DNA of 34,554 bases from Burkholderiales bacterium. GTDB taxonomy: Bacteria; Pseudomonadota; Gammaproteobacteria; Burkholderiales; Burkholderiaceae_C. The stretch covers positions 1 through 34,554 of the forward strand of contig JABEVE010000070.1 of NCBI GenBank assembly GCA_013044035.1, written 5' to 3'. Below, piece after piece: positions 1-34,554 of this stretch. Positions within the stretch are counted from its first letter, which is position 1; each line of letters starts with the position of its first letter. The translations under genes and the position numbers were made by a program. The notes under the pieces were generated by a model, which searched no databases, was not told where the DNA came from, and saw nothing but the letters and a program-made list of their open reading frames with translations.

Positions 1-101
1 ACATACCTCCGTGTAGCTTCCGAAATTCTCCTATTTCGACCCCAAATGCGCCCGCTGAACTCTATTACTTACCTTGGGTCAACTGCGTAGTAAAACCCGA
101 T

Positions 102-617
102 TTAGGCCTTGCGCTCGTAAAGGACGAAGTCGAACGCGGGAAGATTGTCCTGAGCAGGATGCGCAGTACGACTGATTTCGACGAAGGCATCGCGGTCCCA
201 GGCCGGAAAATAGACGTCGCCCTGTGGCTCGGCGTGAACTTCGGTCAGCCACAGTTGTTGTGCGAGAGGAATGGCCTGGCTGTAGATGTCCGCGCCACCG
301 ATGATGAAGACTTCGGGCGCCTCGGTGCAGATGCGCAAGGCGTCCGACAGCGAGGTCGCGGTTTCAGCGCCGGGTGCGATGAAATCGGCGTTGCGACTGA
401 TGACCACGTTGCGCCTGCCCGGCAGTGGTCTGCCGATGGATGCCCAGGTCTTGCGCCCCATCAGGATGGGGTGACCGAGGGTGACGCGCTTGAAATGCGC
501 CAAATCTGCCGGCAGATGCCAGATGAGCGCATGGCCACGCCCGATGACCTGGTTGCGGGCTACTGCCGCGATGATGGCCAGGCGTGGGCCGGAGTTTTGA
601 TGTGAAGGGTGGGGCAC
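102..617 (-). CDS. folA: Dihydrofolate reductase
   Basis: FolA reduces dihydrofolate to tetrahydrofolate with NADPH, regenerating the folate that thymidylate synthase oxidises. The 171-residue product has the family features in order: an N-terminal AIIAAVARNQVIGRG strand and Met20-loop region, the WHLPADLAHFK segment with the substrate-binding acidic position (Asp), the GRKTWASIGRPLPGR cofactor-binding segment, and FIIGGADIYSQ near residue 107. Length matches chromosomal DHFRs (about 160-170 aa). The reading frame begins at a GTG; no good ribosome binding site is visible, and it lies only 9 nt after thyA on the same strand, so it is probably translated from the thyA message. Identification is secure; the exact start is not. 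Confidence 0.95.
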   Translation of the reverse strand: MPHPSHQNSGPRLAIIAAVARNQVIGRGHALIWHLPADLAHFKRVTLGHPILMGRKTWASIGRPLPGRRNVVISRNADFIAPGAETATSLSDALRICTEAPEVFIIGGADIYSQAIPLAQQLWLTEVHAEPQGDVYFPAWDRDAFVEISRTAHPAQDNLPAFDFVLYERKA

Positions 618-626
618 GGTAATTTC

Positions 627-1460
627 TTAGACCGCAACTGAGGCCTTGATCGCAGGGTGATGGCGGTAATCCAGCACCTCAAAGTCTGCCAAGACGTAGT
701 CGAACAGGCTGTCTGGCTTGCGGTGGATGCGCAGTGCAGGCGAGGGGTGGGGCGGGCGCGAAAGCTGCAGGCGCACCTGCTCGAAATGGTTGTGATAGAT
801 GTGGCAATCGCCACCTGTCCAGATAAAGTCGCCGGGCTCCATGTCACATTGTTGCGCAACCATGTGCGTGAGAAGCGCGTAGCTGGCGATGTTGAATGGC
901 ACGCCCAGGAATAAATCCGCACTGCGCTGATAGAGTTGGCAACTGAGTTGCGGTCGACCGCCGGTTTGCGCCGGCGGCCGCACATAGAACTGGAAGAGCA
1001 GATGGCAGGGTGGCAGCGCCATTTCGCCGATCTGGCCGACGTTCCAAGCACTGACGACATGACGGCGTGAATCCGGATTGCGCTTCAAGCCCTCGACGAG
1101 TTGGCTGATCTGGTCGATCCGGCGTCCATCTGGCGCGGGCCATGAACGCCACTGCACGCCATAGACCGGGCCCAGTTCACCGTTCGCATCGGCCCACTCG
1201 TCCCAGATGGTGACGCCATGTTCCTGCAAGAAGCGCACATTGCTGTCTCCGCGCAGAAACCAGAGCAACTCGACGATGATGCTCTTGAGGTGCACTTTCT
1301 TGGTCGTCACCAGGGGAAAGCCCAGGCGCAAATCGAAGCGCAGTTGCGCGCCGAACAGGCTGCGCGCTCCCGTTCCTGTGCGGTCAGCCTTGTCAGCGCC
1401 GCGGCGCATGACCTCGCGCAGTAAGTCTTCATAGGGACTGGGAAGAATGGGATTTGTCAT
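627..1460 (-). CDS. thyA: Thymidylate synthase
   Basis: ThyA makes dTMP from dUMP using methylene-tetrahydrofolate. The 277-residue product carries the DRTGTG motif near residues 27-32, the catalytic motif [13 protein letters not shown] with the nucleophile at about Cys152, the RRHVVSAWN arginine pair that binds phosphate, and the [22 protein letters not shown] segment close to the C terminus (split here for length: [10 protein letters not shown] followed by [11 protein letters not shown]). The ATG at 1458-1460 is chosen because homologs begin just before the PYEDLLREV helix; an upstream in-frame start would add an unconserved tail. It precedes folA in a tight two-gene folate/thymidylate operon, an order common in proteobacteria. 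Confidence 0.96.
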
Positions 1461-1654
1461 GATGCTCGGCGTGACGGTGCGCGCAATCCGGGTAGCGCAG
1501 GGTCGCTGCAATCCCTCGGCCAGACTGTGCTCTCGATGGGGTGGATTGTTAGTGTATTCAGGTCGACGGACTGCCTCGAGCCATCACACGGAATCACGGC
1601 ACGATCTAAGATCGAATGGCGCGGTTGTCGCGCTCAGACCCTGTCAGTGCCACC

Positions 1655-2548
1655 ATGATCAATCCCATCCAGCCCAGGCTCGATTTCGTGCAATGTTTGC
1701 ATGCTGGTGGCCTGCATCGCATGGCCTATTGGGAATGGGGCGCACCCGACAATCCCGACGCAGTAATCTGCGTGCATGGCCTGTCCAGGCAGGGGCGGGA
1801 CTTCGATCAACTCGCGCGTTCCTTGCAGCGCCGCTTTCGGGTGATCTGTCCAGACGTGGTGGGCCGCGGCAAGTCGGACTGGCTGGAGCAGCCCATGCTC
1901 TACCAACTGCCGCAGTACGTTGCCGACATGGTGACCCTGTTGGCGCGGCTCAAGGCGCGGCGCGTCTGCTGGGTGGGGACATCCATGGGAGGGCTCATCG
2001 GCATGGGGCTTGCCGGCCTGAAGCGTAGTCCGATCGACGCCTTGGTGCTCAATGACATCGGCCCGTCGATCGCGCCGGGTGGTCTGCAGCGCATCAGCAG
2101 CTACGTCGGCCAACCCAGTGCATTTGCCACCGTGGCCGATGCGGCTGCTTACCTTGCGACCATCTCCGCCGGTTTCGGCCGGCACACCGACGAGGAGTGG
2201 CTGGAGCTCAGTCGTCCGATGGTCGTGCCGCACGAGGGCAACTGGCGCCTGCACTACGACCCCGCCATTCGTGTGCCCATGGCGCAAACCACGCCCGAAG
2301 CCGTAGAAGCGGGTGAAGCGGCACTCTGGGCCTTGTACGACAGCATCGTTGCGCCAACGCTGGTGTTGCGCGGCTCGGATTCAGACATCTTGGAACGGTC
2401 CACAGCACTCGCCATGACCACGCGCGGCCCGAAAGCTAGTCTCATCGAACTGACCGGGGTAGGACACGCGCCAACGCTGGTCCACGCCGACCAGATTGCG
2501 GCCGTCGAGGCCTTTCTCAGCCGACCTCTGGCGGGCCATGTTGCCTGA
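1655..2548 (+). CDS. Alpha/beta hydrolase
   Basis: A 297-residue protein of the alpha/beta-hydrolase fold. The nucleophile elbow GTSMGG places Ser110 as the catalytic serine, Asp242 in VLRGSDSDI is the likely acid and His271 in GVGHAP the base; an HG motif (CVHGLSRQG) near residue 41 fits the oxyanion region. The substrate cannot be named from sequence; esterase, lactonase or C-C hydrolase activities are all possible. The start at 1655 is chosen because the fold begins soon afterwards; an in-frame ATG at 1616 would add 13 residues and neither has a clear ribosome binding site. Its 3' end overlaps the next gene by 11 nt, so the two are likely cotranscribed. The upstream 190 bp separates it from divergent thyA. 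Confidence 0.85.
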   Translation: MINPIQPRLDFVQCLHAGGLHRMAYWEWGAPDNPDAVICVHGLSRQGRDFDQLARSLQRRFRVICPDVVGRGKSDWLEQPMLYQLPQYVADMVTLLARLKARRVCWVGTSMGGLIGMGLAGLKRSPIDALVLNDIGPSIAPGGLQRISSYVGQPSAFATVADAAAYLATISAGFGRHTDEEWLELSRPMVVPHEGNWRLHYDPAIRVPMAQTTPEAVEAGEAALWALYDSIVAPTLVLRGSDSDILERSTALAMTTRGPKASLIELTGVGHAPTLVHADQIAAVEAFLSRPLAGHVA

Positions 2549-4694
2549 TCTTCCCCATGAGTTGGTGCCGTCTGACGCGTCCAGTCCAGGCGCCGCCGGC
2601 GCGGTCCCCGATCTGCAAACCAGGGCGCGGACATTTGCCGCGGCCTTGCTGGGTGGGGTGGAGATGGAAACCGGCGAGCCGGCTTTGCCGCATGCCGATG
2701 GCGCCTGCGGCATCCTGCGTGCCATCGGCGCCGACGTGCAGTCTCAAGCGGCCACCTATCTGAGCCAGGCGGCCACGCAACTTGCGAAGCCTGACGAGCA
2801 ATTGACCAAGGCGTTCGGCCGCGAACTCGCCGTGTTGGCGATGGAAAACCGCAAGCTGGTCGATGTGTTCCGCGTGGCTCGCGGTGTCTCGGAACAGGAG
2901 TCTGCGCAGGACTTGCGCGTGGTCGTGTTGCGTCTGGCTTCGCGCTTGCAATCACTGCGCTACTACGCCGATCATGATCGGCGGCCGACCCGCGCATTCA
3001 CCCGAGAGTCACTGGAGGTCTACGCACCGTTAGCCAACAGGCTGGGCCTATGGTCGATGAAGTGGGAGATTGAAGACATCGCCTTCCGATTCTCCCAGCC
3101 GCAGGCCTACTTCCGCATAGCGCAGTGGCTCGAACAACATGGAACGCAGCGCGAAGCCCTCATCGCCGAAGCGGAGCAGCAATTGCGCCTCGCGCTGGCC
3201 GAGCAGGGCCAAAGCGCGCAGATCAGTGGGCGCAGCAAACATATCTACAGCATCTGGCGCAAGATGCAAGGCAAGTCGCTCGGCATCGATGAAGTGATGG
3301 ATCTGCTGGCGCTCCGCGTCATCGTGCCGTCGGTTGATGCCTGCTATGCCGCGCTCAGCACGGTGCATTCGCTCTGGACGCCGGTCGACACCGAGTACGA
3401 CGACTACATCGCCAAACCCAAACCCAACGGTTACCAATCCCTGCACACCGTGGTTCATGGCCCTGGACATGTGCCCGTCGAAATCCAGATCCGTACCCAT
3501 GAGATGCACGATCATGCCGAACAGGGGGTTGCTGCGCATTGGGCCTACAAGGAAGCTGGTGTGCAAGGCTATCGAGGTCTTGCGGCGGCATCGGAATACG
3601 ACGCCAAGATCGCCTTGGCTCGCCAACTGCTGTCGCTGCAGAGCGAACTGGTTGAGCGCGGGACGCCGGCGCCGAACGATTCAATACGGAGCAGCGCGGC
3701 GGAGTTGTTCGATGATCGCATCTATGTGCTCACGCCTCAGGCCCGCATCGTTGAACTGACCAGTGGCGCGACCCCTGTGGACTTTGCCTACGCCGTGCAT
3801 ACCGACATCGGGCATCGGTGCCGCGGTGCTCGTGTCGATGGTGCGCTCGTTCCCTTGATCACCCCCTTGCGCAGCGGGCAGACGGTGGATGTTGTCGTCG
3901 CAAAGCAAGGCGGTCCCTCGCGAGACTGGCTGAATCCCGAACTCGGCTTTCTGCGAACCCAGCGCGCGCGGGCCAAGGTTCGGGCGTGGTTCAACGCCCA
4001 AGTCATCGAGCAAACCTTGATCACAGGCCGCGCTCAGGTCGAAAAGCTGTTGCAGCGCGAGGGCAAGACTGGCGTGAACCTGCAGGAGTTGGCCGCTGGA
4101 CTCGGATTTCGTAGTCCCGAGCAGCTGTTCGAGCGGGTGGGCAGCGATGCTCTGCCTCTGCGTCAAATTGAAATTCAACTGCGAGGACAGGCCACAAGCC
4201 CTCCGACCGAAGCCGGGATCGAACTTCCGCTCAAGCCCCCCAAGCCTCAGCGACAGGCGGGCGTGCTGGTAGTCGGCGTCGATGCCTTGCTCACGCAACT
4301 CGCCAAATGCTGCAAACCAGCGCCACCCGATCCGATTTGCGGCTTCGTCACACGCGGGCGCGGTGTCTCGGTGCACCGGGGCGATTGCCCGAATGCACGC
4401 AACCTCGCTCACCAGCATCCCGAGCGCGTCATTCCCGTCACCTGGGGAACGCGCAGTGAGGCCATCTATCCGGTGGATTTGATCGTCGAGGCGGCGGACC
4501 GGCAGGGCTTGCTGCGTGACATTTCCGAAGTGTTCTCGAAAGAAAAAATCAATGTCATCGGTGTACAGACCCAGAGCCGTGGTGATGCTGCGCACATGTT
4601 GTTCACGGTGGAATTGCCGGGGCTTGAGGGTTTGCCACATGCCCTCGGCATGTTGCGGGACGTCAAAGGCGTACGCCAAGCAGTCCGACGTTGA
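2538..4694 (+). CDS. relA: RelA-type (p)ppGpp synthetase
   Basis: A 718-residue long RelA/SpoT homolog. Domains in order: a degenerate N-terminal hydrolase-like domain without the HD metal motif, the synthetase domain (about residues 230-360) with EYDDYIAKPKPNGYQS at 286 onward, a TGS domain from about 394 (RIYVLTPQARIVELTSGATP), a cysteine-rich zinc-finger region with Cys-Cys at about 591-592 plus later cysteines, and a C-terminal ACT domain from about 642. The acidic ExDD signature in the synthetase site, in place of RxKD, is the mark of monofunctional RelA enzymes in beta/gammaproteobacteria, so this should be a ribosome-activated stringent-response synthetase. It overlaps the hydrolase gene and is followed by tRNA-Val. 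Confidence 0.95.
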   Translation: MLPDLPHELVPSDASSPGAAGAVPDLQTRARTFAAALLGGVEMETGEPALPHADGACGILRAIGADVQSQAATYLSQAATQLAKPDEQLTKAFGRELAVLAMENRKLVDVFRVARGVSEQESAQDLRVVVLRLASRLQSLRYYADHDRRPTRAFTRESLEVYAPLANRLGLWSMKWEIEDIAFRFSQPQAYFRIAQWLEQHGTQREALIAEAEQQLRLALAEQGQSAQISGRSKHIYSIWRKMQGKSLGIDEVMDLLALRVIVPSVDACYAALSTVHSLWTPVDTEYDDYIAKPKPNGYQSLHTVVHGPGHVPVEIQIRTHEMHDHAEQGVAAHWAYKEAGVQGYRGLAAASEYDAKIALARQLLSLQSELVERGTPAPNDSIRSSAAELFDDRIYVLTPQARIVELTSGATPVDFAYAVHTDIGHRCRGARVDGALVPLITPLRSGQTVDVVVAKQGGPSRDWLNPELGFLRTQRARAKVRAWFNAQVIEQTLITGRAQVEKLLQREGKTGVNLQELAAGLGFRSPEQLFERVGSDALPLRQIEIQLRGQATSPPTEAGIELPLKPPKPQRQAGVLVVGVDALLTQLAKCCKPAPPDPICGFVTRGRGVSVHRGDCPNARNLAHQHPERVIPVTWGTRSEAIYPVDLIVEAADRQGLLRDISEVFSKEKINVIGVQTQSRGDAAHMLFTVELPGLEGLPHALGMLRDVKGVRQAVRR

Positions 4695-4723
4695 AGTCGC
4701 TCATGCTAAGATTTTGGGTTACC

Positions 4724-4800
<77 letters not shown>

Positions 4801-4817
4801 GACCAGTGTGCGCCCCT

Positions 4818-4904
4818 GTGCGCAGAAGTGCAAAAACCCCTAGGAATTCAACAACCTAGGGGTTTTTTCTTGTCTGGGACGTGCGCAGGCGTGCGCAGAA
4901 ATGC
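4818..4904. repeat. Pair of 14-bp direct repeats flanking the terminator
   Basis: GTGCGCAGAAGTGC at 4818-4831 and GTGCGCAGAAATGC at 4891-4904 differ at one position and flank the terminator; another GTGCGCAGG sits at 4881. They lie between the tRNA and the integrase, where recombinase or directionality-factor sites are expected. Their function is an inference. Confidence 0.55.
4832..4867 (+). terminator. Rho-independent terminator after tRNA-Val
   Basis: A perfect 13-bp inverted repeat AAAAACCCCTAGG / CCTAGGGGTTTTT with a 10-nt loop (AATTCAACAA), followed by a T run. It lies 32 nt after the tRNA and would end its transcript, insulating the integrase region. The A-tract on the other side makes it potentially bidirectional. 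Confidence 0.9.
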
Positions 4905-4922
4905 GTGGACAGCCGCGACAAG

Positions 4923-4986
4923 TTGACGGTATCTTTGACGGTATATCGGATCCCGACAGGGCAGATACCGTCAAAAATACCGTCAA
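4923..4986. repeat. 22-bp inverted repeats built from tandem TTGACGGTAT units, upstream of integrase
   Basis: The left arm 4923-4944 consists of TTGACGGTAT, two bases, then TGACGGTAT again; the right arm 4965-4986 is its reverse complement with one mismatch, across a 20-bp spacer. This gives four copies of GACGGTAT in 64 bp. The array ends 13 bp before the integrase start codon. Its symmetry fits arm-type integrase binding sites or an operator for the integrase gene; if transcribed it would also form a long hairpin over the leader of int. Confidence 0.75.
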
Positions 4987-4999
4987 CCAGCACACAGGC

Positions 5000-6205
5000 A
5001 TGGCACTGACACTCGCTCAGATCAAAGCCGAGAAGCCGTCGGACAAACCTATCAAACTGTCCGATGAGCATGGCATGTATTTGCTCGTCAACCAGTCAGG
5101 CAAATACTGGCGCTTCGACTACAGGTTCGCGGGTAAACGCAAAACGATGTCCATCGGTGTATTTCCAGTCGTTGGGCTGGCACAGGCAAGGCATGCCTTG
5201 TATGAAGCACGAGCGAAGTTGGCTGCGGGTGAGGACCCTATGGGCGAAAAGAAATCCGCTGCGGCCACAGCCGAGAAAAAGAACGCCTGCGATTTTGAAT
5301 CAACGGCTAGGGAGTGGATCAAGAGCAAGAAAGAAACGTGGGTGCCGGAACACGAGTCGCGCGTGCGCCGATCACTGGAGAATTGGGTCTTCCCTTGGCT
5401 TGGATTCAAGCCGGTCGGGGAGATCAATGCGGTCGACCTGCTATCGGTAGCGCGGCGCATCGAGGGTGCAGGAAGGCTCGAAACAGCGCACCGCGTTGTA
5501 TCGGTCTGCGGCCAGGTCTTCCGGTATGCCATAGCCTGCGGGAAGGCGCGCCACAACCCGTCTCCGGACTTGCGAGGTGCTCTGAAGCCCTACAAATCCA
5601 AGCCAAGACCCGCCTTCACTTCAAGAGATCGGCTGGCTGACGTCCTTTGTGCCATCGAAGACTACGCCGGAAATTACCAGACCCGCCTGGCCTTGAGGAT
5701 GCTGCCTATGGTCTTCGTCCGGCCCAAGGAAATTCGGCTGATGCAGTGGGGAGAGATTGATCTGGATGACGGAATTTGGTCAGTCCCAGGCAACAAAATG
5801 AAGGGAGGATTGCCACATATGGTGCCGCTGTCGCGCCAGGCGGTCCAGCTTCTTCAAGAGATCAAGCCGCTGTCTGGAGTGTCAGGAGAGGCCGGGTTTG
5901 TATTTCCTGGCGTGCGCGACAAAAGACGTCCACTCAGCAACATGACACTCAACGCGGCGCTGCGACGGCTCGGATTCAGTACGCAAGATGAGATCACATC
6001 ACACGGGTTTCGCACGGTGGCATCAACATTCCTGCACGAGATGGGTTTCCCGCCTGATGTTATCGAGACACAGCTCGCACACAAAATCGGGGGGGTTCGT
6101 GGGGTCTATATGCGCAGTCAGTACCTGGATCAGCGCAAAGCCATGATGCAGTCGTGGGCAGATTTTCTGGATACTGTCAAGAACAGCGAGCGCAAGCCTG
6201 CTTAG
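5000..6205 (+). CDS. Tyrosine integrase (tRNA-Val-associated island)
   Basis: A 401-residue phage/island-type tyrosine recombinase. An N-terminal arm-binding DUF4102-like region (LSDEHGMYLLVNQSGKYWRF, about 20-40) is followed by a core-binding SAM-like domain (about 100-200) and a catalytic domain with Arg241 in VRPKEIR, His335-x-x-Arg338 in TSHGFRTVAS, His361 in QLAHK and nucleophile Tyr370 in GVYMRSQYL. All catalytic residues are present, so it may be active. The ATG at 5000 is preferred over an upstream in-frame ATG at 4901 because that stretch is the repeat array. It points away from the tRNA and its 3' end overlaps the convergent AlpA-like gene by 29 nt. Confidence 0.93.
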   Translation: MALTLAQIKAEKPSDKPIKLSDEHGMYLLVNQSGKYWRFDYRFAGKRKTMSIGVFPVVGLAQARHALYEARAKLAAGEDPMGEKKSAAATAEKKNACDFESTAREWIKSKKETWVPEHESRVRRSLENWVFPWLGFKPVGEINAVDLLSVARRIEGAGRLETAHRVVSVCGQVFRYAIACGKARHNPSPDLRGALKPYKSKPRPAFTSRDRLADVLCAIEDYAGNYQTRLALRMLPMVFVRPKEIRLMQWGEIDLDDGIWSVPGNKMKGGLPHMVPLSRQAVQLLQEIKPLSGVSGEAGFVFPGVRDKRRPLSNMTLNAALRRLGFSTQDEITSHGFRTVASTFLHEMGFPPDVIETQLAHKIGGVRGVYMRSQYLDQRKAMMQSWADFLDTVKNSERKPA

Positions 6206-6434
6206 CTTCCGCTGCGTCAAGCCATGAGCGCACTTTCTGGCGGCGCCAACGGCTGGCGACTCCAATTTTCACTGGCGACGGAAAATCGTCCTCGCGAATC
6301 AACTGGTAGATCTTCGAACGAGACAGGCGCATGAGTTCCTGAAGATCTTCGATGCTCAGCAACTCAATGTCGAGGTTCCGCCCTGGAGTGCTTGCGTGTG
6401 TTTGTGCGTCCATAGGTGTATTGAATCTCGACAT
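6177..6434 (-). CDS. AlpA-family helix-turn-helix regulator
   Basis: A short (about 85 aa) MerR/AlpA-type DNA-binding protein. The core LLSIEDLQELMRLSRSKIYQ, followed by FPSPVKIGVASRWRRQKVRSW, is the classic AlpA winged-helix layout in which a recognition helix precedes a wing with a conserved arginine. AlpA proteins of P4-like elements control integrase or excision genes and their genes usually lie beside int, as here (convergent, overlapping 29 nt). The start is uncertain: ATG codons at 6434 and 6413 are both possible and neither has a proper ribosome binding site. Confidence 0.85.
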   Translation of the reverse strand: MSRFNTPMDAQTHASTPGRNLDIELLSIEDLQELMRLSRSKIYQLIREDDFPSPVKIGVASRWRRQKVRSWLDAAEAKQACARCS

Positions 6435-6558
6435 ACTCCAGAAATCCGGCCAAAAAAGTGGCGAAACATGCAAGCTCTTGGAACTGACATCCTTCCCCGC
6501 CATGAAGGGAGTGGATTGTTGGCGCCGACCGCGAATACTGAGCCAGGTGAACAACCTA

Positions 6559-6584
6559 CTCTGCTGCCTTTTTGTGCAGCAGAG
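6559..6584. repeat. Hairpin upstream of istA remnant
   Basis: CTCTGCTGC and GCAGCAGAG form a perfect 9-bp stem around the 8-nt loop CTTTTTGT. It is 18 nt before the start codon of the istA remnant. It may belong to the leader or the left end of the older IS21 copy. Confidence 0.5.
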
Positions 6585-6601
6585 GAAGAGGAGTCATCAC
6601 C

Positions 6602-6752
6602 ATGGACATGATTGGCAGGATCCGGCGTTTACACAGCCGGCGCAACAAATCGGAGCGCGAGATTTCGCGCATGACGATGCTGTCGCGCAACACGGTTGCG
6701 AAGTGGCTGCACGGCGAGGTCGATGGCCCGCCGAAGTACCGGCGCGGCGATC
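6602..6752 (+). pseudogene. istA 5' remnant of an older IS21-family element
   Basis: The first 50 codons of an IS21-family transposase remain: MDMIGRIRRLHSRRNKSERE, then ISRMTMLSRNTVAKWL (helix-turn-helix), then a KYRRG segment. This is the usual start of IstA proteins, which run to about 500 residues. The frame then enters the terminal repeats of a different IS21-family element at 6753 and ends at 6835 without further similarity. The catalytic part of this older copy is not found next to the newer element, so it was lost by deletion or rearrangement. Confidence 0.8.
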
Positions 6753-8359
6753 TGCTCCCCGATGGCCACCCAAATTCCCCCATCTGTGGCCACCTCAAAT
6801 TCCCCCACCCTGGCCACGGCGCGATGAGGCGCTGAAGCCGGCGATTTCGCCGGCGGCCTGAGGTCTGGCAGGACGTTACTTTCTCCCCCTCACCGCAGGG
6901 GGGCAAGGAGTGAACGTCTTGAAGCCGCATTTGCAAACGACGATCTGGACGCTGCTGAGGAACGACACCAGCCAGCACGAGATCGCCCGCGTGACGGGGA
7001 TCGATCGCAAGACGATCCGTGCCTACGCGAAGCGCTTTGCCGCCGCCGAAGCGGCAAACTCCCCCAGGGCGGCCACCGACTCGCCAGGGCGAACTGCTCC
7101 ACCCCGGCCACCGGCTCCGGCGGCCACCTCGGTATCGGCCTGCGAGCCGCACCGGGCCTTCATCGAGGCGCAGTTGCGACTGCAGCGCAACGCCACGGCG
7201 ATCTACCAGGACCTGGTCGACCAGGTCGCCTTCGCCGGCGCCTACAACTCGGTCAAGCGCTTCTGCGCCCGCCTGCGCCGCAAGGAGCCGGAGCAGTTCG
7301 ACCGCCTGAGCTTCCAGCCCGGCGAGGAGATGCAGGTCGACTACGGCGAGGGCGCCCCCACGCTCGTGCCCGGCACCGACCGCTATCGCAAGCCCAGGCT
7401 GTTCGTGGCCACGCTGCGCTACTCGCGCAGCAGCTTTCGGCGCGTCGTGTGGAAGTCCAGCCAGCAGGTCTGGGCCGAGCTGCATGAGCAGGCCTGGAGA
7501 TACTTCGGCGGCTCGTGCCACTACGTCGTGCTCGACAACCTGAAGGAAGGCGTGCTCAAGCCCGACCTGTACGAGCCTCGGCTCAACGCGGTGTACGCGG
7601 CGACGCTGGCCCATTACAGCGTCGTCGCCGACCCGGCCCGCGTGCGCGACCCCAACCGCAAAGGGACGGTCGAGAACGCGATCGGCCACACCCAGGCCAC
7701 GGCCTTGAAGGGTCTCGACGACAGACTGAGCCTGGCCGACTTCGATTGGCGCTTCAACCCCAAGCTGCCGCGCCAAGCTTGCTTCGCGTTGCACGCGCTG
7801 AAGTTTATCGGCGAAGGCGCCAACGCGATGATCATCGGCAGGCCAGGTACCGGCAAAAGCCATGTCGCCAAGGCCGTGGCCTACCAGGCCACGCTGCAGG
7901 GCTTTGATGTGCGCTATGTCGAGGCCGACACCGAGTTCGCCAAGTTCGCTCTGGGCAGCGCCGCCGAGCAGGCCGCACTGCTGCGCGCCTACGTCGAACC
8001 CGATCTGCTCGTCCTCGACGATCTGTTCCTGGCCCGCCGCATCCGCGACGCCGCCGCCGAACTGCTGCAGACCGTCGTGCATCAGCGCTACAAACATCGC
8101 CGCTCCATCGTCGTCACCTCCAACCGCGTCGTGCAGGACTGGGGCAAATACCTCGGCGACGCCACCATGGCCACCACCATCCTCGACCGGCTGATGCACC
8201 GCGCAGCCATGCTGGAGTTCGAAGGCAAGAGCTACAGGCTCAAAGAAGCAGCCGCACGCATCGCCCTCAACACCACCGCCGACGCATAATCAACCCGTCC
8301 TGCACTGGGGGAGTTTGGGTGGCCACGGGTGGGAGAATTTGAAGTGGCCATCGGGGGCA
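6753..8359 (+). mobile_element. IS21-family insertion element, internally deleted (about 1.6 kb)
   Basis: The left end begins TGCTCCCCGATGGCCAC and the right end, read on the minus strand, TGCCCCCGATGGCCAC. Both ends carry further copies of the unit TGGCCAC-N2-AAATTC-CCCA (left at 6763 and 6787; right within about 8320-8350), the multiple-terminal-repeat design of IS21 elements, and the element starts with TG and ends with CA. IS21 elements are about 2-2.5 kb; this one is about 1.6 kb because istA and istB have been joined by deletion. No target-site duplication is apparent: the flanks (GCGATC left, AACCAA right) differ, which suggests rearrangement after insertion. Confidence 0.85.
6910..8289 (+). 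CDS. Fused IstA-IstB transposition protein (IS21 family)
   Basis: One 459-codon frame joins two normally separate proteins. Residues 1 to about 267 are IstA: an N-terminal helix-turn-helix (ARVTGIDRKTIRAYAKRF), then a DDE integrase core with Asp144 (MQVDYGEG), Asp209 (VVLDNLKEG) and Glu255 (GTVENAIG). From about residue 268 the sequence is IstB, an AAA+ helper ATPase with Walker A GRPGTGKS at 310-317, Walker B LLVLDDL and the usual TTILDRLMHRAAMLEFEGKS end. The C-terminal third of IstA and the first part of IstB are missing, without loss of frame. A GTG start follows a GGGGGCAAGGAG ribosome binding site. Whether the fusion still works in transposition is unknown; it may be an inactive deletion derivative. 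Confidence 0.85.
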   Translation: MNVLKPHLQTTIWTLLRNDTSQHEIARVTGIDRKTIRAYAKRFAAAEAANSPRAATDSPGRTAPPRPPAPAATSVSACEPHRAFIEAQLRLQRNATAIYQDLVDQVAFAGAYNSVKRFCARLRRKEPEQFDRLSFQPGEEMQVDYGEGAPTLVPGTDRYRKPRLFVATLRYSRSSFRRVVWKSSQQVWAELHEQAWRYFGGSCHYVVLDNLKEGVLKPDLYEPRLNAVYAATLAHYSVVADPARVRDPNRKGTVENAIGHTQATALKGLDDRLSLADFDWRFNPKLPRQACFALHALKFIGEGANAMIIGRPGTGKSHVAKAVAYQATLQGFDVRYVEADTEFAKFALGSAAEQAALLRAYVEPDLLVLDDLFLARRIRDAAAELLQTVVHQRYKHRRSIVVTSNRVVQDWGKYLGDATMATTILDRLMHRAAMLEFEGKSYRLKEAAARIALNTTADA

Positions 8360-8379
8360 AACCAAACACCCAAGTCTTG

Positions 8380-8490
8380 TCAGCGGCGAATGGCTGATGT
8401 GGCATAGTCCGACCATGCGTCCATCAGCGCCTTGCGCTCCTCCCAAAGATCGCCGCGTCGGTACCTGCCGCGTTGGGAAAACCAGATCAT
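8380..8490 (-). pseudogene. C-terminal remnant of a second tyrosine integrase
   Basis: On the minus strand a frame ending at TGA 8380-8382 reads RYRRGDLWEERKALMDAWSD and continues YATSAIRR. This matches the extreme C terminus of island integrases (a Y-x-R-x-x-L-x-x-R-R-x-L-M-x-x-W motif that begins with the catalytic tyrosine). Everything upstream is lost. It sits next to the right end of the IS, opposite in direction to the intact integrase, and indicates a second, older mobile element at this place. Only about 35 codons support it. Confidence 0.6.
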
Positions 8491-8613
8491 CATCTCGTTT
8501 GCGCATCGCCATCGTTTGCTCCAAGATCAAAAATGAATGTCGTTTCAGGCTGATCGCACCTGGGTTAATCTTGTAAAAGCCCATGCTCATTGGAAAATAG
8601 ATGGAGACAAGAC

Positions 8614-9366
8614 ATGGATGCCAGAGCCACGCACAACTCGGCTTTGTACTTGTTCGAGAAGTTCGAAGTTGGCGTGGTTCACCTGGACGCACTGCGCACA
8701 GTCTTGGCCATGAACGACTACGCCCGCAAGGTGCTACCAATCGGCGAAAAGCAGCCATTCGACAAACTCGTGTCTTCCTTCCACCCGGAGCGCTCCAAGT
8801 CGAAGGTCAATTTCTTGCTCGACCAAGCATCGAGATGTCCAGTCGGCAACGAAACGCCAATGGCCATGATCATCAACATTCCTGAGCAGGTGTTATTGAT
8901 CAAGGTGACTCGCCTAGCTAATCACTTGGGCGCCACAACGGGTTTTGTGCTGGTGTTCTACGACGTCACGCAGGTCGTCACCCAGGATGACGCACCGGTC
9001 GATTCGCAACAGCGCAACCGTCGCCTCTCGCGCATTCCCATGGTGGCCAACCACAAGGTGGCGTTTGTCGATACAGCAGATGTGCTGTGCCTCGAATCGC
9101 AGGCCCATTACACACGGATACTCACGCCCGACGGCTTTCATTTCTGCAACCTGAGCATCAGCGACCTGGCGTCCCGGCTCGACCCGGCGCAATTCATGCG
9201 CGTGCACCGCTGCTTCATCGTCAACTTGCAGGCAGTGGTCGAACTTGGCCGCGAGGGCAGCAAGACCCACATTGTGCTGCGCGGCAAGCACCCTGCGCCC
9301 ATACCAGTGTCGCGCAGCGAGGTGGCGCAGTTGCGTGCCGCGCTCGGGCTCATGAAACGTATCTGA
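8614..9366 (+). CDS. rcoM: RcoM-type CO-sensing heme-PAS/LytTR transcription regulator
   Basis: A 250-residue regulator with an N-terminal PAS domain (about 10-125) and a C-terminal LytTR DNA-binding domain (about 140-248, with LESQAHYTRI and MRVHRCFIVNLQAV). This layout and the segments FHPERSKSKVNFLL and CPVGNETPMAMIINIP match RcoM, the single-component CO sensor of Burkholderiales. By position, His57 is the likely proximal heme ligand, Met85 the distal ligand of ferrous heme that CO displaces, and Cys75 the ferric-state ligand. An ATG at 8614 preceded by GGAGAC is preferred over an upstream TTG. It lies immediately before coxM in the same direction, so it very likely activates the cox operon when CO is present. 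Confidence 0.9.
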   Translation: MDARATHNSALYLFEKFEVGVVHLDALRTVLAMNDYARKVLPIGEKQPFDKLVSSFHPERSKSKVNFLLDQASRCPVGNETPMAMIINIPEQVLLIKVTRLANHLGATTGFVLVFYDVTQVVTQDDAPVDSQQRNRRLSRIPMVANHKVAFVDTADVLCLESQAHYTRILTPDGFHFCNLSISDLASRLDPAQFMRVHRCFIVNLQAVVELGREGSKTHIVLRGKHPAPIPVSRSEVAQLRAALGLMKRI

Positions 9367-9433
9367 AAAACTGAACTGTCAGCGGCAAATGTCCTGATCT
9401 AGGGATATTCCTGCATTGCGCTTGGCGCGCGAC

Positions 9434-9573
9434 TTGATCTGAGCAGTTCGTGAAGCCAGATGCACATTACGTGCGAAAAAAACCAAATTTGATGCGGAAA
9501 CCCCTGTAAAAACGCGCACTTACATCAGAATAAAAATCTTCGTAAGATCGGCGGGCAGTTTGACAAAGGTCAA
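9434..9573 (+). promoter_or_regulatory. rcoM-coxM intergenic region: candidate RcoM/LytTR sites and palindromes
   Basis: The 237-bp gap before coxM holds three imperfect direct repeats: TTCGTGAAG (9447), TTACGTGCG (9467) and TTTGATGCG (9488), spaced 20 and 21 bp. LytTR proteins usually bind direct repeats about two helical turns apart, so these are candidate operators for RcoM. Further down are two short palindromes, ATCTT-CGT-AAGAT (9536-9548) and TTGAC-AAAG-GTCAA (9560-9573), close to the coxM start. The assignment is by spacing and position only; no clear -35/-10 pair could be fixed. Confidence 0.4.
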
Positions 9574-9603
9574 TTGCAACAACTAGACCCGCAGGAGATA
9601 AGC

Positions 9604-10467
9604 ATGATTCCACCCAGTTTCGAGTACCACACGCCACGCTCCGTGAGTGAAGCCGTGGCCCTGTTAGGACAGCTCGGCTCTGAAGCCAAATTGCTCGCAG
9701 GTGGCCACAGCTTGCTGCCCATGATGAAGCTGCGTTTTGCCGAACCGACGCACCTGATTGATATCAACCGCATCCCCGAACTGCGCGGTATTCGCGAAGA
9801 TGGCCATAAGGTCGTGATCGGCGCCATGACGGTGGAAAACGACCTCATCACGTCACCCATCCTGCAGGCTAAGGTGCCGCTGTTGGCCGAAGCGGCCCAA
9901 CTGATTGCCGACCCGCAAGTACGCAGCCGCGGCACCATCGGCGGCGACATCGCTCACGGCGACCCTGGCAACGACCACCCGGCCCTGTCTCTCGCCATGG
10001 AAGCGTCCTTCGTGCTGGAAGGCCCCAAGGGTCGTCGCACCGTGGCCGCCGACGGTTTCTTCCTCGGCACCTACATGACTCTTCTCGAAGAAAACGAGGT
10101 GATGTGCGAGATTCACGTGCCAGCGTTTGCGCAGGGCACTGGCTGGGCCTATGAAAAGCTCAAGCGCAAGACAGGCGACTGGGCCACTGCCGGCTGCGCG
10201 GTGGTCATGCGCAGACAGGGTGATCGCATCACGCATGTGCGCATTGCGCTGACCAACGTGGCGCCCACCGCACTGCGCGCCGAGGCCGCCGAGCAGTCGC
10301 TTCTCGGGCAGGCGTTGACGCCAAACACGCTGCAGGTCGCGGCCGATGCTGCCACTGCCATCTGCGAACCCGCCGAAGACCTGCGTGGCGACGCCGAATA
10401 CAAGACTGCAATGGCTGGCCAGATGGTCAAACGCGCGTTGTCCAAGGCTTGGGCCCGTTGCCAATAA
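9604..10467 (+). CDS. coxM: Aerobic CO dehydrogenase medium subunit (FAD)
   Basis: CoxM is the flavoprotein subunit that passes electrons from the iron-sulfur clusters to the quinone pool. The 287-residue product has the two FAD-binding signatures of the family, AGGHS at 32-36 and TIGGD at 111-115, followed by the CO dehydrogenase flavoprotein C-terminal domain (YEKLKRKTGDWATAG, about 180-285). The length equals that of characterised CoxM proteins. The ATG follows AGGAGATAAGC. It opens the M-S-L operon, 18 nt ahead of coxS, an order typical for form I enzymes. Confidence 0.95.
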   Translation: MIPPSFEYHTPRSVSEAVALLGQLGSEAKLLAGGHSLLPMMKLRFAEPTHLIDINRIPELRGIREDGHKVVIGAMTVENDLITSPILQAKVPLLAEAAQLIADPQVRSRGTIGGDIAHGDPGNDHPALSLAMEASFVLEGPKGRRTVAADGFFLGTYMTLLEENEVMCEIHVPAFAQGTGWAYEKLKRKTGDWATAGCAVVMRRQGDRITHVRIALTNVAPTALRAEAAEQSLLGQALTPNTLQVAADAATAICEPAEDLRGDAEYKTAMAGQMVKRALSKAWARCQ

Positions 10468-10485
10468 AACGCAGGAGACACCACC

Positions 10486-10977
10486 ATGTCCAAAAAACTC
10501 ATCAGCGTCAACGTCAACGGTCGTCCGTACGAGAAGGCGGTCGAGCCGCGCACCCTGCTGATCCACTTCCTGCGTGAGGAACTCAACCTCACCGGCCCCC
10601 ACATCGGCTGCGAGACCAGCCACTGCGGCGCCTGTACCGTGGACATCGACGGCCGCTCCGTCAAGAGTTGCACCCACCTTGCGGTGCAGTGCGACGGATC
10701 GGATGTGCTGACTGTTGAAGGTCTTGCCAACAAGGGCGTGCTGCACGCGGTGCAGGAAGGTTTTTACAAAGAGCATGGCCTGCAGTGCGGTTTCTGCACC
10801 CCCGGCATGCTGATGCGCGCCTATCGATTTTTACAGGAGAACCCCAGCCCTAGCGAGTCCGAGATCCGCATGGGCATGAGTGGCAACTTGTGCCGTTGCA
10901 CCGGCTACCAGAACATCGTCAAGGCGGTGCAGTACGCCGCCAAGAAGTTGCAGGAAACCCAGACCGCGACGGCCTGA
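10486..10977 (+). CDS. coxS: Aerobic CO dehydrogenase small subunit (2Fe-2S)
   Basis: CoxS carries the two [2Fe-2S] clusters that relay electrons from the Mo-Cu site to FAD. The 163-residue product shows an N-terminal plant-ferredoxin-type cluster (Cys42, Cys47, Cys50, Cys62) and a C-terminal helical cluster domain (CGFC at 101-104 and CRC at 136-138). All eight cysteines are present at the spacing known for the xanthine oxidase family. The start codon follows a GCAGGAGACACCACC ribosome binding site. It lies between coxM and coxL. Confidence 0.96.
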
Positions 10978-11015
10978 ACCCGGATCGCCCAGAGCAACCC
11001 GATGGAGACACGCAC

Positions 11016-13427
11016 ATGAATGCACCTGTACAAACCGCAGAAGCGCGCGAACTCGCGCTCGCTGGCATGGGCGCTTCGCGCCTGCGCAAGGAAGACGCCC
11101 GCTTCATCCAGGGCAAGGGCAACTACGTCGATGACATCAAGATGCCTGGCATGCTGCATATGGATATCGTGCGTTCGCCTGTGGCCCATGCACGCATCAA
11201 GAAAATCCACAAGGAAAAAGCACTAGCTATCCCCGGCGTGCACGCGGTGCTGACTGCCGACGATCTGAAGCCTTTGAAGCTGCACTGGATGCCCACGCTT
11301 GCGGGCGACGTGGCTGCAGTGCTGGCCGACGAAAAAGTGCATTTCCAGATGCAGGAGGTGGCCATCGTGATCGCCGACGATCGCTACATCGCCGCCGACG
11401 CGGTGGAGGCGGTGGGAGTGGAATATGAAGAACTTCCTGCGGTGCTTGACCCCTATGCCGCGCTGCTTCCCGGCGCGCCGGTACTGCGCGAAGACCTGGC
11501 TGGAAAAACCGAAGGCGCGCACGGCAGGCGCGAGCACCATAACCACATCTTCACCTGGGACGCGGGCGACAAGACCGCAGCCGACGCAGCCTTTGACGCC
11601 GCACCGGTGAAGGTGGCGCAGCACATGTATTACCCGCGCGTGCACCCCTGTCCGCTTGAAACCTGCGGCTGTGTGGCCAGCTTCGACCCGATCCGCGGTG
11701 AGCTGACCACCTACATCACATCGCAGGCGCCTCACGTGGTGCGCACGGTCGTTTCCATGCTCTCGGGCATCCCGGAGTCCAAGGTGCGCATTGTCAGCCC
11801 CGATATTGGCGGCGGCTTTGGCAACAAGGTTGGCATCTATCCCGGCTACGTCTGTGCGATCGTGTCCTCCATCGTGCTGGGTCGACCGGTGAAATGGGTC
11901 GAGGACCGCATCGAGAACATCTCCAGCACAGCCTTTGCCCGCGACTACCACATGGACGGCGAGATCGCCGCCACGACCGACGGCAAAATCACCGGCCTGC
12001 GTGTGAACGTCGTGGCTGACCACGGTGCGTTCGACGCTTGCGCAGATCCGACCAAGTTTCCTGCGGGCCTGTTTCACATCTGCTCCGGCAGCTACGACAT
12101 CCCGGCGGCATACGCCAGCGTGAAGGGTGTCTACACCAACAAGGCGCCTGGTGGTGTGGCCTATCGCTGCAGTTTCCGCGTGACCGAAGCCGTGTACTTG
12201 ATCGAGCGTATGGTGGACGTGCTGGCACAGCAACTCGGCATGGACAAGGCCGAGATCCGTGCCAAGAATTTCATTCGCAAGGAGCAGTTCCCCTACACCA
12301 GCCCCTTCGGCTTCGAGTACGACTCAGGGGATTACCACACCGCGCTGAACAAGGTGCTCGACGCGGTGGACTACCGAGGGTTACGCGCCGAGCAGGCCGC
12401 CAAGCGCGCCGATCCCGAAAGTCCAACCTTGATGGGCATTGGCCTGGTTTCCTTCACCGAGGTGGTTGGTGCAGGCCCATCGAAGATGTGCGACATCCTT
12501 GGCGTGGGTATGTTCGATTCATGCGAAATCCGCATTCACCCCACGGGCAGCGCCATCGCCCGCATGGGCACCATCACACAGGGCCAGGGCCACCAGACCA
12601 CCTATGCGCAGATCATCGCAACCGAACTCGGCATTCCGAGCGAGGTGATCCAGGTGGAAGAAGGCGACACATCGACCGCGCCCTATGGGCTGGGCACCTA
12701 CGGTAGCCGTTCCACACCGGTGGCCGGTGCCGCGATTGCAATGGCGGCACGCAAGATCCACGCGAAAGCGAAGAAGATCGCCGCGCACATGCTCGAAGTG
12801 AATGAAAACGATCTCGACTGGGAGGTCGACCGCTTCAAGGTGAAGGGCGATGACGCCAAGTTCAAGACCATGGCTGATATCGCTTGGCAAGCCTACCACC
12901 AACCACCGCAAGGTCTCGAGCCGGGGCTGGAGGCGGTGCACTACTACGACCCACCCAACTTCACCTTCCCGTTCGGCATCTACCTGTGCGTCGTCGATAT
13001 CGACCGCAGCACCGGTGAAACCAAAATTCGCCGCTTCTACGCGCTCGACGACTGCGGCACGCGCATCAACCCGATGATCATCGAAGGCCAGATCCACGGT
13101 GGCCTGACGGAAGGTTTTGCGGTAGCTATGGGCCAGCAGATGCCATTTGACGCGCAGGGCAACCTGCTTGGCAACACGTTGATGGACTACTTCCTCCCCA
13201 CATTCGTCGAAACCCCGCACTGGGAGACTGACCACACCGTCACACCCTCGCCCCACCACCCGATCGGCGCCAAGGGCGTGGCTGAATCGCCGCACGTGGG
13301 TTCCATCCCCACGTTTACCTCGGCAGTGGTGGATGCCTTTTCGCATCGGGGTGTGACCCACATGGACATGCCCCACAGCGCATTCCGCGTCTGGAAGGAA
13401 CTCAAAGCTCGCGGCCTGGCCCTCTGA
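11016..13427 (+). CDS. coxL: Form I CO dehydrogenase large subunit (Mo-Cu)
   Basis: CoxL holds the Mo-Cu active site that oxidises CO to CO2. The 803-residue product is close to the 809 residues of the Afipia carboxidovorans enzyme. The loop AYRCSFR at 382-388 is the form I signature (AYxCSFR); Cys385 is the copper ligand position. Form II proteins have AYRGAGR there instead. Glu757 in GAKGVAES is the conserved active-site glutamate. An N-terminal GASRLRKEDARFIQG and the GGGFGNK molybdopterin-binding segment are also present. The ATG at 11016 follows GGAGACACGCAC; a longer upstream frame overlaps coxS and is not used. The signature makes genuine CO oxidation much more likely than a related hydroxylase function. 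Confidence 0.97.
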   Translation: MNAPVQTAEARELALAGMGASRLRKEDARFIQGKGNYVDDIKMPGMLHMDIVRSPVAHARIKKIHKEKALAIPGVHAVLTADDLKPLKLHWMPTLAGDVAAVLADEKVHFQMQEVAIVIADDRYIAADAVEAVGVEYEELPAVLDPYAALLPGAPVLREDLAGKTEGAHGRREHHNHIFTWDAGDKTAADAAFDAAPVKVAQHMYYPRVHPCPLETCGCVASFDPIRGELTTYITSQAPHVVRTVVSMLSGIPESKVRIVSPDIGGGFGNKVGIYPGYVCAIVSSIVLGRPVKWVEDRIENISSTAFARDYHMDGEIAATTDGKITGLRVNVVADHGAFDACADPTKFPAGLFHICSGSYDIPAAYASVKGVYTNKAPGGVAYRCSFRVTEAVYLIERMVDVLAQQLGMDKAEIRAKNFIRKEQFPYTSPFGFEYDSGDYHTALNKVLDAVDYRGLRAEQAAKRADPESPTLMGIGLVSFTEVVGAGPSKMCDILGVGMFDSCEIRIHPTGSAIARMGTITQGQGHQTTYAQIIATELGIPSEVIQVEEGDTSTAPYGLGTYGSRSTPVAGAAIAMAARKIHAKAKKIAAHMLEVNENDLDWEVDRFKVKGDDAKFKTMADIAWQAYHQPPQGLEPGLEAVHYYDPPNFTFPFGIYLCVVDIDRSTGETKIRRFYALDDCGTRINPMIIEGQIHGGLTEGFAVAMGQQMPFDAQGNLLGNTLMDYFLPTFVETPHWETDHTVTPSPHHPIGAKGVAESPHVGSIPTFTSAVVDAFSHRGVTHMDMPHSAFRVWKELKARGLAL

Positions 13428-13453
13428 CACCCGTTCAAAGAAAGCACAGTCTC

Positions 13454-14050
13454 ATGGAAGTCAAACTCGACAAACGCTACCCGCTGGATGTCGATCCAGC
13501 GCGCGCCTGGAGCGTCCTACGCGACCTCAAAGCGGTGGCCGGCTGCATGCCGGGCGCTGAACTCACCGAACAACTGTCCGAGACTTCGTACAAGGGCGGC
13601 GTGAAAGTCAAGGTGGGTCCGGCCGTCGCCCAGTTCGGCGGCACGGTGGACGTGCTGGAGAAGCACGATGCGGCCCAGAAAATGGTGCTGCGCGGAAAAG
13701 GCACTGATAAAGGGGGGTCATCGGCCTCGATGGAACTCATTGCCGTGATTGAACCCGACCCGGCCAGCCCCGTGCATTCGGTACTGCACGGCGAAGCGAC
13801 GGTCACAGTCAACGGTAAGTTCGCCCAGTTTGGGGGCCGCCTGATGGTGCAGGTGTCGGACATGATCCTGGTGCAGTTCGTCGAGAACTTCCGCCGGACT
13901 GCGCTGGCCCTACCCGCAACGGCCAGTGCGACGGCTGCGCCTGCTGTGGCGAGCGCGCCTCCGAAGGCCGCTGGTGAGATCAACGGCCTGGCGATCATCT
14001 GGGTGCTCATCAAGAACTGGTGGTTCGGCCTGTTTGGCAAACGCGTCTGA
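13454..14050 (+). CDS. coxG: CoxG, SRPBCC-domain CO dehydrogenase accessory protein
   Basis: CoxG proteins hold a START/SRPBCC hydrophobic pocket and are implicated in attaching CO dehydrogenase to the membrane or shuttling quinone to it. The 198-residue product has the CoxG domain at about 1-150 (YPLDVDPARAWSVLRDL, CMPGAEL, then GTDKGGSSASMEL), an Ala/Pro-rich linker at about 152-172, and a C-terminal hydrophobic segment, AIIWVLIKNWWFGLFGKRV, that can anchor it in the membrane. It begins 26 nt after coxL and ends 14 nt before coxD, so it belongs to the same operon. Its position between coxL and coxD differs from the Afipia order, where coxG comes after coxF. Confidence 0.9.
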   Translation: MEVKLDKRYPLDVDPARAWSVLRDLKAVAGCMPGAELTEQLSETSYKGGVKVKVGPAVAQFGGTVDVLEKHDAAQKMVLRGKGTDKGGSSASMELIAVIEPDPASPVHSVLHGEATVTVNGKFAQFGGRLMVQVSDMILVQFVENFRRTALALPATASATAAPAVASAPPKAAGEINGLAIIWVLIKNWWFGLFGKRV

Positions 14051-14064
14051 GCGGATCACGCCGT

Positions 14065-15006
14065 ATGCCCAGCCTGTCATCCACCTCATCCATGGACGAA
14101 CGCGTGCTGCGTGAACATCTGCAGCGCGTCGGATACCTGGCCGATCCAGATCTGGCCACCACGGTCTGGCTGGCGGGCCGGCTGCAGCGCCCGCTGCTCA
14201 TCGAGGGCGACGCTGGTGTTGGCAAAACCGCCTTGGCCACCGCGCTGGCGCAATCGCAGGGTGCCGAGCTGGTGCGGCTCCAGTGCTTCGAAGGGTTGGA
14301 TCTGTCGCAGGCGGCTTACGAGTGGAACTACGGTCGCCAACTGATGGCTATCCGCCTCCATGAAGGCCGCAGCGACCCAATACGCGAGTCCGACGTGTTC
14401 GCGCGTGACTTCCTGCTGGAGCGTCCACTGCTCAAGGCCATTAGCCGGGTGGGGCCGTGTGTGCTGCTGATCGACGAGATCGATCGTGCGGACGAGGCCT
14501 TCGAAGCCCTTTTGCTGGAGGTTCTGGCCGATTACCAGATTACCGTGCCCGAGCTTGGCACCATTCGCGCCCAGAACATTCCACAGGTCATCCTGACCAG
14601 CAACGGCACGCGCGAACTCTCGGACGCACTGCGCCGACGTTGCCTGTATCACTACCTCGACTACCCGACCCTTGCGCGTGAGGTGGCCATCGTGAAAACC
14701 GCCGTGCCTGAGGCTGATACCGTGCTGGTGGAAGAGTGCGTGCAATTCGTGCAGCGCCTGCGCCACGAGGACCTCGCCAAGACTCCTGGCATTGCTGAAA
14801 CCCTGGATTGGGTGCGCGCCTTGCACCAGCTCAACCAGCACACCCTGCCCGAAGACACTGGCGTGCTGCTGACCACGCTGGGCTGTCTGCTCAAGACGCG
14901 TGAAGATCGCTTTGCACTCTCGGCCGCACGGGCGATGCAACTGATCGAAGGCCGGCGCGCGGTCGGCGTCGCCGAAAAAGCCGCTGCGGTGGCAGCTTCC
15001 TCATGA
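14065..15006 (+). CDS. coxD: CoxD, MoxR-type AAA+ ATPase for CO dehydrogenase maturation
   Basis: A 313-residue MoxR-family AAA+ ATPase. Walker A is GDAGVGKT at 48-55, Walker B is LLIDE at 134-138, sensor 1 is in ILTSNGTRE and an arginine-finger pair in LRRRC. In CO oxidisers CoxD works with the VWA protein CoxE as a chaperone-like machine in assembling the copper-sulfur-molybdenum centre. The ATG at 14065 is chosen; a second ATG nine codons later (14092) is possible and the ribosome binding site is weak. Its stop overlaps the start of coxE (ATGA), a sign of coupled translation. Confidence 0.93.
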   Translation: MPSLSSTSSMDERVLREHLQRVGYLADPDLATTVWLAGRLQRPLLIEGDAGVGKTALATALAQSQGAELVRLQCFEGLDLSQAAYEWNYGRQLMAIRLHEGRSDPIRESDVFARDFLLERPLLKAISRVGPCVLLIDEIDRADEAFEALLLEVLADYQITVPELGTIRAQNIPQVILTSNGTRELSDALRRRCLYHYLDYPTLAREVAIVKTAVPEADTVLVEECVQFVQRLRHEDLAKTPGIAETLDWVRALHQLNQHTLPEDTGVLLTTLGCLLKTREDRFALSAARAMQLIEGRRAVGVAEKAAAVAASS

Positions 15007-16211
15007 ACGCCATGAGTCAGGCATCGGGTCATTCCGCCCCAGCGCCTCGCGCCTTGGAGCCCAGCGATGGCCTCGTTGGTTTCGCCGCCATGTTGCGCGA
15101 TCATGGATTGAAGATCGGTGTGGCTGAGCAACAGGCGATGCTCCAGGCAAGTCTGGCGCTGGGTGCCCTACAGAGTGACAAGTTGCGAGCAGCCTGGCGG
15201 GCGATTGCTTGCCATAACGTGCGCGATTGGCGCCAGTGGCCCGAATTGTTTGAGCGTTACTGGTACCCGCAGCGGCTCAAGGGCCAGGTGCGGGTGAGCG
15301 GCCAGATGCGACCTTCTCGCGATTTGCGGCAAGTTGTGCAAAGCTTGCATGCGCAGATGCAAAAGCCCATCGACAGTTCCGAGCCCGGCCAAGCCGCCCC
15401 GCAGTCGGCCAGCCTGGCCGCTGGCGCCCGCGAGAACCCTGACGACGCGGGCAGTCCACGCGCCATGGGTGGTGCAAGCCGCACCGAAGCTCTGCATCAG
15501 CGCGACGGCCAGATGTGGCTGCCGCAGGATCTGGGCGCGCTGCAGCAGCTGGCGCGACAGATCACCGCACAGTTGCGGCCGCGCCCAACCCGACGCTGGC
15601 AGACTGCACTTCCCGGGCGCAGGCTCGACTTGCGCCAGACCCTGCGCCGCAGCGTGGCCTGGGGCGGCGAGCCGCTGCGCCCGGCGTGGATGGTGCTGCG
15701 CCGCGAGCCGCCGCGGCTGTTCATCCTGATCGACGTGAGCCGCTCGATGGAATCGCACGCGCCACTGTTTCTGCGCATCGCTCGAGCCTTTGCGGCGGCA
15801 GCGCAGGCGCGGGTGTTTGTGTTTCATGTGCGACTGGCTGAAATCACACCGCTGATGCAGCGCGACTCGGCCGCGGTCCAGGAAAAGATCAACGCCGTGG
15901 CCGCTGGTTTTGGTGCCGGCACGCGAATTGCCACCAGCCTGCATGACTTTGTGCGCGTGCATGCTCGCGCTCAGCTCAGCCGTGGCTCGCGGGTCTGGAT
16001 TTTTTCTGATGGATTCGACACGGATGAGCCGGATGCGCTGCCCAATGCCCTGCAGGCCGCGCGTGCGCGAGGCGCCCGCATCACATGGTTTCACCCCACC
16101 CGTGCCCTGCCGGCCGCGGTTGCGCTGCAGCGCTCGAAGGCGAGTGTCGAAAGGTTCGTCGCGCTTGCCAGTCTGAGCGACCTGGTTGCTGGACGAAAGT
16201 CGTTGCATTGA
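15003..16211 (+). CDS. coxE: CoxE, VWA-domain CO dehydrogenase maturation protein
   Basis: A 402-residue VWA-containing CoxE-like protein. The C-terminal von Willebrand A domain starts near residue 238 with FILIDVSRSM; the MIDAS metal site is D244-x-S246-x-S248, with a later FSDGFDTDEPD acidic loop. The N-terminal part contains a predicted helical region (WPELFERYWYPQRL) and a low-complexity linker. MoxR ATPases and VWA proteins act as pairs, and the ATGA overlap with coxD fits a joint role in inserting the metal centre of CoxL. Confidence 0.93.
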   Translation: MNAMSQASGHSAPAPRALEPSDGLVGFAAMLRDHGLKIGVAEQQAMLQASLALGALQSDKLRAAWRAIACHNVRDWRQWPELFERYWYPQRLKGQVRVSGQMRPSRDLRQVVQSLHAQMQKPIDSSEPGQAAPQSASLAAGARENPDDAGSPRAMGGASRTEALHQRDGQMWLPQDLGALQQLARQITAQLRPRPTRRWQTALPGRRLDLRQTLRRSVAWGGEPLRPAWMVLRREPPRLFILIDVSRSMESHAPLFLRIARAFAAAAQARVFVFHVRLAEITPLMQRDSAAVQEKINAVAAGFGAGTRIATSLHDFVRVHARAQLSRGSRVWIFSDGFDTDEPDALPNALQAARARGARITWFHPTRALPAAVALQRSKASVERFVALASLSDLVAGRKSLH

Positions 16212-16257
16212 TCCGATTGACCTGACCTGGGTCTTTCGACACCACAAGGAGCTCACC

Positions 16258-17292
16258 ATGAACAACACCGAATGGATTTCAGCAGCCGCCAGGCTGCAGG
16301 CGCAACAACAGCCTTTCGCGCTGGTCTCGGTGTTGCGCGTACAGCCTCCCGCCTCGGCGCGACCGGGAGACAAGGCTCTCGTCACCGCCGACGGCGCCAT
16401 CTACGGCTGGATTGGTGGGGGCTGTGCGCAGCCCGCTGTCATCAAAACCGTGCGCCAGGCCTTGCTGGACGGGCAGCCGCGCACCATCCGCATCGCGCCG
16501 TCTGACCGCAGCGAAGTGCGCTCGCTTGGCGACGTGCTCGAATTCGGCATGGCCTGTCACTCGGGTGGCACGCTCGAAATTTTCATCGACCCGGTTCTGC
16601 CTGCCGTCCGTCTGGCGTTATTCGGCGATTCGCCGGTGGCGCGGGCGCTTGCCGTGCTGGCGCCGCGTGTGGGGTTCTCGGTGACGGTGCTGGCGGACGG
16701 TGCAACGGCACGAGATTTCCCCGATGCTGAGCGCGTACTGTTGAGCGATGACGTGGCACGGGTGTGTGAGGCGGTGCCCTCCGTCGCGTTTGCCATCGTG
16801 GCCACACAAGGCCGCCGCGACCTGCAGGGCCTCAAAGCCGCGCTGGCGCTTCGGCCGCACAAGCTGTGGTTCGTGTCCAGCGCGCGCAAAGCCGGGGTGC
16901 TCAAGCAAAGTCTGGTCGCCAGCGGCGAAGATGCGGCCGATGTGGCTGCCATTGTGGCGCCGGCTGGCGAGCCCATCGGGGCGCAGACTGCCGAGGAGAT
17001 TGCCTTGTCGGTGCTGGCCGCTGTGGTCGCCGCGCGGCGTAGTAGGCCGGCGACTGCCTTGACCGATGCGTTGATCGCGCATGCAGCAGACGGAACGGTT
17101 GTTGACTCCAAGCAGACAGCGGTTTTCGCTGCAAAGTCGATCGAACCCGAAGTCGCGAAATCCTGTTGCGGCGGGGTGACGAAGAAGGCTGCTGTGGTGT
17201 TGCCGAATGCCCCAGCCGAGGCGCCTGCTGCATCCACCGAGCGTAGACCTGATTTAACCGAGGCGTCGAAAAAATCCTGTTGCGGAGGCTGA
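16258..17292 (+). CDS. coxF: CoxF, XdhC-like maturation protein with two SCCGG motifs
   Basis: A 344-residue XdhC/CoxF-family protein. The N-terminal XdhC_CoxI domain shows GWIGGGCAQP near residue 50, and a Rossmann-like XdhC domain follows (LALFGDSPVARAL, about 118 onward). XdhC-like proteins bind the molybdenum cofactor and support its sulfuration before insertion. After residue 285 an unusual tail contains SCCGG at 302-306, a Ala/Pro-rich spacer and a second SCCGG as the final five residues. The paired cysteines look suited to binding copper or sulfur, an inference. It has a strong AAGGAG ribosome binding site and starts 46 nt after coxE. Confidence 0.88.
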   Translation: MNNTEWISAAARLQAQQQPFALVSVLRVQPPASARPGDKALVTADGAIYGWIGGGCAQPAVIKTVRQALLDGQPRTIRIAPSDRSEVRSLGDVLEFGMACHSGGTLEIFIDPVLPAVRLALFGDSPVARALAVLAPRVGFSVTVLADGATARDFPDAERVLLSDDVARVCEAVPSVAFAIVATQGRRDLQGLKAALALRPHKLWFVSSARKAGVLKQSLVASGEDAADVAAIVAPAGEPIGAQTAEEIALSVLAAVVAARRSRPATALTDALIAHAADGTVVDSKQTAVFAAKSIEPEVAKSCCGGVTKKAAVVLPNAPAEAPAASTERRPDLTEASKKSCCGG

Positions 17293-17297
17293 GCACC

Positions 17298-17978
17298 ATG
17301 GGTTGTATTCTCAAAGGAGGAGGCGGTTTGTACAGCCGGCTTGGGGTAGGTGCCGTGCTGCTGGCCGCAGGGTCTGGATCGCGCATGGGACACCGGCCGA
17401 AAAGCCTGCTCGAACTTGGTGGCATTCCGCTGATCCGGCGCCAGATCATCGCGCTCTCGGGCGCAGGTGTGGACGAGTTGGTTGTGGTCCTTGGCCACCA
17501 TGCGCAACGCATCGCCCCCGTGGTGCAGGAATTCCCGGTGACTGTGGTGTACAACCCGGAACCGGATACGGGCCAAGTGTCGTCGCTGCGGCTTGGGCTG
17601 CGGGCGTTATCCCCGCGTATCGACACGGTTCTGGTGGCATTGGCCGACCAGCCTCTCATCAACGCACAGGACATCAACGATTTGATCGGCGCGTACAAAA
17701 AGCGTCCCGCGGGCACACAGGTGGTGCAACCGGAGGTGGATGGCCAGCCAGGCAACCCGGTGATGTTGAGTGCTGAAGTGCGCGAACAGATTTTGAGCGG
17801 TGAGGCTCGCATCGGCTGCCGGCAATGGCAGGCGGCGCACCCCGACCAGGTGCACCGCTGGGTCAGCACCAACCAACGCTACCGCACCGACGTGGACACG
17901 CCAGACGACATCGAGGCCTTGGCAGCGCGCACCGGTCACCGTCTGCGCTGGCCTGCCGATCTGTTGGTCTCGGCCTGA
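17298..17978 (+). CDS. MobA/MocA-like molybdenum cofactor cytidylyltransferase
   Basis: A nucleotidyltransferase of the MobA-like NTP transferase family (226 aa from ATG 17298). Key parts are VLLAAGSGSRMG with RPKSLLELGG (nucleotide binding), LADQPLI near the middle (metal-binding Asp) and YRTDVDTPDDI at the end. CO dehydrogenase uses molybdopterin cytosine dinucleotide, so a MocA-type enzyme in this operon makes sense; CTP preference is inferred from context. An in-frame TTG at 17328 follows a very strong AAAGGAGGAGG signal and would place the start just before the nucleotide-binding strand, so that shorter form may be the real one. Confidence 0.85.
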   Translation: MGCILKGGGGLYSRLGVGAVLLAAGSGSRMGHRPKSLLELGGIPLIRRQIIALSGAGVDELVVVLGHHAQRIAPVVQEFPVTVVYNPEPDTGQVSSLRLGLRALSPRIDTVLVALADQPLINAQDINDLIGAYKKRPAGTQVVQPEVDGQPGNPVMLSAEVREQILSGEARIGCRQWQAAHPDQVHRWVSTNQRYRTDVDTPDDIEALAARTGHRLRWPADLLVSA

Positions 17979-18013
17979 ATGCCGCTGCATAATCGCGCCA
18001 ACGCTTGGACCCC

Positions 18014-18712
18014 ATGCTGCCGCCCACGCCCCTGTTGTCGCTGTGGTCGACGCCACTGGGCCTGTACCGCTACGCGCGGGCCGATGCGATCAACGGTTTG
18101 CTGGTGCGCGTCTTCGAGTCGATGCGGGTCACCGATCCGTCAGCCCGGGACGGCCACATGGATTTCTACGCCAGCCGTGACGACCTGCTGCAACGCATCC
18201 GCCTGCCCGAATGGAATGACTTGGTCCGCTTCATCGTGGACAGCCTGCGCCAGACCGTTGTCCTGGCCAACCAGAGCGCTTGGTCCGAAGCCACGCCGGG
18301 GCTGCAGATCGTTCTTCGCGGCATCTGGTTCCAGATCGCCAACCAGGGCAGCTTCCACGATGTGCACACGCATGGCAATTGCTCGTGGTCGGGCGTGTAC
18401 TGCGTGCAGGTGGACGCAGATGCCCAGCGTGCGGCGCACCCCTTGTTGGGGAGCGCCAATGGCATCACGCGCTTTTATGGCCCCAACTTCAACCACTTGG
18501 GTGGCGCCTTCGTCGACTTTGGCAACGCCTACCTGCAGTCGGCCCAGCTCGATGTGCCGCCTCTGGCAGGACAGTTGGTGGTGTTCCCATCGTGGCTGCC
18601 ACACCAAGCCTTGCCCTATGCGGGGGAAGCCGACCGCATCATCGTGTCCTTCAACGCCAGTGTGCACGCGACGTCCGGATCCGATCAGCGACACACTTAC
18701 GCTCATGCTTGA
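18014..18712 (+). CDS. Putative 2OG-Fe(II) oxygenase (TIGR02466-type)
   Basis: A 232-residue protein resembling the conserved 2OG-Fe(II) oxygenase family whose members share an H-x-H segment with an SGVYYV strand and a distal FPSWLPH. Here these are HDVHTHGNCSWSGVYCV (about 112-128), VVFPSWLPHQALPY (about 194-207) and RIIVSFN, whose arginine is placed to bind 2-oxoglutarate. The substrate is unknown. It sits in line with the cox operon, 35 nt after the MocA-like gene and before the second XdhC-like gene, which is not a usual place for such a protein. Start by ATG at 18014; a TTG three codons upstream is possible. Confidence 0.75.
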   Translation: MLPPTPLLSLWSTPLGLYRYARADAINGLLVRVFESMRVTDPSARDGHMDFYASRDDLLQRIRLPEWNDLVRFIVDSLRQTVVLANQSAWSEATPGLQIVLRGIWFQIANQGSFHDVHTHGNCSWSGVYCVQVDADAQRAAHPLLGSANGITRFYGPNFNHLGGAFVDFGNAYLQSAQLDVPPLAGQLVVFPSWLPHQALPYAGEADRIIVSFNASVHATSGSDQRHTYAHA

Positions 18713-18779
18713 GACGACGCGTTGCAAGCATGCATCAAGGGGCGCCAGCGCTGTGGCAGGTGCTCGATCGATCGAGCAC
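18704..18779. repeat. Hairpin over the oxygenase stop codon and a perfect 20-bp palindrome
   Basis: CATGCTTG (18704-18711) pairs with CAAGCATG (18725-18732) across 13 nt and covers the oxygenase stop codon. A further 27 bp on, GTGCTCGATCGATCGAGCAC (18760-18779) is a perfect 20-bp palindrome. There is no T run, so a simple terminator is unlikely; a regulator-binding site ahead of the last xdhC-like gene is plausible. The 199-bp gap also contains an uncertain 48-codon frame from ATG 18730, which I do not call. Confidence 0.6.
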
Positions 18780-18911
18780 GGCGATTCGAGCGCAATCCCT
18801 GATGCTTGCTTATGGCCTGCTCGTGATGCGCACGTCGGGTGTTTTCGCCCCTGGCATGCCTCCATGCCGCCCGTAATCACCCCACTCTCTGATTCCATGG
18901 AGAGGTACATC

Positions 18912-19913
18912 ATGAACAGCATCGACGTCGAAGTCATACGCACCGCTCTGGAATGGCTCGATAAGGGCCACCGTGTCACGCTTGGCACGGTGGTTCGAAC
19001 CTGGGGATCGGCGCCCCGCCCGCCGGGTTCACTCATGATCATCCGCGACGACGCACAGGTGTCGGGCTCGGTGTCGGGCGGCTGCATCGAGGACGATCTC
19101 ATTGGCCGCGTTGCGCGCGGCGAACTCGCTCTGCGCAAACCGGAAATCACGACGTATGGACAGACCGCCGAGGAGGTGCGGCGTTTCGGCCTTCCCTGCG
19201 GGGGTACGGTGCAGATCGTGTTGGAGCCCCTCTCATCACAGTCCCATCTGCGCGAACTTTTAGTGGACATTGAGCGCCATCACCGTGTGCAGCGACGCAT
19301 GGACATGAAGACAGGTCTGGTGCGGCTGGAGCCAGCGCTGGAAGGCGACCGCGTGGCATTCGACGGCGCCACGCTCATCACCGTGCATGGCCCGCGCTTG
19401 CGCCTGCTCATCATTGGTGGCGGTCAGCTCTCGCGCTACCTCGCATCCATGGCGGTGATGTTGGACTACCAGGTGACTGTGTGTGAACCTCGCACCGAGT
19501 ATCACGAAGGCTGGAGCGAACTGCCGGGCATGACCCTTTCCACGCTGATGCCAGACGACCTGGCTCTCGCCATGAACCTGGACCACAACAGTGCTGTGGT
19601 GGCCGTCACGCATGACCCCAAGCTCGACGACCTGGCACTCATGGAGGCGTTGCGTACGCCAGCTTTCTATGTGGGTGCACTGGGTTCACTGCATAACAAC
19701 GCCAAACGCCGGGAACGTCTGCTGGAATTTAACGTCACCCCTGAAGAAGCAGCGCGTCTGCGCGGACCCGTTGGTTTGCGCTTGGGCGCACTCACACCGC
19801 CGGAAATCGCCATGAGCATCGTTGCCGAGATGACGGCGCTGCGCCGCGGGATTGACTTGAACCAGCCACTGCGTCAATGGGAGCGCTCATCGACGGTCTG
19901 TGCCTTGGCCTGA
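18912..19913 (+). CDS. XdhC/CoxI-family molybdenum cofactor maturation protein
   Basis: A 333-residue XdhC-family protein with the full two-domain layout: XdhC_CoxI at the N terminus (TWGSAPRPPGSLM, SGSVSGGCIEDDL, then FGLPCGGTV) and a C-terminal Rossmann domain (LLIIGGGQLSRYLASMA from about 166, ending GLRLGALTPPEIAMSI). It keeps the conserved cysteines of SGGCIE and GLPCGG, unlike some divergent CoxF proteins. Such proteins load sulfurated molybdenum cofactor into xanthine oxidase-family enzymes; it corresponds to CoxI of known clusters. A good GGAGAGG ribosome binding site precedes the ATG. It is the last gene of the cox cluster and faces a convergent gene at 19980. Confidence 0.9.
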   Translation: MNSIDVEVIRTALEWLDKGHRVTLGTVVRTWGSAPRPPGSLMIIRDDAQVSGSVSGGCIEDDLIGRVARGELALRKPEITTYGQTAEEVRRFGLPCGGTVQIVLEPLSSQSHLRELLVDIERHHRVQRRMDMKTGLVRLEPALEGDRVAFDGATLITVHGPRLRLLIIGGGQLSRYLASMAVMLDYQVTVCEPRTEYHEGWSELPGMTLSTLMPDDLALAMNLDHNSAVVAVTHDPKLDDLALMEALRTPAFYVGALGSLHNNAKRRERLLEFNVTPEEAARLRGPVGLRLGALTPPEIAMSIVAEMTALRRGIDLNQPLRQWERSSTVCALA

Positions 19914-19979
19914 GTCGCTTGCGCATCTGAGAGGCTACATACTGAACCGCCTACATGGTCCGCCCAAGGAGAGCAAGTT

Positions 19980-20516
19980 TTAGCGTTGTGAAAGTTTGAA
20001 AGGTTTGCCGCTGCAGCGGTACCACGCCAGACGCCAGCCGTCGCGTCCGTGGATGACGTCGTAATGCCAGGCGAACATCATGGCCGCAGCCAGACCGAGC
20101 GCGAACCAGGCCATCGCTGCCGACGGCCATCGCCCGGCAATCAGGCGCGCGTCGATCACCCAGAAGATCAGGAAGCCAACGCCACCGATCCCTGCGCTGG
20201 AGACGCCGGAAGCGGACTTTGCGCGGGCCATCTTGAGCGCGGCGCTCTCCGATTGGCCGTCGGCGGCCGCTGACATCGTGTGATGATGAAACACCTCTAT
20301 CGCGGATCGCAGATCGCCGAGCGCGTAAGCCAGAAAGCATTGGGCACGAAGTTGAAGGTTGACGTTCAAGTTGCTTTCCTTGGACTTGATTGTGACCCAA
20401 GGCAGGCACGGTGCAAGCGGCCGATCGACGGCACGTGTCACCGGATCGGTTGGGCCATTTGGCAGGGATGAGCCGGTGCGCGCCATGGCCAGCGCAGCGG
20501 GAATCGCGTTGGTCAT
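19980..20516 (-). CDS. Small membrane protein with conserved leader-derived N terminus
   Basis: The frame is open on the minus strand from 20855 to 19980. The last 98 codons (from ATG 20276, MSAAADGQSESAAL) encode two hydrophobic helices, GVGFLIFWVIDARLI and AMAWFALGLAAAMMFAWHY, and a basic C-terminal end. An upstream in-frame ATG at 20516 starts the peptide MTNAIPAALAMARTG, which is shared with the leader repeats near 30.15 and 32.43 kb. The peptide resembles the conserved N terminus of Ash/Icd-like proteins of P4-type elements, a family link I hold only loosely. The extended form is listed because frame and leader agree, but the 98-codon form is also possible. Function unknown. Confidence 0.45.
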   Translation of the reverse strand: MTNAIPAALAMARTGSSLPNGPTDPVTRAVDRPLAPCLPWVTIKSKESNLNVNLQLRAQCFLAYALGDLRSAIEVFHHHTMSAAADGQSESAALKMARAKSASGVSSAGIGGVGFLIFWVIDARLIAGRWPSAAMAWFALGLAAAMMFAWHYDVIHGRDGWRLAWYRCSGKPFKLSQR

Positions 20517-20585
20517 GGCGAGGTTGCGCCTCAACAAAAACAAGGACTTGTGCAACTTCCACCCCTTTCGGTCCGGAAAAATGAC
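20478..20585 (-). repeat. Conserved hairpin leader, copy A
   Basis: On the minus strand this segment runs from TTTTTCCGGACCGAAAG through GCAACCTCGCCATG to CTGGCCATGGCG. It contains an 11-bp inverted repeat, CGCCATGGCCA (20481-20491) and TGGTCATGGCG (20510-20520) with one mismatch, around an 18-nt loop. Two further copies lie at 30.15 kb and 32.43 kb on the other strand. Here the encoded MTNAIPAALAMA is in frame with the downstream membrane protein. The remainder of 20277-20908 shows no gene I can support beyond the extended frame of the membrane protein. Confidence 0.7.
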
Positions 20586-20908
20586 GCGACAGGCGCACTG
20601 GTGCCTGATCGCGTGCGCTGTCGCCCTGGCCGAACGCTGGGACGATGGCGACACGGTTGGTATCCACGCCATGGAGCGTTCCACGCACAGGACCATCACC
20701 AGGGTCAATGGCGGGCACACGCGACGAATCGCTGCATGTTGAATCGCTGATGGAATTGCTTCACGCCGATTCATCTCTTGACGAGACGCAACGGGGCCAC
20801 CTTCGAGAGGTCTTGTTTTCCTGGCGGCTCGCCAGATGTGCGCGACATGGTGCATACCGGGACGATTCCCATCCTTTCAACGCAGCATCAGAGGGAAAGG
20901 GACGTAAG

Positions 20909-21181
20909 ATGATCGACGGCGATTTGGCAATAAAACCCCCTCCAGGAATGACAGTGAGAACCGTCGGACGAAGGATTGAGCGTCGCATCAGCAGCCAACC
21001 GGATGGTCAAGGCGTCGCTGCAGCCGCAGCATTGACCGAATCCCTCGTGGCGATGGGCGGCGGCAGACTTGTCCGCAAGGGGGTATACCGGTTCATGTCT
21101 CACGAAGACGCTGATCGGCAGCAGCAGCACGCTCTGGCGGAGAGTATGGCCGATCTAGTGCAGATGCGCCGCCATGGATGA
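20909..21181 (+). CDS. Small partner of nucleotidyltransferase
   Basis: A 90-residue basic protein. The end of the protein, LVRKGVYRFMSHEDADRQQQ, resembles small proteins that precede nucleotidyltransferase genes in many proteobacterial accessory regions (a GVYRF-x-S/T-HEEAD motif). It overlaps the next gene by 8 nt, so the two are translated together. The ATG follows a purine-rich GAGGGAAAGGGACGTAAG. By position it could be an antitoxin or adaptor; no known domain was recognised. Confidence 0.65.
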   Translation: MIDGDLAIKPPPGMTVRTVGRRIERRISSQPDGQGVAAAAALTESLVAMGGGRLVRKGVYRFMSHEDADRQQQHALAESMADLVQMRRHG

Positions 21182-21662
21182 ATACGCCAGACCGGCCACC
21201 CTGGACGACCTGAAACTTCTCTTGCGCAGCCTGAACGAACACGGGGTCGATTACCTGTTGATCGGTGGCTACGCGCTCGCTGCGCATGGCTACATTCGAG
21301 CGACGACGGACATCGATCTGGTCGTTCCAGCCACCCTGCAGGCGGGGGCCAAAGTGAAGGCGGCCTTGATGGTGCTGCCCGATGGGGTCGCGAAGGACAT
21401 CCGGCCAGAATGGTTCGAGGACGGCGAGAACATCCGCGTCGCGGATCAGTTCATCGTTGACCTCATGCTCAATGCCAACGGACAGACCTACGAGACGCTC
21501 AAGCACTACGCGGAGACAATCCATCTGGACGGCATCCCGGTCAAGACCGTGTCGCTCGAAGGTCTTCTGCAAACCAAGAAGACCATGCGCGACAAGGATG
21601 TCGCCGACCGGGCGATTCTGGAGCGCGCCATCGACGCGTACCGTCAGCGCCGTTCGCAGTGA
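21174..21662 (+). CDS. Nucleotidyltransferase, MNT/AbiEii-like
   Basis: A 162-residue protein of the polymerase-beta nucleotidyltransferase superfamily. The signature is GGYALAAHGY at 31-40 followed by TTDIDLVV, which gives the catalytic Asp46-x-Asp48; a third acidic residue is likely in the FIVDLML strand. The short length and the small coupled gene upstream fit minimal nucleotidyltransferase toxins, which transfer nucleotides to tRNAs or proteins. Target and activity are inferred from the superfamily only. Confidence 0.8.
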   Translation: MDEYARPATLDDLKLLLRSLNEHGVDYLLIGGYALAAHGYIRATTDIDLVVPATLQAGAKVKAALMVLPDGVAKDIRPEWFEDGENIRVADQFIVDLMLNANGQTYETLKHYAETIHLDGIPVKTVSLEGLLQTKKTMRDKDVADRAILERAIDAYRQRRSQ

Positions 21663-21811
21663 AATCGATTCCCGCCGACCGCGACAGGCGGTTGGTCAGG
21701 ACTTTCGACGTCCCGAGCTGTCGTCAGCCGACGTATGGTCGAGGCGGTTGTCAGCCACATCGAAGAGAAGACGCTTGAGCACTCGTTCGCGCGACAGCCA
21801 TCGGCATCAGG

Positions 21812-22075
21812 CTACGCTGCGACCGCTGCGCAGCACACGAGGCGATATCGCTCGTCGTCATCGTCCATGCGCAGCGTCGCCTGGAAACCGCGCTCGATCA
21901 GGAACCCACGGAACCGAGACATCTCGGTGCAGCTCACAAACCGGAACCTCGCGCAGCGCCCACCGCCTCCGTGCGCATGGGTATCCCTGATGAACTCCGG
22001 GGCGAGCCCATATTCGGCCGCCAGATCGATCAGTTCGCGGGTCACGGGATTGCCAAACTCTCGAATCGCATACAT
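21812..22075 (-). CDS. Small hypothetical protein
   Basis: An 87-residue product beginning MYAIREFGNPVTRELIDLAA. It contains an FIRDTHAHGGGGRCARFRF segment and an acidic DDDDE stretch near the end. The start is chosen because GGAGG lies 7 nt upstream of this ATG. No family was recognised. Another frame overlapping its 5' side (from 22199) also looks protein-like at its start (MDVVQLNPKGNWPRW), so the locus may once have been longer or may overlap a second short gene. Confidence 0.55.
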   Translation of the reverse strand: MYAIREFGNPVTRELIDLAAEYGLAPEFIRDTHAHGGGGRCARFRFVSCTEMSRFRGFLIERGFQATLRMDDDDERYRLVCCAAVAA

Positions 22076-22263
22076 CAAGCACCTCCATGAGTACAGGATG
22101 CCACGTCGATCGAGGAGCGCAAGACTGACGGTCACACCACCGCGGCCAGTTGCCCTTTGGGTTGAGTTGAACGACGTCCATCTTGCTCTCCTTCCGCATG
22201 CCTGGCAGGAATTCATGATGGCGCTGTTTCGCCCGCGAGCCAAGACGATTCCAGGCAACGCCA

Positions 22264-23376
22264 CTACACCGGCAAATCGTTCAGCGCGTAGCTGGTGCTA
22301 CGCCCGCCAGCATCCGATTTTCGCAGCACGCCCCGCGCTAGCAGGTCGTTGATGTCACGCAGAGCGGTGTCCGGCGAGCATTTGGCGATGGCCGCCCACT
22401 TGGGGCTGGTGAGCTTGCCTTCGAATCCGTCGAGCAGCCTATTCAGCAACTTCACCTGTCGCTCGCTCAACGGCGTGGTCACCCAGCGCTGCCAGAACCG
22501 TGCCTTGGTCAGCACGGCGTCGACCATATGCTGGGCCTGATCGACGGCGCGATGGAGCGTGTCGAGGAACCAGGCAAGCCACTCGGTGGCATCCAGCGAC
22601 CGCTTCCGGGTCCGCTCCAGGGTGTCGTAGTAGGCCTTGCGTTCGCGCTGGATCTGCGCCGACAAACCATAGAACCGCTGTGGACTGCCATCGGCACGTG
22701 CCAGCAGCAGGTCGCCAATGGCCCGTGCAATACGGCCATTGCCATCGTCGAACGGGTGCAGAGTGACGAACCACAGGTGGCCAAGGCCGGCCTTGAGCAG
22801 CGGCTGTTCGTACGACGCACCATTCAGCCAGTCGAGGAAGCGGCCGGTTTCGGCTTCCAGACGTTCGGCGGGCGGCGCCTCGAAATGCAGGCGCCGGCGG
22901 CCGATGGGGCCCGAGACGACCTGCATCAGGCCGCGAGCATCGCCGGCTTTGATCCTGGCAAGGCCGGAGTAGCTGGTGGGAAACAGCGCAGCATGCCAGC
23001 CGAACAACCGCTCACGCGACACTGGGGCATGGCAGTTGGCTGTGGCGTCGATCACCATCTCGACCACGCCCTCGACGTGGCGATCCACCGGAGCGAGCGC
23101 GCCGATGTCGACGCCCAACCTGCGGGCAATGGATGAGCGCACGGATTCCACGTTGAGTTGCTCACCCTCGATCGCGCTGGTCTTGACCACATCCTCGGTC
23201 AGCGCAGTGAGGCTTGCCTGGTCGCGCAAAGTCATGCCCACATCGGCCAGGCGCCCAATCAACAGCCCCTGGGCGCGACTGACTTCGGCCATGGAGCCAG
23301 CGAGTGCCGCGAGATCGAAGCGCCAGTTCGGCCAGTCACCGGCCTGCCAGATGTATTTGTAATCACCGCTATTCAT
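22264..23376 (-). CDS. Fic-domain protein with DUF4172 and winged-helix ends
   Basis: A 370-residue Fic protein, an enzyme family that transfers AMP or related groups from nucleotides to target hydroxyls. An N-terminal DUF4172-like stretch (YIWQAGDWPNWRFD) is followed by an inhibitory-helix motif TSAIEGE at about 66-72 and the catalytic loop HPFDDGNGR at 207-215, complete with the active histidine. The C-terminal 80 residues look like a winged helix (LTSPKWAAIAKCSPDTALRD). The inhibitory helix lies in the same chain, so the enzyme is probably self-controlled rather than paired with an antitoxin. The ATG 23376 is chosen over an unconserved upstream extension. Confidence 0.9.
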   Translation of the reverse strand: MNSGDYKYIWQAGDWPNWRFDLAALAGSMAEVSRAQGLLIGRLADVGMTLRDQASLTALTEDVVKTSAIEGEQLNVESVRSSIARRLGVDIGALAPVDRHVEGVVEMVIDATANCHAPVSRERLFGWHAALFPTSYSGLARIKAGDARGLMQVVSGPIGRRRLHFEAPPAERLEAETGRFLDWLNGASYEQPLLKAGLGHLWFVTLHPFDDGNGRIARAIGDLLLARADGSPQRFYGLSAQIQRERKAYYDTLERTRKRSLDATEWLAWFLDTLHRAVDQAQHMVDAVLTKARFWQRWVTTPLSERQVKLLNRLLDGFEGKLTSPKWAAIAKCSPDTALRDINDLLARGVLRKSDAGGRSTSYALNDLPV

Positions 23377-23536
23377 GCGGAGATTATGGAGTGCATCCCC
23401 GCATATGCAAGTCATTAACCGTAGAAGATGCGGTGAATATGGTCTCCATTCGCCGCACGGCGGCCGCCTCACGCCAGAATGACGCGGGGTCTTGGTCGCG
23501 TCTGGACTGTCCGTGTCAGATAGCGCGCGCAATGGG

Positions 23537-24046
23537 TCACATGCGTAACAGTCTTGCAATCCGTCGAGCCAGCCAGGGCCTCTGCGGGATTGGTGGGTCG
23601 GCGGGGTCGCCATCGGCTAAATCCTGCGCATGCGGGCATGTCATGACGGGCTCGCCCGTGTCAGGGCCCAAGACCCGCGGCGGCACACGAATAGACGCGG
23701 CGTAAGTCGCGATCCCATGCCCATGAAGCGCTTCGATCCGCCCGTCGGATCGGATGCGCACGTCGCAGCCCGTCACGTCATTGCAATCCGGGCACATGCC
23801 CGCTGCCTCGATCACCGCCACCGGGGCCGTCTTCCTCACGCGGCCCCGCACATCCGCCAACTCGCGCTGGCAGTGGACGCATCGGAAGACCGGCTGATCG
23901 ACCACGGCTCCCGATGGGAACTCGACCGGGAAATGCCGCCCAATTGGCGCGTTGTTCAGATAGGTGTCCCAGGCGTGCTCGTCGTCCACCGGGCCATCGT
24001 CCTCACGGCGATGAGGGGCGTGCCCCCAGACGATTTCCTGTGTCAT
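23537..24046 (-). CDS. Hypothetical protein with paired cysteine motifs
   Basis: A 169-residue protein beginning MTQEIVWGHAPHRREDDG. Two CxxC pairs, FRCVHCQRE and MCPDCND, spaced about 30 residues apart, look like a zinc ribbon. The start overlaps the stop of the upstream gene on the same strand by four bases (ATGA), so the two form an operon. No known family was recognised; a role in a mobile element is suggested only by neighbours. Confidence 0.6.
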   Translation of the reverse strand: MTQEIVWGHAPHRREDDGPVDDEHAWDTYLNNAPIGRHFPVEFPSGAVVDQPVFRCVHCQRELADVRGRVRKTAPVAVIEAAGMCPDCNDVTGCDVRIRSDGRIEALHGHGIATYAASIRVPPRVLGPDTGEPVMTCPHAQDLADGDPADPPIPQRPWLARRIARLLRM

Positions 24047-24495
24047 TGGACATCCCCTTTGGCGAGCAACATGATCGCAGGCTCCCTCGCCCAAGCCTCC
24101 AGATCGTCCTTCGTCACGCAGGGGATCATGCCCGCCAGCGTCGCACGACGACCGTTCGGCTTATAGATAGCCGCCGCACCGGTCACCGCCAGCACGACAA
24201 TCGCAGGCCCACCGTGCTGCGGAACCACAAAGGTCCGGGTGTCCTTGATCGTGGGGCGGCGCGTCACGGCGTGCACCGGCCCGAAGCGCACCCCATAGAG
24301 GTTCTCCGCCGCGTGCAGGTCACGCCGCACGCCTTGCGGCAGATCCCTGGTCGCGCCGGGCACTGGCAGCAATGTCGTCATCGGCGGCAGATCGGTTTGA
24401 ATCGCGGCTTGCAGTGCGGCGATGGACGCGGCGAGCAGGTCGCCGATGGCGCTCGCATCGTAAGCGGGGCAGGTGGTGTTCAGTTCTTGGTTCAT
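24043..24495 (-). CDS. Hypothetical protein
   Basis: A 150-residue protein beginning MNQELNTTCPAYDASAIGDL. It contains an RFGPVHAVTRR segment and a strand-rich hydrophobic part, PAIVVLAVTGAAAIYKPNGR. No domain was recognised. It is first in a two-gene operon with the cysteine-pair protein (ATGA overlap). The ATG at 24495 gives a plausible amphipathic start; upstream in-frame codons are not protein-like. Confidence 0.55.
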   Translation of the reverse strand: MNQELNTTCPAYDASAIGDLLAASIAALQAAIQTDLPPMTTLLPVPGATRDLPQGVRRDLHAAENLYGVRFGPVHAVTRRPTIKDTRTFVVPQHGGPAIVVLAVTGAAAIYKPNGRRATLAGMIPCVTKDDLEAWAREPAIMLLAKGDVQ

Positions 24496-24695
24496 GGCTT
24501 TCCAGTCGATGAATCCAGCATCGCACGGGATGCGCACGATGCAAGTCTCACGACTCTCATCGCTTGTGCAGCGCCGACGTTGCTCTGGTGCCCGGAGAAG
24601 TCCATGACGCCTGCCCCGTTGATCCTCGCCTGATGGGTTCCGCATTTTTCGGGCCTTTGGAACACGCAAATTTAGCCTGTTATATCATCGGCAGT

Positions 24696-25130
24696 ATGAA
24701 AAAGCGTGTTGTGCTCGATACCAATATCTTGGTCGCTGCGTCACGCAGTCGCCTTGGCGCGTCGTTCGCTGTACTACGCGCGATGCGTGATGACCAACTG
24801 TTGGCGCTGGCCTCGGTGCCCCTGGTGCTTGAATATGAAGCCGTGCTTTCGCGCCCGGAGCAGCTCGCTGCGAGTCACAGGACGGCACCGATGGTGGAGG
24901 CTTTCCTGGATGCGTTCTGCCTGCTGGCCGAACCTGTGGAGTTGTTCTTCCTCTGGCGGCCGCAGCTCCGCGATGCCGCCGATGAGATGGTGTTGGAAAC
25001 CGCGCTCAATGGCCGGGCCGATGCGCTGGTCACACTCAATGGCCGCGATTTCATGCCCGCCCATCGGTTTGGCCTTCCGGTACTTACGCCCGGAGCCTTT
25101 TTGCAAACCCTTCAACTGGAGAGATTCTGA
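24696..25130 (+). CDS. PIN-domain toxin (COG1569-type)
   Basis: A 144-residue PIN-domain protein, a probable RNase. Asp8 in VVLDTNILV, Glu46 in LEYEAVL, Asp96/Glu97 in DAADEMVLE and Asp109/Asp118 in ADALVTLNGRDF give the acidic cluster that binds metal. The layout matches the toxin-component PIN family in which the toxin gene comes first. Its stop overlaps the start of the next gene by one base (TGATG). Confidence 0.88.
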   Translation: MKKRVVLDTNILVAASRSRLGASFAVLRAMRDDQLLALASVPLVLEYEAVLSRPEQLAASHRTAPMVEAFLDAFCLLAEPVELFFLWRPQLRDAADEMVLETALNGRADALVTLNGRDFMPAHRFGLPVLTPGAFLQTLQLERF

Positions 25131-25387
25131 TGGCCAACTATGCCTTGCGTGTGCCGGATTCGCTCATGGAGTACGCCAAGAAGGTGGCGCTCGATGAGCA
25201 TGTCTCGATGAATCAGTTTTTTGTGACGGCCATTGCCGAAAAGGTGTCAGCGCTCAAGACGAGCGCTTATTTCGCGCAGCGGCGTAGCCGTGGTGATCTC
25301 ACGGCGTTCGACGCCTGGCTGGAGGCCAGCCCGGATGTTGCGCCGGTCGCAGGCGATGCATTGCTGCCACCTGGCACCGCGAGCTGA
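25130..25387 (+). CDS. Putative antitoxin (ribbon-helix-helix-like)
   Basis: An 85-residue protein whose first half, LRVPDSLMEYAKKVALDEHV, then SMNQFFVTAIAEKV, has the strand-helix-helix pattern of ribbon-helix-helix antitoxins. The second half (RGDLTAFDAWLEASPDV) could be the toxin-binding end. It overlaps the PIN toxin by one base and has GGAGAG just upstream of its start. Toxin-first gene order is known for this PIN subgroup. Confidence 0.8.
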   Translation: MANYALRVPDSLMEYAKKVALDEHVSMNQFFVTAIAEKVSALKTSAYFAQRRSRGDLTAFDAWLEASPDVAPVAGDALLPPGTAS

Positions 25388-25424
25388 TGTCCCGGCCCCG
25401 TGAAGTCCTGAATCCTGACGATAC

Positions 25425-26471
25425 TCACGTCCCCCACCCCATGCGCAGCGCCGCCCGCCAGAACCCACGCGCATTCGCCAGCACCGGACGCGGCAACACG
25501 GAGAAGTTCATGCCGGAAAACGTCGCCCGCATCGCCTCCTCGAAATAGGCCGCGCCGCCCCCGGCCAGGATCAGGTGATCGACGCGGACCTTGTTCTGTT
25601 GGCGTTGCAACACATCGGCCATGCGCCGCACCACCTGCAAGGCGCCGCGCCGCATGGTCTGCTGGTACTCGGAGAAGTCGATGACACCCACCCCGACGAA
25701 CGACAACTTGCCCCGATCCAGTCCGTCCTCGATGGTCTGCAGGTCCAGAGGCGCATTCGGATGCTTGCGAATCACGTCTGACGAAACCGCGCGGAGCAAC
25801 TCACTCACCCCGCCGTCAAAAGCGCCGGAGAGGTCGGGCACGGTCACATGGCCACGCATGGCGAACCAGTCGAAGGTCTTGTAGCCCGGATCGGCCACGA
25901 TCACCACATCCGTATCCGCAGGCGGCGCGGTCAGGCGCGAGCGCCAATCGGTCATTGCGCCGAATGGCTGCGGCATGACGCGCACCGTCTTGACTTCCAC
26001 CAGGGCCGCATCACGGCCGAACGCGGCGCGCAGGCTCAACGGCACCGGCACCAGAAAAGGCTTGCGCATCTCCTGGCTGAGCGATTCGCGCAGCTTGCCG
26101 AAGGAGTACACCGGCAGGCCGACAGCCAGAGCATCGACACGCTCAAGCATCACCCCCAGCTCCTTGAAGGCCATGTGCAGGGCGCCGGCGATCAGCGCCC
26201 GGTAGGCCTTGCTGTGAACGTAGTCGTCGAGCAAAGTGCGGCCGTAGATCCCGGTCGACGGCCCGACGGCAAAGTGCGTGCCATCGACATCGACCAGAAC
26301 GTTATCCGTCTGGCCAGCGCTGGACATCGCCTGGTAGTAATTCAGGTCGGTGATCTCGTGCGCGACCGACGGGATGATGACGTTGTGCCCCGGCCCGTTG
26401 TCGGCCGACCAGACCGCCTTGGTGTTGCCGTAGCCCACATCGAGGCCCATGTTGAAGCGTTGCTCTGTCAT
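25425..26471 (-). CDS. ParM/StbA-like actin-family segregation protein (PRTRC protein D-like)
   Basis: A 348-residue actin-like ATPase. The phosphate 1 loop is GLDVGYGNTKAVW with Asp11, phosphate 2 is VIVADPGYKTFDWF, and the adenosine loop is LILAGGGAAYFEEAM. The subfamily looks like PRTRC system protein D / StbA, which segregates plasmids or large mobile elements. The other PRTRC proteins are not seen, so it is probably part of a simple two-gene partition pair with the small gene upstream. Its presence indicates that this part of the window derives from a plasmid or an element with a plasmid-like stage. Confidence 0.85.
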   Translation of the reverse strand: MTEQRFNMGLDVGYGNTKAVWSADNGPGHNVIIPSVAHEITDLNYYQAMSSAGQTDNVLVDVDGTHFAVGPSTGIYGRTLLDDYVHSKAYRALIAGALHMAFKELGVMLERVDALAVGLPVYSFGKLRESLSQEMRKPFLVPVPLSLRAAFGRDAALVEVKTVRVMPQPFGAMTDWRSRLTAPPADTDVVIVADPGYKTFDWFAMRGHVTVPDLSGAFDGGVSELLRAVSSDVIRKHPNAPLDLQTIEDGLDRGKLSFVGVGVIDFSEYQQTMRRGALQVVRRMADVLQRQQNKVRVDHLILAGGGAAYFEEAMRATFSGMNFSVLPRPVLANARGFWRAALRMGWGT

Positions 26472-26495
26472 TGATTGATGGCTCCGGGTTGAAAG

Positions 26496-26807
26496 TCACA
26501 GCCCAGCGAAGGCGTTGTCGCCTGCACTGGATAAGAAGTCGTTGAGATGCGCCGATGCCGTGTGTTGCGGCTCACCAACTCGTGCGTCATCCCGCGTCGG
26601 CGCCAGCGGCGTCGCCTGGCTGCGAACGACAAGAGGTGCGATAGGGGCCTCGCTGTACAATGCGCGTATGCCAGTGACGAGCGCATGTCTTGCGGCGCGT
26701 GCACGGTGTTGCTTGCCCTGCCCATCCGGCAGACTGCTTAGATGGTCGTAAAGCGGGCGCAACTCAGGATCGTCTTCGGTAATCAAAAGTGTGATCTGGA
26801 TAGCCAT
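26496..26807 (-). CDS. Putative partition adaptor (StbB/ParR-like)
   Basis: A 103-residue protein starting MAIQITLLITEDDPELRPL. The first half, with a strand followed by helices (QHRARAARHALVTGIRALYS), could be a ribbon-helix-helix-like DNA-binding part; the second half is flexible and ends with DFLSSAGDNAFAGL, which could contact the actin. It lies 24 nt upstream of the ParM-like gene in the same direction. Identification rests mostly on location and size. Confidence 0.6.
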   Translation of the reverse strand: MAIQITLLITEDDPELRPLYDHLSSLPDGQGKQHRARAARHALVTGIRALYSEAPIAPLVVRSQATPLAPTRDDARVGEPQHTASAHLNDFLSSAGDNAFAGL

Positions 26808-27124
26808 AAGTTATCGTTACGCGTTATTCGTCGGCAACAACCGAACACTTGAGAATTCAAGGGACGTTGCGGTGCGGTTTTTGGCGAAATTGCTGGAAAA
26901 CCAGGGAAGAATTCGGCACTCATCCGTAGTGAGTATTGTTTCCCCCCGATCCTGGCATGCGCGAGCAAAAGCGCAAGCGAAACGGCCAGGATTCAACCCA
27001 CCGCATCGCCTGCTCGATCGGTAGCATCCTGACTATCCGTCACCAGACGGTCTGCTTACCCATGCCGCACCAGCGGAACGAAGCAGCAGATTCATCGAGG
27101 CCATGCGCCTCCATCCAGCAGGTC
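26808..27124. other. Non-coding stretch upstream of the partition pair
   Basis: About 320 bp with no supportable gene. It contains a short palindrome, CTTGA-GAAT-TCAAG at 26848-26861, and lies directly in front of the StbB/ParR-like gene, the place where a centromere-like site or promoter is expected. I did not see clear iterons. Confidence 0.3.
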
Positions 27125-27146
27125 AACCGCCCAGGCGGTTTTTTTT
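27125..27146 (+). terminator. Rho-independent terminator
   Basis: AACCGCC and GGCGGTT form a tight stem (effective loop CCAG) followed by a run of eight T residues including the stem end. It would end plus-strand transcription just ahead of the structured region. What it terminates is unclear, as no supported plus-strand gene precedes it. Confidence 0.75.
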
Positions 27147-27381
27147 GAAACCCTGCGCACAAAACACTCAAGAACCCTGAGTGTTGCAAAACCCAAGCAA
27201 ATTCGCGCCTCACAGGCCGATTGAGACACCCTTTGGGTCTACTGACGAAAAGTTTCCATCGCCCCAAGACGGGCAAGAAGGCGGCTGATGCCGCGCTTGG
27301 CAAGATCAACGTCGGGGACTCGCCGCCCCCGTGCATGCCGTTGCTGCCCCGCCTAGATGCCGGGTAAGTGGACATGCACGA

Positions 27382-27605
27382 GCCTTGCAGCCTGAGGGCT
27401 GAAGGCAGGCCGCCTGAGGGCGGTTATTCCAGGAGTCTCGGCTGATCCCCCCGAATAAGCGGGATCCGAATGGGCGCGTCATAGCCCCGGTCTCTCCTGA
27501 GGGAGAGCGACCCTGTGCCGTGAGGGCAGGGCAGTGGTAGCTGAGACGCAAGCTACTGCTGAACACGGGACTCCTGAAGAAGGGGCGTCCTCCCGTATAC
27601 GGGAG
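27382..27605 (+). ncRNA. Candidate structured non-coding RNA (chain of seven hairpins)
   Basis: Consecutive hairpins fill this stretch. 27382-27406: GCCTT-G-CAGCC / GGCTG-AAGGC with loop TGAG. 27410-27423: CCGCC-TGAG-GGCGG. 27444-27466: GATCCC / GGGATC. 27489-27512: GGT and CTCTCC-TGAG-GGAGAG, then ACC. 27511-27531: CCCTG / CAGGG. 27532-27561: CAGTGGTAGC / GCTACTGCTG, 10 pairs with two wobbles. 27568-27590: GGAC / GTCC. 27590-27605: CTCCCG-TATA-CGGGAG. Three hairpins share the same TGAG loop closed by C-G. No conserved reading frame explains the region. The design recalls large structured RNAs of mobile elements such as HEARO/omega RNAs of IscB, but no iscB gene is nearby, so that link is speculative. 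Strand is assumed from the downstream gene direction. Confidence 0.55.
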
Positions 27606-27637
27606 CCACGGTATGACTGCGGACCTTACTTGCAGCG

Positions 27638-27769
27638 ATGAAGGTGCTCATCGGACAGCACCAAAGACAGGCCCAGCGCATCAGCGCCGTGCCGGTGGCT
27701 CTTTCAGAAGACGAATCGTGGGTCAAAAGCTGCGCCATTGATGCGCGGCGCGCTTTGCGGATGGCATAA
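27638..27769 (+). CDS. Possible 43-residue protein after the structured region
   Basis: A short frame, MKVLIGQHQRQAQRISAVPV continuing ALSEDESWVKSC, starts 33 nt after the last hairpin and ends with IDARRALRMA. The protein is basic at both ends with an acidic middle. No ribosome binding site is clear and no family was recognised. It may be a remnant of a longer gene or a true short gene controlled by the structured leader. Confidence 0.3.
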   Translation: MKVLIGQHQRQAQRISAVPVALSEDESWVKSCAIDARRALRMA

Positions 27770-27804
27770 CTTGTGGGATTCATAAACCCCATGAGAGATT
27801 AGCC

Positions 27805-29037
27805 ATGCCAGACCGCGCCCTTGAACTCCAGTACAAACGCCAAGCCATCCGCGCCAGCGTTGATCGAGACGGCGTGTGGATCAGCGGCGACGATGCAGCG
27901 ACGGCACTGGGCTACAAATCGTCCAAAGATCCCATTGCGCGCTTGCCCGAGAACGAGAAGTCCCTGCGCCAGATTGGAGGCAAAGGCGTGAGGATGCGCG
28001 TTCTCAGTCCTGACGGCGTGCTGCGGCTGGCTGGTGGAGCAAGAATGGGCGGTGCCGATGGCTTCCTGAAGTGGTTTCAGGAGCAGGCCATGCCCGCGCT
28101 GGGCGAGACGGCCCTGGAGCAAGGCCATACGGGCACCGAATTGGTGATAGCCGAGCCTGTACTCACGCCTGTCGCCCAAGCGGTCCGCACCTTCCTCTTT
28201 GAGACCATGCCCGTGCGCGCGCAGATGGATGACAAGGGCGAAATCCTGTTCAACGCCAACGACGTGTGCGAGGCGCTGGAACTGAGCAATCCGCGCAAAG
28301 CATTGGACGATCACGTTGCTCCGGATGACGTAACCCGCAGTGACACCATCGACTCCATGGGTCGAATTCAGCAAGCCAACTACGTCTACTTACCCGGCCT
28401 CTACGCCCTCGTCTTCGGGAGCAAGAAGGAGGCCGCACGCCGTTTCAAACGCTGGGTGACGCACGACGTGCTGCCCTCGATCCAGAAGACGGGCAGCTAC
28501 AGCCTGCACGACCACACCCATGCAGCCGACGAAACCCCCGCCCTGCCTGACACCAGCGAGCGCGCCATACTGCAGCGCGCCGCCAACCTCGGCAGCCTGA
28601 TGCTGTCATTGCCTGGGGCAGACGACGCCACGCAGCAACGCCAGCGCGAAGACGCGCAGATCCAAGCCCGCCAGGCGCTGGTGCATATCCAGGAAGCCGC
28701 CGAAGGTCTCAAGGGCCTGCGTCTCCAAGTCACCTTTCAAGGCGGACTCGACCGTCCGCAAGCCCAGGCCATGCCGGGCGATCACGGCGACGCACCCATT
28801 CAGGGCGCTGCGGCAGACAAAGCCATGGCCGGGCGCACCTACGTTCTCGACTTCCATCGCGGCGTCGAGCGTCCCCACATTCGACCCCTGCGCCATGACG
28901 AACGCATCATCAAGGCCGACCGTGAGGGCGTCAAATTCCTCGCGAATCAGGCGCGGCTCGGGTTGGAAGACTGGCACGACCTGGAGAACTGGGCGCAGCG
29001 CAAGGTGCGGGCGGAAGAAAACCGGCGCGACAGATAG
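27805..29037 (+). CDS. Tandem Bro-N antirepressor-like protein (paralog 1)
   Basis: A 410-residue protein with two Bro-N domains, found in phage and mobile-element antirepressors. The first (about 15-95) has VWISGDDAATALGYKSSKDP and GADGFLKWFQEQAMPAL; the second (about 125-230) has ILFNANDVCEALELSNPRKA, LPGLYALVFGSKKEAARRFK and WVTHDVLPSIQKTGSY. The C-terminal 180 residues contain a helical part (DATQQRQREDAQIQARQAL) and a charged end without a recognised domain. Bro proteins bind DNA and often modulate phage repressors or stress responses. It follows the structured RNA region and precedes the MYG1-like gene by 37 nt. Confidence 0.85.
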   Translation: MPDRALELQYKRQAIRASVDRDGVWISGDDAATALGYKSSKDPIARLPENEKSLRQIGGKGVRMRVLSPDGVLRLAGGARMGGADGFLKWFQEQAMPALGETALEQGHTGTELVIAEPVLTPVAQAVRTFLFETMPVRAQMDDKGEILFNANDVCEALELSNPRKALDDHVAPDDVTRSDTIDSMGRIQQANYVYLPGLYALVFGSKKEAARRFKRWVTHDVLPSIQKTGSYSLHDHTHAADETPALPDTSERAILQRAANLGSLMLSLPGADDATQQRQREDAQIQARQALVHIQEAAEGLKGLRLQVTFQGGLDRPQAQAMPGDHGDAPIQGAAADKAMAGRTYVLDFHRGVERPHIRPLRHDERIIKADREGVKFLANQARLGLEDWHDLENWAQRKVRAEENRRDR

Positions 29038-29073
29038 ACGGATCCTCTTGATGTCGACAGACGTCCCAAACAA

Positions 29074-29970
29074 GTGAGAATAATCGTTTCCCACGTCGGA
29101 CTGCCCTCACGGCACATCGACGACACCATCGGCGTCGCGCTCCTGTGCCACGACTACACAAAATCGCGCGTCAAGTGGCGCCACATGCAAGTGGCTCCAC
29201 AGGATGAACATGCCATCGCAAGGCTGCGCGCGAGGGGCGCGGCCTTCGTCGATGTTGGCGACGTTTACGACCCACGACACGGACAGTTCGATCACCATCA
29301 GGACGCGGCACTCGATTGCGCTGCCGTCCTGGTGGCAGAGCACCTGGGCTATAGACCGTTCTGCCAGTCTTTGGCCGCCGTCTTCATGACCGCCAAAGAC
29401 CTCCGCGGGTTCGCTGCGGCGGTTGCAGAGACGGGCCACAAGCCAAGCGCGGATGCAGCGGAAGCGGAGATGGCGCTTTGCGCCGTCACCATCACACCTC
29501 AATTCGCAGCGTGGGTCGCTTGGAATCTGATCTTATGCCAGCCGACCACGACCTACAGCGACCTCCTGGTCGGCCTCTGGGAGGGCGCTCCGAACCCCGT
29601 CAGGGCCGAGTGGAATGGACTCAGAGCGTCGAAAGCTGCCACCGAATCCAACGCCCTGGCATCGGTGCGGGTGATCGCCGTCTCCGGCCTTCGGATCGGG
29701 TGTTCGGACACCCACGTCGTGCCGGCTCCACTGGCATTCAAGAGCTTGGGAGTCCAGGTCATGGTGAGTGTGAACGCCGCCAACGCCGCGCAAACATCCA
29801 TCACCAAAGACACCGCCTCGGCGGCAACGGCGAATGTCGACTTGAGCAGGGCCGCGAGCGCCGCCGGGGTGAAGCAGATTTTTCTGCACAACTCAGGGTT
29901 CATCGTCGTGCTCGAATCTCCCGCAGGAGCAATCGACGTAGAGGCGGTGGTTGGGGCCTGCCTGGCGTGA
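29074..29970 (+). CDS. MYG1-like / DHH-type metal-dependent hydrolase
   Basis: A 298-residue protein whose first third resembles MYG1 (UPF0160) proteins: HIDDTIGVALL near residue 15 and FVDVGDVYDPRHGQFDHHQD with the DHH motif at 73-75. MYG1 proteins are predicted 3'-5' RNA exonucleases or phosphohydrolases. The second half is more diverged and ends with an Ala/Val-rich segment (FIVVLESPAGAIDVEAVVG). The GTG start is the first that keeps the N-terminal strand; no strong ribosome binding site is seen. It lies between two bro genes, an unusual context for this family. Confidence 0.65.
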   Translation: MRIIVSHVGLPSRHIDDTIGVALLCHDYTKSRVKWRHMQVAPQDEHAIARLRARGAAFVDVGDVYDPRHGQFDHHQDAALDCAAVLVAEHLGYRPFCQSLAAVFMTAKDLRGFAAAVAETGHKPSADAAEAEMALCAVTITPQFAAWVAWNLILCQPTTTYSDLLVGLWEGAPNPVRAEWNGLRASKAATESNALASVRVIAVSGLRIGCSDTHVVPAPLAFKSLGVQVMVSVNAANAAQTSITKDTASAATANVDLSRAASAAGVKQIFLHNSGFIVVLESPAGAIDVEAVVGACLA

Positions 29971-30032
29971 GTCGTGGGGGCACATCCTTCGGGGGATGCC
30001 CGCGCGGAGACTGCATGTGGAATGGCGTGGCG

Positions 30033-30296
30033 GCGTATCGACCAGCCTGGACCCAATGACGGCTCCGGCATGACGCCCGAAACGCGCGGATTTTTCGGGC
30101 CGAAAGAGCCGAGTAGGGCCAAGAGCCTTGATTTTGCTGGGTCGCAACCTCGCCATAGCCAACGCAGATCCCGCTGCGCTGGCCATGGCGGGCATCCGAA
30201 AATGCCATCACGGTGCGCGTCTTTCAGCCTGAAAGACCCCGCTGCCCGGACAAGAATCGGTCAGGAGCCGCGGTTGCGGCGATCACTGGAGATTCC
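30033..30296 (+). repeat. Conserved hairpin leader, copy B (upstream of bro paralog 2)
   Basis: A 264-bp leader related over its whole length to 32304-32574. The conserved core is the inverted repeat CGCCATAGCCA (30151-30161) and TGGCCATGGCG (30180-30190) with one mismatch and an 18-nt loop. The short open frame that copy C encodes is damaged here: its ATG is ATA and one A is missing after the hairpin. The rest of the 326-bp gap holds no other gene. It ends with GGAGATTCC before the bro start codon. Confidence 0.75.
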
Positions 30297-31424
30297 ATGG
30301 ACATCATCCCGTTTCCATTCGAAGACAAAGCCGTGCGCGTCGTGCGCGACGAAAGCGGCGAACCGCTGTTCGTCGGCAAGGATGTGTGTGACGCGCTGGG
30401 GTATGCGGGCCACGCAGGAGCGATAAGGCGCCATTGCAAGGGGACGCTGAAACGTCGACCACTTCAAACCGATGGAGGCATTCAAGAGATGCTCGTCCTC
30501 ACCGAGCCCGACGTGATGCGCCTGCTCGTGCATAGCAAGCTGCCGGCGGCGAAGCGGTTCGAGGCGAACATCATCGCCGCGCTCCACCCATTAGCTGTTG
30601 ATCGCCTGCTGTCCCGGCACGTCGTCGAAGTTGACACCCAGCGAATGGACAGCGGGACAGGTCGTCAATCCACCCGGAAGATGGCATTAACCCAAGAAGA
30701 ATCCCATCGTGATGCACACAATCCGTGCGCAAAGGACCAAGCCATGCAAGTTGTGCCCTACCAATTTGAAAGCCAGGAAGTTCGCGTCGTGCAAGACGAG
30801 AACGGCGAACTGCTGTTCGTGGCGGCCGATATTTGTGCCGCATTGACCATCAACAACAGCCGCATGGCCATGGACCGCCTGGATGCAGACGAAAAGGGTG
30901 TCAGTTCAATTGACACAACCGGCGGACCCCAAGACATGACCGTCGTCAACGAATCCGGCCTCTACAACCTCATCCTCGGAAGCCGCAAACCGCAGGCCAA
31001 GGCATTCAAGCGCTGGGTGACGCACGAAGTTCTGCCCGCCATCCGCCGCACCGGCCAGTACGCCGCACCGCAAACCGAGCCGGCGAAGCTGGGCGTCGAC
31101 ACCGACTGGCTCGCCCGGTCGATGCACAACGCCCAGAAGGTCATCCAGATGGCGGCCGGCCGCGTCGGCATGGCGGTGGTGGCCGAAGAGACGCCCGACT
31201 TCTCCCATCCCGACATTGCCATGGGGCTGGCGGGTCTCATGTTCGCGCAGCAGCGCTTTCTGGTCGAGATGGAATCCCTGGAGTCCGCCAGGATCCGCGC
31301 GCTGCACCTCAAGGAGCGGGTCGTCGATCTCCGGCTGGATGACTGGGCTGAGCGGTTTCTCGGAGAACTCAACCGGGTGCAGGTGGTGCAGATCATGCAA
31401 GCCGCGACCCGCAAGCTCGCGTGA
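30297..31424 (+). CDS. Tandem Bro-N antirepressor-like protein (paralog 2)
   Basis: A 375-residue protein with two Bro-N units. Unit 1 (about 1-110) has VRVVRDESGEPLFVGKDVCD and an EPDVMRLLVHSKLPAAKRFE end. Unit 2 starts at an internal methionine (residue 150, MQVVPYQFESQEVRVVQDEN) and has VNESGLYNLILGSRKPQAKA followed by FKRWVTHEVLPAIRRTGQY. The C-terminal 130 residues, with DTDWLARSMHNAQKVIQMAA and DDWAERFLGELNRVQVVQIM, are helical. ATG 30297 has GGAG nine bases upstream. Unit 2 and the part after it are nearly identical to paralog 3, so the two genes arose by recent duplication. Confidence 0.85.
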   Translation: MDIIPFPFEDKAVRVVRDESGEPLFVGKDVCDALGYAGHAGAIRRHCKGTLKRRPLQTDGGIQEMLVLTEPDVMRLLVHSKLPAAKRFEANIIAALHPLAVDRLLSRHVVEVDTQRMDSGTGRQSTRKMALTQEESHRDAHNPCAKDQAMQVVPYQFESQEVRVVQDENGELLFVAADICAALTINNSRMAMDRLDADEKGVSSIDTTGGPQDMTVVNESGLYNLILGSRKPQAKAFKRWVTHEVLPAIRRTGQYAAPQTEPAKLGVDTDWLARSMHNAQKVIQMAAGRVGMAVVAEETPDFSHPDIAMGLAGLMFAQQRFLVEMESLESARIRALHLKERVVDLRLDDWAERFLGELNRVQVVQIMQAATRKLA

Positions 31425-31538
31425 ACCGGCATGGCCATCGGCATCACGAAGGCGGGAATCGTGGCAAACGGGACCCCTTGCGTCAGCCGGTGAGCGGTGG
31501 CGGACCCATGCGCTTTCGCTTCAGACCCGAATCGGTGA

Positions 31539-31672
<134 letters not shown>

Positions 31673-31712
31673 ATCCCATGGCTCAGATTTACGTTGCGCG
31701 TCAGCGCGCGAA

Positions 31713-31880
31713 GTGGCTCAGAATTCGGTTGCGCTTGACACCGTCGCCGGACTGTCCCTGTGGAAGGGCACGGGCCTCGGCCTCGTCGCGGTGTTCCTGG
31801 TCTGGCTTGTGTTGCAGGGCTTCGCCTGGTTCCTGCTGTCCTTGTCGTTCAATGCAGACGAGGAGGATGAGTCTGGATAG
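31713..31880 (+). CDS. Small single-span membrane protein (55 aa)
   Basis: A GTG-started frame reads MAQNSVALDTVAGLSLWKGT, then a hydrophobic helix GLGLVAVFLVWLVLQGFAW plus FLLSLSF, and an acidic tail NADEEDESG. The alternation of short polar N terminus, one membrane helix and acidic end is typical of small membrane proteins. No clear ribosome binding site is seen, and another frame from ATG 31678 overlaps it, so confidence is limited. A similar tiny membrane protein follows 55 bp later. Confidence 0.45.
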   Translation: MAQNSVALDTVAGLSLWKGTGLGLVAVFLVWLVLQGFAWFLLSLSFNADEEDESG

Positions 31881-31935
31881 GCGCTTGCATGGCCCAGCAC
31901 TCACACTAAAATAGGACCAACTTGAAGGAACCGCC

Positions 31936-32055
31936 GTGTCGATCACGACTGGGATTTATGTTCTATGCGCCGTCGCTGTCATCAGCACCGGCGCATTTAC
32001 TGGCTTTGTCGCTTGGCTGTCGCACAACACCAAGGGCAAGCGCAGGCACGATTAA
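31936..32055 (+). CDS. Small membrane protein (39 aa)
   Basis: A GTG-started frame reads MSITTGIYVLCAVAVISTGA followed by FTGFVAWLSHNTKGKRRHD: one membrane helix with a basic end. A good AAGGAA signal lies 5 nt upstream, and a strong terminator follows 15 nt after the stop. The clean gene unit (ribosome binding site, frame, terminator) makes it likely to be real. Function unknown. Confidence 0.65.
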   Translation: MSITTGIYVLCAVAVISTGAFTGFVAWLSHNTKGKRRHD

Positions 32056-32070
32056 GATCGGGAATCAGCA

Positions 32071-32106
32071 AAAAAAGGGGGCGCTGCAACGGGCGCCTTT
32101 TTTTTT
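32071..32106 (+). terminator. Rho-independent terminator after small membrane genes
   Basis: GGCGC (32080-32084) pairs with GCGCC (32093-32097), flanked by an A run before and nine T residues after. It closes the transcription unit of the two small membrane proteins and separates it from the leader of bro paralog 3. Confidence 0.85.
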
Positions 32107-32303
32107 GTGCCCACGCGCACCGTAGCAGGCTAGAGAAGCCGAGAAGTCGTTCCATCGCGCACCTGCGCCTATCCAAACCGGCAGACGCCGACGCGTTTTC
32201 CAGGCTGTTTTTTCGGCAAGATCACGGTCTTGCCGCAGCAACCAATGGGCGAACGCGACCGCCACACCCCCCGCTCGGGTTGCAACATCGCGCGCTGGGT
32301 CGG
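32107..32303. other. Gap before leader copy C
   Basis: No gene is supported here. An 8-bp perfect inverted repeat, CGGCAAGA and TCTTGCCG at 32213-32234 with a 6-nt loop, follows a T run (CTGTTTTTT). It may be part of a promoter or terminator region. Confidence 0.3.
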
Positions 32304-32574
32304 GCGTATCGACCAACCCGGACCGGACCCTATCCCGGCTCCGGCATGGCGACCTAAAACGCGCAAATCTTTCGGACCGGAAGAGCCGAATAGGGCCAAG
32401 AGCCTTGATTTTGCTGGGTCGCAACCTCGCCATGGCCAACGCGATTCCCGCTGCGCTGGCCATGGCGGGCATCCGAAAAATGCCATCCCGGTGCGCGCCT
32501 TTCAGCCCGAATGGTCGCGCCGGCCGGGTCACAATCGGCTGGCATCTGCGCTTGCGGCGCGACTGGAAGCCGTG
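32304..32574 (+). repeat. Conserved hairpin leader, copy C, with short open frame
   Basis: The best preserved copy of the leader. CGCCATGGCCA (32428-32438) and TGGCCATGGCG (32457-32467) form a perfect 11-bp stem with an 18-nt loop that itself can close a GCG/CGC pair. The ATG inside the stem (32432) starts a 47-codon frame, MANAIPAALAMAGIRKMPSR..., whose TGA overlaps the start codon of the bro gene (TGATG, 32573-32577). This makes a leader peptide with coupled translation a reasonable idea. Similar peptides occur at the start of Ash/Icd-like proteins of P4-type elements (tentative). Confidence 0.7.
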
Positions 32575-33177
32575 ATGCGGACGATTCCATTCCCACGCGA
32601 GGACGAAGCCATGCAAGTTGTGCCCTACCAGTTCAAAACCAAGAGGTCCGCGTCGTCCAGGACGAGAGTGGCGAGCCGCTGCTCGTGGCTGCAGATGTTT
32701 GCGCAGCCTTGGAACTGCCGGAAACCTACAAGGCGGTCGCACGCCTGGACGATGGCGAAAAGGGTCTGCGTTCAATGCAAACCCCTGGCGGCCCCCAAGA
32801 CAACCGTCGTCAACGAATCCGGACTCTACAACCTCGTCCTCGGCAGCCGCAAACCACAAGCCAAGGCATTCAAGCGCTGGGTGACGCACGACGTGCTGCC
32901 CGCCATCTGCCGCACCGGCCCGTACGCCGCGCCGCAAACAGAGCAACCTGGCAAAGAGCCGGCGAAGCTTGGAGTCGACACCGACTGGCTCGCCCGGTCG
33001 ATGCACAACGCCCAGAAGGTCATCCAGTTGGCGGCTGGTCGGGTTGGGCTGGCGGTGGTCGCCGAAGAGACGCCCGACTTCTCTCATCCCGACATTGCCA
33101 TGGGGCTGGCGGGCCTGATGTTCGCTGCGGCTGCATGTGCGCGGCAGAGGGTCGAGATAAGAAACGACGCGTCATGA
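32575..33177 (+). pseudogene. Bro-N antirepressor-like gene, scrambled by two compensating frameshifts (paralog 3)
   Basis: The gene aligns with the second Bro-N unit of paralog 2. A one-base loss near 32642 shifts the frame, and a two-base loss near 32803 (ACAACC against ACATGACC) restores it. The 53 codons between are read out of frame, replacing most of the Bro-N core, whose original sequence (QEVRVVQDESGEPLLVAADV) is intact in the other frame. After 32803 the protein is again normal (VNESGLYNLVLGSRKPQAKA) until it diverges at GLMFAAAACARQRV and ends early. Relative to paralog 2 it also lacks the first Bro-N unit. A 200-residue protein could still be made, but not a normal Bro protein. Confidence 0.8.
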
Positions 33178-33182
33178 CACCG

Positions 33183-33218
33183 TCCGGACAACTACAATCG
33201 GAGCTTCCAAAGTCCGGA
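33183..33218 (+). promoter_or_regulatory. Candidate operator/promoter of the tacAT-like module
   Basis: TCCGGAC (33183-33189) and GTCCGGA (33212-33218) are inverted repeats on either side of a possible -10 box TACAAT (33193-33198). The right repeat merges into the GGAGG ribosome binding site of the antitoxin gene. DUF1778-type antitoxins bind palindromes at their own promoters, so this is a candidate autoregulatory site. Confidence 0.5.
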
Positions 33219-33228
33219 GGGACAGTTC

Positions 33229-33507
33229 ATGAGCACCCTGAATCTTTCCAAGACCGAACGCATTGACGTTCGTGCAAGCACGCCGGTCAAGCAACTGCTG
33301 CAGGAAGCTGCACGCGCCTGCCACAAGAACGTCAGCGAGTTCCTACTCGACGCGGGCGTCACGGCGGCCGCGCAGACGCTCGCGGATCGTCATCAGTTCG
33401 TGCTGGACGACGCGCAGTGGCAGTCATTTCAGGAAGCGCTGGATCGTCCGGTGCAAAGCAAGCCGCGTCTGAAGAAGCTGCTGCGTGAACCCGGGGTGCT
33501 CGGTTGA
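33229..33507 (+). CDS. tacA: DUF1778-type antitoxin
   Basis: A 92-residue ribbon-helix-helix antitoxin of the TacA/AtaR type. The N-terminal RIDVRASTPVKQLLQEAARA and KNVSEFLLDAGVTAAA form the DNA-binding fold; the middle FVLDDAQWQSFQEALDRPV is the toxin-binding segment typical of the family. A perfect GGAGG precedes the ATG. Its stop overlaps the start of the acetyltransferase gene (TTGA), so the two are coupled. Confidence 0.93.
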   Translation: MSTLNLSKTERIDVRASTPVKQLLQEAARACHKNVSEFLLDAGVTAAAQTLADRHQFVLDDAQWQSFQEALDRPVQSKPRLKKLLREPGVLG

Positions 33508-34007
33508 GCCATGGTTATGCCCCCATTCGCAAGCTGGCGGCGACGGATCAGGTCGATGCATTCGATTGCGGCCAGGCCGCGCTGAACCAGTTCCTGCAGC
33601 GCTACGCGCTCGTCAACCAAAAAGCCAGCAGCGCGCAGAGCTATGTCTCCTGCCAAGGTGGCGTCGTCGTCGGCTTCTACAGCCTCACCGTCGGCAGCGT
33701 CGATCCAGAAGCGGCGCCCTCGAGAGTGATGAAGGGACTGGCACGTCATCCGGTGCCGGTCATGATCCTGGCACGGCTTGCAGTGGATCAGGAACATCAG
33801 CGCCGGGGCCTGGGACAGGCCTTGCTCAAGGATGCGCTGCTGCGCACCGCACAGGCCGCCGACATCGCTGGCATTCGCTGCCTGCTGGTCCATGCCAAGG
33901 ACGACGCAGCGCGGCAGTGGTACGAATCCTGGGAATTCGAGCCCAGCCCGACCGATCCGTATCACTTGTTCCTGATGCTCAAGGATCTCAAGAGCTTATT
34001 GGGCTGA
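33504..34007 (+). CDS. tacT: GNAT acetyltransferase toxin (TacT-like)
   Basis: A 167-residue GNAT toxin that acetylates aminoacyl-tRNA in characterised relatives. FDCGQAALNQFLQRYA at about 20-35 is the family start, LAVDQEHQRRGLGQALL holds the acetyl-CoA loop (QRRGLG, 99-104), and Tyr140 in RQWYESWEFEPSP occupies the catalytic tyrosine position known in TacT. The frame has no ATG at the start; a TTG at 33504, overlapping the antitoxin stop, is the only suitable start. Its 3' end overlaps the convergent remnant by 12 bp. Confidence 0.92.
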   Translation: MSHGYAPIRKLAATDQVDAFDCGQAALNQFLQRYALVNQKASSAQSYVSCQGGVVVGFYSLTVGSVDPEAAPSRVMKGLARHPVPVMILARLAVDQEHQRRGLGQALLKDALLRTAQAADIAGIRCLLVHAKDDAARQWYESWEFEPSPTDPYHLFLMLKDLKSLLG

Positions 34008-34214
34008 GGTGGCGTTCCCACCCCAAAGCCTGACTCGCCCCAACTGCTCATCCCACAGCGCAGGCGGATCAACCGCCAGATCGAACAGCGTGATGTGGTC
34101 TGGCAGTGCATCGTCGAGGATGGCCGCCAAGATGTCGGGCGCCAGCGTGGTCAGGTTGACTATCCGGCTCACGTAGCTGTTGTCGATTCCTTTCCGGGTG
34201 GGGATCTCCTGCAA
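33996..34214 (-). pseudogene. Remnant of HTH protein (recombinase-associated or ParB/KorB-like)
   Basis: The 72-codon frame contains DNSYVSRIVNLTTLAPDILA, a helix-turn-helix stretch common after serine recombinase or in KorB-like proteins, followed by AILDDALPDHITLFDLAVDP. The matching upstream part appears in a different frame (AWRIRIQLALAMLNTGGKV, up to about 34293), so a frameshift near 34210 has broken the gene. Family assignment is tentative. Confidence 0.5.
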
Positions 34215-34286
34215 CGACTTTGCCCCCTGTGTTCAGCATGGCCAGCGCCAGTTGGATGCGGATCCGCCAAGCAACAACCAGCCCCT

Positions 34287-34544
34287 TCACCACGGCGCGC
34301 GGCGACTGTCTTGCACGCCCTCCGACCCGCCCTCCGACCGCGCCAAGCTGAGGTCGAACACCTCGGCCACCAACCTGTCATAGCGCTGCACCATCCACAG
34401 CAGCAGCCACAGCGCCGCTCCCAGGAGCATGACCGACAGATGCCGCGGCATCGCTGGCCCACGCGCCAGCAGCCACACCAGCCCAAGCAGCGTCAGTGCC
34501 GTCATCCAGGCCCACAGTCGCGCTGTCCGCCAGCGCCGCAGCAC
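34287..34544 (-). CDS. Hypothetical membrane protein
   Basis: An 85-codon frame beginning MLRRWRTARLWAWMTALTLL encodes two hydrophobic helices (WMTALTLLGLVWLLARG and LSVMLLGAALWLLLWMV) and a charged end. The first helix follows arginine-rich residues, which fits a membrane protein with cytoplasmic ends. It stops ten bases before the edge of the window, so it may be complete or continue upstream. No family was recognised. Confidence 0.4.
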   Translation of the reverse strand: MLRRWRTARLWAWMTALTLLGLVWLLARGPAMPRHLSVMLLGAALWLLLWMVQRYDRLVAEVFDLSLARSEGGSEGVQDSRRAPW

Positions 34545-34554
34545 CGCGCCACCC

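What the first reader, a model, noticed from the sequence alone, without database searches (positions are those of the whole stretch)
27382..27605. Chain of seven hairpins with repeated TGAG loops: candidate unknown structured RNA
About 220 bp consist almost wholly of consecutive strong stems, three of them closed by the same C-TGAG-G loop, one of 10 pairs with two wobbles and one 16-bp palindrome. Wobble pairs and loop conservation suggest RNA rather than DNA selection. It sits in a mobile-element region between a terminator and a bro gene, with no protein-coding explanation. Size, orientation and multi-stem design recall HEARO/omega RNAs of IscB elements, but no HNH/RuvC gene is present, which would make it an orphan or a new class.
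Basis: partly seen in the sequence, partly recalled or inferred. Interest (0 to 1): 0.75.

Follow-up and report, generated by a model that had tools for sequence, protein, structure and literature searches.

The report
New structured RNA in mobile elements
A stretch of bacterial DNA without a recognisable protein gene carries an intricately folded RNA whose shape is kept by evolution in several mobile genetic elements, but which matched no family in the RNA catalogue searched and whose job is still unknown.

Summary
Segment 27382-27605 folds far better than chance. The window copy is only 59-63% identical to them, yet pairing is kept: 97.7% of 303 cells pair, and 21 of 63 pairs changed on both sides (shuffled mean 5.5; slid controls 1-3). 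A pseudoknot joins the longest hairpin's loop to the 3' linker. Covarying hairpins outside the given coordinates extend the RNA to about 27314-27662. No Rfam family reaches its gathering score. HEARO/omega RNA and IscB were not found (genome-wide controls silent). Strong model matches occur in 4 of 399 family genomes, own included. A hairpin-rich stretch with a jointly conserved fold, not matched by the model, lies at the equivalent place in two Polaromonas plasmids, before integrase-type genes. Function is unknown: I slightly favour a free-standing RNA of the mobile element over a long leader of bro. It is an apparently undescribed structured RNA, not an omega RNA.

The parts
27314..27329 (+). 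HA: 5' flanking hairpin GGGG/CCCC
   Evidence: 20 of 20 cells paired in 5 sequences; 1 of 4 pairs changed on both sides (hand-chosen arms)
27331..27379 (+). HB: outer helix GTGCATG (27331-27337) with CATGCAC (27373-27379), enclosing an inner stem
   Evidence: 5 pairs counted: 24 of 25 cells paired, 4 of 5 changed on both sides (hand-chosen arms); formed in the MFE of 27310-27705
27382..27406 (+). P1 hairpin
   Evidence: 3 of 9 pairs changed on both sides
27409..27424 (+). P2 hairpin
   Evidence: 2 of 6 pairs changed on both sides
27431..27440 (+). P3, 5' strand AGGAGTCTCG
   Evidence: pairs with 27566-27575 in the MFE; the homologs offer GTCTC with GGGAC at a shifted place (read); the shared part is invariant, so there is no covariation support
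27444..27466 (+). P4 hairpin (an inner hairpin is present in L031, L032 and L065, absent here and in L102)
   Evidence: 1 of 5 pairs changed on both sides
27472..27487 (+). P5 hairpin
   Evidence: 1 of 5 pairs changed on both sides; the innermost counted pair is not formed here
27492..27507 (+). P6 hairpin
   Evidence: 2 of 7 pairs changed on both sides; the outermost counted pair (27491/27508) is not formed here
27511..27531 (+). P7 hairpin with GTGA (GNRA-type) loop; GCAA in the four homologs
   Evidence: 3 of 4 outer pairs changed on both sides
27532..27561 (+). P8 long hairpin; its loop takes part in the pseudoknot
   Evidence: 6 of 12 pairs changed on both sides
27545..27549 (+). pseudoknot strand 1, GACGC in the P8 loop, pairs with GCGTC 27585-27589
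   Evidence: GGCGA with TCGCC in the four homologs (read); 1 of 5 pairs counted as a double change, a second (G-C to A-U) is hidden by a one-base gap in the alignment
27566..27579 (+). CGGGACTCCTGAAG: longest invariant block; 3' strand of P3 or, alternatively, a local CGGG-ACT-CCTG hairpin
   Evidence: identical in 5 of 5 sequences; the local hairpin is the choice of RNAalifold
27585..27589 (+). pseudoknot strand 2, GCGTC
   Evidence: as for strand 1
27590..27605 (+). P9 hairpin (the 16-nt palindrome)
   Evidence: 2 of 4 counted pairs changed on both sides
27609..27626 (+). P10 hairpin
   Evidence: 15 of 16 cells paired in 4 sequences; 1 of 4 pairs changed on both sides
27643..27662 (+). P11 hairpin GGTGCT-CATCGGAC-AGCACC
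   Evidence: 24 of 24 cells paired in 4 sequences; 5 of 6 pairs changed on both sides
27125..27146 (+). intrinsic terminator upstream, with T run
   Evidence: conserved in homologs
27165..27183 (+). dyad CACTCA-AGAACCC-TGAGTG between the terminator and the RNA
   Evidence: AACCCTGAGTG exact in L031, L032, L065, L102, L123, L124; a role as operator or promoter is inference
25425..26471 (-). actin-like (ParM/ALP) gene of the module
   Evidence: ALP_N and MreB-like_C; 71% identical in G032
26496..26807 (-). small gene upstream of the actin-like gene
   Evidence: ORF, no Pfam match
27805..29037 (+). bro (Bro-N antirepressor-like) gene downstream
   Evidence: Pfam Bro-N; matches the gene downstream of the RNA in L031 at E 4e-21

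Best explanation
The segment is the core of an apparently undescribed structured RNA of at least 350 nt, read from the + strand, carried in a module of integrated mobile elements: actin-like ParM gene and small gene on one strand; terminator, short dyad, RNA and bro gene on the other. Shown: the conserved secondary structure, the pseudoknot, the strand, the synteny. Inferred: transcription starts in the stretch between the terminator and HA; the RNA folds into a multibranched core closed by the invariant GTCTC/GGGAC helix and locked by the P8 loop pseudoknot; it works as a free-standing RNA by offering the invariant strand CGGGACUCCUGAAG to a partner (a protein or another RNA of the element), with P3 and the local CGGG-ACU-CCUG hairpin as mutually exclusive states, in the service of upkeep or mobility of the element. 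The confidence given is for the free-standing mechanism; that it is a conserved structured RNA I hold at about 0.95.
For: Structure: 97.7% of 303 cells paired, 21 of 63 pairs with double changes, 0 of 500 shuffles as high, slid versions 1-3. RNAalifold chose its own structure with 20 of 74 pairs double-changed and a covariation term of -1.54. Consensus energy z -9.4 against 60 column shuffles for the core (none of 60 as low), -2.7 and -2.6 for the 3' and 5' flanks. The P11 stem is almost wholly replaced yet fully paired. Strand: 18 G-U against 2 A-C cells. Independence from its neighbours: the RNA core is intact where the actin-like gene lacks its N-terminal part (L102, L065), where only a fragment of it shows among ORFs of 130 aa or more (L124), and where bro appears cut short (L065). 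The window RNA, 59-63% identical to the others, keeps its shape beside a bro protein matching at 30% identity over the best stretch.
Against: No transcript was seen. No terminator-like site was found between the RNA and bro in the window, which allows co-transcription. The RNA has the same orientation as the next gene at the seven syntenic places where I read it (window, L031, L032, L123, L124, L117, L118). No sigma-70 promoter was found by the consensus scan. Partner and switch are conjecture; P3 itself does not covary. Distribution is narrow, and the sequences form in effect two groups (the window against the rest, 83-93% alike among themselves), so many double changes reflect one divergence. 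The covariation terms of the flank alignments alone do not beat column shuffles.
Confidence: 0.45

Rival explanations
1. The RNA is the long 5' leader of the downstream mobile-element gene (bro here; integrase-type genes after the comparable stretch in Polaromonas plasmids) and controls its expression in cis, by attenuation or by access to the ribosome binding site.
For: Same strand as the next gene in the window, L031, L032, L123, L124, and for the comparable stretch in L117 and L118. No terminator-like site before bro in the window. The invariant TCCTGAA is complementary to TTCAGGA just upstream of the bro start in L031 and L032 (read). Two exclusive pairings of the invariant strand.
Against: About 140 nt separate P11 from the bro start in the window. 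A weak terminator-like site lies between RNA and bro in L031 (3 sites found in the scanned region, 1.3 expected by chance). The TTCAGGA stretch is absent before bro in the window and is what a Shine-Dalgarno site would give anyway. The RNA is kept although bro appears cut short in L065.
Confidence: 0.37
2. An orphan HEARO/omega-type guide RNA that serves an IscB- or TnpB-like nuclease encoded elsewhere.
For: Comparable size and multistem plan; a mobile-element setting.
Against: No HEARO match at E<=10 over the segment or in the genome; no RRXRR protein found in the genome. The controls rang nowhere. TnpB was not searched for.
Confidence: 0.05
3. A DNA-level element (origin, centromere or recombination site) whose hairpins act in single-stranded DNA, without an RNA.
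For: It lies next to a partition-like gene; the complementary strand also folds well (z -3.34).
Against: The + strand is favoured: MFE -114.8 against -101.6, and G-U cells outnumber A-C cells 18 to 2; GNRA-type loops in P7.
Confidence: 0.06
4. A decayed group II intron or other known ribozyme.
For: Multidomain hairpin chain in a mobile region.
Against: No Rfam match at gathering score; no intron family among the weak matches; the structure is maintained, not decayed.
Confidence: 0.02

Closest known systems
GOLLD, ROOL and OLE ornate large bacterial RNAs (PMC12286853, abstract and section list seen)
   Same: large, multistem bacterial RNAs; phage or mobile-element setting of GOLLD and ROOL is recalled, not from a call
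   Different: no Rfam match at gathering score nor among the weak matches, assuming the library holds them; this RNA is smaller (recalled sizes); no evidence of multimers
HEARO / omega RNA of IscB (RF02033; PMC9755519, passages seen)
   Same: several hundred nt, 5' of a mobile-element gene, multistem
   Different: no RF02033 match, no IscB found, downstream gene is bro
Long structured leaders (riboswitch or T-box type; recalled)
   Same: upstream of and co-oriented with a gene, alternative pairings possible
   Different: larger, some 140 nt from the gene, no Rfam riboswitch match
Hairpin-rich stretch of Polaromonas plasmids (L117 3745-3430 and L118 3230-2930, minus strand)
   Same: equivalent place in an actin-like gene module, co-oriented with the next gene, jointly conserved fold (z -4.6, 0 of 100 shuffles as low), CGGGACGC block
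   Different: model R1 gives at most 9.1 bits there; likeness of its CGGGAC block to the invariant block is within chance (156 and 620 of 1000 shuffles as good); next gene is integrase-type

Membership tests
HEARO / omega RNA (RF02033) | match to the covariance model | tested here: not met
   not among the 10 matches at E<=10 over 27100-27800; none in the genome (controls silent)
HEARO / omega RNA (RF02033) | adjacent IscB-type RuvC/HNH gene | tested here: not met
   downstream gene is Bro-N; no RRXRR found in the genome (controls silent)
HEARO / omega RNA (RF02033) | 5' guide stretch and RNA-guided nuclease activity | not testable with these tools
   needs transcripts and biochemistry
GOLLD / ROOL / OLE | match to the Rfam models | tested here: not met
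   no match at gathering score in the window, L031 or L032
GOLLD / ROOL / OLE | RNA-only multimer | not testable with these tools
   needs mass photometry or cryo-EM
Group I / II introns | Rfam intron models; intron-encoded protein nearby | tested here: not met
   no model match; no reverse transcriptase among the 20 window ORFs scanned with Pfam, of 147 ORFs of 80 aa or more listed
Conserved structured RNA (general) | compensatory changes across homologs beyond shuffled and slid controls | tested here: met
   21 of 63 pairs double-changed, shuffled 5.5, slid 1-3; 20 of 74 by RNAalifold's own structure
Conserved structured RNA (general) | transcription | not testable with these tools
   no expression data
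cis-regulatory leader | co-orientation with a downstream gene and no terminator between | tested here: inconclusive
   co-oriented; no terminator-like site before bro in the window but a weak one in L031

The most novel reading that the evidence does not exclude
The RNA is the founding member of a class of pseudoknotted RNAs belonging to the maintenance module of Burkholderiales mobile elements: a fast-changing but shape-conserved RNA placed between an actin-like segregation operon and a recombination or antirepressor gene (Thiomonas islands, Polaromonas plasmids, perhaps G031), which acts as an RNA machine or scaffold for segregation or integration and can outlive the actin-like gene.
Probability: 0.2. 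Interest if true: 0.87.

Novelty: new member of a known kind. Interest (0 to 1): 0.62.

Why it matters
Few bacterial RNAs of this size and intricacy are known, and some that were first seen only as conserved folds later proved to be guides of RNA-guided nucleases (HEARO) or to form RNA-only cages (GOLLD, ROOL). A compact RNA with a pseudoknot, an invariant 14-nt strand and three genomic copies in one named strain (T. delicata DSM 16361) is directly testable. If its place beside an actin-like segregation gene is functional, it would tie a structured RNA to the upkeep of integrated mobile elements.

Tried and rejected
Rejected: HEARO/omega RNA, introns and other Rfam families. No coding explanation found (minus-strand ORFs only). 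Searches without homologs: plasmids and phages by blastn with the window segment or with the homologs. One search gave 85 plasmid records; the 20 listed cover 8% of the query, mostly in traI, and were taken as chance. Viral contigs by pattern and by the actin-like protein (33 stretches, none a relative) gave nothing, nor did a Polaromonas-type pattern in 140 family genomes. Early blastn hits in 7 other genomes of 150 and 4 others of 369 were short; I read 4 of these 11 and saw no RNA beyond the match. Of the 27 matches I accepted 4 and took the other 23, of 20-54 query bases, as chance without reading them. Two 20-bit model matches, in G014 and G560, cover P4-P5 only and were taken as chance.

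Pattern scan of genome contigs: 49 stretches; model R1 confirms 6 of 49 (L062, L065, L067, L077, L102, and L089 over 58 bases at a contig end). G678 is the same sequence as L102 (100% over 1500 bases), so it is not an extra homolog.

Deep kinship with the Polaromonas stretch by the CGGGAC block: not significant. R1 gives at most 9.1 bits in L117-L119 and 5.1 in L120-L122. In the joint fold of L117/L118 the energy is significant, but the covariation term is not: about 17 of 100 shuffles are at least as good (the sign of that term is reversed, as one search shows). The hand check of their helices verified the places of two helices, H1 (2 of 8 pairs double-changed) and H2 (1 of 6); for H3 and H4 the script found other occurrences of the short arms, so I do not count them. 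The stretch of L118 tried first, 3850-3500, is not structured beyond chance (z -1.35), nor is 3230-2930 taken alone (z -0.92). Cupriavidus L119 showed no clear counterpart. The G031 gene after the stretch has no Pfam match; that it is integrase-like is my reading only.

In the hand count of flanking stems rows were left out: L032 from HC; L102 from P10, P11 and P12 (its contig ends there); the window also from P12, where it has no clear equivalent. HC pairs badly (17 of 20 cells), so I do not rely on it.

On re-checking: pairwise identities, the gene after the Polaromonas and G031 stretches, and the identity of G678 with L102 were added.

Full report
What was claimed and what is there. The sequence and fold agree: z -4.35, 0 of 200 shuffles as stable, and a closing helix AGGAGTCTCG/CGGGACTCCT that makes the middle hairpins arms of a multibranched loop. 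The + strand folds better than the - strand, which is itself better than its shuffles. A longer stretch, 27310-27705, has z -3.5.

Homologs. blastn of the segment found nothing convincing in plasmids, phages, 150 family genomes or 369 class genomes. The way in was synteny. The actin-like gene next door (window 25425-26471, minus strand) has a 71% identical relative in the same-genus genome G032, and the sequence upstream of that relative holds a diverged copy of the RNA at the matching place. G032 has three copies and G610 one. A pattern taken from the invariant block, run over the genome-contig collection (84,980 species), gave 49 stretches, of which model R1 confirms 6: three in Thiomonas delicata DSM 16361, two in one betaproteobacterial bin (one only 58 bases at a contig end), one in another bin. 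G032 appears to be T. delicata, since the contig lengths agree. In 399 family genomes R1 gave strong matches in 4 (G000 itself, G032, G610, and G678, which equals the second bin) and 20-bit matches in 2; in 340 class genomes only G000. Both searches used stricter filters and scored 5 or 6 candidates per genome in the rows shown, so absence is not proven.

Covariation. Alignment A6 holds five homologs; the window is 58.8-63.1% identical to the other four, which are 83.1-92.8% alike. With a hand-written structure of 63 pairs in 11 helices, 97.7% of 303 cells pair, 21 pairs have a change on both sides (shuffled mean 5.5, 0 of 500 as high) and sliding the 3' partners leaves 1-3. RNAalifold, given no structure, found 20 double-changed pairs among 74, and the consensus energy lies 9.4 standard deviations below 60 column shuffles. 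Caveat: the rows form two groups, so many double changes stem from one split; L031 adds independent ones in P7 and P8, L032 in P9 and P11. On the + strand G-U cells outnumber A-C cells 18 to 2. The P8 loop can pair with the 3' linker in all five sequences (GACGC/GCGTC here, GGCGA/TCGCC in the others; read).

Extent. Alignments of the flanks show further hairpins. P11 is paired in 24 of 24 cells with 5 of 6 pairs double-changed, P10 has 1 of 4, HA 1 of 4, HB 4 of 5 (arms chosen by hand). P12 is clear in L031, L032 and L065 (3 of 5 pairs double-changed) but not in the window. The RNA therefore runs from about 27314 to at least 27662. The flank folds are better than column shuffles (z -2.7 and -2.6), although their covariation terms alone are not.

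Setting. The island lies by a tRNA gene (4724-4797) with a tyrosine recombinase (4901-6205), an IS21-type frame and a carbon monoxide dehydrogenase cluster. The module is: actin-like gene and small gene leftwards; terminator (27125-27146), dyad (27165-27183), RNA and bro rightwards. In L102 and L065 the actin-like ORF lacks its N-terminal part, in L124 only a fragment shows among the longer ORFs, and in L065 bro appears cut short, while the RNA core is intact. In two Polaromonas plasmids (actin-like proteins 35% and 32% identical) a similar order occurs, with an intrinsic terminator and GAGTG-type block and then a hairpin-rich noncoding stretch before genes with a phage-integrase N-terminal domain. 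In G031 (32%) the order looks alike, but the next ORF has no Pfam match. The two Polaromonas stretches share 70.8% identity over 140 bases and fold jointly (z -4.6, 0 of 100 shuffles as low), though the covariation term is not significant. They are not matched by R1, and the likeness of their CGGGAC block to the invariant block is within chance. Whether they are the same RNA is open.

Comparison with the known. Rfam gives nothing at gathering score in this region of the window or in L031 and L032 and only weak matches at E<=10. HEARO is not met, and no IscB was found. Ornate RNAs such as GOLLD, ROOL and OLE (PMC12286853, abstract seen) are likenesses of kind, not of family. Seven literature searches listed no paper whose title, or start of abstract as shown, describes this RNA; most listings were capped. 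In PMC2829063 on the Thiomonas genome (passages seen) the words noncoding and antirepressor do not occur.

Mechanism. Shown: a conserved structured RNA on the + strand, at a conserved place in mobile elements. Inferred: that it is free-standing rather than a leader (0.45 against 0.37), that the invariant strand is the contact surface, and that P3 and the local hairpin are alternative states. The choice between free-standing RNA and leader needs transcript ends.

Noticed in passing
window 26940-27146: A second hairpin-rich stretch on the same strand, ending in the intrinsic terminator (local z -4.0 and -4.4 with 40 shuffles); aligned in four homologs, joint fold z -3.0. A GCGGAAYGA motif is shared with L031, L065, L102, L123, L124 and a Polaromonas plasmid (L117 4032, minus strand), not with L032. 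Possibly a separate small RNA.
   Followed up: partly
L117 3745-3430 and L118 3230-2930 (minus strand); L120 1265-1600: Noncoding hairpin-rich stretches at the equivalent place of related modules; z taken singly -3.25, -0.92 and -2.68.
   Followed up: partly
L102 946-1926, L065 2325-3305: The actin-like ORF lacks its N-terminal part in both metagenome bins, apparently with the end of the small gene fused on; the RNA core beside it is intact.
   Followed up: partly
L124 about 5628-6378: The terminator and dyad block occurs twice in the third T. delicata island, suggesting a local duplication.
   Followed up: no
window 27805-33177: Three frames with Bro-N domains in a row (27805, 30213, 32230), with stretches that look alike before the second and third.
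   Followed up: no
window 6910-8289: One frame joins IS21 transposase and IstB-like parts, apparently a fused or remnant IS21.
   Followed up: no
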